Below, piece after piece: positions 1 to 60,913 of a DNA stretch of 60,913 nucleotides. Within the stretch, counting starts at the first letter, position 1. Each line of letters opens with the position of its first letter. The notes below the pieces were generated by a model that had not been told where the DNA came from, made no database searches, and worked only from the letters and a program-made list of their open reading frames with translations. This stretch comes from a virus. Location: IMG/VR virus record IMGVR_UViG_3300024282_000001, positions 1 through 60,913 of that record. One strand, 5' to 3'. The translations under genes were made by a program, and so were the position numbers.

Positions 1-61
1 TACCGAATATTAGCTATAACAGTAATATGTGGTTGTAATTTGTTGTACTAGAAAGAACAAA

Positions 62-865
62 ATGAACCCAATCAGAAAAGCCGTAGATGACATTAAGTTC
101 GTCATCCCAAGACAAATATTGGAAACTGTCTTTGTAAAGAATGGTTTCAACTACAGAAATACCCCAGTAAACATCGATGAGCAAATAATAAATGCAGTCA
201 TAAGACCACGAGTGCTTGTTGATTGTAATTTAATCGGTGGAGCACAGGTCATGGTGTCTCTTGCCGGACTTGAGCAAGAGCGAGTTAATAACTATACTGT
301 TGTAATTCGAATACCAAAAGAAAGAACACAAGGCAGAAGTATAGTTAGTGCACTAAACCTAACATACGCAGATCCAGGTTACGCGGAAGCCATCGGTCCA
401 AATACTGTTCTAAACGGTGGAGACATGATGAATCTGGCAAGAGGATTATTTAATTCCTCCACCAACATGCCGTCGATTTCAACAGCTAGCGTACAGATCA
501 TTGGTGAGAACGTGATCATGATACGCGATGCAAATCATCTTCCAGGCACCGTATACCTGAGATGCATGATTGCTAACGATGCCGAGATGAATCACCTACA
601 AGTTAGAGCATATCGTCATTTTAGTAAAGCTTGTGAGTACGCTGTTAAAGCTTATATCTATAATGAATATGTTATCCAAATGGGCCAGGCAGAACTATAT
701 GGTGGCCAAGAGTTGGGAGTTTTCAAAGAAATCATCAGCCAATACAGTGATGCGAATGAACTTTATGAAACATATAAGGTTGAGAAGCTTCAGAAGGTAT
801 TGTTGATGAATGATCGAGAAAGCTTTAGTCGTGCAATAAACTCCATGATTCCTAATCACATCTAA
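62..865 (+). CDS. Conserved phage protein, possibly virion structural (267 aa)
   Basis: I do not recognise a named family. The protein is a mixed alpha/beta chain with no membrane segment. It has a central beta-rich part (NNYTVVIRIPKER) and a helical C-terminal third rich in Tyr and Glu. Its style is like the conserved virion proteins of phiKZ-type phages, but that is inference. The reading frame is open from an ATG at 29. I prefer the ATG at 62 (MNPIRKAVDDIKF) because the intervening Cys-rich stretch looks non-coding and an AGAAAG purine run lies just upstream. It is a single-gene unit that ends directly against a strong hairpin. Confidence 0.6.
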   Translation: MNPIRKAVDDIKFVIPRQILETVFVKNGFNYRNTPVNIDEQIINAVIRPRVLVDCNLIGGAQVMVSLAGLEQERVNNYTVVIRIPKERTQGRSIVSALNLTYADPGYAEAIGPNTVLNGGDMMNLARGLFNSSTNMPSISTASVQIIGENVIMIRDANHLPGTVYLRCMIANDAEMNHLQVRAYRHFSKACEYAVKAYIYNEYVIQMGQAELYGGQELGVFKEIISQYSDANELYETYKVEKLQKVLLMNDRESFSRAINSMIPNHI

Positions 866-896
866 ATAAATGGAGAGACAGTGTCTCTCCATTTAT
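866..896. terminator. Perfect-stem hairpin, likely terminator
   Basis: A 14-bp perfect stem (ATAAATGGAGAGAC and its complement) with a 3-nt loop starts at the base after the stop codon. It ends in TTTATGC, the edge sequence shared with many other hairpins of this window. Confidence 0.75.
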
Positions 897-905
897 GCGG
901 CATAA

Positions 906-927
906 GGGGAGATGTTTCCATCTCCCC
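906..927. terminator. Second hairpin, tandem with the first
   Basis: A 9-bp G/C-rich stem (GGGGAGATG and complement) with a TTTC loop lies 9 bp after the first hairpin. There is no U-tract, only CAAAT. Confidence 0.6.
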
Positions 928-1095
928 CAAATACCGTTTAAAGACGGAACGCTTTGTCAACTTACACATTTGGGATGCATTGTCCATCCTTGTACCAACT
1001 AGGTAAAGGTAATGCTCTCAGTAGTGATTGTGAAGTGTTAAGTCGTTCCTGACTTTTAACACAACATATTGTAAAAAATATTTATTTACCAGAAC
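928..1095. other. Gene-free stretch with small hairpins
   Basis: I see no credible gene. The stretch has three weak stem-loops: CCGT/ACGG near 934-947, GGATG/CATCC near 972-990, and a longer one near 1037-1063 with GTGTTAA pairing to TTAACAC. It cannot be folded into a tRNA cloverleaf. It could be an untranslated RNA or a leftover 3' region. Nothing decides this from sequence. Confidence 0.3.
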
Positions 1096-1129
1096 ATACA
1101 TACGAGAAGGACTTCCTTCTCGTATGTAT
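1096..1129. terminator. Long bidirectional hairpin
   Basis: A 16-bp perfect stem (ATACATACGAGAAGGA and complement) closes on CT. It lies 13 bp beyond the stop of the minus-strand gene ending at 1143 and would stop that transcript. Confidence 0.75.
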
Positions 1130-1142
1130 TATTCAATCAAGA

Positions 1143-1943
1143 TTAAGCAACGTCATCCGTGCGCTCGTTCTCAGTGCTTGGAGTTTCTTGTTGTTCAGTT
1201 TTATCGTCATCCTCAGAAGGAATAGATTCCACTTCTACTTTCTTAAACGCACCGTGTTTCATGGGAATCTTAATTTCAATCATGTGGCTTTGAGTTTGAG
1301 TATGTCCCAAGCACAGCTTGATCATGCGAATTCCGTTTTCAGGCGCATCGTTGTTATCACTAGGAAAACTGCAAGCGTAGATGAAGATGTGATTCTTGTT
1401 TTGCTCGATGAATTCCCAAATCTTCTTAAACAGATCAATCGGGGAAACATTCAAACCAACAACATGATGGAATTGAGCAAGATGATCCACATCATCGACA
1501 GTGGAGAAAAACTGACGCAGCATTTCGTAGGAAATATTCAAACCATTGCTAGAGTGGTTACGAGCATTTTCCTTTAGCTTCTGAGGTGTATTGATGATGG
1601 AAACCAAAATTCCATTTTTATTGGATAGAGTTTCAAACAATCGATAATTCTTACGGTCTTCCGTAAAGATAAGATTGGCAATATAGTTTAGCTTAACTTC
1701 AGCATTTTGCTGAATGAATTCCATGATGGATCGAGCACCATCAATCATTCGACGGAAAGCAAACGGGTAGCAGTTCGTTACATTCTTGCGAACAAAAGCC
1801 AATTCAGAATGGCTAAAGTCGAAATGATTTGTATCGATATAGAAATTATTAGCTACCGTTGACTTAGGAACTTGAGAAACACCTTTCTGAAAAGGCTTAC
1901 GAGTCTTTTGGTGTTCGTTCTTAAATGCAGCGGGTTTATTCAT
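1143..1943 (-). CDS. Unknown protein with basic head and acidic tail (266 aa)
   Basis: I recognise no family. The first 30 residues are basic and low-complexity (KNEHQKTRKPFQKG). The middle 190 residues look folded, with alternating helix and strand. The last 25 are strongly acidic (SEDDDKTEQQETPSTENERTDD). A compact core with an acidic C-terminal tail is seen in single-stranded DNA-binding proteins of bacteria and T4, but no OB-fold signature is visible, so this is only a suggestion. The gene stands alone, is divergent from the 183-aa gene, and shares with it a short intergenic inverted repeat. Confidence 0.75.
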   Translation of the reverse strand: MNKPAAFKNEHQKTRKPFQKGVSQVPKSTVANNFYIDTNHFDFSHSELAFVRKNVTNCYPFAFRRMIDGARSIMEFIQQNAEVKLNYIANLIFTEDRKNYRLFETLSNKNGILVSIINTPQKLKENARNHSSNGLNISYEMLRQFFSTVDDVDHLAQFHHVVGLNVSPIDLFKKIWEFIEQNKNHIFIYACSFPSDNNDAPENGIRMIKLCLGHTQTQSHMIEIKIPMKHGAFKKVEVESIPSEDDDKTEQQETPSTENERTDDVA

Positions 1944-1964
1944 TTGGATTTCCTTTAGTAGTTT

Positions 1965-1993
1965 TCGATTTATAAGAAATTATCATAAATCGA
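1965..1993. promoter_or_regulatory. Inverted repeat in divergent promoter region
   Basis: TCGATTTAT (1965-1973) is repeated in inverted form as ATAAATCGA (1985-1993), with an 11-nt AT-rich spacer. The right arm touches the ATG of the plus-strand gene. It could be a paired operator or two facing promoter elements. On RNA it would fold just before the start codon. Confidence 0.45.
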
Positions 1994-2545
1994 ATGAGTG
2001 AACTTTCGCAAACTATTTGTAACATGAGTGAAAAAATGACAAATCAAAACAAACACTTAGGCAGCGTGCTTAGAAACGTAGCTTTAGAATCTGTTGACGA
2101 CAAACCAAAAGTAATTGTTAGCTCACTGGGTTCTTTGGTTACTCAAGCTCTGAATGTCGCTTATGATAAAAAAGCAGAAACAACTGAAAAGACAGATGAG
2201 CAAGTTTTGCAAGATAAAGTAGCCACTGAATCGCAAGCTATTGACCATCAACTGGCATTGGTTAAACAATCAAACTCTGAACAACCTAGTGATGTTGTTT
2301 ATTACCAATACAATCCAGTAATAGGAACAGCTAGCTCTGAACAACCCAGTGCTTCATCAGTCATGAATCAATTATCAGCTGTTGATGAAGATTTGGTTCC
2401 TAAAGAAATAATCTACTACGTCGACGGTACTGAAACAGGGCTGGTGGGTGACGCATCACCTACTCCTGGTGGTTATTCTAAAGATGAGTTAAAAACACTC
2501 GCAGTAGAATCTATCTCGGTTATCGTTAAGCTTAAGAAGAATTAA
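1994..2545 (+). CDS. Possible processed head protein, acidic, low-complexity (183 aa)
   Basis: The sequence has NVALES at residues 28-33. This A-L-E site resembles the S/A/G-x-E sites cut by phiKZ-type prohead protease. A second A-V-E lies near the C terminus (LAVESIS). The same (S/A)-L-E-S string occurs in three of the other putative head proteins here. The middle is Ser/Gln/Glu-rich, probably disordered, with two copies of a SEQPS segment about 20 residues apart that arose from a short DNA duplication (about 2274 and 2334). No catalytic motif is visible. The role as an internal head protein is inference from the site only. Confidence 0.65.
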   Translation: MSELSQTICNMSEKMTNQNKHLGSVLRNVALESVDDKPKVIVSSLGSLVTQALNVAYDKKAETTEKTDEQVLQDKVATESQAIDHQLALVKQSNSEQPSDVVYYQYNPVIGTASSEQPSASSVMNQLSAVDEDLVPKEIIYYVDGTETGLVGDASPTPGGYSKDELKTLAVESISVIVKLKKN

Positions 2546-2874
2546 GGCATATGTGGGGTTAATCCCCACTATGTCTTTAAAAAAATCAAGCTTTTCCTTG
2601 ATAAAGTATTTTTTTACAATTTCAAGTTATGGTAGGAGAGTATTTTATACTATTAAAGATATTACTATAGTAATATCTTTAATATAGTAATATAAAAAAT
2701 AATGAGATTGTTCCAATCTCATTAGATAGTATAAATAAATAAAATTATACATACAAAAGACTCTTCGGTCTTTTGTAAAAGAAAATAAAAAATTAGAAAA
2801 ATAAAAAGCTTATGAAAAAAGCTTTTTATGCTGTCTTTAGCTAAATGTTGTGTTATAGGACAGTTACTGTCCTA
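2546..2874. repeat. Array of seven consecutive hairpins, no gene
   Basis: This 330-bp AT-rich stretch carries seven separate stem-loops. They are: 2546-2575 (GGCATA/TATGTC plus GTGGGG/CCCCAC); 2585-2602 (ATCAAG/CTTGAT); 2651-2684, a 34-bp perfect palindrome centred on TATA; 2700-2724 (11 bp, 3-nt loop); 2752-2777 (10 bp, TCTTCG loop); 2801-2829 (11 bp); and 2856-2874 (8 bp, TTA loop). The first is the expected terminator of the gene before it. The others have no gene between them. The set could be tandem terminators, an RNA made of stem-loops, or an origin-like element. Confidence 0.7.
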
Positions 2875-2900
2875 ACCAATAATCTACTGAAATCAAGAAC

Positions 2901-4154
2901 ATGAGTGAAAACATAAAATCTACATTCGATAGAGTATGTTCTGGATTACAGATCAATAACCACTTGATTACGAATTTAAACAAAATTGTTACCGAATTCG
3001 TAAATAAGAACAAACAACACATAGAGTTCTTTGGCGGCAACCTCACCGGCGTTCACGTCGTGCGATTTTTGCCGGCCGACAAAGATAAGTGGTTTAATCT
3101 GATTCTAGAATGTGACGAAGAATATCTGCGTGAAAACTTGCACGCACTACCTACAGTTAACCCAGAATTCAATGTTTCTAGCGATCCACTGAATCTATCG
3201 GTTGCTTGGATAATTCACAAATTATCCCGTGACCCAAAAATGAAATATGAAGATAAAAGACAAGGCATGATAAACGCATTGTTATATCTTCAATTTAAAT
3301 TTTTAACCAGTAGATTAGCAAGACATTTCAAATATCCTGCCGATGTTGAAATTGCGGAAGCAACTTACGCTGCACTATCTAAGAAATTTGCCATCAAAGA
3401 ACACCAGACATGGTTAGGTGTTTTAAAAGCAAGAGCTGAGGACATCATATCCAACACCAGCATTCATTACGATGCGATTCATTCCATGGATGATGATCAT
3501 AAAGTGATCGTTATGATTAATGATATCCAGGGTAGAATTCGGGATATGCTTAAAAATATTTATGCAGTATTTTTAAGAATACATAGCGAGGGTACCAGAA
3601 TTGCTACCACCAGCAATACCCTGGAGCACGATGGTGTTGAGGTACTCAAAGATAAATCCAAAGGATTGATGGTCTATACCAACTACATCAAGAGTGTGGC
3701 TGGCGATCCCAATAGTTTCATTAAATCTGAATTGGTTAAAATCATTGAGAACATTTGTCCTAATGCTCCTCCTAAACAAATCAACATCAGTTTGAAATAC
3801 ATTTCCAAAAACTATTCTGGAAAACCAACTGACGAAATCAATCAGCTGTTAGAAGCAACAATGCTTCATAGTTTCTCTTATTTATCAGAGAACAAGAATA
3901 CTTTGTCTAACAACATTGATTTACCAGGTATTTTGATTAGATTAAGAGGGATATACACTTCCTCTAGATCAAGTGATCCTGAGTTATTAGAATTAAGAGA
4001 ACTCGCTGAAAAAATAATCAGAAGAGCAATAGAGACCAAGACAGACAGCGTTGTTGCTAGCGTTAGAACTGCTGTATTGCTCTATATTGTTGCCAGAGCA
4101 TACACCATGCGGTATTATTCAAATATAACGCCAACCAGCATAATGGCGAGGTGA
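2901..4154 (+). CDS. Unknown, mostly helical protein (417 aa)
   Basis: I do not recognise it. The chain is almost wholly alpha-helical, with no signal peptide, membrane segment or nucleotide-binding loop. A short beta segment near residues 45-70 (NLTGVHVVRFLPADKDKW) is followed by long amphipathic helices. It is preceded by the hairpin array and followed, 4 bp later, by the 137-aa gene with an overlapping ribosome-binding region (GAGGTG), so the two are probably co-translated. Its place before the terminase suggests a phage-conserved role, but no function can be read from it. Confidence 0.75.
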   Translation: MSENIKSTFDRVCSGLQINNHLITNLNKIVTEFVNKNKQHIEFFGGNLTGVHVVRFLPADKDKWFNLILECDEEYLRENLHALPTVNPEFNVSSDPLNLSVAWIIHKLSRDPKMKYEDKRQGMINALLYLQFKFLTSRLARHFKYPADVEIAEATYAALSKKFAIKEHQTWLGVLKARAEDIISNTSIHYDAIHSMDDDHKVIVMINDIQGRIRDMLKNIYAVFLRIHSEGTRIATTSNTLEHDGVEVLKDKSKGLMVYTNYIKSVAGDPNSFIKSELVKIIENICPNAPPKQINISLKYISKNYSGKPTDEINQLLEATMLHSFSYLSENKNTLSNNIDLPGILIRLRGIYTSSRSSDPELLELRELAEKIIRRAIETKTDSVVASVRTAVLLYIVARAYTMRYYSNITPTSIMAR

Positions 4155-4158
4155 TAAA

Positions 4159-4572
4159 ATGAATAATACAAGAACAGCTCTTGGAATCAAAGACGTTATT
4201 TCTTTCTTTGTGGGTGTTATTTTTGAAGCCATAAGAGGGCCGTGTAATTTAGTTGAAATCAAATCAGATATTGATGCAATTGAGTCTTTGATTGGTTTCT
4301 GTCATCACGGCTATCGGGTTCAAATTCACTGTAAGGAAATAAAATATCAATGTAAGTATAAACGTTGGTATATACCTAACAGAATTAGAAGCATTTATTC
4401 AGTTTACGCTGATGTTTCGGATAATGCTCCTGAGAGTTTAAAAACATTCTGTAAGGAAGAGAAACATTTTCCAAAACTACTAATGAGTTGGATGCCTTCC
4501 AGTAATCAAAGAGAAGCGGCTATACGAGGATATTTGGATATTCTAATAGCCAAGACTAAGAAAATTAAATAA
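4159..4572 (+). CDS. Unknown small protein (137 aa)
   Basis: No family is recognised. An N-terminal hydrophobic patch (DVISFFVGVIFEAI) is probably a buried helix or a weak membrane contact. The central part is rich in Cys, His and aromatic residues (GFCHHGYRVQIHC, KYQCKYKRWYIP), but the spacing does not make a clear zinc site. The tail is basic. It is the last gene of a two-gene unit with the 417-aa protein and ends against a shared convergent hairpin. Confidence 0.65.
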   Translation: MNNTRTALGIKDVISFFVGVIFEAIRGPCNLVEIKSDIDAIESLIGFCHHGYRVQIHCKEIKYQCKYKRWYIPNRIRSIYSVYADVSDNAPESLKTFCKEEKHFPKLLMSWMPSSNQREAAIRGYLDILIAKTKKIK

Positions 4573-4574
4573 CA

Positions 4575-4606
4575 GCATAAAGAGGGGGAATTCCCCCTCT
4601 TTATGC
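4575..4606. terminator. 32-bp perfect palindrome between convergent genes
   Basis: GCATAAAGAGGGGG, then AATT, then the exact complement. It is two bases from each of the two convergent stop codons, so it serves both strands. It belongs to the repeated palindrome family described in the findings. Confidence 0.85.
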
Positions 4607-4607
4607 C

Positions 4608-6791
4608 CTATCGGTGTATGAACACTCCATGACTTTGCATGCTTTGAATGTTTTGATTCCAAGAATCGACTCTAGATCCTCGATTCTCTCTTCTTTTTTC
4701 CTTAGCTCTTCTGATCATTTCGTCAACAGATATTAATTCACCTTCTTCACGAACGATCAGGTTGGATAAGGATCTCATTTCTTGTTCGTATTTTAGAATT
4801 AAGAAATCATCTCGACACTTACTCATTAGAGTCGAGACTTCTTCTAGTCTATTACGATATTCTGCTTGAAGAGCTTTAAATCTTTCTGCTTCAGCATCGT
4901 AAGGCTCATTGATGTTTGTTCTAGAAAGAATGGTCTTTGAATCAATCCCGTAGTGGGAAAGATTCTTACCCTGCGTTATCATCCAGATACACAGCAACCA
5001 TCCAACAACCATGTCATCATGCTCACCATCTTGGTGATCTATCCGACCATTCTTAGTGATTAGTCCAGCTATCTGATCTATGATTGATTTGTCATGAACT
5101 CTATCGGCTGCGCTCTTAGCAGCAATGTTAAGAGAAGTAGAATACAATTGCGTTCTACTCATCGCACCAGATCCGCTTGTCGAATAACCAAACGTCTTTT
5201 TATATTTAACCAAAGTGTTAAAGTTGCGACGACTCATAGGTTGTCTTATTTCAGAGAACCTCTCAGGCTGTTCGTCAGCATTTTGAACGCATGTGTTAAA
5301 TAATCTCTTGAACGGATCTATGCCTAATTTTGGTAATTCTACAAGCAAGTAATCGATCAACATTGTTCCTGTTGATCTATTTTCAATGATTGCTGTTAAA
5401 TTAACAAATCTGAACATCAAAGAAACAATCCACATTGCAAAATGAATTAGGTTTGTTTCATTAAATGTTCCGCAAGCAATGACTTCTAATGTTTCAACGT
5501 CCATGATAACCATGGATATATCGTCATTACCACAAGCTTCACTAGTGTCCATACCCATGATGTATTTGCTGGACGCCATTCTGGCAGGAATATCGTTCTC
5601 AGGAATATACCATCGAATAACATATCCATTTTGACCAGATATTTCGGTGTACTCCACATCTCTGACACTGCTTGTTATTTTTTCAAGTATGTGTACTGGT
5701 AATGGGTGGGATTGACTACCTGAAGTCCATAAATTGAAGAAGTCTCGATTAGCATCGTCACCACTCTGAGTTGAGTCTTGTAGTTTTCTTAACAACCATT
5801 CGTCAGTTTTACCTAATTGACGATGATTGAACGTCAGATTAACTCTAAGTACTCTGTTTCTAGAGTTAGTCTTTATGACATTTTCAAGATGTTCTAAGTT
5901 TCTACAATCAAAGAACTTCTCATCCCAAATAGCTGATTCACTGACAAGACCATATGCGTATCTACCGTCTCTATCGTCTTTTTTACCCGCAGTAGTTGTG
6001 AGTATGGTTCCATAATGCGCACCTTCTGCTTTTGATTTATCAACAGCGGCACCCATCGCAGCCAACGCTGCTGGTAGAGCAATCGAGATGTGTGGAATGA
6101 ATGGTAACTCGTCAATGTGGAATATACTGGTAGTTAGACCACGACCGAGTTTAATAGCGTCTTTAGGAGATGTTCTGGGTACGTGAGTGGTGTATCTATT
6201 ACCCAATCTCTCAGTAGTCATTTCTTCCGTATTATTGGCATCCTTAGGAGTGAATTGCCTAAGATACGGAGGAAGCTCGGATCTGATATCTTTCAATCTT
6301 AGAATGTTCGCTCTTCTAAGATTGTCGTCCTTAGTCAATAGGTTTATTTTGGTATTCAAACAACCAATGTCCATGAGGTAGACCATCAACGTATCTGTGC
6401 TGAATGATTTACCAGTTTGACGAGGTTGAATTAGAGTGTACGTGATGTGATTGAAGAATAACCAAGCAGAAGCTATGTTACCTCTGTTTGCTTCAAAGTA
6501 AGTTCCTTCTGAACCACCGATTGCTGGTACCCTTATGACTTCTCTCAAGTAATACCAATAATTGAGTCTGCACTCAGTTGCAATCATCAATCTCATTTCA
6601 CGACTGAGATTCGGATCGTGTGGATCAACACCTTGTAATTTAGGATTAATAAGAGCCAGGATGAATGCGTGATTTCTAACACCCATTGATCTATAGACAC
6701 TTGCTAATCTAACAAAACTTTTGTTTTTTGTTTGTGTATCTATTATTGCGTTTGGGTATTTAGCCCAATCTTCGGCAAAAAGTATGGTCAT
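4608..6791 (-). CDS. terL: Large terminase subunit (727 aa)
   Basis: This is the DNA-packaging motor ATPase and headful nuclease. The N-terminal ATPase has a Walker A at residues 121-129 (IQPRQTGKS), a Walker B at 222-228 (SIFHIDE, acidic pair D227/E228) and a coupling motif at 263-270 (ILTTTAGK). The C-terminal RNase H-fold nuclease has acidic residues D415 (YIMGMDTSEA), E470 (AIIENRSTG) and D592/D593 (HDDMVVG). The length is close to that of phiKZ gp25. A coiled, charged C-terminal tail (about 620-700) follows the nuclease. Downstream-to-upstream order with the next three structural genes and the sheath matches phiKZ gp25-gp29. No small subunit is identified. Confidence 0.95.
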   Translation of the reverse strand: MTILFAEDWAKYPNAIIDTQTKNKSFVRLASVYRSMGVRNHAFILALINPKLQGVDPHDPNLSREMRLMIATECRLNYWYYLREVIRVPAIGGSEGTYFEANRGNIASAWLFFNHITYTLIQPRQTGKSFSTDTLMVYLMDIGCLNTKINLLTKDDNLRRANILRLKDIRSELPPYLRQFTPKDANNTEEMTTERLGNRYTTHVPRTSPKDAIKLGRGLTTSIFHIDELPFIPHISIALPAALAAMGAAVDKSKAEGAHYGTILTTTAGKKDDRDGRYAYGLVSESAIWDEKFFDCRNLEHLENVIKTNSRNRVLRVNLTFNHRQLGKTDEWLLRKLQDSTQSGDDANRDFFNLWTSGSQSHPLPVHILEKITSSVRDVEYTEISGQNGYVIRWYIPENDIPARMASSKYIMGMDTSEACGNDDISMVIMDVETLEVIACGTFNETNLIHFAMWIVSLMFRFVNLTAIIENRSTGTMLIDYLLVELPKLGIDPFKRLFNTCVQNADEQPERFSEIRQPMSRRNFNTLVKYKKTFGYSTSGSGAMSRTQLYSTSLNIAAKSAADRVHDKSIIDQIAGLITKNGRIDHQDGEHDDMVVGWLLCIWMITQGKNLSHYGIDSKTILSRTNINEPYDAEAERFKALQAEYRNRLEEVSTLMSKCRDDFLILKYEQEMRSLSNLIVREEGELISVDEMIRRAKEKRRENRGSRVDSWNQNIQSMQSHGVFIHR

Positions 6792-6862
6792 TTTTTCAAT
6801 AACCCCTTTCTGGATTAGTGAATACGTTTTAACATAGTAATATAGGAAAATGTATTAAAGAG

Positions 6863-6890
6863 CATAAAGAGGGGAGTTCCCCTCTTTATG
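6863..6890. terminator. Hairpin of the CATAAAGAGGGG family
   Basis: A 12-bp stem (CATAAAGAGGGG and complement) with an AGTT loop lies 4 bp after the stop of the 563-aa gene, upstream of terL on the same strand. It therefore separates two co-directional genes. This implies that terL has its own promoter between 6792 and 6862, or that read-through occurs. Confidence 0.8.
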
Positions 6891-6894
6891 TTGA

Positions 6895-8586
6895 TTATGA
6901 TTGATATATCGGCATTGCTGCGATAGATAATTGTAAATCTGAATCCGGAGTCTTACGGATAAACTTTATAAAGACAGTGCCGTTGACATTCAAACCATTA
7001 CCAACAACAAGATCTTGATTCCATTGAGAAATCGGGAATTCAAGTTCTTGAACACCGACTTTAATCTTAAAGTGAGTAGGTGTTGGAGGTACTTGTTCTT
7101 TGGTTTGGTCGGTTATAGGTAAGGTTCGTAGATACAATCTCTCGAGCCATTCGGTTTGTGTGGCTGCTCCCGTATCAACTCTCAAGTTAAAGAAATTAGA
7201 ATTGATAACGGTTAGGACTGCATTGTTATCCACACCAAATGGTGGTGTTTGACCTGGCTCGTAAGCAATCGTCCAATTGGTATCTCTTTCAGTACCTTGA
7301 TTCCAAAGAATCAGATCGAATCTTTGAACGTGTCTGTAGTTCTTGAATAAACCATTGACGTTCTTCAAATTGATGGCTACTGTCAGTTGCTGGTTAACAC
7401 CATAACCAATCGGATTAAATGCCGGTGAGTTAGCACCCCATTCGACTAAACCGGTAACAGAATAAACAGTCTGTCTATCTCCGTTATACAGATACCATTC
7501 CAGACGATATCCGTCTACAGCGTTTTGCCATACTGGGAAACCAAACAGCTTAACTGAGTAACTACCATCAGTTTGCATGGTTTTGATTTTGTATTGTTTA
7601 GTGATGTACTTTTCTTCACCGATTACTGCACCCACTGCTGACTCAGTATTGGAAAGCTTATAGCGTAAAACAATATCTAATTGCTGATTAACAACAGTCG
7701 GGACATAATTACTCATCCCCAGTACTGTGAACTTATTACCGTCTACAGGCAGCTTACTAACTTGACCGTCAGAGTAATGAACAACCCCCACAAGACCTAT
7801 TGAGTCAATTAGAGCATTAAGAGGTAGTTGAAGTAGTCTAGGATCGCTTTCGCTTAGGAATGGTGATTCCAGACTTATACCTGTTATGTATCTGAGTGAC
7901 GAATTAGCTTGTCTGATGAAAGCTGTATTTTCAACAAGAAGCTGTCTCTTACTTACGATGTGTCCTGTACTTGAATAAAATACAGCAGTGACTACTTCAC
8001 CGTCTTCAAGATCACTTGTGGTGTAACAAGTAGGAACGCTTTTGATTGAACGATTGATGATTGTTGAATCATTTGCGTTTATTTCAAGAGGAATTGAATT
8101 ACTCAATAAAGTACCAACGTTATCATAGTACGCACTGATAACGTTCGCTTCATTGGTAAGATCTGCTCCGTGATAAATCTTACAAGTCGTTGTTAGTGTG
8201 CCGTTAACTTTCAGTCTACCATCAACAGTAAGTGTATACGGCATGGTGCTCTTATCGATGTAGATTCGATAAGTATCACTCTGAGTTCCTGGTCCGACGC
8301 CTAATAAAAGATCATCGTCTTCAAACAAACCATCAGTCTTAACAGTTTGCTTTTCAACCAGAGTTGGTACAAGAGTTCCGGGATCGATGGACTGAACTTC
8401 GTAGAAAACCAACAGGTCCTTATCAACGACCATGTCGTTTACTTTAGGGACGTATTTGTTTTCTCCAGGACCGCCAAGATAAATCTCATGCAGTCCCCAT
8501 ATGTGGAAGCTAGCATTTGGATTATAAATAGGCGTCTTACCGTCAGTACCAACGATACCAGAGGTATCAATAGGGTTTGTTGGCAT
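6895..8586 (-). CDS. Virion structural protein, phiKZ gp26-like position (563 aa)
   Basis: This is a beta-rich protein with repeated strand-turn patterns (YSVTGLVEWG, LRYKLSN, FKIKVGVQELEF), typical of tail, neck or fibre-like virion proteins. There is no coiled coil, membrane segment or enzyme motif. A Pro/Gly-rich start (MPTNPIDTSGIVGTDGKTPIYNP) resembles other phage attachment proteins. It lies between TerL and the 870-aa protein in the order found in phiKZ (gp25, 26, 27, 28, 29). Assignment to the virion rests on composition and gene order. It is bounded by a hairpin on each side, so it may be a single-gene transcript. Confidence 0.7.
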   Translation of the reverse strand: MPTNPIDTSGIVGTDGKTPIYNPNASFHIWGLHEIYLGGPGENKYVPKVNDMVVDKDLLVFYEVQSIDPGTLVPTLVEKQTVKTDGLFEDDDLLLGVGPGTQSDTYRIYIDKSTMPYTLTVDGRLKVNGTLTTTCKIYHGADLTNEANVISAYYDNVGTLLSNSIPLEINANDSTIINRSIKSVPTCYTTSDLEDGEVVTAVFYSSTGHIVSKRQLLVENTAFIRQANSSLRYITGISLESPFLSESDPRLLQLPLNALIDSIGLVGVVHYSDGQVSKLPVDGNKFTVLGMSNYVPTVVNQQLDIVLRYKLSNTESAVGAVIGEEKYITKQYKIKTMQTDGSYSVKLFGFPVWQNAVDGYRLEWYLYNGDRQTVYSVTGLVEWGANSPAFNPIGYGVNQQLTVAINLKNVNGLFKNYRHVQRFDLILWNQGTERDTNWTIAYEPGQTPPFGVDNNAVLTVINSNFFNLRVDTGAATQTEWLERLYLRTLPITDQTKEQVPPTPTHFKIKVGVQELEFPISQWNQDLVVGNGLNVNGTVFIKFIRKTPDSDLQLSIAAMPIYQS

Positions 8587-8601
8587 TATTGTTTCTCCAA
8601 T

Positions 8602-8626
8602 TAGCTAGGGGTAAGACCCCTAGCTA
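8602..8626. terminator. Hairpin between structural genes
   Basis: An 11-bp perfect stem (TAGCTAGGGGT and complement) with an AAG loop lies 4 bp after the stop of the 870-aa gene and 15 bp before the ATG of the next gene. It therefore overlaps the leader of the 563-aa gene. Confidence 0.7.
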
Positions 8627-8630
8627 TTTA

Positions 8631-11243
8631 TTACGAACTAGATTTCATTTTAACAAATGAAGAGATATCTATCAAATCATTTCCGTAAATATCCACTACC
8701 TTTTTCAAGAACTTTAATTGATAAATGTCAAGCTCAATGTAGTTTGAATATGGGTGAGGATGTATGATCACGTATTTCTTATCGGGATTATTTCCATCAG
8801 TTACCGGATCAAACTGAAGTAGTTCAAAATAACTACTGAGTCTATCAGCGATGAAATCTTCACCATAATGCTGTTTTAATTCAGGATCGTTTATAGCACC
8901 GCTTACCAGATCACTTATGATCTTTCCAAAGAAGGGACTATAAACCATGTATAGATCAGGAATTGCATTTGGTTGGTTCGTTGATTTTTCAGGAATCTTT
9001 AAACTTAAGTAAGCAGATATTCTGGAATCAGTTTCTTCTGCTTGTTCTTTAAGTTGAAAGCTTGGATCAACGTACTGTCCTGTATCCGGTGTCAGATATG
9101 GATTGACTGGAACAAATACATCACGAATAACGTAAGGAGAACCATTACGAGAATCAGTTGGTCTGATTGAAAAATCTTCTTCACCAAACTCTAGTTCAGA
9201 TTTATGGTAAAGAGCACCACCGACTATGATTCTGTTTATCTTATCGTCACGAATGTCGTATTTATTATTTTTAGATAAAGCTCCATGTTCAACAAATCCA
9301 ACGTCGTCATCGGCTATGAATTTCATTTCAGAGTTACAGAAACCCGACATTCTTATAACGACTTTTTGAGTCTTGTTGTCAGGATCATCTAGATATTCTT
9401 TATTCGTGATGATTATTCTTGGGAAAATGATTTTATAATCAAGATCCTTGACGAGCGATCTACCGTTTAAGAAAACATCTATGTTTCCTAAAGGGAAATC
9501 TATTGTTCTGTAATCTTGAATATCTTGTCGGTAATGTCTGAGAGTCAAACTGATTAATCCAGAATCAACGGTGTAGTCATATTCGTACAGCAGATGCTTC
9601 TTATTGCTAAGAACTATGAATTCTCTAGCAGAAGGATCTAAAGTCCAAGAGTAGTTTGAACCACTTACCAAATAAGAGCCAGTATTGGTAACATCTTGCC
9701 AGGTTGTTGATCCCTGACCAATTTGGGTGTTTCTATAGTAAAATCTATAGTTCCAATTAGGATCTATTTGACCGGACAACTGATTTCTCATCTCATCTAG
9801 AGATTCAGAAAACTGACCACCGACTAATTCAACCATATCCGTTAGTGGATTGAGGGTAACATATGTTACTCCTCCTGTATGGTACTTCCATCCAGTTAAA
9901 TGACCTTGGGCATCGTATTCATAGGCAGTACATCCACCTTGCAGACCAGAAGGTATATCCACCACAGTCATGTTGGATTGTTTGCGAGTTTTAATCGGTG
10001 AGTCCGCAAGTAATTTACTTAAAGCATTATACCCGTAAGACTTCTGTACTCGTTCTTTGGTTATCTCGCCTATTTTAGATTCCATCAATTTGACATATTC
10101 TGAATTTTCCAATCCAGCAGCAGACCATTCGTTTACAGTGGAATCAATACCAACCATTGCTTTTATCAACTTATCGTCATCAAGCCTGTAAAGTTCATGT
10201 ATTCTGTTCTTCTCAAAAACCAAAGGTCTTATGTAACCTGATTCTTTAACATGGACTAGAACGCTTAATTCCTCTACGTTATTCCAGTTATCGAGATATG
10301 TTCCGAACATCGCGACGTCTGATACAGGTAACGAATAGTCTTGATGAGTGACCATTCTAACAGATCTTTCACTATTTCGATTATAGTAGCGTCCGTGTTT
10401 CTTACCTGAATCATTTTTGATGATAAAGAAATCCAAATCATCATAGAAGTCAATGGTTCCAATTCTTGTTGGATTATGAACTAAATATTTCTGAACACCA
10501 TCTCTGATACTTACAAAGTTTTTCAGATCAGTTATTTTTATTTCAAAAACTTGCCTAATCGAAGAATCGTAAATAACTTCTACAGAGTCACCGGGTTCGC
10601 AATTTATTAGATTAACATCATTGACGTATCTACCGTTTATGAAACCATACACATGTCCTTTACCGTAACTTCTGTAAAGAGCCATGTCGTTTTGTAATTG
10701 CAATATATCCGATACAGACTGTGTGTCTTTACCAGATATCTTCACAACTTCTAGAGCCTCATCAGCTCTTGTGCTTTCGTAAAAAGCATTCCTGTAAAAT
10801 CTGAAATACACATCCTCTTCTGATAAATTTGTATCGAATTTATCAGCATCCGGATTCATGACTGCAAATATTAAGTCTTGCTCTCTGGTGACTTTATACC
10901 ACACGTTATGCTTGGGAATTTGAATTCCCTTAGCCGTATAGATGTCAACCATTAAACTTAGTTGAGAACAAATTTCTTGGGCATTTATCCAATTATTTGA
11001 GCTATTTTTAAGTCCAAGTAAAATCGGATAAATTAAGCCAAAATGAAAGACGTGAAATCTAGAAGTCTTATTTGGTAAAGAATGTGTTCTCCACATTACG
11101 GTGATGTTGTTTCTAACACCACTTGATCTACTTACTCTTTTAGGTTTTACAATCGCATGCTTGTCTTGATTAGGCGTACACCAAACATTGTCATAAGCGT
11201 GTTTTTGTAGAAATCCACCTATACCAGTATTGAAACCAGGCAT
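8631..11243 (-). CDS. Large virion structural protein, phiKZ gp27-like position (870 aa)
   Basis: I infer a tail or neck structural role from size, beta-rich composition and position. The sequence shows several similar segments of the type NGRYVNDVNLINCEPGDSVEV and LNGRSLVKDLDYKIIFPRI. This is a strand-turn-strand module in which a named quantity is declared and bounded, common in phage baseplate and fibre adaptor proteins. There are no transmembrane, signal or catalytic motifs. It is encoded between the 310-aa and 563-aa genes on the minus strand, each separated by a hairpin. The length is plausible for phiKZ gp27, but I could not align it. Confidence 0.7.
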   Translation of the reverse strand: MPGFNTGIGGFLQKHAYDNVWCTPNQDKHAIVKPKRVSRSSGVRNNITVMWRTHSLPNKTSRFHVFHFGLIYPILLGLKNSSNNWINAQEICSQLSLMVDIYTAKGIQIPKHNVWYKVTREQDLIFAVMNPDADKFDTNLSEEDVYFRFYRNAFYESTRADEALEVVKISGKDTQSVSDILQLQNDMALYRSYGKGHVYGFINGRYVNDVNLINCEPGDSVEVIYDSSIRQVFEIKITDLKNFVSIRDGVQKYLVHNPTRIGTIDFYDDLDFFIIKNDSGKKHGRYYNRNSERSVRMVTHQDYSLPVSDVAMFGTYLDNWNNVEELSVLVHVKESGYIRPLVFEKNRIHELYRLDDDKLIKAMVGIDSTVNEWSAAGLENSEYVKLMESKIGEITKERVQKSYGYNALSKLLADSPIKTRKQSNMTVVDIPSGLQGGCTAYEYDAQGHLTGWKYHTGGVTYVTLNPLTDMVELVGGQFSESLDEMRNQLSGQIDPNWNYRFYYRNTQIGQGSTTWQDVTNTGSYLVSGSNYSWTLDPSAREFIVLSNKKHLLYEYDYTVDSGLISLTLRHYRQDIQDYRTIDFPLGNIDVFLNGRSLVKDLDYKIIFPRIIITNKEYLDDPDNKTQKVVIRMSGFCNSEMKFIADDDVGFVEHGALSKNNKYDIRDDKINRIIVGGALYHKSELEFGEEDFSIRPTDSRNGSPYVIRDVFVPVNPYLTPDTGQYVDPSFQLKEQAEETDSRISAYLSLKIPEKSTNQPNAIPDLYMVYSPFFGKIISDLVSGAINDPELKQHYGEDFIADRLSSYFELLQFDPVTDGNNPDKKYVIIHPHPYSNYIELDIYQLKFLKKVVDIYGNDLIDISSFVKMKSSS

Positions 11244-11263
11244 TTGTTTATTCCTTTTAAGAA

Positions 11264-11297
11264 ATAAAAATAGGAGGAAGAATCCTCCTATTTTTAT
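11264..11297. terminator. Hairpin with A/T flanks
   Basis: A 15-bp perfect stem (ATAAAAATAGGAGGA and complement) with an AGAA loop runs into the stop codon of the 310-aa gene. Read on the minus strand it ends in TATTTTTAT, close to a classical intrinsic terminator. Confidence 0.8.
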
Positions 11298-12229
11298 CAG
11301 TGATGGATGTCTCTTTGAATCAATTGCTTGAATTGAGAATTAAAATTCAAAGACAGCTTTTTGAATATTCCTCTTTCCATGAACTTAGACAATCCGCTAT
11401 TGTTATAGCCACGACTGTTAAGTGCGCGATAGATTAAAGATATCCATGTTGGCGGATGTTCAAGCGCAACAGACATCAATTCTCTACCGTTAAATCCGTA
11501 CCAATTTGGACCAACAATTCCAAACAGGGTAACGTGATTAAGATCTCTGAGTCTGACACTGTTACTAACTTCTTGACACGCTGTGCAGAATTCATCGATG
11601 TTTGAGATTGAAGTGTGATTTAGAATGATTTCATAAATCAACTGCTGCTTTACACCCAGGTTGACTGATAACTTGTTACTCATCTGTACAGCTGCCACTT
11701 TTGAATCTTCTGAATTAATTTCATCTTTGAAAAGATTCAGATAAAGAACGCCAGCTAAAACAGTAATTATGAGCGTGTCTCTTGGATCAAGAGCCAGTCT
11801 TCTGGTAGTGTGCTCAGAGATTAAATTAGCAAAAGCACTTATAGGTAATGTGGAGAAGTCTCTAAGAATCGAAGGTAGATCAGTTGCCCACAAATGTTGT
11901 AGTTGAGATCTATATATGTTGAAGTTAAACTCATCAACATCCTTAACGATGTAGCTTGTCTCCGACAGTGAATGTGGATCAAGTTTTATACATGTCCGAA
12001 CGTCTACAAATGTCTTCTTATCACCTTCTAATTCAAAGGTAAGAGGATGATTGAATGTAGGAATGTTTGAAGTACTGCCAAATCCAGTTACCAGATAAAT
12101 TCCGGTTTCTTCGTGTTTTGGAGTGTGATTTTTTATGAATGAAACTTTCAGATCCGACATTGCTTTTTCAATTGTGTTTTGATAAGCAATTGCTGCAGTA
12201 GTCTGATAAGCTGTGATCTTTCTATTCAT
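11297..12229 (-). CDS. Virion-associated protein, phiKZ gp28-like position (310 aa)
   Basis: The protein has an N-terminal helix (ITAYQTTAAIAYQNTIEKA), a beta-rich middle (GIYLVTGFGSTSN, FELEGDKKTFVDV) and a helical C-terminal half. No enzyme motif is visible. In phiKZ three genes lie between the terminase and the sheath, and this is the third here, so a head-tail or tail role is likely but unproven. The sheath gene is transcribed away from it on the other strand, across a 375-bp gene-free region. Confidence 0.7.
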   Translation of the reverse strand: MNRKITAYQTTAAIAYQNTIEKAMSDLKVSFIKNHTPKHEETGIYLVTGFGSTSNIPTFNHPLTFELEGDKKTFVDVRTCIKLDPHSLSETSYIVKDVDEFNFNIYRSQLQHLWATDLPSILRDFSTLPISAFANLISEHTTRRLALDPRDTLIITVLAGVLYLNLFKDEINSEDSKVAAVQMSNKLSVNLGVKQQLIYEIILNHTSISNIDEFCTACQEVSNSVRLRDLNHVTLFGIVGPNWYGFNGRELMSVALEHPPTWISLIYRALNSRGYNNSGLSKFMERGIFKKLSLNFNSQFKQLIQRDIHH

Positions 12230-12454
12230 TTTTTAAGTCTCAGTTAAGATTCGATTGTTTCACACCCACATTTATATGAATGCGAACCTGGTGATGGGTC
12301 GTGTCTGTTTCGTGGTTACAAAATATTTTTTTCTACGAGAGACTTATTGTAAACATGTATGACTAAGATACAATAAACTATAAGTAAGTCCGAATAGACA
12401 CATTCATAGAAAACAGATAAACATTACCAAAAGCGCTATCGCTTACACTTTATT
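12230..12454. promoter_or_regulatory. Divergent promoter region, gp28-like gene / sheath
   Basis: This gene-free AT-rich stretch must hold promoters for both directions. A small hairpin (AAGCG-CTAT-CGCTT, 12431-12444) lies before the structured leader. TATG occurs on the plus strand near 12281 and 12358. I cannot point to a single convincing start site. Confidence 0.4.
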
Positions 12455-12576
12455 AGGTGAATCTTGTGAGAACAAGGACCAATCTTCGTAAAGATCTTAG
12501 TGGCAAACGTTCCAGACTTGCAAGTGCCATTTAATCTAAATTGAAGATTGGATGCAGTGAATCACCTTGTGTGATT
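12455..12576 (+). ncRNA. Candidate structured leader RNA of the tail sheath gene
   Basis: A set of nested helices can be drawn by hand. P1 is AGGTGA (12455-12460) with TCACCT (12562-12567). P2 is CTTGT (12463-12467) with ACAAG (12472-12476), closed by a GAGA tetraloop of the GNRA type. P3 is CCAATCTTC (12479-12487) with GAAGATTGG (12543-12551), nine perfect pairs. Inside P3, AGTGGCA (12499-12505) pairs with TGCCATT (12525-12531), including one G-U. AATCAC (12560-12565) can instead pair with GTGATT (12571-12576), which excludes P1. The element ends 28 nt before the sheath ATG. The helices are seen; a regulatory role is inferred. Confidence 0.55.
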
Positions 12577-12604
12577 TGTAATATCTAACTATTGGAAAAT
12601 TAGC

Positions 12605-14689
12605 ATGACTACAATTATCAATGCTGCTCCGATGACTAAGTTGTTAGGTACTCAGGATCTGAGTACTCGTGCACTTGTTCCGGAAGCAGAAGTACTACCG
12701 ACTCACTTACCCAAAGTTTACATTTATGCTCAAAAGGGCCCTACTACCCCTGAACTGGTAGTTGGTGATTCTCGTACCGCGATGTTCGGTACGGATACTT
12801 TTGATTTAAGAAGCCCTTATGCTACACACGCTACAGTTCTTTCGAACTTAGTGAATGCTCAAGGTAACGCACAGATGATTGAAAGAATCAAGCCGGCTGA
12901 TGCTGGTCCTGATGCTTCTATCCGTCTGTACCTGGACGTTTTACCTGCACAAATTCCAGAGTACGCTCGTAATTCAGATGGTTCTTTCCAACTGGATGCT
13001 GATGGTCAAAAGATTGCGACAGCAACCACTGTCGCAGGCTATAAGATCAAGTGGGTTGCTAAGCAAGTAACTAACGACGTCAATGGCGTGGATGGTTTTG
13101 GAGTAGGCACTCAGAAGGCCGGTGATCAAACTAACCAAGCTACCTCTCAGCAGTCTGTCAGATATCCGATCATGGATCTGAAGGCTCCTTATTTCGGTAA
13201 GGACGGCAACAACTACGGTATTCGCGTTTGGGCACCTAGCACAACTTCAGGTATACCTATCGATGAGCGAATCATCAATAATGAAAAGGTTTACCCTTTC
13301 CGCATTTCTTGCGTTTATCGTAAGAACGAGCTGAGTACTCCTAACATTGTTGAAACCCAGACTGGTGAACAATATCTAGACATATGTCTGAAGCCCGATA
13401 CGGTTGATCGTAATACTGACGCTCTTCTGTATATCGGTGATCGTTTCATTCAAGCATACCAAGATCTCGACACTCCAGGCATGCCTAAGTCGTATGGTCC
13501 TTTTGGCGAGCTGCATGTTTACGAAAACAATCTGAGAACAGTTCTCGGCTTGCTGTATAACGTTGAACTGCCTGTGCGTGATCAATTCAGTGACATTCAA
13601 GGCACCGCCGGTGTCGATGAGCGTTACATGATCAATCCGGTTAGCGGAACTTCTTCTAAGAATGTTCCATACCACGCTATTGAAATGGTGACGACTGGTG
13701 AGTTTGTCAGACTTTCTGAAAACTCAACCATATACGCTGCCGGCGGTAGTGACGGTACCATGGATGAAGCTCTCTTTGCTACACTGGTTGCCAGCAGAGT
13801 AAGCGAATATGCTAATGAAAATAGCGTTCTTCAAGATACTGCCAAGTATCCTGAATCAATCATCTATGACTCGGGCTTCCCTCTTGAAACAAAGAAGGCA
13901 CTTTTGAGTTTCTTGGTTCGTAAAGACACATTCGTTGTTCTAGCAACGCATGATGTTCTGGGTCAACCTCTGACTGCTTCGCAAGAAAACTCACTCGCCA
14001 TAGCTCTTAAGACTCGTGCTCAGAATTACCCTGAGTCTGACTATTATGGTACCGCAGTGATGCGTGCCATGATTGTGGGTCGCTCTGGCAAGCTGTTGAA
14101 TTCACAATACACCAAACACCTGCCTCTGTCACTCGAAGTGGCTTCTAAGGCAGCTGCTTACATGGGTGCTGGTAACGGCATTTGGAAGGGTGGATTCGCG
14201 TTTGATGTATCGCCTCTGAACAGAGTATCGATGTTCTCACACATCAACGTAACCTATACTCCTTCTAAGACCCGTAATAAGGATTGGGATGTTGGTCTGA
14301 ACTGGGTTCAACAGTTCGAGAGAAACAGCTATTTCTTCCCTGCTTTCAAGACTGTTTATGACAAAGACACTTCTGTCCTGAATAGTTTCTTCACAGCCAT
14401 GGCTTGTGTGGAACTTGAGAAGGTTGGAGAAAGAGCCTGGAGAACCTTCACTGGTCGCTCCAATCTCACCAACGATCAACTTAAGGAACGCGTTAACGAA
14501 TTTGTTCGTAATGCTGTTAAGGATCGTTTTGATGGTCGATTTGTCATTGAGCCTGAAACCTACTTCACCGAAGCAGACCTGGCTCGCGGATATAGCTGGT
14601 CTTTGAGAATAAAGATCTACGCTCCGAACATGAAGACTGTCATGACTCTGTCTCTGGAAGCTCGTCGCTTAGACGATCTGCAACAATAA
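12605..14689 (+). CDS. Tail sheath protein (694 aa)
   Basis: This is the contractile sheath subunit that drives the tail tube through the envelope. The length is nearly identical to phiKZ gp29 (695 aa as I recall). The C-terminal 200 residues have the usual sheath fold signature: an N-to-C linker (SMFSHINVTYTPSKTRNKDW), an RTFTGRSNLT segment, and a final amphipathic region with RFVIEPETYFTEAD and a beta-hairpin (YSWSLRIKIYAPNM). The gene uses many CTG, CGT and GGT codons, unlike AT-rich neighbours, as expected for a very abundant protein. It is followed by a hairpin and then the tube gene. Confidence 0.93.
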   Translation: MTTIINAAPMTKLLGTQDLSTRALVPEAEVLPTHLPKVYIYAQKGPTTPELVVGDSRTAMFGTDTFDLRSPYATHATVLSNLVNAQGNAQMIERIKPADAGPDASIRLYLDVLPAQIPEYARNSDGSFQLDADGQKIATATTVAGYKIKWVAKQVTNDVNGVDGFGVGTQKAGDQTNQATSQQSVRYPIMDLKAPYFGKDGNNYGIRVWAPSTTSGIPIDERIINNEKVYPFRISCVYRKNELSTPNIVETQTGEQYLDICLKPDTVDRNTDALLYIGDRFIQAYQDLDTPGMPKSYGPFGELHVYENNLRTVLGLLYNVELPVRDQFSDIQGTAGVDERYMINPVSGTSSKNVPYHAIEMVTTGEFVRLSENSTIYAAGGSDGTMDEALFATLVASRVSEYANENSVLQDTAKYPESIIYDSGFPLETKKALLSFLVRKDTFVVLATHDVLGQPLTASQENSLAIALKTRAQNYPESDYYGTAVMRAMIVGRSGKLLNSQYTKHLPLSLEVASKAAAYMGAGNGIWKGGFAFDVSPLNRVSMFSHINVTYTPSKTRNKDWDVGLNWVQQFERNSYFFPAFKTVYDKDTSVLNSFFTAMACVELEKVGERAWRTFTGRSNLTNDQLKERVNEFVRNAVKDRFDGRFVIEPETYFTEADLARGYSWSLRIKIYAPNMKTVMTLSLEARRLDDLQQ

Positions 14690-14697
14690 GTCATAAT

Positions 14698-14722
14698 GAG
14701 GGGTGGTAGACAACCACCCCTC
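14698..14722. terminator. Hairpin between sheath and tube genes
   Basis: A 10-bp stem (GAGGGGTGGT and complement) with an AGACA loop lies 8 bp after the sheath stop and before the tube ribosome-binding site. It may lower, rather than stop, transcription of the tube gene, or protect a processed 3' end. Confidence 0.7.
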
Positions 14723-14741
14723 TCAAAATAAGGAATTCAAA

Positions 14742-15611
14742 ATGACTCGTTTAGCCGACGCTATTCTGAGCCCTAATACCGCTTATGCAGCTGGACGTCA
14801 AAATCCAATGCTGGATCTTCGTTATGGCGGTCAAATGGGCTTTGCACCTGACTTAACCCAATGGGTTTCGAATCAGGCATACATTCGTAAGAATCTTATC
14901 TGTTTGCTGATTGAAGCACCTACCGGTTTTAAGGATCTTCCTAATCCGGAATATTGGGTGGCTACTTTGAGATCTCTTGTAGAACTTCATCCTCTGTCGA
15001 TCGATGGTCTGCAAGCTGGTCTGGAAGTAGAAGTGCAAGATACCGCACCTGTTGGTGGTGCTGGTGAAATGCATCAATCTTTCACAAACGTTACTCGTCA
15101 ACGTTCTAATCCTGTCTTCCGCTGGAATGAAAAGGAAGGCATGCCCATATCCAGCTTCCTGCGTGGTTGGATTGAGAACCTGATGATGAATGCTGAATCC
15201 AAGGTTGCTAACATTGCAACTTATTCAGGTAATCGTCCAACAGACATGCTTGCCGATAGATACTCGGCAACCATGCTGTTCATTGAACCAGATCATACAC
15301 ACACTAAGGTTGTTAAGTCTTGGCTGTGCACAAACATGTTCCCTCAAGGAACTGGCGAAGTATCTGGTCGTCGTGAAATAACCGCTGGTGGTGAAGCTTT
15401 GAATCTGGATATCCAGTTTACAGCAATCAGCCAATTTGGTTTGGGTGTTGATGCTTTTGCTCAGCAAATGCTCGACAGCATCAATATTGTTGGTGCCAAT
15501 CCGACCAATCGTCCTGCCTTCATTAACGCTATCAGTGCCGACGTTGGCGCTGTTACACAAGGTTATAAGGCTGGTGTTGAAAACCTCGGTAGCTCTGCTC
15601 TGAAGGTTTAA
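14742..15611 (+). CDS. Tail tube protein (289 aa)
   Basis: This is the inner tube subunit. Evidence is its place directly after the sheath, as phiKZ gp30 follows gp29, its size, and a beta-rich chain (GEVSGRREITAGGEALNLDIQ) with a hydrophobic C terminus. An upstream GTG at 14703 extends the frame but lies inside the hairpin. The ATG at 14742 has an AGGA 7 nt before it and gives MTRLADAILSPNTAY, so I chose it. The codon pattern is GC-rich like the sheath, again fitting a highly expressed structural gene. Confidence 0.88.
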   Translation: MTRLADAILSPNTAYAAGRQNPMLDLRYGGQMGFAPDLTQWVSNQAYIRKNLICLLIEAPTGFKDLPNPEYWVATLRSLVELHPLSIDGLQAGLEVEVQDTAPVGGAGEMHQSFTNVTRQRSNPVFRWNEKEGMPISSFLRGWIENLMMNAESKVANIATYSGNRPTDMLADRYSATMLFIEPDHTHTKVVKSWLCTNMFPQGTGEVSGRREITAGGEALNLDIQFTAISQFGLGVDAFAQQMLDSINIVGANPTNRPAFINAISADVGAVTQGYKAGVENLGSSALKV

Positions 15612-15612
15612 T

Positions 15613-15639
15613 TAAAGGAGGGGAAACCCCCCTCCTTTA
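15613..15639. terminator. Hairpin after tail tube gene
   Basis: An 11-bp stem (TAAAGGAGGGG and complement, with two extra C in the right arm) and an AAA loop starts immediately after the stop codon. Confidence 0.8.
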
Positions 15640-15669
15640 TATGCTGTCTTCTTATTCATCGGGTGTAAA

Positions 15670-17856
15670 ATGAAAAAACATATTTCGCTAGAATCGCATG
15701 TTGCGGATTCTATTTTTACAATTAGTTTATTTAAGATGAAATTCTTAGGTAGCGACGAAGCTGAAGTAAATCCTAAGGATATCTTAACAAATAAACATTC
15801 AATCGCCACAGAAGGTATCTTTGATGGTTTCAAAGAGTACTTCAAAAAGGTCGGTGAAAACATGGAGGTTGGTTCATTTGCTTCCAAGACCGATATCCGT
15901 GGTAGTCTAAATTACATTGTTAAGCTAAAACAACAACTTGATGTATTCCTAAAGAAGCTGGAAGCCATTAAAAACGACGATGTCATAAGTGTGGATATTA
16001 GTCATCTATCTAGTTATTTTGTTGATGACAAAAATAATCCCGCTACAGATATATCCAAAGCTATAACAACCAATCAAAAAGATTTTCTTCACGTTCTCTC
16101 AGAATTTTCTTCTAATGCGATCAGTTGTTCGCATGCAGTTAAAGAAATATATAAAGATCTTGATTTAAACTCAATTGGCTCTTTCGATAGAACTTTCATT
16201 CAGAAAATTGACCCAATAAAGAAAAGTCACTGGACGAGATTTAATAAATCAGGAATATCTGGCTATAAGCAATTCTTAGGCGGATACGGTGTAGGAATTC
16301 ATCCCAACAACGAAAGATACGATCGATATAGCGGAATTGATTGGCTTGAGAATTTTGCTAAGCTGCACGATTCTCAGGAAATCAGTCCTCCTTTGGTCGG
16401 TAGAGCAACTGTAAGAGACATTCCGGGTTGGTCACCTAAACTAAAAAAGTCAGACTTAGTTGTAATCATAAAGACAATTCAAACTCGTCTAGATGAAATG
16501 TTTGATGTTTATAAGACTCAACTGTCATCACTAATGCTAGATGAAGAATTGATCTCAAGAGAGTACAATCGACTCTATGGATTAATTGAGGAGTCTTACT
16601 GCGAATGTAATGGAGAATATGTTGAAGTCGAAGAACATGATTTTATAAAATCAATTCGCCTTTGCATTTGGACTCCAGCGGTTATTCAGTCTATCTACAA
16701 TACCGCTTGTTATCAAATTGCTGAAAAGATGATGTTCACTCTGATACGAACATCACAACTTGTTTCTCGGTATGTTGAGCAAGCTGTTAAGAACACCCCT
16801 GTTAAGGTAAGTTTCGAATCAATCGACGACATACAGCTACCCAGTTTATTTGACAATACCTCTACAACCGATTTAAACGTCGCTCAGGAAGGTTTTGGGG
16901 ACTGGGTGAAGGGTAAGTGGCGAGACTGGTTACAAAATCGCACAGAATCGAATTCTAACAGTTTACAAACAGTAGGTGAGATAGTCAATATGTTACAAGA
17001 TCTATCTAAGAAGGTAGATGTATTGATAACTGATGTCAAAACCTCAGGTAAAGCCAAAGTCGATAATGTTGATATTTCTTCAGTTGCTGGTTACTTAGTA
17101 AAGAACTCAAAAGTATCAACAAATATAATTGGTGACATAAAGAGCAACTTTAAAAGCATACAACTTCATGAATCAGTCTTTACAAGATTGTCGAAAGATG
17201 GTTTTGGGTTGATGAAGAATATCTACATGGGTTTAAATGTCTCCAACGACCAACAGTTTAAAAAGACATTCATTGATCGTGGCGGCGATTACAAGAAGTA
17301 CTTCTGGACACAAGGTATAAAACCAGGTTCAGAAGGCGCTATTAAATTCATGGCTGATCGTTCTTTAATTCTGGTTAAGTCCAAAGGCGGTTTCGAAGAT
17401 AAGACTGGAACACAATGGTTTTTATCAGCCATTGATGAATTCTGGGGAGAGGGACTACCTTTGCCGAGATCAATCAATGAGACTGAAGCCAAACGTCCGG
17501 GTGAAACAGCCTCAATGACCAGAGAGGAAGTATTAGAGTTGGCTAACTTTGTAAAGGACATGATTAAGTACACAATCGAGTCTTTTAAGACCGATTATAT
17601 CGAACTTAATAAAATGAACTCTACGACTTTCGAATATCAGGTTGAAGGCTATAAGTACCAAAAAGGATCTTCTGAATTTGGTGTGCGTTACGATAATGGA
17701 TTAGTTGAGACAAAAGACATTCTGAAGAAGGGGTTGCAAATGTTACCTATCATTCAGACAAGATCTATTGATTTCTCACAAGCAATCATGGAGTTGAAAT
17801 TCACAACTACCAGACAAGCTTTCCATGTTTTAAACAGAATAGCTGTTAATTTCTGA
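15670..17856 (+). CDS. Duplicated inner-head (inner body-like) protein with protease sites (728 aa)
   Basis: The chain is two diverged copies of one unit. Copy 1 begins with EGIFDGFKEYFKK (residue 48 on) and copy 2 with EGFGDWVKGKWRDW (residue 407 on). Each is preceded by an S/A/G-x-E site: A-T-E at 46-48 and A-Q-E at 405-407. Further on, SHWTRFNKSGISGYKQFL in copy 1 aligns with YFWTQGIKPGSEGAIKF in copy 2, and VDISHLSSYFVDD with VDISSVAGYLVKN. A third site, S-L-E at 6-8, lies in the MKKHISLES start shared with the other head proteins. In phiKZ, inner body proteins are cut at S/A/G-x-E by the gp175 protease. Cleavage here could release two mature proteins. Confidence 0.8.
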   Translation: MKKHISLESHVADSIFTISLFKMKFLGSDEAEVNPKDILTNKHSIATEGIFDGFKEYFKKVGENMEVGSFASKTDIRGSLNYIVKLKQQLDVFLKKLEAIKNDDVISVDISHLSSYFVDDKNNPATDISKAITTNQKDFLHVLSEFSSNAISCSHAVKEIYKDLDLNSIGSFDRTFIQKIDPIKKSHWTRFNKSGISGYKQFLGGYGVGIHPNNERYDRYSGIDWLENFAKLHDSQEISPPLVGRATVRDIPGWSPKLKKSDLVVIIKTIQTRLDEMFDVYKTQLSSLMLDEELISREYNRLYGLIEESYCECNGEYVEVEEHDFIKSIRLCIWTPAVIQSIYNTACYQIAEKMMFTLIRTSQLVSRYVEQAVKNTPVKVSFESIDDIQLPSLFDNTSTTDLNVAQEGFGDWVKGKWRDWLQNRTESNSNSLQTVGEIVNMLQDLSKKVDVLITDVKTSGKAKVDNVDISSVAGYLVKNSKVSTNIIGDIKSNFKSIQLHESVFTRLSKDGFGLMKNIYMGLNVSNDQQFKKTFIDRGGDYKKYFWTQGIKPGSEGAIKFMADRSLILVKSKGGFEDKTGTQWFLSAIDEFWGEGLPLPRSINETEAKRPGETASMTREEVLELANFVKDMIKYTIESFKTDYIELNKMNSTTFEYQVEGYKYQKGSSEFGVRYDNGLVETKDILKKGLQMLPIIQTRSIDFSQAIMELKFTTTRQAFHVLNRIAVNF

Positions 17857-17862
17857 TAACAG

Positions 17863-17890
17863 CATAAAAGGGGGAAATCCCCCTTTTATG
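17863..17890. terminator. Bidirectional hairpin
   Basis: A 12-bp perfect stem (CATAAAAGGGGG and complement) with an AAAT loop overlaps the stop codon of the minus-strand 73-aa gene and serves both convergent genes. Confidence 0.8.
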
Positions 17891-18107
17891 TCGGATCGTC
17901 TTTGACAACAAATACTTTATTAGGTTCTTCGATTCGCTTGATAATGAACCATCCTCTACTACACCATAGATCATCTCCGACTTTTAAACCATAAGTGCTA
18001 ATATTCCATTGCTCCTCTTGCTCTTTTTCCAATTTGTTTTTATCAAAAAACACAATTGAGAACAATTCGAGAATAGAATCTATCAAGTCTTTTAAAAGAT
18101 TTATCAT
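17886..18107 (-). CDS. Unknown small protein (73 aa)
   Basis: An amphipathic, hydrophobic N terminus (MINLLKDLIDSILELFSIVFF) could be a membrane-bound helix. A short charged linker follows, then a compact C-terminal beta part with Trp and Lys (VGDDLWCSRGWFIIKRIEEP). That part looks like a small SH3-like barrel, as often found in tiny phage proteins with the VGD.W pattern. I do not recognise it further. It follows the 209-aa gene by 9 bp and is likely translated with it. Confidence 0.55.
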   Translation of the reverse strand: MINLLKDLIDSILELFSIVFFDKNKLEKEQEEQWNISTYGLKVGDDLWCSRGWFIIKRIEEPNKVFVVKDDPT

Positions 18108-18116
18108 AACGCTTAC

Positions 18117-18746
18117 TTAATGAATTATTAAATCTTTATTATCCTTTATTTTAATTGGAAGTACTTCATGCTTTAAGTTCCTTCTAATTCTATCACATAT
18201 GTTAATCGGTGAGTGTTTAATTCCAATAAAGTGGGTTTGATTGGAATTATAAAGTTCCAAACTATCAACATATAGTCCGACACCGAGATTGGTGGATTTC
18301 TGAAAATTATAGGAATTGTATTTAAAGATCATATCTTTAAAATCATCAACTAACCTATCGCCAGCTATTGACTTGCTATCAAAACTATTGACAACATCAA
18401 TTGCGTGATTTGGCGTGATTATTCCTTTTTCATAATCCAGATCAGAAACATCACCATGTATAGAAGTTAATGATAAGTGATTTAAAACACCTCTATCAAC
18501 TTCGTAGTTCAATGTCAATCCAACAATCGTTCTGATATCATCCGAAGCTATGATTATTTCAGAATATAGACCTCGTAACTTATCGAATCTACAGAGGTTG
18601 TGTACTTCAGTGGTTAATTCTATAAAGTAATCTAGATCGTCGTAATTTAAAAATGAATTTGTCTCTTTTAGATGATTATTTAAATCTTCCTCAAATCTGA
18701 GTAGTTCGTTTTCATTTATGTTTCGCTTGGTTACTTTGAACAACAT
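18117..18746 (-). CDS. Unknown protein (209 aa)
   Basis: No family is recognised. It is an acidic, mixed alpha/beta protein with no membrane segment. The N-terminal third is helical and highly charged (NENELLRFEEDLNNHLKETN). The base composition is markedly AT-rich. The next upstream gene on this strand ends in a hairpin at 18812-18843, so transcription of this gene and the 73-aa gene probably starts in the short AT-rich gap at 18747-18811. Confidence 0.65.
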   Translation of the reverse strand: MLFKVTKRNINENELLRFEEDLNNHLKETNSFLNYDDLDYFIELTTEVHNLCRFDKLRGLYSEIIIASDDIRTIVGLTLNYEVDRGVLNHLSLTSIHGDVSDLDYEKGIITPNHAIDVVNSFDSKSIAGDRLVDDFKDMIFKYNSYNFQKSTNLGVGLYVDSLELYNSNQTHFIGIKHSPINICDRIRRNLKHEVLPIKIKDNKDLIIH

Positions 18747-18811
18747 GATTATTTATTTGTTTTTAAATTCATACAAATACAATGAAAACAAAAAAAAAAT
18801 AAAGAACATAA

Positions 18812-18843
18812 ATTACAGAAAGACCCGGAGGTCTTTCTGTAAT
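18812..18843. terminator. Hairpin after the 169-aa gene
   Basis: A 14-bp perfect stem (ATTACAGAAAGACC and complement) with a CGGA loop lies 10 bp after the minus-strand stop. On the minus strand it is followed by a T-rich run, a good intrinsic terminator. Confidence 0.85.
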
Positions 18844-18853
18844 ATGTTTGGGT

Positions 18854-19363
18854 TTAACCCTTCGCCAGAGCTGCTGCTGCTTGTTCTGCCAGAGACAGAC
18901 GAACCTTCTTCATGTCACCGATGTTGCGAGTGCTTTGAACTTCAAAACCAGCACTGACGTTGCAGTACTTGACCGTCTTCTGATCGGGGTTTTGAGGGTT
19001 CGGGAACGAAGCTTCGCGAGTGAACGTTGCCGAGAAGGAATCCTTACCAACAGTGGGAAGCGTCAGCTCAACCTTTTGAACTTCAGGATGCTTCTTGAAG
19101 AAGTCGATAGCTTCTTGACCACCACCGTATACGGTGCCGGCTGCAAACAGCGAATCAGACTTCTTGATCGATTCTGCCATTGCAATGGTTACGCCTTCAG
19201 GCAGGGAAGAAGCGTACAGGGCATTGTCTTCGACTTCAATGATGCCGATGGTCTTATCGGAATCACTCAGACGAGCCTTCAGATGAGGACGTGCGCCTTT
19301 GGCGAATTCCAGAACATCAGCGGGAACTTCAACAGTGGTCTTGGTTTCAGTCTTGTTAGACAT
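18854..19363 (-). CDS. Unknown, probably highly expressed protein (169 aa)
   Basis: I do not recognise the family. The gene is distinctly richer in G+C than its neighbours and uses CTG, CGT, GCC and AAG codons like the sheath and tube genes, which suggests strong expression. A Lys/Thr-rich start (MSNKTETKTTVEVP) precedes a folded alpha/beta core with a Gly-rich turn (GTVYGGGQEAIDFF) and a C-terminal Ala-rich helix. The frame opens further upstream at 19387, but the ATG at 19363 follows an AAGGAAA site and is preferred. It is the second gene after the ParB-RGG gene and ends in a strong hairpin. Confidence 0.7.
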   Translation of the reverse strand: MSNKTETKTTVEVPADVLEFAKGARPHLKARLSDSDKTIGIIEVEDNALYASSLPEGVTIAMAESIKKSDSLFAAGTVYGGGQEAIDFFKKHPEVQKVELTLPTVGKDSFSATFTREASFPNPQNPDQKTVKYCNVSAGFEVQSTRNIGDMKKVRLSLAEQAAAALAKG

Positions 19364-19402
19364 TTTAGTTTCCTTGGGAAAAGACAAGTTTAGTAGATGT
19401 GA

Positions 19403-19987
19403 TTAATAGGAATCACGATTGCGACCATTAGAGGAGGATTTACGTCCACCATAGTCATTGTTACGTTGTCCGAATTCTCCGCGATCTTTCCGACCGAAGG
19501 ATTGTGGTCGCGAGTTATTCGAACCGTAACTACCGCGCCGACCGTAACCTTCCGACGAGTCGTGGTCAGGGCGCAGTTGTTGCTCAATTAGTTTCTGAGT
19601 TTTCTCAGGGTTTTCATCGAACAAACATTTCTTCAAAGCATGCTTGGTAATAAGACGTGCCTTAATCATGGAACCATTTTGAGAAGCTTCAACGCAACGG
19701 TTGTAGCCAAAGACAACATGATATTTGCCTTCAAAACGGAAGAGTGTGATGGGTTTATTTTCGAAATCTTCTTCAGAACAATGCTTGAGTTCAGTTATTG
19801 ATTTCTTTTCAATGTTGAGTTCTTTTACATCAACTTGAACTGTTGGTGATGTATTAGCCGCAGTGATGATTCGGCTAAAATCATATTTTTGATTTAGAAA
19901 AAGGAACGAAGCCTCTTCCGACATTTCTTTATCTTCAGGAAAATCCATTTTCGTTAATTTATGAAAAAGGGTTAGGTTTGTCCACAT
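19403..19987 (-). CDS. ParB/sulfiredoxin-fold protein with RGG-like disordered tail (194 aa)
   Basis: Residues about 48-115 match the ParB/Srx pattern. KPITLFRFEGKYHVVFGYNR corresponds to the family segment in which a hydrophobic strand is followed by a G(E/H)xR-type loop, here FGYNRCVEA, before an Ala-rich helix. The last 55 residues are low-complexity and rich in Gly, Arg, Ser, Tyr and Asn (GYGRRGSYGSNNSRPQSFG, DRGEFGQRNNDYGGRK), like RGG/SYG tails of RNA-binding, phase-separating proteins. The ATG at 19987 lies in a hairpin; an internal ATG at 19948 is an alternative start. Domain calls are by eye. CTPase, nuclease or RNA-binding activity is not shown. Confidence 0.7.
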   Translation of the reverse strand: MWTNLTLFHKLTKMDFPEDKEMSEEASFLFLNQKYDFSRIITAANTSPTVQVDVKELNIEKKSITELKHCSEEDFENKPITLFRFEGKYHVVFGYNRCVEASQNGSMIKARLITKHALKKCLFDENPEKTQKLIEQQLRPDHDSSEGYGRRGSYGSNNSRPQSFGRKDRGEFGQRNNDYGGRKSSSNGRNRDSY

Positions 19988-20015
19988 GTATCAATGTGGT
20001 TTGTAAAAAAACCAC
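19982..20015 (-). promoter_or_regulatory. Possible start-codon switch
   Basis: On the minus strand GTGGTTT (20015-20009 in window numbering) pairs with AAACCAC (20002-19996). Overlapping it, CCACAT (19999-19994) can pair with ATGTGG (19987-19982), which includes the ATG of the ParB-RGG gene. The two stems exclude each other. The pairing is seen; regulation is inferred and depends on 19987 being the true start. Confidence 0.4.
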
Positions 20016-20080
20016 AACAGTACAACCTAATGCAGTTATGTCTGTTTAGTGATATGTGTTTATAAAATGTTTCAATGGGT

Positions 20081-20111
20081 ATAAAACAGGGGGACAGTCC
20101 CCCTGTTTTAT
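20081..20111. terminator. Long hairpin after the 369-aa gene
   Basis: Fifteen perfect pairs (ATAAAACAGGGGGAC and complement) surround a single A. It lies 6 bp after the minus-strand stop and has A/T-rich flanks on both sides. Confidence 0.85.
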
Positions 20112-20116
20112 ATTAA

Positions 20117-21226
20117 TCACATCGTGCTTACTACTCGATTAAATTGTTCTCGAGTCCTGGTTAACTTATTAATTGCATTTATAGCAGCTCTTACTAATTC
20201 GTAATATGTTTTAAGTATTTCTCTTTCTAATTTTGTCTCATCACTTGTGAGATCTTTACCAGTTATTCCGGTTAACAAAACGTCTGTAATAGCTACGGCC
20301 ATTTTTTCAACCACACTATCTTTACTTTGTTCTTCTATTAAGAATTTTTCGTAAAGATTAATTACTCTCTCAATCATGGGTGAAATTACTTTAACCGTGT
20401 CGTAAATTTGATATGCGACTTCTTTAATTGTTTTATTATTTATATCTTTTAATTCAACTTCATCAATCTCAAACTCAGTTAATTTCTTATTTTCGTTAAT
20501 TAAGTTTGAGTTACGTTCAAGATAATCAATTACATCTTGTAAAGACTCTGATTTCTTGTATGTTTCAGTCATACCTTTTATGACTGTAACTAAACGAACG
20601 ATACTGTCTGATAGTCTTACTATATAAGTGTAATCATTTTGCGCATAACAAAAATAAGGTAGATTCCGGGCATTTAAAATTTGTGCACCGGTATTTACGA
20701 ATCCATTATGAAAACGACTATCGGTCTTAATATCGAAAATACCATTTATTACACGATGATAGTCGGAAAAAGCATTTAATTGAACACCAGTTTCCTTAGC
20801 TTTATTTTCTACAAGTGTTTTTAATTCACCGATAGTGACGTTCTGAATATCAGGGTTTGATTGTTCGTTAGATGCACTTTGTTTAGTTGTATCTTTTTGT
20901 TCTTTTTTGATTTCTCGTTCAGCTTCTTCTATATTTTCTTTAAACTTCTTACTATTATTATTTAATTGTTCCGTTTGTGTTTTATTTGTTCCAAAAATCT
21001 TTTCTTTAAACCAAGCTATAAGTTGTTTTATTTTTTCAATTATCTTTTTAAAGAAATTAGCAGCTTTTTCTTTAAAAGTAGAACCGTCTTCTAAACTAAT
21101 GCAGTTATTGAGACCAAAAATATCAGTTTTATCAAAACTGTAATTTAGATCAGCAGATATTGTTTCCATCGAAACATGGTATCTATTGTTCGAATCAATT
21201 GTTTGTTTTAGGTTTAAGTGTTTCAT
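20117..21226 (-). CDS. Inner-head (inner body-like) protein, processed (369 aa)
   Basis: It begins MKHLNLKQ, like its neighbour. It has S-M-E at residues 19-21 and S-L-E at 44-46, the same two positions as in the 382-aa paralogue. After the second site comes an amphipathic helix (DGSTFKEKAANFFKKI), then a charged linker and long helices (about 150-360). Residues about 85-125 are highly charged (EEAERE, KKEQKDTTK) and probably disordered. No enzyme motif is seen. The prohead protease lies two genes upstream on the same strand. I infer a protein co-packaged with DNA in the head, cut during maturation, and perhaps ejected. Confidence 0.75.
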   Translation of the reverse strand: MKHLNLKQTIDSNNRYHVSMETISADLNYSFDKTDIFGLNNCISLEDGSTFKEKAANFFKKIIEKIKQLIAWFKEKIFGTNKTQTEQLNNNSKKFKENIEEAEREIKKEQKDTTKQSASNEQSNPDIQNVTIGELKTLVENKAKETGVQLNAFSDYHRVINGIFDIKTDSRFHNGFVNTGAQILNARNLPYFCYAQNDYTYIVRLSDSIVRLVTVIKGMTETYKKSESLQDVIDYLERNSNLINENKKLTEFEIDEVELKDINNKTIKEVAYQIYDTVKVISPMIERVINLYEKFLIEEQSKDSVVEKMAVAITDVLLTGITGKDLTSDETKLEREILKTYYELVRAAINAINKLTRTREQFNRVVSTM

Positions 21227-21278
21227 TTTATTATCTTAGTTAAATTTAGATAGAATTTAAATCTCAAGGCCGTTTATA

Positions 21279-22427
21279 TTAATCACCGTTATTAATTAAA
21301 TTATCTATGTCTATTACAAGAGTGCGAGATTGATTACCGATGCGTTTTACTGCTTGCAATAAAATGGCTGTGTTAGATATTAGATTTCTAAACGTTCTTA
21401 TTTTAGCTATATCGTCCTGAGTTAAACCGTGTTCTTTAGAACCGCTGTCTGCTAACTTGTCAGCAAATCGAGCCATTTCAAGAATCTTATCGGCAACTGA
21501 TGAACTATCACCACCCTTATCGATAATCCTCAACACTTTCTGTTCATAGCTCATTGTGGCTTTAAGTAATTTAGCTGTAAATTCATGAACATTACTATCA
21601 AGACACTTATCCATCATTTCTTTAATGTGGTGTTCGTTAGATAGTACTTCTTCGTATTTATCAGTAGCTGTACCGCCGTGTATAGATATATCCTTAAAAC
21701 CGGTATTCTTTTCTAACGCATCATTAAAATCTTTAAAGAATTTAACTGCGTCATCCAAATCACTCATTAAATCAGTCGCAATGTTTACCATGTGATATTC
21801 TTGAAATAACAACATGTATAAGTCATTACGCCAGGTATTACCAACCACTGATATTTTTCTAGATAAATTATAACTCATTGAAACTATAGCAGTTGCACTT
21901 ACATGGGATTTTAATTTATCCTGTAATTCAGTATTTTTCTTAGTTAGATCGGCTTTATCTTTTTCTAGAAGCTTTACTTTATAAGAATCGCCTCTTAGTT
22001 CTGTGATCTTAATGTTAAGTCTTTCAATTTCGGCTGCTTGATCTTTAATAAAATCTTCTTTGGATTCATAATCTGCTGCTTTCCTTGAGAGTTTCACATT
22101 TAAAACAGCTAGAGTTTCTTCTAATTCTTTTATTCTATTGCTGTTATGGATAAGCTTATCAAACTCTTCTTTCCTCTTTTTTTGTTCTGAAGAATCTAGA
22201 CTGTTTGCTATTTTTCTAAGAAAATCAGCAATCGCTTTAAATACTTTACTTAGAAAATCTTTAACTTTTTGTTTAAGACTATCGGAATCTTCTAGTCCGA
22301 ATGATAGTTTCAATGAACTTAATTCTAAACCACTTAGAGAGTTATTTAAATCTTGCTCAAGTGATTCGAGAGAAATACTTTGAACAATTGGAGTTTTTTG
22401 AAATTGAGTTATGCTTAGGTGTTTCAT
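21279..22427 (-). CDS. Inner-head (inner body-like) protein with coiled coil (382 aa)
   Basis: It begins MKHLSITQ. It has S-L-E at 19-21 and 22-24, G-L-E at 33-35, and G-L-E at 44-46. The helix after position 46 (DSDSLKQKVKDFLSKVFKAI) aligns with that of the 369-aa protein. Residues about 85-175 form a strong coiled coil (RIKELEETLAVLNVKL, KLLEKDKADLTKKNTELQ). The rest is helical. It is a paralogue of the 369-aa gene, 52 bp upstream of it on the same strand, in the operon after the protease. The same inference applies: a substrate of the protease and an internal head protein. Confidence 0.75.
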   Translation of the reverse strand: MKHLSITQFQKTPIVQSISLESLEQDLNNSLSGLELSSLKLSFGLEDSDSLKQKVKDFLSKVFKAIADFLRKIANSLDSSEQKKRKEEFDKLIHNSNRIKELEETLAVLNVKLSRKAADYESKEDFIKDQAAEIERLNIKITELRGDSYKVKLLEKDKADLTKKNTELQDKLKSHVSATAIVSMSYNLSRKISVVGNTWRNDLYMLLFQEYHMVNIATDLMSDLDDAVKFFKDFNDALEKNTGFKDISIHGGTATDKYEEVLSNEHHIKEMMDKCLDSNVHEFTAKLLKATMSYEQKVLRIIDKGGDSSSVADKILEMARFADKLADSGSKEHGLTQDDIAKIRTFRNLISNTAILLQAVKRIGNQSRTLVIDIDNLINNGD

Positions 22428-22458
22428 TTTTTATATCGTGAATAAATAAATAAATAAA

Positions 22459-22485
22459 AAATGGACTGGATAAACCAGTCCATTT
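22459..22485. terminator. Hairpin between protease and inner-head genes
   Basis: An 11-bp stem (AAATGGACTGG and complement) with an ATAAA loop lies 7 bp after the protease stop and before the 382-aa gene. On the minus strand it is followed by TTTTTTATTTAT. Confidence 0.8.
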
Positions 22486-22492
22486 ATGTTGT

Positions 22493-23269
22493 TTACCATT
22501 TAGCCCAAGCTGGACCATCTTCAGATTCTAAAGACGTGGACCAACCCATTGTCTTGAATAAATCTTCAGCAGTCAGTATCGCTGACTCAGTTCCTATACC
22601 GGCAGTAGTTCTTGCAGCTAAAATAGCTCTTTCAAATTGACCACGATTAATGATCATTGAATCACCACTATAAGACTCCAGTACTGGACTGTGATATTTA
22701 TCAGCGTAAGCAATACCTGGCTCATTTACCAAGTCAAATGTAACCACTGCTTTTAAAGCACGTTTGATTACGTTTTGATGGTAGTAGTCTTTTGTAAAGG
22801 AACGAATTGAGAAACAAACATTTTTATCTTTGTTCTTCAAGGCTTCGTCTAAGACATAACCCAGTTCACCACTTGGCTTTACTTTACTCATGATAGCGAT
22901 GATGGGTCTGCCCTTTTCATCTTTTACTCTATCAAAGTCAAGCCAGATTTCTTTATGGTGACAGCAAATACGTTCCTCGTAAATGCTGAGCACTCGTCTT
23001 GCAAAATCAGATTCAGATTGTCCAATTTGTGGTTTAGGATGTCCGTTTTCTCCGTTCAGAGAACCCTTCTTGACACGTCTCATGAACTGACTAGAAGATT
23101 CAAAGATCTCTCTAGATTGCTCATAAACGTAATATTGTCCAGCAGAGTTAAAGACATCCAATGCACCCACAACGACTTCGTAATAACCATCGGCGTCTGG
23201 AGTTAGGAGACCAACTTTATTGGTACCTAACAACGCAGTACATCCGAATCGCACACTGTTATGGTTCAT
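22493..23269 (-). CDS. Prohead maturation protease (258 aa)
   Basis: It cleaves scaffold and inner-head proteins during head maturation. Family features visible are a His in GENGHPKP (H77), a Ser in NVCFSIRSF (S154) between two strands, and the strand AVVTFDLVNEPG after it, as in T4 gp21 and phiKZ gp175 (herpes-protease-like fold, serine peptidase). The C terminus carries S-L-E (TSLESEDGPAWAKW), the same S/A/G-x-E type as in the candidate substrates, so self-cleavage of the tail is likely. Two inner-head genes follow directly. The order of protease, two conserved genes and RNA polymerase beta fits phiKZ gp175-gp178. Confidence 0.88.
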   Translation of the reverse strand: MNHNSVRFGCTALLGTNKVGLLTPDADGYYEVVVGALDVFNSAGQYYVYEQSREIFESSSQFMRRVKKGSLNGENGHPKPQIGQSESDFARRVLSIYEERICCHHKEIWLDFDRVKDEKGRPIIAIMSKVKPSGELGYVLDEALKNKDKNVCFSIRSFTKDYYHQNVIKRALKAVVTFDLVNEPGIAYADKYHSPVLESYSGDSMIINRGQFERAILAARTTAGIGTESAILTAEDLFKTMGWSTSLESEDGPAWAKW

Positions 23270-23281
23270 TTTTGTATTCCA

Positions 23282-24004
23282 TTATTTTCTTAACAAACTC
23301 TCAATTCTTTCTTCACGTTCTGAAGGAGAAACAAGAGAAGACACAACACCTTCTGTAAAATGACTACCAGCCAGTTTATTAGTTGTGTTGGTTGCAGAGT
23401 AAGTAACAGATTTGAGAGGAATGAAATAAGGATTGATGTTTACCAAATCTTCCTCACTTCTAACCGCTTGTCTGTAGTACTTTGTTCTGTCTGACGGATC
23501 TCTAGATATCATTGAAACAAGCAATTCTGTTACTTCGTGCTCTCTACCAATGTTGGCGCCAGCATGGTATTGTGCAGTATCAAATATCTTTGCTAGTTCT
23601 TTGTATCCCAAATACCAAGGTACATTACCCTTAGATATTATCTCGTCATAAATTCGATAAGTCAAGACGTCTGTCTTGACTAAGTTAAGCGTGGCAATTA
23701 CAGTGCTACCAGGCTCAAAAATAAATTCATAGTAGTCGTCTCCGTTTATAGTAACTATGTTTCTATAATCAGGCGTAATTCTGATCATGGCGTTAACCAT
23801 CGATACGCCGTAGAAGTTTTCGACTACAATGGCGTATATACCGACGATGTGTGTATCGACTCCGATAGACACCAGATTACGTTCTGAGAAACGGACAGGA
23901 CAGTAGATCTTACACTGTTTTAAAGTGATCAATCTACCGTCCTCCAGTTCGGAGAGACTAGCATGTATCTTTTCAGGATTTCTTCTGAGCTTTGTGATAT
24001 CCAT
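23282..24004 (-). CDS. Conserved phiKZ-type protein, probably virion (240 aa)
   Basis: I do not recognise a functional family. The N-terminal 130 residues are beta-rich (CKIYCPVRFSERNLVSIG, VTINGDDYYEFIFEPGS) and the C-terminal part is helical with a charged end (SPSEREERIESLLRK). It stands 12 bp upstream of the protease on the same strand, so it is probably co-transcribed and may act in head assembly. The position corresponds to phiKZ gp176, by memory of gene order only. Confidence 0.65.
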   Translation of the reverse strand: MDITKLRRNPEKIHASLSELEDGRLITLKQCKIYCPVRFSERNLVSIGVDTHIVGIYAIVVENFYGVSMVNAMIRITPDYRNIVTINGDDYYEFIFEPGSTVIATLNLVKTDVLTYRIYDEIISKGNVPWYLGYKELAKIFDTAQYHAGANIGREHEVTELLVSMISRDPSDRTKYYRQAVRSEEDLVNINPYFIPLKSVTYSATNTTNKLAGSHFTEGVVSSLVSPSEREERIESLLRK

Positions 24005-24018
24005 GCTAATCCTATTTT

Positions 24019-25458
24019 TTATCTACGAGCAGATTCAACGCGGAACATGGAAGCAACCCACTTCGAAACATACATGGCAGTCATGATGCTTGCAGCGGTT
24101 TTGATATCCATATTCGGATTACTCTTCTTAACTCTATCCAGAGTAGAGAGAATTTCATAAGCGCTAGTGTGTCCGTAGCGAGCAGTACAAACCAGTCGCA
24201 GGATCAAACCGTGAATGTTATCAACTTCATCGAGTTTTGTTTTTTCCAAAGCTTCATTGAACTTGCTGATAACGTTCGCTCTTTGCTGAATCGGTAGTTC
24301 TTCTGGGCTAAGATTTGCAACGTGACTGCTGAATTCTGTTGCAAGAATTTCGCGAATCTTATTAAACTTGCGAAGCTTAACAACTGTAGAAGTCAAGACA
24401 GTGTGCTTGTCCCAAACATTCTTAAGAGCAACCGAATTATCGGTAATATAGCTCTTAGTTAGTTCGGGATTATCCAGAGTAGACAGTCCAAAAAGAGCAG
24501 TGTTGTCACCACCTTCATTTATCCATTCTTTATAAAGAGTGGGATTAACGAAGATCTTAACAAAACCATCTTTCTTAACGATTCTTTCAACCAGATAACC
24601 TACCTTGTTAGATAGATCTTGTCTGTATTTTGCTCTGAGCAAACCAAGAGCTGCTTGGGTTCTGTATTGGTTTAACAGATCCTTATAAGCAGTTAAACTC
24701 ATTCCGGCGTCTTCTTGCGGATTGCTGATGAGATTTCTAGCAACCAAGAATGTAACGAGCGAGCGACAAACAGCATACTCAGGCTCATTGAGTAGTTGAG
24801 TTGTTGTCTTAGCGCTATCGCCGTCTGGTTGGGGGATGTTGGTAAACATCGTTTCCCAAACATGTTGCAGAGTTCCAGGAGTTAGCTTCGAGACATAAAT
24901 TGCAACAGCTTCATCCAAAGTGATCGAACCAGTCTTCATCAACTCCAGTACTTGCTCGTCCGTGCGAGTGGAGTGTTGGAAACCACCTTCGATATCGTAG
25001 GTTGCTTGGTCCTTGTATCTTTCAAGAGAGTCTAGGAGTGCCGGCTCTGCCATGAAACTGTAATTTGCACACTGCACAATTTCAATTTCATGAAGCGGGT
25101 CTCTAGATACCTCATCAATTACCGGAGTCACACTTTCAACAAAGTGAGTAACTTCAGGAACAACGACTGTACGAGCCAGAGCCAGGTGGTTGCGAACAGC
25201 AGAGGCTACAGCAGTCTTTAGTTCTGCCATGTCGATTGCGTGCTCGTCATAACCCTTGATGGGGCACAGTGAATTGATTGCTTCTTCCAAAGCTTGTCCT
25301 TCCAGAGGACGGCCTTGAATATCAATCAAGTCACGCTTCATGCAGCTCTTGACCAATATGTCGAGAGGTGAACCAGTGACGGCACGAACATAAATGTCTT
25401 TTTGATCAAGCGTTTGAGTTAAAGGCAATGCGATTGCCAGTGAGGTAGATTTCAACAT
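24019..25458 (-). CDS. Conserved phiKZ-type protein, probably virion (479 aa)
   Basis: This is a mostly alpha-helical protein with no signal, membrane segment or enzyme motif. The C terminus is helical with a likely buried stretch (AASIMTAMYVSKWVASMF). Codons are somewhat GC-richer than average (CTG, CGC), as in abundant proteins. It lies directly between the 67-aa gene (one base away) and the 240-aa gene (14 bp). The position corresponds to phiKZ gp177, between the protease and RNA polymerase beta. A role in the head is inferred from this setting. Confidence 0.65.
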   Translation of the reverse strand: MLKSTSLAIALPLTQTLDQKDIYVRAVTGSPLDILVKSCMKRDLIDIQGRPLEGQALEEAINSLCPIKGYDEHAIDMAELKTAVASAVRNHLALARTVVVPEVTHFVESVTPVIDEVSRDPLHEIEIVQCANYSFMAEPALLDSLERYKDQATYDIEGGFQHSTRTDEQVLELMKTGSITLDEAVAIYVSKLTPGTLQHVWETMFTNIPQPDGDSAKTTTQLLNEPEYAVCRSLVTFLVARNLISNPQEDAGMSLTAYKDLLNQYRTQAALGLLRAKYRQDLSNKVGYLVERIVKKDGFVKIFVNPTLYKEWINEGGDNTALFGLSTLDNPELTKSYITDNSVALKNVWDKHTVLTSTVVKLRKFNKIREILATEFSSHVANLSPEELPIQQRANVISKFNEALEKTKLDEVDNIHGLILRLVCTARYGHTSAYEILSTLDRVKKSNPNMDIKTAASIMTAMYVSKWVASMFRVESARR

Positions 25459-25459
25459 C

Positions 25460-25663
25460 TTAGATCCCCTTTATGATGTTTTCAATCTCACTTTGGAAAG
25501 TGGATTGAGACAGTTGTTGAAGCATTTCTTCATTCAAAGGCAGATCACCAATAGTGTTATCCACACCGCTAGAAGAATTCAAGATTTCAGAACACACCTC
25601 GCTCACAAGTTGTGAAGCGTTAGCCAGTGTAAGCTGAGTAACTATGGATTGTTGATTTTTCAT
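25460..25663 (-). CDS. Unknown small acidic protein (67 aa)
   Basis: This is a short helical, acidic protein (LNEEMLQQLSQSTFQSEIENI) with a Ser-rich turn in the middle. Its stop is immediately followed by the 479-aa gene start, which points to coupled translation. Nothing else can be read. The start is the ATG preceded by GAGAAACC on the minus strand. Confidence 0.55.
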   Translation of the reverse strand: MKNQQSIVTQLTLANASQLVSEVCSEILNSSSGVDNTIGDLPLNEEMLQQLSQSTFQSEIENIIKGI

Positions 25664-25686
25664 GTTGGTTTCTCATCAGAAAAAGT

Positions 25687-25715
25687 AGAAGAGGGAGATA
25701 ACTCCCCCTTCTCTT
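25687..25715. terminator. Imperfect hairpin after RNA polymerase beta
   Basis: GGGAG pairs with CTCCC around an ATAA loop, extended imperfectly by AGAAGA and TCTCTT. It abuts the stop of the beta gene on the minus strand and precedes the 67-aa gene. Confidence 0.55.
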
Positions 25716-28700
25716 ATTTTTTATACATTTCGACAGCTTTCTTGCCGATAACGTCAAGCAATGTAGTGGTTGTACCTATAACAATTGGACTTAAAACGAT
25801 ACGATCATCAATACTCTTAGCTCCGAATATTGCATCAATTGGTTTACCAGACTCAGTAACTGTATTTTCTCCGAATACTCGACCAAATACGGTTTTCATC
25901 TGATTGCCAAAAACACCCTTATCGCCTACCCCAGCATCTACTTCAGCGGTGATGTAGATTTGAATTGCTGCAGTATCCAAAGCAAGTGCTTCGTTATCAA
26001 TTCTGAAGTTCTCATCTATACTACCGGTAAAAGCTTTTTTACCAGCAGAGCGATTCCTCTTAGATATTTGAGCGTCAGATATATCTGCTATTTCTCTAAG
26101 ACTTTCACTCATGTCTTCCTTATCACCGTGATAGTACACTTCTATTCTCTCCACTTTACCTTGAATTTTAGATAATGGAGATTGTGATGAAAGAACACGC
26201 AATGTATCCAGAATTGAATCGTCCAAAGCGGTATTTCTACCACCTATGTTGTCGTCAATGTTGCATAAGATACTTTCCGATTCTAAGACTTGGCCTACCT
26301 TAACCAGTCTATGAACTTGTTGCTGGAAACCAACAACGATCGTTCTGACCTTGGTAATCTTTGTCCTGAGCTTACTTGCTAATCTTGTCGATATAGCTGA
26401 AGAGTCTTCCAAAGTATCTGCGCTTTCCAACAATACTGTCCTGGCATTAACTGCAGACTTCCAAACTATCTGTTTAGGATTGAGAACGTCTGGTTCAAAG
26501 AAACCATCGTTGTAGGCTATCGGATCGCCCTCTTTGAAAACATCGCCTGTTCTGAGAGGAGTGATAACGGTGTGCGGGATTATCAATCCTGCGGCTTTAC
26601 CGTATATAGATCCTAATTGAACGCCCTTTCTCTCACCGTCCTCGTACTCGACAATGATGCCTTGATCATTAGCGCTTATAACCTTACCAGATTTTTTGGC
26701 CATGTAAGCAAACATTTCGCCAGTCTTATAAGGAATAACTTGCTCGTAACCTGTTCTAACAGAATTTTGGTGATACCCGTTACAGGAAACACCATGTCCG
26801 TGTTGAATGGCGATGAAGTTAACACGCTTTGGATCGTCGACTGTTGCTCCAACTGATAACAGTGCCGATGACGATAGTAGTGGAGTAGCTCCAGATTTAC
26901 CCACGACGTATCTTCTACTTATACCTCTTAAAGATGTAAATTGCGGATCTCCGCTGAGGAATATGTTAATGCCTACGTCAGAGTTATCCACTGTCGATTC
27001 TGATATAGTACCCATGTCGTTTTTGTGATAAACTCGAGTTCGCTTAACCATGCTTCTCGAACTTCTACCACCTATCCCAGAATAAGTAACAGCTTCCGCT
27101 TCTTTCATATTCTGTATTGGATTAATTTCAACGACTTGATTTTTAGCTGGGTCTTGGTTAATCTGAATCCAAACCGCGTAAGGATTCATCTCAACTGGAT
27201 ATCTGTACTTACCAGGTCTTGCATTATGTATTCTGATGGAGCGAACCATCTCAGAATATACAACACCAGCAAATCTTTCATATCCCTTTATTCGCATGTA
27301 TTCGCTATCTAGTTCATTGGGATGATGGTCGAGTAGAAGTAATTCTGCGCTTCTCTTCAAAAGACCTTCAAAGTCTGTTGGTTCCTTCATCTCAACAAGA
27401 AGATCCTTTGTTATTGGATCAACGAACATGTTAGATAGTAAATCGATTTCCCTCAAATAACGAACACCCAATCCTGCGTCTTCAAGTACGTTCAGATATA
27501 CGTCAGGTTTGTCGAATTCATGTACGTTATAGGTGATGGTGGTATCTCTGTGTTCTCTCCAGCCGCCGAGTATCATAGAGGCTAATCTGTCTTCTCTATT
27601 AAATACCCAAGTCTCGTCTTGGAACACAATTTCCCATTCGTCGGGAGTTAATTGTGCTCTCTGCCCGGCTGGAACAACTCTAGGAGTTATTTTTAGACTT
27701 CTAACCAACTTACTGAACCCATAAAGGTAACTCAATATTACACCAACAGGTATTGATTTACCAAATACTCTCAACTCCGCAAAGTCCAGAGGAGTCTTCT
27801 TGCTACTTATACCTAACAGATCTTCAATTGAAGGCATTGCTTGTAAGCTAAAGTCTGTAGAGCTTACAGTGTGGTATAAAGCATTATTTTTACCGATAAC
27901 CAGTATTTGTCCTTGACTGTTTGATCCAGCGACAACAGCTCCATCTTGTTCAATTTCACCGATGTTATTGGAACTGGTTATTTTTGCTCGACTGTTGTAG
28001 TCGAAATTCAAATTCCAATACAAATCGTATTCGTTTCTCTTTGTTTTCAAAGTGAAAGAATTAAAGTTTTGAGCTAAAATGGTGTATAGTCTAGGCAATT
28101 TAATTTCATTTCTGAAAGAATTACCAGGAGCCATATTTGTGATTAGGTCTGATTCTTTATTAAAGCCAAGAACCATTATCGATGCTGCTAACCACTTACC
28201 GTAATTATTGGTTCTTCTATCGTTTCTTTCAACAAAGACTTTACCATAGTAGCTTGTTAGAGAAACCCTACTGGGAGATATTTTTCTGATAGGTAAATCA
28301 CCTCTTTGTTTACGGAGTCTATAGTTGACACCGTTAACCATGAAGTTACCTTCATCATCTACTTTTGGTATCTTGAAGTGAATTGTACTGGCTGTGCCTT
28401 GCAGTGGCTTTATCTTGACTTGATAAACAAAATGAGATCCAGTGATGTCTTCGACTTCTTCGACTTCGTAATCTGTGACGATGACTCCTGCTTTCTGAAT
28501 AGATAGAACGGCAGCAGCTATGTCTTTTTGAAGAATGTGATTTACATATTTCTTATCAAATTCCAAAAGTGATGACTTCAACATTGTTTTATCAACAATG
28601 GTATTCTTATCAGGAATTGAGGGAGATTCTTTTATTTGTAAATCTTGAGGAGTAATCTGAATGAACTTATCAAGAGTAGTGCCGTCTGGGGCTTTCAGAG

Positions 28701-30021
28701 TCTTATAAGTACTAGCCATTTCTAAGTACTTACGATATTCTGCTGCGGATAGACCGCCTGAATCTGCAAGTCTGTCGCAGTGTTCGACTATCGCGCCTTC
28801 GAGAGTATTAGGTTTAGTCTTTATCTCAATTACTTGAGTACTAACGTTACCATCAACAACAACATCCATTCCGCTGTTATCGCCAGTGGTCTCCAGTTTC
28901 TCTAAGTCAGCCTCTATCTCTGCATCAATTTGTTCATGATTCTCATCTTCGAAATCATTGGCAATTTGAATTACTTCTCTTTCATTTCTGACATCTGTAG
29001 TTTGATCAATATCATCATCGTCCGGATCTAAACTACCGTCGTTATCAACAGTGGTTGTCTTTGTTTCCGTTTGATCTAGACTTTGATCCAGCACCACGTC
29101 TTCTTTAACATCCACGTTATCTGGAAGATCTGGGTTTGTCCTAGCCTCGAACAAAGAAATGAGAAGTCTCAGAAAGCGTTTTTGTAACTGCTCAGGATCG
29201 AGTCCTTTTGTTATTTCTTGACCGTCTGGTTTTTCACCAGGTTGGGATTTTCTCCAAGAATCTAGAACTCCTAGATTTATAACAAACCATCTTCCCGATT
29301 CCTTGAAGATGATGTTAATCTTGTCGTATTGTTCTTTACTTCTAATGTTTAAACCTATTATAGATTTAGATCTATTCTTGCCTAACCATTTCCATATATC
29401 AAGAATCATCAGACTCTCTGGACTGTTAAATACTTTAACAGTATTTTGATTCATCACCTTTTCAGCGAGATTCAAAGATGATATACTCGGAAGAATATTT
29501 GGAAGATCAATTTCAATATAGTGATTTCTATTGATCGTCGGCACGTATGTGGTAACTTCGTCTATTTTATTCCAAATAGTTGAAGTCAGATTGTACCACT
29601 GATAATACGCAGTGTAATAATTTCTGAGATATTTATAAGTTCTATGAATCAGCGAGTAGTTGAAACAAACATGAATAAATGGATCTCTGTATGATGTTTC
29701 GGCATCTTTGAATAATCTGAATCGTGGATTATTTGTTCGATGCAATCTTATTTGTTTGTTTACATCATAAACCAAAACCCTAGGATTTCCTTCTGTGGAC
29801 GAAATCCTACTTATATGGTCGATGTAAATTGGTCTTTGTGTTTGTCCAAATATTGGATCCGTATCAACGGGCCCATCGTCCAAAGCACTTGTTCCAGGAT
29901 AGTGAAATATAGAGTTCTTAGGAAGATTCAATAATTCTAGCTTAGGAAGCGGAGGCTTCACAAGTTGATTAGAATTCCTAATTCCATATTTTCTAAAGAA
30001 TACAGACGGTTCAAGAATCAT
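25714..30021 (-). CDS. RNA polymerase beta subunit, main part (1435 aa)
   Basis: This is the catalytic beta-like chain of a phage multisubunit RNA polymerase. Visible matches to bacterial beta are NPIQNMKEAEAVTYSGIGG followed by a (S/R)-rich segment (the region before the ET-PEG motif), QHGHGVSCNGYHQ, and near the C terminus GDKGVFGNQMK (about 1366-1376) with SRM-like DDRIVLSPIVIG. The C-terminal clamp part of beta is missing and is found instead in the gene at 45498. A disordered acidic insert lies at about 305-410. The position next to gp180- and gp181-like genes matches phiKZ gp178, a virion polymerase chain. It is read with the next gene, one base apart. Confidence 0.92.
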   Translation of the reverse strand: MILEPSVFFRKYGIRNSNQLVKPPLPKLELLNLPKNSIFHYPGTSALDDGPVDTDPIFGQTQRPIYIDHISRISSTEGNPRVLVYDVNKQIRLHRTNNPRFRLFKDAETSYRDPFIHVCFNYSLIHRTYKYLRNYYTAYYQWYNLTSTIWNKIDEVTTYVPTINRNHYIEIDLPNILPSISSLNLAEKVMNQNTVKVFNSPESLMILDIWKWLGKNRSKSIIGLNIRSKEQYDKINIIFKESGRWFVINLGVLDSWRKSQPGEKPDGQEITKGLDPEQLQKRFLRLLISLFEARTNPDLPDNVDVKEDVVLDQSLDQTETKTTTVDNDGSLDPDDDDIDQTTDVRNEREVIQIANDFEDENHEQIDAEIEADLEKLETTGDNSGMDVVVDGNVSTQVIEIKTKPNTLEGAIVEHCDRLADSGGLSAAEYRKYLEMASTYKTLKAPDGTTLDKFIQITPQDLQIKESPSIPDKNTIVDKTMLKSSLLEFDKKYVNHILQKDIAAAVLSIQKAGVIVTDYEVEEVEDITGSHFVYQVKIKPLQGTASTIHFKIPKVDDEGNFMVNGVNYRLRKQRGDLPIRKISPSRVSLTSYYGKVFVERNDRRTNNYGKWLAASIMVLGFNKESDLITNMAPGNSFRNEIKLPRLYTILAQNFNSFTLKTKRNEYDLYWNLNFDYNSRAKITSSNNIGEIEQDGAVVAGSNSQGQILVIGKNNALYHTVSSTDFSLQAMPSIEDLLGISSKKTPLDFAELRVFGKSIPVGVILSYLYGFSKLVRSLKITPRVVPAGQRAQLTPDEWEIVFQDETWVFNREDRLASMILGGWREHRDTTITYNVHEFDKPDVYLNVLEDAGLGVRYLREIDLLSNMFVDPITKDLLVEMKEPTDFEGLLKRSAELLLLDHHPNELDSEYMRIKGYERFAGVVYSEMVRSIRIHNARPGKYRYPVEMNPYAVWIQINQDPAKNQVVEINPIQNMKEAEAVTYSGIGGRSSRSMVKRTRVYHKNDMGTISESTVDNSDVGINIFLSGDPQFTSLRGISRRYVVGKSGATPLLSSSALLSVGATVDDPKRVNFIAIQHGHGVSCNGYHQNSVRTGYEQVIPYKTGEMFAYMAKKSGKVISANDQGIIVEYEDGERKGVQLGSIYGKAAGLIIPHTVITPLRTGDVFKEGDPIAYNDGFFEPDVLNPKQIVWKSAVNARTVLLESADTLEDSSAISTRLASKLRTKITKVRTIVVGFQQQVHRLVKVGQVLESESILCNIDDNIGGRNTALDDSILDTLRVLSSQSPLSKIQGKVERIEVYYHGDKEDMSESLREIADISDAQISKRNRSAGKKAFTGSIDENFRIDNEALALDTAAIQIYITAEVDAGVGDKGVFGNQMKTVFGRVFGENTVTESGKPIDAIFGAKSIDDRIVLSPIVIGTTTTLLDVIGKKAVEMYKK

Positions 30022-30022
30022 T

Positions 30023-31639
30023 TTAATTTCCGGTCATGTTGTGTAAGACCAGTTCAACGGTTGACACAGACGTGCTATTTATGAATTCACCATTCGTACC
30101 AACATAAGCTCTACGGCTGTTGAAATACGTTTCACATTCTCTGATAGATTCGTCAGAATAACAAATGTTAGCTGATGAAGTGTCTCCGTCAAAGTCTGCC
30201 CCCAGTCTACCTAAGCGACTGCTGTGAGGAATCAAACTGTTAACAAAAGCCGAACCAATCAATGGGAATTCATAAGCAGTGCTTTCAGGCGTCGGTTTCC
30301 AAGCATAATCCAACGGAACTCTCACCTCACTCTTTAGAGTTACTTTCAAATGAGTTCTACTGGGATATATGCTACCAATACCTGTTACTGGATAACGTGT
30401 GACTAGAACTGGATATTTCTTTGCATTTGCGTATACGGATATGTATAAGAATTCAGAGAAAGTAATGGGGTAAACGTACTTCCTACTAAAATTCTCAGGT
30501 AACTCATCAATACTGTGCATGACCTTGAAAGTTCCATCAGGTCCTTTATAGATCAATGCTAGATAATAACCATCAATGATGATTGGTTTATTTCTGATAC
30601 TCTCGTCTTTGAAACGATTGATCATCTTTTCGATGCCTTCGTTTGTACCCCAGTAATTGTAATACTTACTGTGCAATAAGACTTGCTCGGACTTAAGAGT
30701 TTCTCTATTGATGAGGTTTGCTGGTTTATTGATATCAGTAAAGATTGGATCTAAGAATCTTCTTATCTGAAAAACACTGACAGGAAGACTAGCTTTTAAA
30801 TACTGATACAAACCAATTATAGTGCTATTAAATCCGGGATTTCCTTCAGAACCTAAAACATCTACAGAGGTATCCATAGCGGTAATAACATTACGTGTAC
30901 CGTTAAAGATTCTTCTCGATGCCCATCTTCCAAGCATTAGTTTCTTCTTACCTTTCACTTGAGATTCAAGTAAATTGTACAATTCAACAAAAGCTAATTG
31001 CAGATGGAGTCTTGGAACGTCCAATAATTCCGGACTTGTTTTTACAACGTTTTCATTTATCGTGTTTGATTGTTTTATAAGACTGCGATAAATTGTATTT
31101 ATTTCGTTTTCACTGATTCTATTTTGAGCAGTGAATTCAATGTCTCTCAAACCAGCAGGCAGAACAATGATGTATCTGTTCAATGCAGTATCTCTGTACT
31201 TGTAGAGAAGCTTTGCATTCTCTTCACGAACAATACTTTTTGTTTCTTTAAATACAATGTCCTTCCAGTGCTTTAAGAAAAAGTACATCCCAGTTTGTCC
31301 GTTGATGGCGTCAGACTTATCGAAGTCCTTTTCCTCATCATTCCAAACGGCATAAGACTGAGCGTTGATTATTTCGACGTACAGTTTCTTAAGGTCCCCT
31401 AAGGCTCTGTAGATAATCGGATGGATAACTTCTATCTTGATATCGATGTATGAGAATCGATAATTTCTTTTCTCATCACCCATTCTACCGAAAATTTCAG
31501 TAGAAAACAATCCCTCTGGATGAAAGTCAGAAGTACTACCATCAAAGAAGTCTAATACTTTAACAGGCTTTAGTCCTGTTAATAATTGGTCATTCAGACG
31601 CAACAGTGTTACGTTGAAGGGTACTGATGTTTTATTCAT
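30023..31639 (-). CDS. RNA polymerase beta-prime, N-terminal half (538 aa)
   Basis: It contains the Mg-binding catalytic motif ADFDGD at residues 481-486, the hallmark of beta-prime. Other matches are HPEGLFSTEIFGR (about 40-52, clamp region), LGRWASRRIFNGTRNVITAMD (236-256, the KR-xxx-GRSV region) and VTRYPVTGIGSIYP (413-426). The chain ends about 50 residues after the catalytic motif, so the bridge helix, trigger loop and rest of beta-prime must be on another gene outside this window (phiKZ has a separate one). It corresponds to phiKZ gp180. One base separates it from beta, so the two are co-translated. Confidence 0.92.
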   Translation of the reverse strand: MNKTSVPFNVTLLRLNDQLLTGLKPVKVLDFFDGSTSDFHPEGLFSTEIFGRMGDEKRNYRFSYIDIKIEVIHPIIYRALGDLKKLYVEIINAQSYAVWNDEEKDFDKSDAINGQTGMYFFLKHWKDIVFKETKSIVREENAKLLYKYRDTALNRYIIVLPAGLRDIEFTAQNRISENEINTIYRSLIKQSNTINENVVKTSPELLDVPRLHLQLAFVELYNLLESQVKGKKKLMLGRWASRRIFNGTRNVITAMDTSVDVLGSEGNPGFNSTIIGLYQYLKASLPVSVFQIRRFLDPIFTDINKPANLINRETLKSEQVLLHSKYYNYWGTNEGIEKMINRFKDESIRNKPIIIDGYYLALIYKGPDGTFKVMHSIDELPENFSRKYVYPITFSEFLYISVYANAKKYPVLVTRYPVTGIGSIYPSRTHLKVTLKSEVRVPLDYAWKPTPESTAYEFPLIGSAFVNSLIPHSSRLGRLGADFDGDTSSANICYSDESIRECETYFNSRRAYVGTNGEFINSTSVSTVELVLHNMTGN

Positions 31640-31718
31640 TTTTCATTAACCTTCCATTAGGTACTACACTGAATTTGTTTCAGATATAAAAATACCTTAT
31701 GAAAAATAGAGGTTTAAC

Positions 31719-34700
31719 ATGGCAAGTAAAATCAATTATCAGAGCAAGGGTGATTTCAACCCAAGCACTGATCTAGATTTACCAGATTTTGAATTTGATG
31801 TTGAGAAACCTAAGAGCAACGGTGAAGTAGTCACTGGTTTAGGTAAAACTGTAGCTAGAAGTGCGGGTAATGCTATATTTAGCACCAACACTCTAGAACA
31901 AATAATCAGACGAGCATTGCCGAAGTCGTATGGCGAAACTTTAGACTATATGTCTGAAGCTTCAAGCAATATCAAGTCGCTATACAATACCGCAGTCAAA
32001 GAACTGCGTCCGGCAAACTCACAATTAAAGCAATCGATCAGAACAATACTCCCCAATTTAAAGGATAAGGTTCCAGGATCAATTGCAGATAGACTTAAAG
32101 AGTATTCAAAAGTCGATTCAACTTATTCTTCGGAACTATCTCCAGAGCAACAGCGCGAGCAAGCACTGATGATAGAGCTTGGCAACATGTTTCAAAGCCA
32201 AGCAGAACAAAATCACGAAGGACAAGTTAGAGAAGATCAAAGAGAACAACTCAGACAAGCTCTCGACCAAGTTAGACATAAGGATAATCTTGGTCAATTA
32301 AATGCAATCAGAGTTGGTATTGGTAGATTAACAAGTTATCAAGACAATGTTCTTGCTAATTACCAAAAGAAGTCTCTGGAACTTCAATACAGACAATACT
32401 ACGCAACAGCTGAAATACTAAAGACTCTAAAACAGACTCAAGTAGAAAACAAAGCTGCTTACGAAGGTATCATTACAAATACTTCTTTACCTGAATTCGT
32501 AAAGTTAAGCGCCAGTAAGCGATTCAAAGAAATGGCCAGAAACCGTTTCATGGAAGCTGGTCAAGATGCCTTATTTGGAAGAACGGATTATATTCGTAAA
32601 TACATGACGAATATAACAAATTCTCTAAAAGAAAAAATAAAACAATATGCCGAAGCCGGCAACGACATGACAGACATGCTTTCCATGGGGACCGACATGG
32701 CATCCATGGGTTCTGACATGGGTATGGATTTTAAAGACATACTGGCAGAACAAGTCGGCGGATTCATGGGTAATGAATATGTTAATTCAAAAATCCCAGG
32801 TATAAGAAAATTAGCAAATAAAAATAAGAGAATAGTTAGGTTTGGCAACAAGCTGGCTTACGGTATAAATAATGCTCCTCACTTAATTAAAAATAGTCTA
32901 AACGACTATGATAAGTTTAAGTGGATGTCTGATGATCTTAGAAACTTCCTATTGGAGACAATGCCTAATATTGAAGGCGGTGTCAACATGGATGTGGATA
33001 AGGCAACGTCAATGATGGATGTTGGATACACCAGCAAGGGCGTCAATAAGTCATTAACAGAAGTAATTCCTGGTCTGCTTTCCAGAATACATAGAGAGAT
33101 GTATATTCTCAGAACTGGCAATGAGAATGTCGGTCTCTTAGCTTATGATTTTGAGAAAAATAAATTTGCTGATTCTAAACAATTAGCAAAAGACATTCGC
33201 AGATCAATGGTTTCTTCAGATGAGCGCAAAACAATATCTGATAAAACAAATAAATTAGTTAGATTCTTAGGAAAAGCCGGTGGTGGTAATTTATCTGATA
33301 GTCAAAAGAAATTATTGTCGGATAAATTAATAGAAATGAGCTTCCGCAGAAGAGATACTGACTTCAGTGCACTAGGAATGAAGTCAAGTACTTGGGGCGG
33401 CGGAGAGGATGCTAAACAACTTAACAATTTGTTTAGGAATCTGTTTGGATACGACGGTGTTGATGAGATGAATAATCCCATCTTCAAGAATAAAGATATT
33501 CAAGCAAAAGCTCAAAACATGATCACTCAGTCAATCCAAGACTTGACTGGACACCTTAGAGATCCTAGAGCTAGAATTCAGAACATGGTTAATCTAGGCC
33601 AGTACGATGTTCTGAGAGAAGCTGGTTTGTTAAATGACGCTAATGAACTTGATAGAAATGCTCTTTATCAAGAAATGCTTGGAGAATACGAAACCGTTCA
33701 AACTCCAACTGGTGAACGTCGTCGTAGAAGAAGACTGAATATCAAAAATGATAACAGACAGTTCACAACCTACAACCAATCAATTGGTTCTCAAGCTAAC
33801 TCAACAGAGTCTGAAAGTGTAAGTGTCAATAGAGGAATGGAAGAGTTGACCGAATCCATAAAGTCAACAAGCATTGTTCCTCAAGCCAATCAAATGGCTG
33901 CCTCTTTATTGAGAATAGAGCAAGCTATCAATGAGAGCATATTGATTCAAGCTAGTAAATTAAGCGATAAAGAATTAGACGGGCTGTCTGCTGAGAGTCG
34001 TAAACGAAAAGGCTGGTGGAATAAGACTTTAGGGGAAGCTACTAAAGATACATTTTCTGGAGTCTTTAATTTTGGTGGTAGTTTATTTAAACACGCTAAA
34101 ACAGTTAGTAAGCGGTTAGAAACCATTTTAGGTAGATCCGCTTCTGCCGGATTCAATGTCGGTAAGAAGACATTCCAAATGGGTGCAGGTATACTCGATA
34201 AGTTCTTAGGTGATGTTTATGTTGGTGATGAGAAATCTCCAAGACTCACTAAAGCAGCTTTAAAAGCAGGCGAGTACATTGATCAAAAGACAGGTAAAAT
34301 CATAAAGTCCTTTAAAGACATTACTGGTACTGTTATTGATAAGACTGGTTCTGTTTTGCTTGATGCATCTGAAATTGAGAACTCATTTGTAAAAGGCAAT
34401 AAATTAAGAGCCTTAGGAAGTTTAGTTGGTAATGTCGGTAAGTTTGCTTTTGGTGAACTTGGATCAAGTTTAGGAAGAGCCGCCAAGATTGGATCAATTG
34501 CATTTTCTAAATTTAAATCAGGTTCGGCATCAATTGCTAAGATGATCATTCCTGTTAAGGATATTTATCTTAAAGGTGAAATCGATAAGGACCCGATACT
34601 GTTTAGATGGAAGATGATAAAAGGTTATTACTTTTCCAAAAAGACAGGTAAAGTAATACGACATCAAAATGACATAGATGGCCCAGTCATCGAAATGAAG

Positions 34701-37700
34701 GATGGAGTAGAAACAGTCGTTCTCACTGAAGAGATGATCAATCAAGGACTTGTTGACTCCATGGGTAAAGAGATTAGATCTCTTTACATGAATGCCGTTG
34801 GTAGACTTGCTAAAATGGGTTTTGCGGCTGGTAAAACAATCTTGAGTAAAGCTGTTAAACTCGCAAAGGGAATTGGTGAAAACCTGACAGCTGGAGCTAG
34901 TTCTTTATTAAAAGGACTTGGTAGTATATTTGGCGGATTTACTTTCATGGGAAAGAAAAACTATGAAGTAAATAAATCAGCTCTTGATGTCCAAAAAGCA
35001 ATACTCAAACTCTTGCAAGAGAGATTACCAGGCAGAAAGAAAGTATTTGGAGATCTTGACGGAGATGGTATCCGTGAAGGAAGTTACGAAGATCTTCAAA
35101 GAAAGAAATCCAAAGCACAGCAAGCTAAAGAATCCCTTTCCTCAAAAATGGGATCTGTACCAGGTCTTAACATAGCCGGGATGTTTGGTGGATTAACTGG
35201 AGCATTTGGCGGCATAAAGAACATGTTCTCAAAATCACCAAAAGAAAAAGAATCAGACGATTCATTAGGCGTCGGTGATATTGCTGCTGGAGTTGCTGGT
35301 GGTTCAGTAGGCGGTGGTATTCTTGGTAAGTTTGGCGGGAAACTGGCTTCTGGAGCTAAGTTACTTGGCAAGGGTGCTTTAGGAATTGGCAGGCTAGGAC
35401 TATCAGCACTGGGTATGACTGGAGGCGCTGGACTTAGCGCTGTTACTGCTGGTGCTGGTTTACTGGCGCGTGGTGGAGCTGCTGCGCTGGGTTTGATTAG
35501 CTGGCCCGTTGCACTGACTGCTCTTGGTCTTACTGCAGCCTACTATGGCTATAAGCAGTATAAGAAAAAGAGAATAGACACACTCTCTGCTGTTAGATTT
35601 GCACAATACGGGTTTGATGCTTCTGAAGAAGAAGCTTTGCAAGCTGTCTTTGGTTTAGAAGATGGATTGCAAAAGTATGTAGAGATTAATGCTGGTAAAG
35701 GAAAAATCAACGAGGATAAAGTTGATTTTGAAGAATTGATTTCTGCCTTTGGTGTTAGTTTGGATGATAAGAAAGCATACTCTAAATGGAAGGCTTGGTA
35801 CGAAGCAAGATTCAAACCGGTTTTCTTAGGCCACATGGCTGTTTTAAGAACTAGTTATCCTGGAGTCGATATTGATTCTGTGGATTCAAAATTAGATTCG
35901 CAGAGTAAGCTTAAATATCTGGACGCAACACAACTTCTTGGTGTGGATTATGGATTTGTCGTGTCTCCATTTGCTGGAGCCAGGGTCCTCAAGATATCTG
36001 TTCAAGGAGTAAAGGGTGCGATAGAAATAGCCAGAGCAAAACTGCAAAAAGAAATAAAAGACAAAGCAGACTATAAGCCTGGTTTATTAGAAACGAAAGC
36101 TAGAGAACTCACAGCAAGCGCTCTTGGTGCAGTTGGCATGAAGAGTGCAGCCGATAAAATAATGGAGCCTTTATTAAAGAAAGATAAAGATGATTCTGTT
36201 GTTAAGGCCGTTAAGCAAAGTATCGAAGCTTCGTCCAGTGTTAGTGCCAACTATATACAAATAACCAAAGATAGACTAAGTGCCTTACAAGCTATCAGGT
36301 TTAAGCTCTACGGTTTGACCGAGATGAAGAGAGAGCAAGTTAAAGCACTCATGGATCTGGAAGTATCCGTATTTCCTCTGATTAGTTTTAACGATAAGAG
36401 TGCCGAGTTTACCGGAAACGGAGTTCAAGTACTTGATGCTGTTAAATCCAACTTCGGTATATCTGGATATTCTAGCCCTAGAGGCTACAAGTGGATGAGT
36501 TGGTTCCGAAAGAGATTCCTGCCTGTCTACTTGAATTATCTGCAAGCCATGAAGCTGGCTACTGGTAAGACCACTCAAGGTGACGGTGAAGCGATAATTA
36601 AACCGGACCAACAAATAAGCGTGGCTAACGCCATGAAGTCCAGCGTCAGTCCAGACGGTGTAAGTGTTTGGGAAGTGCTGGATTCTCCGTGGGAAGATTT
36701 GATTGTAAATACCAGTCCGGAGAGCGTTGATCTTAACATGAAAGCCTTGGTGGAAGTAAGCAAGGCCCAGGTGTTAGGTCAAGTTTCCAAAACAGCAAAC
36801 GAGCAAGAAAAGAAGATAGCTGCTTATAAAGCAGCCAATCCTCCAAAACCAACAGGTAACATTGTTAAAGACACTTACAACAGTGCAGTTAACAGATTTA
36901 CAAATAACACCCCATATAAGTCAATTGATTCAAGTGGTAGAGGTGTTAATGCTGTTGGAGATTTTGGCTCAGGAGTTACTATTCAGCATCCCGGAAAGGG
37001 AACCGGTGGTGATATAAATAAGATATCAATGCCTGCTGGTAGCGGTTACGATAACCTGAAGAATACAATTGCTGAAGTGGCTAAGATGGTTGGTGTGGAC
37101 AATAATCTATTGACCGCGATGACTGCAATTGAGTCCGGTTTTAAGATAGACGCTAGACCGATTGATAAATCTGGCAGGTTGCTATCAAGCGCCGTTGGTT
37201 TACTTCAGATCATCGATGGTACTTGGAATAAGTTGATCGAAAAGTATGGTGCTAAGTACGGTATTGCTCCAGGTACTCCAAAAACAGATCCTAGAGCAAA
37301 CTTACTACTTGGGGCCGAGTACATTCGTGAAAATGTTGAGTTCCTAAAAGGCAAAGTAGGAAGAGCTTTAACCAATACTGATGTTTATCTTGCTCACTTC
37401 TTGGGCCCGGGTGGTGCTGCTAAATTTCTTAAAGCAGATCCGTCAGCAGTGGCTTCTCAGATACTTCCAGATGCCGCTAAATCAAATCCTTCAGTTTTCT
37501 TTGATAAAGAAACCGGAAGACCATTTACGGTAAGTGAGATATATTCCACATTCACCAATAAACTCAGCAATAGACTCTCTAAGCTGGGAATAAGTGTTCA
37601 AACTCAGACTGCTTCTTTGAAAGCGCCTAATTCAGGATTGTCTGAAGTTAAACAAACTGTTGTTGGTGAAATAGCTATTCCGACTCCAAAGGTCGCTGCA

Positions 37701-38078
37701 GTAGCGGCCGTTAATCCGGTTGTTAGTGGATATGGTTCTAACGTAGCTTCGGTTCAAAATCAAACCAAACCTACAGTGCCTTCTGTCAATCAGTCTTTCG
37801 CTGGTTTTGACAGATCACCATCGCCTTCTTCACGAGAGATAGAGCAGCAAGTCATTGCAAATAAATCTATCATGAATGACAGAATGGATAGAGTCAGTAA
37901 GACTCTTGAATCGTCTCTTGCTGTACAAACAGAAATAAGAGATGCTGTGCTTAAGATTCTTCCACAAATCCTTATGAGAGATAAGAGCACATCTCAATCA
38001 GTTTCAAATAATGCTTCTCCAACAACTACTACAAAAGAAGCAACGAAACCTATTGTTAGCATGAGAAGATCAAACTAA
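31719..38078 (+). CDS. Giant virion protein with lytic transglycosylase domain, tape-measure-like (2119 aa)
   Basis: Residues about 1785-1930 form a lytic transglycosylase: catalytic E1805 in MTAIESGFKID, then SAVGLLQI and YLAHFLGPGGA. It would cut host peptidoglycan during DNA entry. The first 800 residues are helical and charged, and a Gly/Ala-rich hydrophobic stretch (about 1160-1290) ends in a probable membrane helix (WPVALTALGLTAAYYGY). Two internal duplications are visible: about 832-890 with 948-1005 (DVYVGDEKSP and DIYLKGEIDK modules), and about 1289-1455 with 1519-1640 (LSAVRFAQYGF and LQAIRFKLYGL). The position beside RNA polymerase genes matches phiKZ gp181. A tape-measure role is inferred from length. 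Confidence 0.88.
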   Translation: MASKINYQSKGDFNPSTDLDLPDFEFDVEKPKSNGEVVTGLGKTVARSAGNAIFSTNTLEQIIRRALPKSYGETLDYMSEASSNIKSLYNTAVKELRPANSQLKQSIRTILPNLKDKVPGSIADRLKEYSKVDSTYSSELSPEQQREQALMIELGNMFQSQAEQNHEGQVREDQREQLRQALDQVRHKDNLGQLNAIRVGIGRLTSYQDNVLANYQKKSLELQYRQYYATAEILKTLKQTQVENKAAYEGIITNTSLPEFVKLSASKRFKEMARNRFMEAGQDALFGRTDYIRKYMTNITNSLKEKIKQYAEAGNDMTDMLSMGTDMASMGSDMGMDFKDILAEQVGGFMGNEYVNSKIPGIRKLANKNKRIVRFGNKLAYGINNAPHLIKNSLNDYDKFKWMSDDLRNFLLETMPNIEGGVNMDVDKATSMMDVGYTSKGVNKSLTEVIPGLLSRIHREMYILRTGNENVGLLAYDFEKNKFADSKQLAKDIRRSMVSSDERKTISDKTNKLVRFLGKAGGGNLSDSQKKLLSDKLIEMSFRRRDTDFSALGMKSSTWGGGEDAKQLNNLFRNLFGYDGVDEMNNPIFKNKDIQAKAQNMITQSIQDLTGHLRDPRARIQNMVNLGQYDVLREAGLLNDANELDRNALYQEMLGEYETVQTPTGERRRRRRLNIKNDNRQFTTYNQSIGSQANSTESESVSVNRGMEELTESIKSTSIVPQANQMAASLLRIEQAINESILIQASKLSDKELDGLSAESRKRKGWWNKTLGEATKDTFSGVFNFGGSLFKHAKTVSKRLETILGRSASAGFNVGKKTFQMGAGILDKFLGDVYVGDEKSPRLTKAALKAGEYIDQKTGKIIKSFKDITGTVIDKTGSVLLDASEIENSFVKGNKLRALGSLVGNVGKFAFGELGSSLGRAAKIGSIAFSKFKSGSASIAKMIIPVKDIYLKGEIDKDPILFRWKMIKGYYFSKKTGKVIRHQNDIDGPVIEMKDGVETVVLTEEMINQGLVDSMGKEIRSLYMNAVGRLAKMGFAAGKTILSKAVKLAKGIGENLTAGASSLLKGLGSIFGGFTFMGKKNYEVNKSALDVQKAILKLLQERLPGRKKVFGDLDGDGIREGSYEDLQRKKSKAQQAKESLSSKMGSVPGLNIAGMFGGLTGAFGGIKNMFSKSPKEKESDDSLGVGDIAAGVAGGSVGGGILGKFGGKLASGAKLLGKGALGIGRLGLSALGMTGGAGLSAVTAGAGLLARGGAAALGLISWPVALTALGLTAAYYGYKQYKKKRIDTLSAVRFAQYGFDASEEEALQAVFGLEDGLQKYVEINAGKGKINEDKVDFEELISAFGVSLDDKKAYSKWKAWYEARFKPVFLGHMAVLRTSYPGVDIDSVDSKLDSQSKLKYLDATQLLGVDYGFVVSPFAGARVLKISVQGVKGAIEIARAKLQKEIKDKADYKPGLLETKARELTASALGAVGMKSAADKIMEPLLKKDKDDSVVKAVKQSIEASSSVSANYIQITKDRLSALQAIRFKLYGLTEMKREQVKALMDLEVSVFPLISFNDKSAEFTGNGVQVLDAVKSNFGISGYSSPRGYKWMSWFRKRFLPVYLNYLQAMKLATGKTTQGDGEAIIKPDQQISVANAMKSSVSPDGVSVWEVLDSPWEDLIVNTSPESVDLNMKALVEVSKAQVLGQVSKTANEQEKKIAAYKAANPPKPTGNIVKDTYNSAVNRFTNNTPYKSIDSSGRGVNAVGDFGSGVTIQHPGKGTGGDINKISMPAGSGYDNLKNTIAEVAKMVGVDNNLLTAMTAIESGFKIDARPIDKSGRLLSSAVGLLQIIDGTWNKLIEKYGAKYGIAPGTPKTDPRANLLLGAEYIRENVEFLKGKVGRALTNTDVYLAHFLGPGGAAKFLKADPSAVASQILPDAAKSNPSVFFDKETGRPFTVSEIYSTFTNKLSNRLSKLGISVQTQTASLKAPNSGLSEVKQTVVGEIAIPTPKVAAVAAVNPVVSGYGSNVASVQNQTKPTVPSVNQSFAGFDRSPSPSSREIEQQVIANKSIMNDRMDRVSKTLESSLAVQTEIRDAVLKILPQILMRDKSTSQSVSNNASPTTTTKEATKPIVSMRRSN

Positions 38079-38079
38079 A

Positions 38080-38109
38080 AAATGCGGGGAGGTTATCCTC
38101 CCTGCATTT
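38080..38109 (+). terminator. Hairpin after the transglycosylase gene
   Basis: A 13-bp stem (AAATGCGGGGAGG with its complement, one G-T pair) and a TTAT loop begins just after the stop codon. Confidence 0.75.
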
Positions 38110-38127
38110 ATCTTGCAAGGAAATAAA

Positions 38128-40068
38128 ATGGCTATCGATACTCAACTTCAGAGTAGAAAAATAAGAGACAGAGATTGGGTAAGACAATCTTTTTTAGTAG
38201 GTAGCGTAAACAATGACGGAGTCGCCACCTCTAATTTACAAGACATAGATAAGAAGAATAGATTTTTCAGCACTGCTTCTTTTAAATTTGTAGACACAAC
38301 GCCTGGCGGTAATTTAGCAATAAATCCACCACCACAATACTGTCGCAATGCCGACATAAAAAAGAAATCCATACTTGTTACCGCAAAGCCTCTAGGAAGG
38401 TACTATAGCGAGGCTATAGACGACAATAGTCGATTGATAAGTATGCGTATGGGAGTGGCTGATTTTAATTCACTGACGACGTTTTGGACAGGTTTCTATA
38501 ATTCAGAAATGGGAACCTTAGCAAGAACGGGGCGTCCTCGCGGTTTTGCTTTTACTGTTGGTCAAGCAATTGGTTTTATTGTACCGATGTTAAGTCTTCC
38601 ATTATTAGCTTTGAATTTAGCTGGTAATATTTATCGTTTCTTAACTAGTTCGCCTTCTTCAAGATTTTATTATCACAGACCAACCATGCATTTGTATTGG
38701 ACTGCTGTTAATACAATCTTAAATAACATTGCTGTTAATAAGGGTGTTATACCTCGAGTATTTGATGACGAGGCTAAAAAGAAGCTGGATAACACGTATT
38801 TGTTTAGTAAAGCAGATTATGAAAGATTTGCAAAACAAATGCCTGATTTGTTTCTAGATTCAGGCGGTATCTCAGCGTACGCAATAGCTACAAAAGCAAT
38901 GCGCAATTCTCTTAGAGTCCAGCAAAAGTTCAAAAGAATGATTGAGGATCAAGGAGAGTCGGTTAACATGGTGGAGCTGCTTGATAAAATAGAGAAAGAA
39001 GGTATTCAGCTCGACAATACAAAGTACATGGGTAACTATAAAGATTTCATTGATCGATGGATGAAGAGTGAATCAAGAGTAAGTAGTGATCCCAAAATTG
39101 ATGATAAAAGACAAGGTCAGCCAATAACTGAAGAAGAAGCACCGTCTTGGAAAGATTATCTAGACGCTGCCTTGAGTGACGGTGCTGAATTTGCAACTTT
39201 CCGAGTCGACGCTGATGGATCTATAAGCGAGTCTTTTAGTAATCAAACTGGACAGCCTGAGATTGCTGGTAAATTCAACAGCACGTCATCTAGCAGTAGA
39301 ATGACTACTTTTTCTTTGTCGGGTGGTAATTTAGGAGATGGTCCTATAGCTAGTATAGCTGAAACCGTGATGGGTGCCACTAAAGACTTCATTGCTGGTC
39401 TAGCTGATGGGGTTTCAGCATCAGGTCTTGCAAGCTTAGCGGGTGGGGCTTTTGTAGACATCCCCAATGTTTGGACTGGGTCAACAGCTCAATTACCTAG
39501 AATGAATTACACGATGTCGCTGACATCGCCTTACGGTAATAAGTTGTCTCAATTATTTAACATATACTTACCACTATCAATGATATTGGCTGCAGCACTA
39601 CCATTATCAACTGGTAGATCTTCATATACCAGTCCTTTCTTAATTGAGCTTTATGACAGAGGTAGAGCACAAACAAGACTAGGTATAGTTGACTCTCTAT
39701 CCATAACGAGAGGTACCGCTAACCTCCCATTTGATAACAGCGGTAATGCCATGGCAATCGATGTATCGTTTTCAGTGATCGATTTATCGACAGTTGTACA
39801 CATGCCAATTACAAGAGGATTTACTTTAACAAGTCCTATTGAGAGCATTTTTGCTGACGATACTTCATTTACTGATTACATGGCTATTTTAGGTGGATTA
39901 AGTATTCAGGAACAAATATACGCCACTGATAGATTTAAGATAGCGTTGACAAAGCAACTGGCTTCTATGAGAACATGGACTTCTGTTGCCAATGCAACCA
40001 TCTGGCTTAATACCACAGTACCTGGTAAATTACTAAGCACCTTTTACGCAGGTCTTAATAATAGATGA
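38128..40068 (+). CDS. Virion structural protein (646 aa)
   Basis: It follows the gp181-like gene and is probably a tail or baseplate protein (phiKZ gp182-like position). A hydrophobic stretch at about 155-185 (IGFIVPMLSLPLLALNLAG) could be a membrane-active or buried helix. The C-terminal 250 residues are beta-rich with Ser/Thr/Gly (GGNLGDGPIASIAETVMG, STGRSSYTSPFLIELYDRG). The frame is open from 38113, but the ATG at 38128 has an AAGGA 8 nt upstream and gives MAIDTQLQS, so I use it. It ends against a convergent palindrome. Confidence 0.7.
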   Translation: MAIDTQLQSRKIRDRDWVRQSFLVGSVNNDGVATSNLQDIDKKNRFFSTASFKFVDTTPGGNLAINPPPQYCRNADIKKKSILVTAKPLGRYYSEAIDDNSRLISMRMGVADFNSLTTFWTGFYNSEMGTLARTGRPRGFAFTVGQAIGFIVPMLSLPLLALNLAGNIYRFLTSSPSSRFYYHRPTMHLYWTAVNTILNNIAVNKGVIPRVFDDEAKKKLDNTYLFSKADYERFAKQMPDLFLDSGGISAYAIATKAMRNSLRVQQKFKRMIEDQGESVNMVELLDKIEKEGIQLDNTKYMGNYKDFIDRWMKSESRVSSDPKIDDKRQGQPITEEEAPSWKDYLDAALSDGAEFATFRVDADGSISESFSNQTGQPEIAGKFNSTSSSSRMTTFSLSGGNLGDGPIASIAETVMGATKDFIAGLADGVSASGLASLAGGAFVDIPNVWTGSTAQLPRMNYTMSLTSPYGNKLSQLFNIYLPLSMILAAALPLSTGRSSYTSPFLIELYDRGRAQTRLGIVDSLSITRGTANLPFDNSGNAMAIDVSFSVIDLSTVVHMPITRGFTLTSPIESIFADDTSFTDYMAILGGLSIQEQIYATDRFKIALTKQLASMRTWTSVANATIWLNTTVPGKLLSTFYAGLNNR

Positions 40069-40069
40069 C

Positions 40070-40101
40070 GGCATAAAGAGGGGAATTCCCCTCTTTATGC
40101 C
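40070..40101. terminator. 32-bp perfect palindrome, copy of the main family
   Basis: GGCATAAAGAGGGG-AATT-complement, identical to the copies at 54861 and 58455. It exactly fills the gap between two convergent genes. Confidence 0.88.
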
Positions 40102-41229
40102 TTAAAGATTGTTTGCGAGATTGACAAGAAGTTTCTCACCTATTTTTGCAAGCAATCTCGGATCTGCTGTTTTCTTCTTAACTGGAGGATTATAGGCATT
40201 AGCCATTCTGGCTCTTATCCCTACAGCTGGGAAAAACCTAGCGATTTCAGCTTCTACAGTCGTTTGATTTCCGTAATGTAGAATGAGTGCGTAGTTTTTT
40301 CTTCTATCAAAATCAGATTCGGACTTTATACCGCGAAGAATAATGTCTTTAAAAGCCTGACTGCTTTTCTGCAATTTTACAATCGACATTCCTGTTATTT
40401 CATTACCTGGAACGTATCCGTTTTTATGCACATGCACGTCCCAGTTTGAATTTGCAGCAGACAATATTCCTAAGACTGCATGATAGTCTACATTCTGATC
40501 AAAAATATCAGTTAACTTCTTATAACCAAACGCACCTGCTAAATCTTGAGCAAAGTTAGGATATATGAAATCTAGTGATTTACCTAATTGCCCGTTAGCA
40601 AATGTAGATAATGAAGTTAGATCACTATTTTTGATCATGTCTGGGAATGAATTTTTGAGAACTCTATTTAGAATTCTGCCAGACATTCCGTTTGTCAATT
40701 GTGGTAGTAAACCATTGAGTCCTAGAGAATATGCTTCTCTAGCTATACCGCTTACAAGACCAGCAACGGCGTCCTCATCGACAATTTCGTAAAGAGGAGA
40801 TTTAACGTAATCGTTAACGAATTTACCAACTGCATTTAATCCAGGTATATCAGCGTCTTTAACATACTGGACAATGCCGTTTATCTTAACTCCAACTTCA
40901 CCAAAATCCTCAAAGCTAGATATTACCTTTTCTTTTGCATCTTTGCTAAGATCTCTGAAAGAACTGGTAATGCTTTTAGAAGAAGTGACAAGTCTTAAAG
41001 CAAGAGCGTCTTTATCGACAGTAACTCCAGTCTTTGTTACAGACAAGAGCTTTCCAACTTCAGCATTTTGAATACCAGACAATAACGTTTTAACGTCAAG
41101 TCCTGCTTTACTACTGATTTCTTGAATACTGGTTATTACTTTTTTACTGTCGACTTTATAGATGTCAGCCGCAGCTAACTGATCTCTTGGACCAGTGCTA
41201 AATATTGGTTGTACTAAAGGTTGTGACAT
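40102..41229 (-). CDS. Virion-associated protein (375 aa)
   Basis: I recognise no enzyme motif. The chain is helical in the N-terminal two thirds (VITSIQEISSKAGLDVKTLL) with a mixed C-terminal domain (WDVHVHKNGYVPGNEITGMS) and a basic tail. Genes of this sort beside the gp181-like gene in phiKZ relatives are tail or head components, so a virion role is likely but not shown. The only neighbour downstream is the convergent 646-aa gene. Upstream is the small membrane gene at 41251. Confidence 0.65.
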   Translation of the reverse strand: MSQPLVQPIFSTGPRDQLAAADIYKVDSKKVITSIQEISSKAGLDVKTLLSGIQNAEVGKLLSVTKTGVTVDKDALALRLVTSSKSITSSFRDLSKDAKEKVISSFEDFGEVGVKINGIVQYVKDADIPGLNAVGKFVNDYVKSPLYEIVDEDAVAGLVSGIAREAYSLGLNGLLPQLTNGMSGRILNRVLKNSFPDMIKNSDLTSLSTFANGQLGKSLDFIYPNFAQDLAGAFGYKKLTDIFDQNVDYHAVLGILSAANSNWDVHVHKNGYVPGNEITGMSIVKLQKSSQAFKDIILRGIKSESDFDRRKNYALILHYGNQTTVEAEIARFFPAVGIRARMANAYNPPVKKKTADPRLLAKIGEKLLVNLANNL

Positions 41230-41250
41230 TTTTAGTCCCGATTAACTTTA

Positions 41251-41424
41251 CTACATCATATCGTTCGAATCCGGATTAAGAACTTTATGCAGTATAATCA
41301 GAAACATTAAACAAACATCAGCAATTATTTTAACCAAGAACAAACTACCAATAATAGTAATAATCGAAATCCCAATTGCTAAATTGATACATGCTCTCAG
41401 AATATCAGTTATCAGATTAAACAA
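41251..41424 (-). CDS. Small two-helix membrane protein, TTG start (57 aa)
   Basis: This short frame fills the gap between the 375-aa gene and the PGDYG-like gene. It starts with TTG at 41424, overlapping the previous stop by 8 bp, with GGTAGGG upstream on the minus strand. The product has two hydrophobic segments (INLAIGISIITIIGSLFLV and IIADVCLMFLIIL) and a polar end (NPDSNDMM). Two membrane helices in 57 residues fit a holin-like, antiholin or superinfection protein, but no family is recognised. Confidence 0.55.
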   Translation of the reverse strand: MFNLITDILRACINLAIGISIITIIGSLFLVKIIADVCLMFLIILHKVLNPDSNDMM

Positions 41425-41827
41425 TCTTTATCCCTACCTTATTTAGAAAATCAGCAACAACAACAGATATCCTTAAGGAAATACTTTTGGAAGTATTGAT
41501 TGGTTTTAATTCCTCTTCCACCTTGCTTAACAAGAGTGAGACATCTGTATTTGTGTAGTTTATCTTTCTTCTGTACTTCTTACGAAACTCATCGTCGCTA
41601 CCGTAGGATAGGTTATCACCATTAATAACCAACCACATACCTGGTTCTATCGTTATTTTCTCTTTATTGAAAAAGAATTTAATTAGATTCTGCTCAACCC
41701 CATAGAAGATATAAGGTCTTTCAACGTTTGTGTTGTTTTTTAGAAAATCTAATACTTGTTCAGGATTTGATCCCGTCGAATCAAATTTAACTGCCAAGAC
41801 TTGTACTGGTATTGTTTCGAATTGCAT
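41417..41827 (-). CDS. PGDYG-like small phage protein (136 aa)
   Basis: This is a common small phage protein type, shown by the pattern of a beta start (VQVLAVKFD), a helix that counts residues (EQVLDFLKNN), a strand with Lys, then EPGMWLVINGDN and a final EFRKKY. The last part corresponds to the PGD(Y/W)xV and E-F-xx-KY motifs of the PGDYG family, of unknown function. I start at the ATG at 41827 because the longer frame to 41914 runs through a hairpin and a 13-base A/T run. It overlaps the next small gene. Confidence 0.7.
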   Translation of the reverse strand: MQFETIPVQVLAVKFDSTGSNPEQVLDFLKNNTNVERPYIFYGVEQNLIKFFFNKEKITIEPGMWLVINGDNLSYGSDDEFRKKYRRKINYTNTDVSLLLSKVEEELKPINTSKSISLRISVVVADFLNKVGIKIV

Positions 41828-41868
41828 TTTAGTATTTATAATCAAAAAAAAAAAAATAATAAAGAAAA

Positions 41869-41900
41869 ATATAGGACTGTGAGAAATCACAGTCCTATAT
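41869..41900. terminator. Hairpin after the NADAR-like gene
   Basis: A 14-bp perfect stem (ATATAGGACTGTGA and complement) with a GAAA loop. On the minus strand it is followed by ATTTTTC and a 13-base T run (41844-41856), the best classical intrinsic terminator in the window. It overlaps the end of the NADAR-like gene. Confidence 0.88.
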
Positions 41901-42438
41901 ATCTCATTTTGCATTCATTCCAATAAGACGGAGTCGTCTTTGTTTTTAAACATTTTCTTATATCTTCCAGTCCTTCTACTAACCAGTCACAATCCTTAAC
42001 AGGAATGATGTGGTTTTTAGACTCACCAGTTTTCTTATCTTGGTATTCGATAACGTAATGATGAGTAAAAGGTAAATCTGATAGACATAGCAATTCTCTC
42101 AGCTTTTTATTCTGTAGAATTTTTTGACAATTCGCATAAAGGATATCTTCCTTAAAGAAAGGTATCTCGTGCTTTTGAAATGTCTTTCCAAGCTGCTTGG
42201 CTTTATAACCGTGCAGCTGTCTAAGATGTTCTATTCCGTCTTGGATGTGTCCGTACGGGGCTCCGGATTTTAAATAATACCAGAACCCCTCCATAGATTG
42301 AAATGGTCCGAAGTAGGGATGCGTGAATGGTGATTTGTCAAAGTGCGACAACATTCGACCCAACTCAGTCTTTCCCTTACTGTAAACATTAATATGGTTT
42401 ATACCATCCCTGTCTACAGTTATTTCGGAATCAACCAT
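41887..42438 (-). CDS. NADAR-like (NAD/ADP-ribose) protein (183 aa)
   Basis: The pattern INVYSKGKTELGRMLSHF (about residues 16-33), FQSMEGFWYYLKSG (46-59), HGYKAKQLGK (76-85), and a helix of the type FKEDILYANCQKILQNKKL then RELLCL (95-119) matches the NADAR/YbiA layout. There the SVE/SME segment carries a catalytic Glu (here E50). NADAR enzymes remove ADP-ribose from DNA bases, and T4-type phages carry one (AdfN) against DarTG. The frame extends to 42657, but the ATG at 42438 overlaps the upstream stop by 8 bp (ATGGTTGA), which fits coupled translation. Activity is inferred. Confidence 0.75.
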   Translation of the reverse strand: MVDSEITVDRDGINHINVYSKGKTELGRMLSHFDKSPFTHPYFGPFQSMEGFWYYLKSGAPYGHIQDGIEHLRQLHGYKAKQLGKTFQKHEIPFFKEDILYANCQKILQNKKLRELLCLSDLPFTHHYVIEYQDKKTGESKNHIIPVKDCDWLVEGLEDIRKCLKTKTTPSYWNECKMRYIGL

Positions 42439-43078
42439 AGTGGACACCAACAGTTGTGCTGGTTGATTCATTAGCCGCCGGGCTGTCGCTGAACGTCTCG
42501 ACTGGACTAGTCGTTTTATCAATATCAACTTGTTCCAAGATGATTTGATTAATCTTAGGTTGTTCAACCTCAGGTTTCTGTTCGTTGTTTTCTTTAGTAG
42601 AGTAATCCGTGGTAATTGGATTGAGATATTTCTTCTCAGCCTTTTCAATCTCATCAATGATCGGGAAGGCTTTTGGTTCTTGATATGCTGTATTGACGTC
42701 TACCAAGTGAGATACTTCTACAATTTTGTTATTCTCGAACTGAGCAACGATGATGATGCGGAAGCGTTTTACTTTCAAAAACATCATTGCTTTAACAAAG
42801 ACTTTCCAAGTCATTGTTTTTCTTAGGAATTCTTTATTTAGATTACCGCGTATGCTGGCAATGTCTCTTGGATTGTTTCGATGAATTGCTTCACGTAGAG
42901 CATAATCTTTGATATAAGTATACCAAAGCTCATGTCCCATACCCATTGACAATACTAGCTCTTTGAATAAAGTAGTCAGAACTGTCGGAATGGAGCTAGA
43001 CTTACCAACACCGCGATCTGGATTATGCAGTAGATCACGAAGGGTTTGTTGTTGGAATTTCTTCTTTGCTCGAAACAT
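42431..43078 (-). CDS. Unknown protein with acidic C-terminal tail (215 aa)
   Basis: A basic N-terminal domain (MFRAKKKFQQQTLRDLLHN, KEFLRKTMTWKVFVKAMMFLKVKRFRIIIVAQF) is followed by 80 residues of acidic and Ser/Thr-rich linker. No family is recognised. It overlaps the NADAR-like gene by 8 bp, so the two products may act together. It could be a DNA- or RNA-binding partner because of the basic domain, but this is a guess. Confidence 0.65.
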   Translation of the reverse strand: MFRAKKKFQQQTLRDLLHNPDRGVGKSSSIPTVLTTLFKELVLSMGMGHELWYTYIKDYALREAIHRNNPRDIASIRGNLNKEFLRKTMTWKVFVKAMMFLKVKRFRIIIVAQFENNKIVEVSHLVDVNTAYQEPKAFPIIDEIEKAEKKYLNPITTDYSTKENNEQKPEVEQPKINQIILEQVDIDKTTSPVETFSDSPAANESTSTTVGVHYG

Positions 43079-43112
43079 TTTAGCTTCCTTAATAAGACGA
43101 CTAAAGAGTTTA

Positions 43113-43691
43113 TTACTGATTTGTCGAACAATAAACTATTCCTCTAACTATGCTTGTTAGAGAAATAATCACTGGAGATAGCGTTCGTAGATTGTGTTCT
43201 TCAACTCCATATTCTACATCGTTATAGTTAGCTATACACTCTGTGAAATTTTCAATCGATTTTACAAGTTCCGGTAGTTTACTACTTGGAATATATCTGC
43301 CAGAACCATCGATAAATAGTAAATCGAGATATTGATTTTCTATTTTAACATTATACCTTATTGCATCGTAGGTGGTATATTCAATAATCGAACTTGTTAT
43401 TGCGTTTAGTTTGCTAATTAGCTCTGTAAAGTTATTTGAAAAAGTTAGAACCATCAAGATGGATCCTTTCTTAGGATCGTAGTTTTTCAGATCTACACTT
43501 GATAGCGATTCTACAGCTTTTACCAAATCTTCTTTCTTTTGATAATTAGTATATTCGATTGGTGAGCTTTGCGATTCTACATATACACCACTTTCTCTGT
43601 AAGGAGTTGGAAGTATAAGATTCGTCACAAAATTGAAAAATGATTGTTTAAAAATTGCGATCATTTTTGCTAAATTAAAGGTTGTACTCAT
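43113..43691 (-). CDS. Unknown protein (192 aa)
   Basis: The N-terminal segment is amphipathic and hydrophobic (IAIFKQSFFNFVTNLILPTP). The rest is mixed alpha/beta (KGSILMVLTFSNNFTELISKL, YLDLLFIDGSGRY) and ends in a hydrophobic strand. No motif is seen. It is the first gene of the minus-strand operon that continues to the NADAR-like gene, and is divergent from the 158-aa gene. Confidence 0.6.
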   Translation of the reverse strand: MSTTFNLAKMIAIFKQSFFNFVTNLILPTPYRESGVYVESQSSPIEYTNYQKKEDLVKAVESLSSVDLKNYDPKKGSILMVLTFSNNFTELISKLNAITSSIIEYTTYDAIRYNVKIENQYLDLLFIDGSGRYIPSSKLPELVKSIENFTECIANYNDVEYGVEEHNLRTLSPVIISLTSIVRGIVYCSTNQ

Positions 43692-43718
43692 GTTTTATAC
43701 ATTTAATGTGAATGTCGA

Positions 43719-43740
43719 TCATGTGCTACATACTACATGA
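43719..43740. promoter_or_regulatory. Inverted repeat in divergent promoter region
   Basis: TCATGT and ACATGA are separated by 10 nt, centred between divergent genes starting at 43691 and 43788. TATG occurs at 43744-43747. It could be an operator, or facing promoter elements. Confidence 0.4.
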
Positions 43741-43787
43741 GTGATATGTAACTATATACTTTTGTATTATAAGAATTGGAAAAAATC

Positions 43788-44264
43788 ATGTCTGTTAATA
43801 ACGAAATCGCCAATATGGAAGTATTAGACGATGATCAAGCGCTAGCTTTTACACAGAAAGCTAGAAGAAAGATTGTTAGTAAAATATTGGAAAAGGGAGA
43901 AATCCCTGAGGATAAAGGGGAACAAATAATGTTACTTCAAGCTCTAGACGGAATGGATAGAGCTGCTCTAGGTAATAAGAGAATTAAAGCAGATGAGAAG
44001 GCCAGCGACGCTCTTGGTGATTCGTCTGCTCTTATAGCGCAAATGCTCACTCAAATGGCAGGTAATGTTAAACTTGTTAAGTCTGAAGATATAGTTGATG
44101 TGGACGCAAAAGACATAACTGCTCCCGCTTTACCAGATACAATTCCTGATCCGATACTGGTGCCTGGAGAAACAACCATAGGCGCTCCACAATTAGATTA
44201 TGATTCATTCATGAACAGCATGAACGGTAGAGAAATTCCTCAACTTACTGATGACGATCAATAA
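43788..44264 (+). CDS. Unknown acidic protein (158 aa)
   Basis: Two helical segments (ALAFTQKARRKIVSKIL and EQIMLLQALDGMDRAALG) precede a long acidic, Pro-rich and probably disordered tail (DVDAKDITAPALPDTIPDPI). The KRIKADEKASDALGDSSALIAQML helix resembles small phage proteins that sit near packaging genes. A small-terminase or scaffold role cannot be excluded but is not supported by any motif. The first in-frame start codon is a TTG at 43776; the ATG at 43788 is preferred. Confidence 0.6.
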   Translation: MSVNNEIANMEVLDDDQALAFTQKARRKIVSKILEKGEIPEDKGEQIMLLQALDGMDRAALGNKRIKADEKASDALGDSSALIAQMLTQMAGNVKLVKSEDIVDVDAKDITAPALPDTIPDPILVPGETTIGAPQLDYDSFMNSMNGREIPQLTDDDQ

Positions 44265-44296
44265 GGCATAAAGAGGGGAATTCCCCTCTTTATGCT
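44265..44296. terminator. Palindrome of the main family
   Basis: A 30-bp perfect palindrome (GCATAAAGAGGGG-AATT-complement) overlaps the stop codon of the minus-strand gene and directly follows the plus-strand stop. Confidence 0.85.
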
Positions 44297-45021
44297 GTTG
44301 CTTTTTTAAAAGCATTCAACATCTTTTTACTTATGCTGAATACGGAGGTGTCTATTATTTTTAGACCAATTAATGGAGCGATGCTAAGTTCCATTGTTTT
44401 AAATGGATTCAGATTATCCCTTTTGAACTCAGCTATTTTCTCTTCGCTTGGCTCACAATCGTAATAGAGAGATGGAGCTATAAAAATAACCGCAGGGATC
44501 GGCTTTGATACAAGATTATTTTGTTGAATATGTAACCAGTCTGCAAAGTCATACTTAATGACCATGCAATAATTTTTCTTTATGAATTCTGGAGTTAAAT
44601 CATCATTGCTCATGCTGATTAATTCAACATCAGAACAACCGTGATTTAATTGAAATATGACATCTCGCATTTCTTCAATTTCATCAGGTTCTAATTCATA
44701 AGGAAATATATTCACAGTCAATGGATGACCTAGATTCTGACCACCTTTCATGTTTTCAATCACAGCTTCTTTTACAGTGGTGTGAATGATTTCAAATGTT
44801 TCAGTTATTAAACTAAAAGGAAGAATGTCTGCTGTTCTCTTTGAATAAAGTTCTTTAAATTCAGAAGCACTTATTCCTGGGAATTTATCGATGAATCTTT
44901 TATGATAATCAGAGTTAAGAACATCGACCGCTTTATCAGCGTCTAAACTTGCGAGCAAACCCATTCTTGTATCTAAAAGACTATCTAGGTCTATGTAGAT
45001 TTTTGTGTTTTGCTCACTCAT
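44290..45021 (-). CDS. Unknown protein (243 aa)
   Basis: The first strand, IYIDLDSLLDTR, recalls the D-x-D start of HAD-fold phosphatases. The required Thr/Ser and Lys motifs and the later acidic pair are not in place, so I do not call it one. The rest is an alpha/beta chain (SKPIPAVIFIAPSLYYDCEPS) with an N-terminal acidic helix. It is the last of a minus-strand run with the 154-aa and RNA polymerase C-terminal genes, one base from its neighbour. Confidence 0.6.
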   Translation of the reverse strand: MSEQNTKIYIDLDSLLDTRMGLLASLDADKAVDVLNSDYHKRFIDKFPGISASEFKELYSKRTADILPFSLITETFEIIHTTVKEAVIENMKGGQNLGHPLTVNIFPYELEPDEIEEMRDVIFQLNHGCSDVELISMSNDDLTPEFIKKNYCMVIKYDFADWLHIQQNNLVSKPIPAVIFIAPSLYYDCEPSEEKIAEFKRDNLNPFKTMELSIAPLIGLKIIDTSVFSISKKMLNAFKKATA

Positions 45022-45022
45022 G

Positions 45023-45487
45023 TTATTTCTTTTCCATGCTTTCCAATATATCTTTGTAAAAGATAATCAGGAGAACAAAAGTAACCAGCCATTTATTTCT
45101 TTTAAGAGCATCTTCAACTTCTCTCTGGCTTGGTAGTCTGTCGTTTATTTCTTTAGGAATGAGAGACTGCGTTTGCTCTTCCTCAGAAACAGTCATTGAA
45201 TGACAGAGAATATCAATCATTGCATCTTGATCAAAATTACCACTGTTGAACAATGTCTGAAATCTAATGGTGGTGTTAAGAATGTAATCTCTATTAACCG
45301 CAGCGCTGAACACAGAATCAACAGTTGTACGAAGACCGATTGCGCTTGGGATCAGATAAAGATTTAAACCACAAGCACTGTTTAAAAGAAAGGCTTGTAC
45401 TTTATTTCTCACATCACCAATGTAAGTTTCAATGGTTGATTTGTGTGCTGAAACAATGCAGTCTCTTAGAAAATCATTAAGTTCCAT
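45023..45487 (-). CDS. Unknown protein with C-terminal hydrophobic helix (154 aa)
   Basis: A helical chain ends in one hydrophobic segment (WLVTFVLLIIFYKDIL) 10 residues from the C terminus, so it may be a tail-anchored membrane protein. Some polar segments precede it (EEEQTQSLIPKEIND). No family is recognised. It is co-transcribed with the RNA polymerase beta C-terminal gene upstream and the 243-aa gene downstream. Confidence 0.6.
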   Translation of the reverse strand: MELNDFLRDCIVSAHKSTIETYIGDVRNKVQAFLLNSACGLNLYLIPSAIGLRTTVDSVFSAAVNRDYILNTTIRFQTLFNSGNFDQDAMIDILCHSMTVSEEEQTQSLIPKEINDRLPSQREVEDALKRNKWLVTFVLLIIFYKDILESMEKK

Positions 45488-45497
45488 TATTGTTTCC

Positions 45498-46172
45498 TTA
45501 ATTATTAAGTAGTGTGTTTCTTAAATGCATTGCTGTAAGATACGAACTAAGTGTAGTGGTAGCTTTGACTTTGGTGCCCAGTTTATCCAAATAACTCAAA
45601 CTAACACCGCCGGTTTTATTGATAGAGTCATTCATCGCATTAAAACCATTCAAATCACCACCGCGATACTTTATCAATTCAGTGATTGTGTCGTCTAGTT
45701 GCAATGCTGCTAGAATCTGAAGTTCTGGATAGGATATCTTACTTCCTTTAGACGAACCTGTGGGTTGACCAGTCATGTGATCAATTGAACGATTATCTTC
45801 TGGAATACTGATCTTTTTAATCAGGAGCTGTGCTTGTCTACGAAGCGGTAGATCTACTACTAAATATTTTTTAGTAGTTAGGAATCTACCATTGCCTTTA
45901 GGATCTTCCATCCATATCTTCTCAAAGAACTCATGGCCTAGTTCCTCAGCAATTTTCAAATTGTTATCTATTGAGATTTTTTTATCTGATAGATTAGGAA
46001 CAATTATGGCTAATCTACTTTTGCCAGTAGCAATATCTTGCATCAATTGATCGAAGGCAATATCGTCAAGAGACTCAAATAGATTTTTATAAATCTTTGT
46101 ATTTTCACTACCTGGTAGTAATTTTTCAATATGGTCGATTATGAACTTTTCGACTATTTTTCTATTGGACAT
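45498..46172 (-). CDS. RNA polymerase beta subunit, C-terminal piece (224 aa)
   Basis: Numbering from an upstream ATG at 46184, residues 107-185 read as the beta C-terminal clamp module. [15 protein letters not shown] matches the bacterial MYMLKLNHLV-type strand; [20 protein letters not shown] matches [40 protein letters not shown] matches ALEAYGAAYTLQEML and NGR. This module is missing from the 1435-aa beta gene, so beta is split over two genes about 15 kb apart, as in phiKZ gp178 and gp149. The ATG at 46172 (MSNRK) is preceded by GGTGAT and is preferred. It would join the virion polymerase. Confidence 0.85.
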   Translation of the reverse strand: [224 protein letters not shown]

Positions 46173-46209
46173 ATTCATCACCATTGATTTTAAGACATAA
46201 CATTAACAT

Positions 46210-46641
46210 TCATGTCTTTGGAATGAATAGATAGTTTTTAACGTTTCTTTTCTTTAGCTCACTTAACATGTGTTGTGTACCTGGACTTACACCATCCCAA
46301 ATAAGAAATGCTAAATTGACAACTTTAGACATCTCTGTATTTCTTATACTTCCGGCTGATTTACCATAGTAATCCCAAAAAGCCCGATAGTAGAAACAAG
46401 GTAAATTGTGTTTCTTACAAAACTCAATTATTAAAGTATCTACTCCCGGTGCTTTTCCAGACACAAAACAAAAATCTCGACCTTTTAGATATCTCAAAAC
46501 ACCCAACATCTTCTTCTCGAAGTAATCCCAATCATTATAGGATCTACTACCAGCAACAAGAACTCGATATTGAAAACTATCTATTAATCGGTCTTCTATG
46601 TTAACGCCTTCTCGTTTTCTTTCTGGCGGCGGCCCTTGCAT
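46210..46641 (-). CDS. SLOG-family (DUF2493) nucleotide-binding protein (143 aa)
   Basis: The family core is clear: RVLVAGSRSYNDW, VSGKAPGVDTLIIEF, KSAGSIRNTEMSK and WDGVSPGTQHML. This is the DUF2493/YAcAr branch of the SLOG superfamily, a Rossmann-like fold proposed to bind nucleotides or NAD-derived ligands. The frame opens at 46758, but that part lies over the 79-aa gene. I use the ATG at 46641, which overlaps that gene by 41 bp. It could sense, bind or process a small nucleotide. It lies near the NADAR-like gene and directly upstream of the polymerase piece. Confidence 0.85.
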   Translation of the reverse strand: MQGPPPERKREGVNIEDRLIDSFQYRVLVAGSRSYNDWDYFEKKMLGVLRYLKGRDFCFVSGKAPGVDTLIIEFCKKHNLPCFYYRAFWDYYGKSAGSIRNTEMSKVVNLAFLIWDGVSPGTQHMLSELKKRNVKNYLFIPKT

Positions 46642-46840
46642 TCTGTTTGTGTGATGATTTTGCTTTGCGTGCATACTTACTAGGCTTATCTTCAAAGTCA
46701 CCAGACTGACAAGGAGATTCAGGATCCGGCAAATCTTCAATTTCCAAGTCGGATTCATCCTGTTTAATGTGTGATTGTGCTTGTCCTGTATTCATAGCTA
46801 CCGCAGCCATTGTTGCTAGTCTTAGAAGTTCAGATCGCAT
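46601..46840 (-). CDS. Small charged protein (79 aa)
   Basis: A short N-terminal helix is followed by an acidic part (QDESDLEIEDLPDPES) and a very basic tail (KAKSSHKQNARAAARKKTRR). The chain is probably disordered and may bind nucleic acid through the tail. It overlaps the SLOG gene by 41 bp in another frame. No family is recognised. Confidence 0.55.
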   Translation of the reverse strand: MRSELLRLATMAAVAMNTGQAQSHIKQDESDLEIEDLPDPESPCQSGDFEDKPSKYARKAKSSHKQNARAAARKKTRRR

Positions 46841-46869
46841 TTTACTTGTGATCGGTTAAAAGTATGTAA

Positions 46870-46900
46870 AATAAAAGAGGGGAATTCCCCCTCTTTTATT
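46870..46900. terminator. Hairpin of the main family, one extra C
   Basis: AATAAAAGAGGGG pairs with its complement around AATT, with one unpaired C. It lies at the stop of the 105-aa gene (46899) and separates it from the 79-aa gene. Confidence 0.75.
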
Positions 46901-47216
46901 ACGTCTTGAATTTAGGCAAATCAAATTCAACAATACTAGGAATGACGCTTTCTTTCAAAAGCTTCTCCCATGTACGGTTATCGCCACCATCCACAATACA
47001 AAACCTCTCAAAGGGAGCGGCTTTTGGAGCATCCGCTAGTGTCAGTCTGAGCGCTCTATTTACAAGAAAACGCTTATGACCACTCTCGACATTATGGACA
47101 TTTGGATCTAGAAGCTTTTGCCATCTTTTTGGTTCAGAGTGACCAGCTTCAGCCATTAGCTTGTCAACGACGGCTATTGGATCTATTGATTCTTCTACGT
47201 TTGATAATTCATTCAT
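46899..47216 (-). CDS. Unknown protein next to UvsX (105 aa)
   Basis: It is an acidic N terminus followed by a small alpha/beta domain with a basic, aromatic middle (KRWQKLLDPNVHNVESGHKRF) and GGDNRTWEKLLKE. No family is recognised. The gene starts one base after the stop of the UvsX gene and is surely co-translated with it, so it may be a recombination accessory factor. This is inference from position only. Confidence 0.6.
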   Translation of the reverse strand: MNELSNVEESIDPIAVVDKLMAEAGHSEPKRWQKLLDPNVHNVESGHKRFLVNRALRLTLADAPKAAPFERFCIVDGGDNRTWEKLLKESVIPSIVEFDLPKFKT

Positions 47217-47217
47217 T

Positions 47218-48696
47218 TTATTCGACGATTACTACGCCAGTTGTTTCTGTTGAAATTTGTCCTACAGTCAATGGTTTGATTGTAGGTGATTTAATTTTTG
47301 ATCTTTGTTCTTCGGTGAACCAATATGGAATATATTGACCAACACGCATTTTAAGAAGATCCATGGTACTCAAAAACGGAGTGTTGTTAGTACCTTCAAG
47401 AGCCCACCAACCTCTAGTGTTGAGAAGAATCTTCCAATCATAACCTAGAGCTATCAGATCATCGTAGAGTTGCTTAGGTGTGCACATCAGTTCTTCAGGA
47501 ATATGGTGCCATAGATCATTAATCTGACACATTTCTGAAGTGATGTTCAGAGCCCTTCGCAATTCTGGGTGAGCATCAATTTTTCGACGAACAGTTGTTC
47601 TAGACAGCTTGATATCTGGCAAAAGAGATAGGTAATAGTTTTGAAGAGTACCTTCAATGCCGTACCTGTCTGTTGACTTGATATAGTGAAACTCAGTCAA
47701 GCTTGGAAGTACCCCGTCTTGCTGTGAAACAATTAGTTTCATAGCCATGCCCGAAGGACCAGACTTACTTCTGAGTTGACGAATTGTCACTTCGTTTAGA
47801 TCTGTGTCACCTTTGAGATCGTCGTCAGAATCTCGAGGATATTCTGGCGCTTTGGTGGTATCGTTACGAAGAGGAGCAGCGTTATAGCAAAGCCAACAAT
47901 TGTTCATCACAAAAGTGAACTTTTCCGGAACACCTTTGAGCTTAACACCTTGAGGAATGTGTTGTAGTTTCTTAGGAGCAGGTGCTCTAGGATCCATATT
48001 GAACTCAGACCCGATGTGTGCAGTCATCAGTGTGTATGAGTATGTACCGCCAGATAGCGCAGGGATCTCCATCAAGAATCGATTCTTTTGAAGACCTTGA
48101 CGCATTGATACTGTGTTAGCACCAGATTCACCAAGACTGTTTTCGTCCTGCATCTTAATGACGTCTTGAGTGACGAATTCACTAAGTGAATCGATCTCAG
48201 AGAAAGACGGCATTGTAATTTCTAGATTACCGGTCTTTTCACGATTCCAAAAAGGAGTCTTAACGGTGTACTTAACCGCGTTCTTCTTTTTGTCATTCAT
48301 GAATTCTTTTAGAATATCAAAGTATTGATCACCTTGATAAACTGTCTTATCAGTAATGGTCCACCGACCTGATTCCAGAATATCTTCACCACCGAATTCT
48401 TCAATATTGGCAATCATCCTCTTGAGATGCCATTCATGGATGTTAATCTCGGTGTCGTAGGTATTACCCATTGATCCAACGATTCTCGACATGGCGGTAA
48501 ACGACATGTAGTGCATTACGGTGGATTTAAAGTTATTACCAATACCAACCACACCAGTTAGAAAACCAAGACCACCATTGAGAATACTCTCCCCGTGTCG
48601 TCCAGTCACATATGTACCTGTCGGAATATCGAGACAGGCGCCTACGTTAATCATCACCTTTATTGGTGGGGCTGCTTTAAAAGGATTAATTAGCAT
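47218..48696 (-). CDS. UvsX/RecA-type recombinase (492 aa)
   Basis: This is a DNA strand-exchange ATPase of the phage UvsX kind. The Walker A is GIGNNFKST (residues 51-59), with Phe-Lys-Ser in place of the usual Gly-Lys-Ser. T4 UvsX has the same FKS feature. The strand before it, LTGVVGIGN, and the later TLMTAHIGSEF, a typical strand-Thr/Ser-H-loop pattern, complete the RecA core. Residues 1-50 form an N-terminal domain and the C-terminal 120 residues carry an extra DNA-binding-like part. The length and the neighbourhood (polymerase piece, RNase H) match phiKZ gp152. It is co-translated with the 105-aa gene. Confidence 0.85.
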   Translation of the reverse strand: MLINPFKAAPPIKVMINVGACLDIPTGTYVTGRHGESILNGGLGFLTGVVGIGNNFKSTVMHYMSFTAMSRIVGSMGNTYDTEINIHEWHLKRMIANIEEFGGEDILESGRWTITDKTVYQGDQYFDILKEFMNDKKKNAVKYTVKTPFWNREKTGNLEITMPSFSEIDSLSEFVTQDVIKMQDENSLGESGANTVSMRQGLQKNRFLMEIPALSGGTYSYTLMTAHIGSEFNMDPRAPAPKKLQHIPQGVKLKGVPEKFTFVMNNCWLCYNAAPLRNDTTKAPEYPRDSDDDLKGDTDLNEVTIRQLRSKSGPSGMAMKLIVSQQDGVLPSLTEFHYIKSTDRYGIEGTLQNYYLSLLPDIKLSRTTVRRKIDAHPELRRALNITSEMCQINDLWHHIPEELMCTPKQLYDDLIALGYDWKILLNTRGWWALEGTNNTPFLSTMDLLKMRVGQYIPYWFTEEQRSKIKSPTIKPLTVGQISTETTGVVIVE

Positions 48697-48803
48697 TCTT
48701 TCCTCTTTATGAGTAAAGTGAGTGTTCGTATCAATATATAGAAATATCTAGTAATTTTGTGACATATCTACTCTACACCTATCGCTTAGAATAGGAACAT
48801 CAC

Positions 48804-49652
48804 ATGAAACACATATCCGTTAATATTCAAAAGACTGCTCAAGAAGAGCTTTTTACTGCTTGCAATAAGATTGCTTTAGAGTCCTATACCGAAGGTATAG
48901 GTATGGAATTTTTTACTGAGAACTTTCAGATAGTAGCGACAAACATTGAAAAGGTGTTTGACAACAGCTTCGATTTGATAAAAAACTTGTCAGTAACTAA
49001 GTTTCTTAAAAACTATACATTTGAATCACAAGTAAGTAAGATAAATTACGCAGCTATTGATCAGATAAAAATCACAATACCTGAAGGATTTACTGGCAAT
49101 GCTAAAGAGTATTGTCAAGAATTAATAAAACAAGTAAGTCACGTATCCACTATCACAACCCAGGTAATACTGCCTTTTAATCAATACATCAGCTCTCTTA
49201 TATCTGATAAGGATTTTGCAAAGGCATATAAGTCTAAACCAGTGTACCTGCATGACAGAGATGCCAAAAGAGAAGAGATGAATAAAACCATTTCTAAGTA
49301 TTTTGGACACGGTACTCTGTCTTCTGGTAAATTGTCACAGCACTATCATTCAGGTGTCGAAGTTGCTGAAACAGACATACTGGTTGGTGAACTCAGCGAT
49401 TCATTAGGCACTACCGACGTTGTTTCTATTCGTAAGATGGTTACTGATTCTGTGGATCTAATTAACGCACTTCAAGATCTTGTATCTAAGAATCAAATAA
49501 CAAATCTATCTGATTCACAGAAGAGACTTCTTGCTGAAATGTGCACAACGATTGCTAGGGAAATTGAATTCTATGCAATAACTAGATATCGTGCTGATTC
49601 CTTCATCAATACTTTTGCAAAAACAAAAGAAGCTGTAAAGAAGATTCTTTAA
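48804..49652 (+). CDS. Inner-head (inner body-like) protein (282 aa)
   Basis: It begins MKHISVNIQ, like the 369- and 382-aa proteins, and has A-Q-E at 12-14, A-L-E at 24-26 and G-M-E at 33-35. These are three close candidate sites for the prohead protease. The rest is helical with short charged breaks and no enzyme motif. It stands alone on the plus strand between UvsX and a minus-strand gene. The shared N terminus, rather than any domain similarity, is the reason for placing it with the head proteins. Confidence 0.7.
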   Translation: MKHISVNIQKTAQEELFTACNKIALESYTEGIGMEFFTENFQIVATNIEKVFDNSFDLIKNLSVTKFLKNYTFESQVSKINYAAIDQIKITIPEGFTGNAKEYCQELIKQVSHVSTITTQVILPFNQYISSLISDKDFAKAYKSKPVYLHDRDAKREEMNKTISKYFGHGTLSSGKLSQHYHSGVEVAETDILVGELSDSLGTTDVVSIRKMVTDSVDLINALQDLVSKNQITNLSDSQKRLLAEMCTTIAREIEFYAITRYRADSFINTFAKTKEAVKKIL

Positions 49653-49655
49653 GGA

Positions 49656-49697
49656 CATAAATCCCATTTCGCCTTTTGAGCGAAATGGGATTTTATG
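49656..49697. terminator. Long hairpin between convergent genes
   Basis: CATAAATCCCATTTCGC pairs with its complement, with one bulged T and a loop of about 7 nt. It lies between convergent genes and differs in sequence from the main family, but keeps the CATAAA...TTTATG edges. Confidence 0.85.
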
Positions 49698-49701
49698 CAG
49701 T

Positions 49702-50094
49702 TCATGCAAAAATTGTTTTATTTGACAGCAACTTCTGAATGTCTTCAAGCATTTGCTCGTAAGTAGAATACTTGAGACAATTCGGAACAATATCAACAAG
49801 ACTTTTGGCCAGCGTTTGTTCACAACCTTTCCCATCAATACCGCAGATGATGTTTTCAGCGCCTTTGTTTCGCCAAATCACCTTACTAATGTGCACTGGG
49901 AACATGATGGCATTATCATCACTGCTCAATTCCATCAGTTCATTTAATTTCTTTATGGATTCCCTACGGAGTACTTCGTGGTTGACCACCATTCCGTATA
50001 TTGAAGCCAAAAGAATAAGTCTTTTAGTACGATCGGGTAAATATGTTTTTAATTTTTCCGATGCCGCATTTTTAAATCTTTCGGTTAGATTCAT
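49702..50094 (-). CDS. Unknown protein (130 aa)
   Basis: This is a mostly helical protein, basic at the N terminus (MNLTERFKNAASEKLKTYLP). It has one buried segment (LILLASIYGMVV) and a small Cys pair (NIICGIDGKGCEQ) that is not enough for a zinc site. The frame opens at 50142, but that would start with a Pro-rich segment (MGGILFPPKIRIPERK) over the gap after the RNase H gene. The ATG at 50094 follows a GAAAGAAA purine run. No family is recognised. Confidence 0.6.
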   Translation of the reverse strand: MNLTERFKNAASEKLKTYLPDRTKRLILLASIYGMVVNHEVLRRESIKKLNELMELSSDDNAIMFPVHISKVIWRNKGAENIICGIDGKGCEQTLAKSLVDIVPNCLKYSTYEQMLEDIQKLLSNKTIFA

Positions 50095-50150
50095 TTTTCT
50101 TTCCGGGATCCTGATTTTTGGCGGAAACAAGATCCCGCCCAAAAAGATTG

Positions 50151-51683
50151 TTACTTGAAAAAGATGACTCTGGTATTAGAGTCAATCCCAGACCATATCC
50201 CAACATCATCACCAGCTTTGATGATTGTTGCGTATCTAAAGAGATTTTCACCAGCAGACCATGAAACAAAGTAAACCTTTGGATTCTTTGATTCGATTTT
50301 CTTAAGAGAATTTCTCTCTAGTGTATCGATGCCGATAGATAGAGTTATCTCTACATCAGCAGTTCCTCGTTCATTTTTGAACTTACCTTTGACCTTGATT
50401 GAAGAACAACCAACTCCAATGCTGGATAGTAATTTTGTTTCCACTAAAGGTTGAGCTTCTGTGGAATTTTTCTTACCTTGTTTGGTTTGTTGTTCGTATA
50501 GCAAATCGGTTATATCGGTCAAAACTATATCGTTTCGCTCGGTTATAAACGAATCCAATATTTGTCCAAGATCTTCTAAGGACTGGTAAGTTCTCTCAGA
50601 GAGACGAGGAGGATTTTGTTCCTCAGTTATTGTTGAATCACCTAATGTTTTCAAATCTTTTTTGAAACCAACAGGTGGTTCTATCAGAAGCTCTCCATAG
50701 ATATTTAGCTTATCATAGATGTTTGCTGAAAAAACCCTATCTAGGTTAATCACGTACATCATGTCCAAGCCATAAATGATTCGACTTTGGAAGTTTCTAA
50801 TCATTTCAATAACTGGGTCTGGTTGAGCTATTTTAATAACAGAACCAGTTCTATCACTCATCCGGTTTCCATTCAGATGATTATCCTTACCGTGGTTACC
50901 CGTGTAGTAAACACCCGGAGTAATTGTTTCTTGTCGCGTATTGAAGTAACAATACTTGTTTAAGAAGAAAGGATGTTTTTCATTCACAGACTTCCAGTAA
51001 CCGTCCGGATCTTTTAGGTCACAAGAGTGATAATCTAGACTTCTAAGAGCTGTGAATCTACCTATTGTGGCGAGACTATCTGCTCTCTCATTTCCCGTAT
51101 CACCGTCGTGTCCTTTAACCCATACCATTTTAACAGGTATGTCCATTGAATCTAATATCTTCTTAGATTCAAGGATTTCTTTCCAGACATCAGTGCTTGC
51201 GACTGGATTACCGTCTTTTTTAATCCAGTTTTGACTTGACCAGATCCTCATCCATTCATTAAATCCTCTGACAGTTAATTCACTATCACTGTTAATGATT
51301 GCAAAATCTGGCTTATGTTCTTGAATTATTTTTAGAGAACGATTCAGAGCCTCGGCTTCCGCTTTATTATTACTGACGTCGTTGATGATTTTAACACCAT
51401 CTATGACTGTCCCGACTGTTCCGAAAGCATCGATATATTTGGTAATCGTTACTGGAAACTTTTGTGTTTCCAAAACAATGGTGTTTTTATCTTGAAAATC
51501 AGAAGATTTTACATCAATCAAATCTTCTTTATTAACATATCCAACAGAACTAGCAGAAATAGAGCCAAGTCCAATTCCTTTAGTCGGTTCTTTGCATTCA
51601 AAGAAATATCCATGAATACCATATCCGGCCTTACCTGGGTTAGGTTTGACACCACCATCTGCGTAAAGAACTATTCCGTTCAT
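50151..51683 (-). CDS. RNase H with unknown C-terminal domain (510 aa)
   Basis: The N-terminal 210 residues are an RNase HI: D9 in LYADGGVKPNPGKAGYG, E109 in NNKAEAEALN, D133 in INSDSEL, and H192 with D202 in VKGHDGDTGNERADSL. All four acidic or metal-binding positions and the His are present, so it should cut RNA in RNA-DNA hybrids, for example to remove primers. Residues 40-100 are a long insert in the first part. The C-terminal 300 residues (about 210-510) are not recognised; they are beta-rich and unlike normal RNase H. The neighbourhood near UvsX fits phiKZ gp155. Confidence 0.85.
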   Translation of the reverse strand: MNGIVLYADGGVKPNPGKAGYGIHGYFFECKEPTKGIGLGSISASSVGYVNKEDLIDVKSSDFQDKNTIVLETQKFPVTITKYIDAFGTVGTVIDGVKIINDVSNNKAEAEALNRSLKIIQEHKPDFAIINSDSELTVRGFNEWMRIWSSQNWIKKDGNPVASTDVWKEILESKKILDSMDIPVKMVWVKGHDGDTGNERADSLATIGRFTALRSLDYHSCDLKDPDGYWKSVNEKHPFFLNKYCYFNTRQETITPGVYYTGNHGKDNHLNGNRMSDRTGSVIKIAQPDPVIEMIRNFQSRIIYGLDMMYVINLDRVFSANIYDKLNIYGELLIEPPVGFKKDLKTLGDSTITEEQNPPRLSERTYQSLEDLGQILDSFITERNDIVLTDITDLLYEQQTKQGKKNSTEAQPLVETKLLSSIGVGCSSIKVKGKFKNERGTADVEITLSIGIDTLERNSLKKIESKNPKVYFVSWSAGENLFRYATIIKAGDDVGIWSGIDSNTRVIFFK

Positions 51684-51730
51684 GCAAATCTCTTAATAAG
51701 TTTAATCACAATAATTACAGAGTTAGTAAA

Positions 51731-52186
51731 TTAGTTCTTACAGCTCTTAAGATGGTCGACCATTGATTGGTTATACTTCTTCAGAACAAGAAGATACTGC
51801 TGTCTTGTTTTCTTAATGTGATCTAGTAGTTTTTTAATTATTTCTTGATCATTAAGATTCATTATTTCTGAAGAATCAATGATGATTTCTGGCGGAATTT
51901 CCGGTTTCTGGAACTTACGACAACCAACAAATATCTTAGCTATCTTATCTTCAGTTTTTGTTTTGTTCTCATTTTTATTTTCTATCGGTTTTTCTTCAGA
52001 ATGTTTTATTACAGGTGGTGTTTTTACAACACTCTCATCTTTAACATCTGTTTTAAGAACTATTATTTCCTTCAATGGTTGCGTCTGGCCATTGAAGGAA
52101 ATGGTGCTATTTATAGCACATCCTGGCAATGTTAAAAAAGTCAAGAAAGATATGACGTACTTTAACAAACCGTATTTATTGATCAT
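51731..52186 (-). CDS. Lipoprotein, probable outer-membrane spanin-like protein (151 aa)
   Basis: A signal peptide with a lipobox (FLTFLTLPGC, Cys at residue 23) predicts an outer-membrane lipoprotein. A long Lys/Glu-rich periplasmic linker (KTPPVIKHSEEKPIENKN) and a C-terminal coiled segment (DHIKKTRQQYLLVLKKYNQ) follow. It starts inside the end of the upstream membrane gene (11-bp overlap). A membrane protein next to a lipoprotein in this arrangement is typical of Rz/Rz1-type spanins that fuse the two membranes at lysis. Family membership is inferred from topology only. Confidence 0.65.
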   Translation of the reverse strand: MINKYGLLKYVISFLTFLTLPGCAINSTISFNGQTQPLKEIIVLKTDVKDESVVKTPPVIKHSEEKPIENKNENKTKTEDKIAKIFVGCRKFQKPEIPPEIIIDSSEIMNLNDQEIIKKLLDHIKKTRQQYLLVLKKYNQSMVDHLKSCKN

Positions 52187-52460
52187 TATAGATATCCTCT
52201 AATTCTTTACCAACCCAATGGTCCTTTTTGTCTTGTTTTTGTTCTATAACTGGTGTGTTCTTTTTACTGACTTCCTCAGAAATTCTAAATAGCTTAGATA
52301 GAACTAAATAATTCAATATCAAAGAGAACAGAAGAACAACGATTACGGAGGTGGTAAATTTATTATCCTTTACAATTGTCTTGAAAGGCTTACCACCAAA
52401 AAACATTTCACTTATAAAAGGCCATAACCAGAATAAACCTTTTATTAAATCCACTAACAT
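52176..52460 (-). CDS. Inner-membrane protein, spanin- or holin-like (94 aa)
   Basis: There is an amphipathic N terminus (LIKGLFWLWPFISEMFFGG), then one strong membrane segment (TSVIVVLLFSLILNYLVLS), and a charged C-terminal tail (EEVSKKNTPVIEQKQDKK). The frame is open to 52523, but the ATG at 52460 has an AAGGA 8 nt upstream and gives MLVDLIKGL, so I use it. It overlaps the lipoprotein start by 11 bp. It could be the inner-membrane spanin or a small holin. Confidence 0.65.
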   Translation of the reverse strand: MLVDLIKGLFWLWPFISEMFFGGKPFKTIVKDNKFTTSVIVVLLFSLILNYLVLSKLFRISEEVSKKNTPVIEQKQDKKDHWVGKELEDIYNDQ

Positions 52461-52562
52461 TTTGCTATCCTTAATTTTGTGTACATATCCCGCGATTATA
52501 TCTTTTATAATTAGAATTGTCAACTATTAATTTAACGTCAATGCGACGGTAGAGAGATTACC

Positions 52563-53882
52563 ATGCATTCATCTAAAAGCTTCTGCAATATTTCTGCTTT
52601 TTTATCAAACACCCCTGGAGTTGTATCCGGTTTTGGTGAATTGAGTCAAAACAGCTATACCTTTAGTCGCGAAATTGGAATTCATCAAAAGAATTCTGTT
52701 CCAGGCTTTACCATTCTCAATCTAAAGACTGTAAATGATGCAGGAACTAGAATTGAAATGGATCAAATTCTGATTGATCAAGCAATATTTTTATCTAAAG
52801 CCATATACGATTATATCGGAGGGCTGGTAGGTGAAGTATTTGCTGATCAGGTTTTGCAAAACCTGCAACCTCTTTTGACTGCTCAAGGTATTGATTCAGT
52901 CATAGTTGGTCCTGTTTCTGAAAGAAACGGCAGATGGTTTCCAGACTGGATAAAATGGGTAAGTGATACTTATCCCCATACAAACGATAACACCATTTGG
53001 TTTAGTGATTCGTCTTTAACATCACAGTATTCGGAATACGATATAGTCGTTGTTCCATCTATAACGCCAATTGATAGTTTCTTTTTGGCCTACAGCACTG
53101 TAAACACCAACATTGCTAATCTGGATTTTTCAGACATTCAGACAGCTATTCAAGTTGCTAGAGGCATATATCCATTTACCTACCAAGACACAACGTACTA
53201 TGATTACGTTAATCCTCTTAATGTAAATCAAAAGATACCATGCCCTTGGAGTGTCATTATCTATGGCCCGGCTGGTAATAACATCGATGCAAAGAAAGAA
53301 GCTATTGCTTCATACATCCTAGCTAACTCGACAAGAGATAGAACTGATTGGGTTAAAATCTTCCCCGATATATTCAGACGAACCGAGTTCATCCTTGCTC
53401 CACACTGGCATAAGTACGCCATTCCAAACAGAGCAATAGATGAAGGTGTGTATTCCCCTATAGCTCAAGTTAACCAGATTGGTTCCTTCTTAAAACTGGT
53501 GGTGCCGAGTTATACTCAAACTCATATCGATGATAACAGCTGTGTGTTTGGCCATAGTTTTAACTCGCTGGCAATAAGTTCAATCGGTAGCATTGAAAAT
53601 AGAGATTCTAAATTCAAACTAACTGATTTTTATCCAGACTACATAGACGTACCATCCACCAGTGTTGATTTTAGCAGAATGGATCCTGCTACTCAACAAT
53701 TTAGCACGCATCTTAACACCATGCTTTCAATTGCTGAAGACATGACGCAGTTTAGCGATGTTCCTGCTGGATACACAAAACTCATTAGAGATAATGTCTT
53801 GTTCGTTGTTCGCAATATGAATAACGTACAGTTCTTGGTTGCCTCTAAAGCATCTGTTAATTCTCTGATGGGAATTGTTTAA
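52563..53882 (+). CDS. Virion structural protein, tail or baseplate (439 aa)
   Basis: It has alternating beta and helical segments with a Ser/Asn-rich N terminus (CNISAFLSNTPGVVSGFGEL). A C-terminal domain contains HWHKYAIPNRAIDEGVY and SFNSLAISSIGSIENRDSKF. No enzyme or membrane motif is seen. It is the first of a plus-strand run with the 206-aa and 109-aa genes, 14 and 13 bp apart, and precedes the spike gene on the other strand, so a baseplate role is likely. It has no close named match that I can recall. Confidence 0.65.
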   Translation: MHSSKSFCNISAFLSNTPGVVSGFGELSQNSYTFSREIGIHQKNSVPGFTILNLKTVNDAGTRIEMDQILIDQAIFLSKAIYDYIGGLVGEVFADQVLQNLQPLLTAQGIDSVIVGPVSERNGRWFPDWIKWVSDTYPHTNDNTIWFSDSSLTSQYSEYDIVVVPSITPIDSFFLAYSTVNTNIANLDFSDIQTAIQVARGIYPFTYQDTTYYDYVNPLNVNQKIPCPWSVIIYGPAGNNIDAKKEAIASYILANSTRDRTDWVKIFPDIFRRTEFILAPHWHKYAIPNRAIDEGVYSPIAQVNQIGSFLKLVVPSYTQTHIDDNSCVFGHSFNSLAISSIGSIENRDSKFKLTDFYPDYIDVPSTSVDFSRMDPATQQFSTHLNTMLSIAEDMTQFSDVPAGYTKLIRDNVLFVVRNMNNVQFLVASKASVNSLMGIV

Positions 53883-53896
53883 TTTAGGAGCAATTA

Positions 53897-54517
53897 ATGA
53901 ATTTGATTCCACCAATCGGTGCCACTGGTGTTTATCAGCTATTGGCTCCTTTTAGTTCACAACTTGTAAGTGGTGCAATTTATGAATGCATGGCTGTTAG
54001 AACTCTAACAGACATCATCACTCTTGGATTAGACCCATTTACTGAGTATTACGAACCTAATGGAATATCTGAGACGATTTATAAAAATCATCTGGCAGCA
54101 AAGGGATGCATCGTCTCACTGAGATCTTCTTCTGGCAAGTGGGTTTACGTTCCTTCGCACTATATACAAAGCTATCCTAATATAGGTGGCATTAGATATA
54201 CCGGATTGATATTGTCCGCAAACATAGGTCCTGTACCGGATAGTCTTGCACTGGGTCCTGTTCGTCAGAAAATAACAGACGTTATCAGTGAATATTTGGG
54301 AGTATCCACTTCTGTTAATGTGGTAGCAATAACAGATACAAAACTCATAGCTCAAGACATAGCTACTTCAATAGAAGCAAATAGACAAGCCAACATTGCA
54401 AATGTCAGAACAGACTACTCCAGATACTTAGAAGAGAAAAATAAAGCAGACGCATTACAAGTAAAGTTAACTCAACTTGAAAACTATATAGCTGCTAACA
54501 TCCCACCTACACCTTGA
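53897..54517 (+). CDS. Virion structural protein with C-terminal helix (206 aa)
   Basis: The N-terminal 135 residues are beta-rich (SGKWVYVPSHYIQSYPN). They are followed by a predicted long helix or coiled coil (TDYSRYLEEKNKADALQVKLTQLENYI shown here by its ends, TDYSRY and LENYI) and a Pro-rich end. A globular start and helical tail fit a tail or baseplate attachment protein. The gene shares an operon with the 439-aa gene (ribosome-binding AGGAG at 53886). Function is not known. Confidence 0.6.
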   Translation: MNLIPPIGATGVYQLLAPFSSQLVSGAIYECMAVRTLTDIITLGLDPFTEYYEPNGISETIYKNHLAAKGCIVSLRSSSGKWVYVPSHYIQSYPNIGGIRYTGLILSANIGPVPDSLALGPVRQKITDVISEYLGVSTSVNVVAITDTKLIAQDIATSIEANRQANIANVRTDYSRYLEEKNKADALQVKLTQLENYIAANIPPTP

Positions 54518-54530
54518 ATATACGATAATC

Positions 54531-54860
54531 ATGAGTAGTACTAATAAAGATAAATGGAAACATTTGATTTTCGTATCGGATGAAAAGGCAAGTGTTAGAT
54601 ATGTGGCGGATATAGTTAAGAATATCAACTCACAGTTAACTCGTGGAATGTTTAAAGAGTTATCGGATGAAATGATTGAAGTCTCTAAACTTAATCTTCG
54701 TGAAGTCTCGGTACCATGTATTGTTGCAGTTCTAAGATCGACATATGCTTTTAGATCAAAGATACCTGGTTGGTTTGATTTAATATTGAGTGTTGAAGAT
54801 AGTTTCTTAGAATCAAATAAGAATCCGGACAAATTGTTGCGAGGATTACTTAACCCATAA
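54531..54860 (+). CDS. Unknown small protein (109 aa)
   Basis: This is a helical protein with a Lys-rich start (MSSTNKDKWKHLIFVSDEK) and few charged clusters later. It has no membrane segment or motif. It is the last of the plus-strand run that holds two putative structural genes and is followed by a palindromic terminator. Confidence 0.55.
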   Translation: MSSTNKDKWKHLIFVSDEKASVRYVADIVKNINSQLTRGMFKELSDEMIEVSKLNLREVSVPCIVAVLRSTYAFRSKIPGWFDLILSVEDSFLESNKNPDKLLRGLLNP

Positions 54861-54892
54861 GGCATAAAGAGGGGAATTCCCCTCTTTATGCC
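54861..54892. terminator. 32-bp perfect palindrome, copy of the main family
   Basis: Identical to the copies at 40070 and 58455. It separates a plus-strand stop from a minus-strand stop one base away. Confidence 0.88.
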
Positions 54893-54893
54893 G

Positions 54894-55892
54894 TTACACA
54901 TTAGGTGCCTCAATATTCGAGCTAGATATCAATTTACCAACAGTGGCAGTACCTGCCACTTGAAGAGTCCCATCAATATCAATCTCATCCGCATCGATTT
55001 GACTACCACTAATCGGACCTCTTCCAGATCCACCTGAAGATATAGACCTGAGTCCAGAAGTAGTTGTAAGTAAATCCACTTTTAGATTTTGATTAATTGT
55101 GCAATTACCAGTAGTTGTTGTTTCCGGTACAGTATTCAAGGTTGTATCTGCCTTTGTGGTTATGTCGGTGGTTATGACATTAACACTATTGCCGGCTATG
55201 ATGTCTATTTTATTTCCAGCCTTTATTTCGATGTTATTGGGAGCGTAAACTCTTATATCTTTACGATCTATATCGACATGCGATTCGTCCGCATTCTTAA
55301 GTTCAATTCTAACGTTGGTAGAATCCAAGCTGATAAAATTACCTATGTCATCTTGGAATATGAAATTACCATCTTTGGTATTTATCTGAAACGTATATGC
55401 GAATGGTTCACCGTCAGATTTCGAGGTATAAAGAGTTATAAGTTTTTTGTGCGTAGATATTTCAAAGAAGTAAGTATTACTTGCTGTACCTGTTTCGGAT
55501 TCTTTTTGAGTATTGCTGAAAGCAAATATAACCGTCTCTAATTTACGAAGTTTCATGTCGTATTCTAGAGTGGTCCAATAATACCTATCTGTTTCACCAT
55601 AGCGATAGATTACAACCTTTTCACCACGTCTTACATCCGGCGGGGTAACTCTATTGCTAATTCCAACAGGCAACCACGTCGCTCTAATTGAGGCAGTCAC
55701 ATCTATGCTGGTGGCGTATGTTGAACCATCTTTAGATTTACCACCCGTCTCCAATATGGAAACATTATCAGATATCTCACCATCTAAGAATGGAAGGTCT
55801 TCAATCGGTGTTACTTCTATGTCTTTACTGGTAAGTGGTTTATTAGCAGCAACTATGCCTAAACCGTATATGTGTAATTTGGTTATTTCCAT
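54894..55892 (-). CDS. Baseplate spike, gp5/gpV-like beta-helix (332 aa)
   Basis: The N-terminal 180 residues are a beta domain with an OB-like start (VRRGEKVVIYRYGETDRYYW). From about 190 the chain has short repeats typical of a trimeric beta-helix (VRIELKN, IRVYAPNNIEIKAGNKIDI, SVNVITTDITTKADT). This is the usual needle of contractile tails. The last part is Gly/Ser-rich (ISSGGSGRGPISGSQ). No lysozyme motif is present. It would form the central spike that pierces the outer membrane. Domain calls are by eye, but the beta-helix signature is strong. Confidence 0.8.
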   Translation of the reverse strand: MEITKLHIYGLGIVAANKPLTSKDIEVTPIEDLPFLDGEISDNVSILETGGKSKDGSTYATSIDVTASIRATWLPVGISNRVTPPDVRRGEKVVIYRYGETDRYYWTTLEYDMKLRKLETVIFAFSNTQKESETGTASNTYFFEISTHKKLITLYTSKSDGEPFAYTFQINTKDGNFIFQDDIGNFISLDSTNVRIELKNADESHVDIDRKDIRVYAPNNIEIKAGNKIDIIAGNSVNVITTDITTKADTTLNTVPETTTTGNCTINQNLKVDLLTTTSGLRSISSGGSGRGPISGSQIDADEIDIDGTLQVAGTATVGKLISSSNIEAPNV

Positions 55893-55922
55893 TTTAAACC
55901 TTGTATTTTTTCATAGGGAAAA

Positions 55923-55938
55923 CTTATCATCTGATAAG
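55923..55938. promoter_or_regulatory. Inverted repeat before the SbcC-like gene
   Basis: CTTATCA and TGATAAG are separated by two bases, in the 70-bp gap between divergent genes. It could be an operator or an mRNA hairpin 23 bp before the ATG. Confidence 0.4.
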
Positions 55939-55961
55939 GTTAGTTTGGAAGAAATATACTC

Positions 55962-58451
55962 ATGAAACTAAACTACATAGAGCTATTCAAATACAAAAGA
56001 ATGGCTTTGAATAACATTACGTTGATTCGCATAACTCCAGAAACAAAGGTACAAACAATTCTGGGAACAAACGGAAGCGGTAAATCTTCTCTGCTATCAG
56101 AGATGACTCCTCTTCCTTCTAGTAAAGATAATTTTCATAAAGACGGATACAAGAAAATTAGCTATACCCATAACGGTAAAGAATATTTTCTATCCAGCGT
56201 ATTTCATCCTGCTCAAAGACATTCTTTTAAAATCGGACAAGACGGTGAAGAACTTAATCCAGGTGGAACCGTTACTGTTCAGAAAGAATTGGTATTTCAA
56301 CACTTCGGCATCAAGCAGCATCATCACGACTTGATAACGGGTGTTGAAAAATTCACAACCATGTCTCCGATTAGAAGAAGAGAATGGTTGACTGAGCTTT
56401 GTGATGAAAATTACGATTATGCTCTACTTGTCTATTCAAGAGCAAGAGAAAAACAAAGAGATATATCTGGAGCTTTAAAGCTTGCTAAGAAAAGACTCGT
56501 GTCTGAGCAAACTAAACTAATCCACGAAGAAGACATCAAACGTCTTAAAGATCAGATATCTGCTCTTGCACTGGACATTGATAAAATTTATCAAATAAGG
56601 AACGATAATCCTAAAACAGTACAGGATGTTCTTGATGATAAACAATCTATCGAAAATCTTATACAATCGTATTCAAAAGAAGCTTTTAAGATTCTCGCCG
56701 TTATCGGCAAGAAAGCAAACTTCATATCTTCCGAATACGATGAGTGTATAACGATTAAGAGAGAAGAAATTGCTCAGATTCAAACTAAGATCACTATAAG
56801 TAATCAAGAGTATCAAGATCTTAGCGAATACATGGCGCAGTTCAAGACGGAGGGTGGTTCTGATGGATCTGATCTAGATGAAAATATGAGAAGGCATCTA
56901 GAACGCCGTAAAACACTCTCTAGCGCGATTAAAACACAAGTTCCAATACTCGATGCCAATACTGCAATTTTTGCTTTAGAGAGCATTTATGAAGATTTGA
57001 TGAGTATCTTAGTTAATCTTCCGATAAACGAAGAGGATTACTATACTCAATCAAAAATAGATTCTTATAAACAATCTATAAATTCTGACAAAGAAAAACT
57101 ATTCGACTATGAGAATAGAATAAATCGTCTTGCTCATGAAAAAGAACACTATGACGCTTTAGAAAATAGCGATAGTGTTGATTGTCCTAAATGCAGTCAT
57201 AAATGGGTAGTCGGATACAGTAAGAAGAAACATGATGAATTAAAAAACATCATAATTAAAGGAACTGAAGCAATCCAGGCTCTTAAGAAAAGAATCGAAG
57301 AGAATAATCAAAAATTACAAGAGCAAGAAGATTACTTCGATAATTTCTCCAAGGTTTTTAATTCTTTCAGGTCTGCTCCTGTTTTGAAACCACTATGGGA
57401 AGAGCTAATAAATTCAGACATCTTAAAGAAATCACCGTTCAACGCTATTCGAATGATTGAGCTTTATAAATCAGACGTTAGTAGAACTGTAGAGATTGAA
57501 ACAATCAATAAGGATGTTGAGCGATTAGGTCATCTTATTGAAATTAGGAATAAGGCCAATTCAGAAGACTCCATTAAGGCTAAGACTAGAATTGATCATG
57601 TTGAGAAATATCTAGGTGAATTAAACAGACAACTTCATAAGGCAAAGAATGAACTGAGTGAATTGATTGATTACCGAAACGGCATTGTCGAATTAGAAAA
57701 AATTCAAGATCAATTATTGAAACTCTCTAAAGAACATTCTAATAGCTCGCTCGAAGCTCTGGAAGTTTTGAGAAACGAAATAGCTACAGAGTGCCTTAAG
57801 AAATTACAAATTGAACTAGCTCAGAAGAATGCGATTTTGACTGACGCAATGATGCAAAATAACATCATTGCTGACATAGAACGAAACATCAAGTTTTATG
57901 AAGAGCAACTAAGTATCGCGGATGCTGTCGTTGAGGCACTGTCTCCAACCGAAGGATTGATAGCGGAAGGATTATTGGGGTTTATAAAGTCTTATGTTTC
58001 TAAAATGAACATTTTGATATCCAGAATATGGACTTACAGAATGGAAGTTCAAGATTGTAAAGACGCTGATTCTGAATCTGCCGAACTAGACTACAAATTT
58101 CCAGTAATCATTCAATCGGATGATAATAGGATTCCGGATGTATCTAAATGCAGTACCGGTCAAAGAGAAATCATCGATCTTTCATTTAAGATTGTTGCGA
58201 TGAATTATCTTGGTATGTCTAATTTTCCTTTGGTTTTAGATGAGTTGGGTTCAGCAATGGATCCAGAACATCGCTTCCAAGTCGTGCATCTTATAAACTT
58301 CCTGATTGAACAGTGTTCTTTTAGCCAGTTGTTTATTGTAAGTCACGATTATGCTCAGTATGGATCTTTGGGCAATATGCAAACTTGTGTTATCTGTCCA
58401 AACAACATCGTTGTGCCTGATAAATATAACGAACACGTTGTTATTAGCTGA
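55962..58451 (+). CDS. Rad50/SbcC/T4 gp46-type ATPase (829 aa)
   Basis: Walker A is GTNGSGKSS (residues 35-43), the ABC signature is STGQREIIDLS (about 731), Walker B is LVLDELGSAMD (D760, E761), and the H-loop is FIVSHD. Between them is a long coiled coil (about 170-670) broken by a Cys pair, CPKC (408-411), the zinc hook of SbcC and Rad50. It should process DNA ends for recombination-dependent replication. No gp47/SbcD-type nuclease partner lies in this window, so it may be elsewhere. The gene is alone on its strand, divergent from the spike gene. Confidence 0.9.
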   Translation: MKLNYIELFKYKRMALNNITLIRITPETKVQTILGTNGSGKSSLLSEMTPLPSSKDNFHKDGYKKISYTHNGKEYFLSSVFHPAQRHSFKIGQDGEELNPGGTVTVQKELVFQHFGIKQHHHDLITGVEKFTTMSPIRRREWLTELCDENYDYALLVYSRAREKQRDISGALKLAKKRLVSEQTKLIHEEDIKRLKDQISALALDIDKIYQIRNDNPKTVQDVLDDKQSIENLIQSYSKEAFKILAVIGKKANFISSEYDECITIKREEIAQIQTKITISNQEYQDLSEYMAQFKTEGGSDGSDLDENMRRHLERRKTLSSAIKTQVPILDANTAIFALESIYEDLMSILVNLPINEEDYYTQSKIDSYKQSINSDKEKLFDYENRINRLAHEKEHYDALENSDSVDCPKCSHKWVVGYSKKKHDELKNIIIKGTEAIQALKKRIEENNQKLQEQEDYFDNFSKVFNSFRSAPVLKPLWEELINSDILKKSPFNAIRMIELYKSDVSRTVEIETINKDVERLGHLIEIRNKANSEDSIKAKTRIDHVEKYLGELNRQLHKAKNELSELIDYRNGIVELEKIQDQLLKLSKEHSNSSLEALEVLRNEIATECLKKLQIELAQKNAILTDAMMQNNIIADIERNIKFYEEQLSIADAVVEALSPTEGLIAEGLLGFIKSYVSKMNILISRIWTYRMEVQDCKDADSESAELDYKFPVIIQSDDNRIPDVSKCSTGQREIIDLSFKIVAMNYLGMSNFPLVLDELGSAMDPEHRFQVVHLINFLIEQCSFSQLFIVSHDYAQYGSLGNMQTCVICPNNIVVPDKYNEHVVIS

Positions 58452-58452
58452 T

Positions 58453-58488
58453 ACGGCATAAAGAGGGGAATTCCCCTCTTTATGCCGT
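58453..58488. terminator. 36-bp perfect palindrome of the main family
   Basis: The 32-bp core (GGCATAAAGAGGGG-AATT-complement) is extended by AC and GT. It directly touches the stop of the minus-strand 182-aa gene and follows the SbcC-like stop by 1 bp. Confidence 0.88.
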
Positions 58489-59036
58489 TATATGACTTGA
58501 TTAAATCCGTCTAACTGAGTGTTAGTTAAAAGATTCAATCTGTTTGCATAAGTTATGGTAACAGGAACAGCTACAGAGTCTATCCAGATTAAAGATTCTG
58601 GATCGGCTTCTAAGAGTAGTGATGTGGTCGTCAGAGAATTCAGTGCGGTGTTCTTAATGTCTTCTGCTGCCAGAGGATAACTTAAACTCAAATTAATCTG
58701 ATTAAGTATTTCATGAATTGTGAAATCACCATCATTGTCGACGTATATGGTCAAAGGAGTAGTTACTCCTTGAAAATGAGTCTTTAACTCTCTGCGACGA
58801 TACATCAGTGCGTTACTTAGTTTTTGATAGTAACGATCATCGTAGTCTGTATCTGTGTCGAATTTAATCAGCGTATTTGGGTCATCCAGTATTTCTGGAC
58901 GAGTGTCTAGTCGCTGAGGGCTACTGTATCTTACTTTAGATAAAGGTATTCTTATTCCTTCTGATTCGAATATCAAATCAGTTAGAAGTTCTAATCTACT
59001 TTTACCAAGGTCTTCATTGTCAATAACGACTGTCAT
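58488..59036 (-). CDS. Virion structural protein, tail type (182 aa)
   Basis: It has mixed alpha/beta structure with a YVDNDGDFTIHEILNQINLS segment. This segment (small strand, turn, helix) is like those in T4-type baseplate and neck proteins. The C-terminal beta-rich end (SLIWIDSVAVPVTITYANRL) could be a subunit contact. It is one base from the 418-aa gene, so the two are co-translated. No family is recognised with certainty. Confidence 0.6.
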   Translation of the reverse strand: MTVVIDNEDLGKSRLELLTDLIFESEGIRIPLSKVRYSSPQRLDTRPEILDDPNTLIKFDTDTDYDDRYYQKLSNALMYRRRELKTHFQGVTTPLTIYVDNDGDFTIHEILNQINLSLSYPLAAEDIKNTALNSLTTTSLLLEADPESLIWIDSVAVPVTITYANRLNLLTNTQLDGFNQVI

Positions 59037-59037
59037 A

Positions 59038-60294
59038 TTAGTTTCCAGTTAAGGTTCTTAAAGACAAACCAATTTTCAAATAATGTCCTCGTCCGTACTC
59101 ATATGGATCTTTCGGATCTTTTACATTATTGATATTATTTAAATTGGATGTATCAAATGTTTGGAACATGTAATTATCCATTTGATCGTTGACAACATTC
59201 AATGACCAAAATGGTTTTTCTTCAGTTACCCAATATTCACTAACTCTACCATAGCCAGTAAACAATGGATAAACCGGTTTGTTGTAAGATATAAATGTTC
59301 CAGGAATTTTACTAGTAGGTAATTCTTCCCTTTCGACAAATATATCTAAAGAATTTATGGCCACTAAAAATGATTGAGATAAAGTGGCGTATTTTCTCAA
59401 CACAACATCGCTGGTCAATTGAGGATAATTAACAAGATCTGGATTATTTTCATCAAGATCAAGACCTAGTGACGATAAGTCTATATATTTCTTAGATTCA
59501 AAATATCGTTCCAGAATCGGATAATTCTGGAATTCAATAGCCACTATTGAATCTGATATTCTGTAGAATGTTTTTCTATCTAGAATATGCAAATAACCAC
59601 CCAACACTATTCCCAGCGTCTTACCGTTTAGATTTAAACCTGTGTCAATATACATCACTTTACTTAAAGGGACGTCGGGATATCTTCTATGAATCATTGA
59701 GTCCGTTATAGGAATCAAATCTAATTCAGCAACATTGTTAAAACTATGTATGCCGACATTTGTTTGACCGCACAATCTTCTACTCTTTGCGCCATCTACA
59801 ACTAATAACTTACTGCCGTCGGTATCTGTCAAATGAAACATTCCATTAACGGATACCAAGCAACGTGACTGCATCCTATGGTAGTCTGTATCTTGTTTAG
59901 TTAGCGCTAACCAATCTCTATCAGGATAAGGGGTTGGTGAGTTAAGTATACCGTTTTGGTCAACTGGTGTTATTTTGTAACCAGATCTAACAGCATCTCT
60001 ATATTTAACATATTTGTTTTCTATGGTGTACTTGCCTTGAACAGTGGGTAATGTTGTGTTTCCATTACTAACTAAAAACTGACTCAAAGTGTCATTCAGC
60101 ACACTGGCTCTTGCTTTTATTTTTTCAAGATCAAGAGTTAAAAAAACATTTTGATTGAAAGTAGATTTTAGAGTCAAGTATACCGACTCGTAAGTCGAAT
60201 ATATTGAAACCATAGGAACATTAGAGATTTGTATTTCCTGCCATCTCTTAACGCCAACTTTCGGTAAACCTATGGCAGATATTAATTCGTACAT
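59038..60294 (-). CDS. Virion structural protein, tail or fibre type (418 aa)
   Basis: A mostly beta protein (NMPMVSIYSTYESVYL-type strands, RKYATLSQSFLVAINSLDIF) with a conserved-looking MFHLTDTDGSKLLVVDGAKS stretch. It has no membrane segment or enzyme motif. It is the first of a two-gene minus-strand unit with the 182-aa gene, upstream of a divergent putative structural gene. A baseplate or fibre role is inferred from composition and setting. Confidence 0.6.
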   Translation of the reverse strand: MYELISAIGLPKVGVKRWQEIQISNVPMVSIYSTYESVYLTLKSTFNQNVFLTLDLEKIKARASVLNDTLSQFLVSNGNTTLPTVQGKYTIENKYVKYRDAVRSGYKITPVDQNGILNSPTPYPDRDWLALTKQDTDYHRMQSRCLVSVNGMFHLTDTDGSKLLVVDGAKSRRLCGQTNVGIHSFNNVAELDLIPITDSMIHRRYPDVPLSKVMYIDTGLNLNGKTLGIVLGGYLHILDRKTFYRISDSIVAIEFQNYPILERYFESKKYIDLSSLGLDLDENNPDLVNYPQLTSDVVLRKYATLSQSFLVAINSLDIFVEREELPTSKIPGTFISYNKPVYPLFTGYGRVSEYWVTEEKPFWSLNVVNDQMDNYMFQTFDTSNLNNINNVKDPKDPYEYGRGHYLKIGLSLRTLTGN

Positions 60295-60353
60295 GTTTTA
60301 CCTTTTTAATAAAATTGCGGGCTTAACGCTTCAAATAATGTGATCTATCAACA

Positions 60354-60372
60354 AGCAATTTCATCGATTGCT
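60354..60372. promoter_or_regulatory. Inverted repeat in divergent promoter region
   Basis: AGCAAT and ATTGCT are separated by 7 nt, between divergent structural genes starting at 60294 and 60393. It is short, so chance is possible. Confidence 0.3.
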
Positions 60373-60392
60373 AACTATAACGGCATTCAAAA

Positions 60393-60913
60393 ATGAGCAC
60401 TACATACGATTTTGATCCGACAGGAACTAACCTGGCAAACAGAGTGGTCGGTGAACAACACGTCGTCAACTCTTTAGACTTCAGAGAATACAATTTTGTA
60501 ATACCTAAACTGGCTCCCTTCTTTGGAGAAAACGCAGTCATCAGCTTTACTGATGTCAACGGCGTTACCAGAGTATTAGCCGAAGGTGTCGACTTTGTAT
60601 TCTCGCATCAATTCATTCAAGCTTCTAAAGCCACTGCCAAACCAGTCTTTGGATCTATAACTTTTTTGAACAATGCAACAACTGGTGTTGTTAATGTTAC
60701 CTACAATACAATTGGTGGTATTTGGACAATCAGTGAAACCGAAATAGCAACAATCATTGCTGAGGCTCTTTATAATCCAAGAGTGACCAGTTGGGAACAA
60801 GTTGTTGAATTACCAATCATGTTCCCAGTGATTGATCATGAATGGAATACAACCGATCTAATTGGTGCTTCGGATGTGGTCGCTTCTATAGAGGCCGTCA
60901 GAGATGCAGTTCT
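60393..60913 (+). CDS. Virion structural protein, 3' end cut by the window (at least 173 aa)
   Basis: The frame starts at an ATG (MSTTYDFDPTGTNLANRV) and stays open to the window edge. The visible part is beta-rich with a long turn (ENAVISFTDVNGVTRVLAEG) and a hydrophobic core (VFSHQFIQASKATAKPVFGS). This is the look of tail fibre or baseplate adaptor domains in which a declared quantity is followed by a boundary. It probably continues well beyond. No named family can be assigned from this fragment. Confidence 0.65.
   Translation, partial: MSTTYDFDPTGTNLANRVVGEQHVVNSLDFREYNFVIPKLAPFFGENAVISFTDVNGVTRVLAEGVDFVFSHQFIQASKATAKPVFGSITFLNNATTGVVNVTYNTIGGIWTISETEIATIIAEALYNPRVTSWEQVVELPIMFPVIDHEWNTTDLIGASDVVASIEAVRDAV

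Follow-up and report, generated by a model that had tools for sequence, protein, structure and literature searches.

The ORF on the minus strand at positions 19403 to 19987 of the 60,913-nt window (positions 1 to 60,913 of IMG/VR virus record IMGVR_UViG_3300024282_000001, the stretch analyzed here) is genuine and coding, as had been assumed in the preliminary description of this DNA. An identical copy of the ORF is found in IMG/VR contig 3300024312_000005, it is conserved in homologues, and the pN/pS ratios in related pairs are below 1 in both the N-terminal core (0.17 to 0.40) and the C-terminal tail (0.00 to 0.72). The start codon at 19987 (194 aa) was dropped and the ATG at 19924 (173 aa) was preferred; the latter is the probable start, since in all homologues the first beta strand begins only a few residues after the start. 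The features of the locus are listed in Table 1.

Table 1. Predicted genes, protein regions, and regulatory elements at the locus
Feature	Position	Strand	Basis or remark
Gene for the ParB/sulfiredoxin (Srx)-fold protein with an Arg-rich tail, 173 aa	19403..19924	-	Homologue starts; identical IMG/VR copy
Folded core, residues 1 to 118, degenerate ParB/Srx-type domain	19571..19924	-	AlphaFold, Foldseek; remote homology to phrog_17560
Disordered Arg/Gly/Ser/Asn/Tyr-rich tail, residues 119 to 173	19406..19570	-	Composition, pLDDT, pN/pS
Companion gene of the phrog_9746 family, following directly in nearly all family loci	18854..19360	-	
Head maturation protease gene (Peptidase_S80), upstream synteny anchor	22493..23269	-	
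Predicted early (virion RNA polymerase-type) promoter element, ACATATCACTAAACAGA	20041..20059	-	Best site in the window, leave-one-out matrix
Degenerate second promoter-like element, TTAC N14 CATG	19985..20006	-	Window copy has a mismatch
Strong hairpin, -22.6 kcal/mol, terminator-like	20080..20112	-	Separates upstream genes from the unit

No credible match was found when the phage collection was searched with the protein by tblastn, when Pfam was searched with the protein and the family (no direct ParBc match), or with PADLOC, in which no defense or counterdefense family was recognized, and the PDB sequence search returned chance matches only. Since direct tblastn against phages gave nothing credible, synteny with the head protease gene was needed to find relatives. 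An alignment of the protease yielded 63 related IMG/VR loci, and an iterated profile yielded 41 homologous ORFs. The gene is present in 32 of the 63 loci, with a second tandem copy in four, and in nearly all of them it sits between the genes for the head protease and the phrog_9746 protein; the exceptions are L010, with one extra gene in between, and L027, which ends too early. Among the whole records, 26 of 43 had a match, two of which (G020 and G037) only away from the protease locus. The companion phrog_9746 gene, nearly universal in the related phages, is probably part of the same operon.

Of the 266 phage records matched by the window head protease, that of Burkholderia phage FLC9 is the closest (53%), followed by those of FLC6/FLC8 and Xanthomonas phage LucasX, in agreement with the phiKZ-type phage context suggested earlier. 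The gene follows the protease gene in the same layout in FLC9 (gp35) and FLC6 (gp34). Contigs of Caballeronia and Paraburkholderia also carry the family, and the hosts seem to be largely Burkholderiaceae. Of the 43 searched records, 41 encode chimallin (ChmA) and 40 encode ChmC. The family is absent from phiKZ, Moabite, BONAISHI, and LucasX, and the protein is therefore dispensable for some nucleus-forming phages. Three records (G010, G012, and G016) have a second, more distant chimallin-like gene beside the main one, and the chimallin of this clade (in FLC9, 316632-314707, minus strand) opens with a disordered-looking Q/G/S/N-rich stretch of ~50 residues.

The ParB/Srx-like core proposed from the initial inspection was borne out by AlphaFold and Foldseek with two family members and two structure libraries. 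The AlphaFold model, calculated from a 29-row family alignment, has the ParB/Srx fold with a pLDDT mostly above 90 in the core (90 to 97 over most of residues 11 to 40 and 61 to 100). The first 17 Foldseek matches in the PDB all belong to this superfamily, comprising ParB, Noc, PadC, Srx, SbnI, and free serine kinase (best E value, 0.008; probability, 0.98 to 0.99 for the best). None of the PDB matches was below an E value of 0.001, and the TM-scores against PDB chains were all below 0.5, which makes the core a remote variant of the fold. For the core of a second family member, predicted separately, Foldseek again ranked these families first, with weaker scores (best E value, 0.19). Eight matches to predicted viral structures passed an E value of 0.001, one of them to the ParB/Srx protein of phage EL (E value, 5e-5; probability, 1.00), and for the small proteins among them the TM-scores, normalized by target length, were about 0.6. 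A region of A0A1L7N1E0, a 664-aa protein of Ralstonia phage RP31 named RNA polymerase beta prime subunit, also matched in its predicted structure (E value, 1.7e-5). We were not able to find a helix-turn-helix (HTH) DNA-binding domain in the AlphaFold model, which closes with a short helix and the disordered tail.

Sequence homology to accepted ParB/Srx members is indirect and runs via DGxHR-bearing intermediates of phrog_17560. The family profile matches the protein encoded at L120:1446-1841 (hmmsearch E value, 8.6e-10; hhalign, 95.7%, E value, 1e-8) and, weakly, the L121 protein. These two proteins have the motif as DGLHR/DGEHR, and their matches to phrog_17560 are strong (4.8e-18 and 2.1e-15), whereas those of 9 of the 29 family members are weak. 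Relatives of the L120 protein in Erwinia jumbo phages are annotated as "chromosome partitioning protein ParB." The core is thus a ParB/Srx domain by descent. The phrog_17560 proteins (EL gp75, Erwinia phage Huxley gp11, and Psa21) have the same core fold and detectable sequence homology, and Huxley gp11 is annotated as "putative chromosome partitioning protein ParB." However, they keep DGxHR, unlike the family described here, and those examined lack the Arg-rich tail and are encoded in other genomic places. A search for phrog_17560 in six phages at an E value of 1, a threshold loose enough to give matches in control genomes, found none. A tail-less member encoded off the protease locus (L119:1892-2218, minus strand) has GEHT at the motif position and is intermediate between the family and the DGxHR proteins.

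In the aligned 29-row family, the ParB nucleotide-binding motif (GERRxRA/DGxHR) is absent: only the glycine of DGxHR remains common (23 of 29), and the His-Arg pair is unconserved. Column counts of the alignment likewise revealed no conserved cysteine at the position of the catalytic cysteine of the sulfiredoxin GCHR motif. Downstream of the motif position, the family has its own signature, GK[YF]xVLxG ... G[RK]LI[ST]xxALKxxR. The core probably lacks nucleotide chemistry, as judged from these sequences, and the loss of DGxHR makes ParB-like CTP-dependent DNA clamping unlikely. Thus, while the overall fold is common to sulfiredoxin and the N-terminal domains of ParB, Noc, and PadC, the core differs from these in lacking GxxR/DGxHR and the HTH, in having no ParA partner in sight, and in carrying an Arg-rich tail instead.

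The tail has a pLDDT of about 50 and no secondary structure in the AlphaFold model. Its best 50-aa stretch consists of 80% R/G/S/Y/N/Q, compared with 60% for the next of the 44 window proteins. In most of about 35 distinct relatives, the tail is Arg-rich, poor in hydrophobic residues, and net positive (+3 to +9), which argues that the pairing of core and tail is not due to chance. The tail had been likened to RGG/SYG tails, and in the window copy it is indeed disordered and rich in Arg, Gly, Ser, and Tyr. However, by counts of RG/GR dipeptides (six in the window copy, zero to two in nearly all relatives), RGG or SYG repeats are not a conserved feature of the relatives, so that the term fits the window copy and not the family. 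The conserved trait is an Arg-rich, basic, disordered tail, which is under purifying selection by its pN/pS ratios. The tail is very short or missing in four copies (those of L024, L037, and L119 and the first of L011), and it is Lys-rich in the tandem second copies of L013, L017, L022, and L011, suggesting that it may be dispensable in places. Two of the second copies carry SSGKFGRIFG near the C terminus, and one ends in NFGNIFKK.

The upstream regions of the relatives share an element 98 to 144 nt before the start codon, with the matrix consensus NCATATATCACTAANNTGA; the element of FLC9 gp35 and FLC6 gp34 is ATATCACTAA. When both strands of each locus were scanned with a leave-one-out matrix, the site of this gene outscored all others in 24 of 24 loci, one of which was the 60.9-kb window; this count is not a clean P value, because the sites were first chosen with the short pattern NATATYA and the loci are related. 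In FLC9, the matrix finds 19 sites, compared with 1.85 in shuffled sequences, and these precede, among others, the genes for chimallin, the phiKZ gp68 homologue, and an RNA polymerase beta subunit. The element is located before the chimallin gene in 19 of 20 family-bearing genomes and before the protease gene in none of 70. It precedes the phrog_9746 gene in 0 of 36 cases when the ParB-fold gene comes first and in 7 of 29 when it does not. The early promoters of OBP, N1M2, 201phi2-1, and phiKZ have the core TATATTAC or ATATTAT preceded by TTTYARR (PMC7058600), and such AT-rich motifs mark the promoters used early by the virion RNA polymerase (PMC7598289). The element NCATATATCACTAANNTGA resembles these published phiKZ-type promoters, is shared with chimallin, and never occurs at the protease gene, from which we infer the timing: the gene, although surrounded by a late block, is probably early and coregulated with the nuclear shell protein chimallin. 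What is new here is the conserved early-promoter-like element of the gene, common to chimallin.

A second element with the family form TTAC/ATAA N15-16 TATG/TATA, a pattern chosen by eye on the same leaders, is found in 19 of 20 leaders of the relatives, compared with 1.0% of control windows, and in 3 of 16 chimallin leaders. It resembles the middle promoters of phiKZ, which have AAanTTACc near position -24 and sometimes TATG at +1 (PMC4666361). With the early element, the second element, and a hairpin cutting off the upstream genes, the unit looks like an early, possibly early-plus-middle, operon in a late block. In many loci, a hairpin follows the protease gene, with TATGCCG after it and upstream of the early element; TATGCCG holds a TATG motif like that of phiKZ late start sites.

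The gene has the same kind of predicted early switch as the nuclear shell gene, making a helper of the first infection stage probable. Binding of nucleic acid by the protein is likely, and there is about an even chance that, as a whole, it is a small protein that binds nucleic acid and is expressed early by nucleus-forming jumbo phages. In such a scheme, the injected virion RNA polymerase would transcribe the operon as infection begins, and a middle promoter may prolong expression. The core would serve as a module for docking to protein or nucleic acid and not as an enzyme, its partner perhaps being the phrog_9746 product or a phage polymerase, and the Arg-rich tail would make multivalent electrostatic contacts with RNA or DNA. 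Its ligand would most likely be a phage transcript (or host or phage DNA) at the vesicle-to-nucleus stage, where condensation with RNA could occur and would not be required. A more specific version, in which a repurposed ParB fold acts alongside ChmC as an RNA-condensing factor, made right after injection under the same control as chimallin and gathering the transcripts of the phage at the early vesicle or at the nucleus as it forms, is unlikely. The link to the phiKZ vesicles and compartment drawn in the preliminary description is possible by way of the early-promoter-like element that the gene has in common with chimallin.

Other functions would also be compatible with some of these features. 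An unlikely one is that of a host takeover factor, the basic tail of which would bind host ribosomes, RNA, or the nucleoid in favor of the phage. The early-type element fits such a function, and the early phiKZ protein gp014, which binds host ribosomes, is a precedent (PMC11849849); however, nothing points to a host target, and no defense or counterdefense family was matched. It is quite unlikely that the protein is a transcription factor of the phage RNA polymerases, redirecting them to middle promoters or regulating its own middle promoter. The gene does have both an early and a middle-type element upstream, a switch of promoter specificity by an early DNA-binding protein has been put forward for phiKZ (PMC4666361), and the predicted structural match to the RP31 beta prime subunit would be in line with such a function. 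However, the protein lacks a recognizable sequence-specific DNA-binding motif, and about half of the related phages, which also must switch promoters, do not have it.

The position of the gene inside the head/tail block would suit a late structural role and runs counter to the early reading. The gene adjoins the head protease and prohead-like genes, and mass spectrometry underlies the structural annotation of a PA5oct relative. Even so, a virion protein, such as a basic component that belongs to the inner body or condenses DNA and is made along with the head genes, is improbable given the early-type element with a terminator-like hairpin in front of it. The motif of the phiKZ protease is S/A-x-E, and 10 such sites lie after residue 95, compared with 18.6 in shuffled sequences. 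Since these sites are fewer than expected, there is no sign of prohead processing, and a role as a prohead protease substrate was rejected. Most improbable of all is a functionless low-complexity tail that drift has left on a small domain for protein binding: the tail sequence does change fast and is missing in some members, but its net-positive, Arg-rich, hydrophobic-poor composition recurs in distant members and its pN/pS is below 1.

The reading as an early nucleic-acid-binding protein invites comparison with ChmC (Imp6; phiKZ gp067), described in reviews as an RNA-binding protein of the phage nucleus. The two may be functionally alike in being early, nucleic acid binding, and nucleus associated, and they occur in the same genomes but at different loci. 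Identity with ChmC was ruled out (hhalign probability against phiKZ gp067, 0.1%). Eukaryotic FUS-type RGG/SYG tails resemble that of the window copy in being disordered and Arg/Gly/Ser/Tyr-rich. However, FUS-type proteins have another folded domain, and the analogy is weak because RGG/SYG repeats are not conserved across the ParB-fold family.

It is an open question how transcripts exit the early vesicle and what seeds the phage nucleus, and few of the parts are known. To these, our analysis adds a candidate that is conserved but undescribed and that has a defined gene, a phrog_9746 partner, and a predicted promoter in common with the shell protein. To our knowledge, there is no transcriptome for this clade, in which the promoter matrix predicts further early genes. 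The family is carried by the cultured Burkholderia phages FLC6, FLC8, FLC9, and SURPRISE13.

In the window, unlike in FLC9, two adjacent genes lie between the protease gene and the ParB-fold gene (positions 20117 to 22427, minus strand). Both products start with MKHL and have SME/SLE-like sites after ~20 to 25 residues, which recall the propeptides of phiKZ inner-body proteins.
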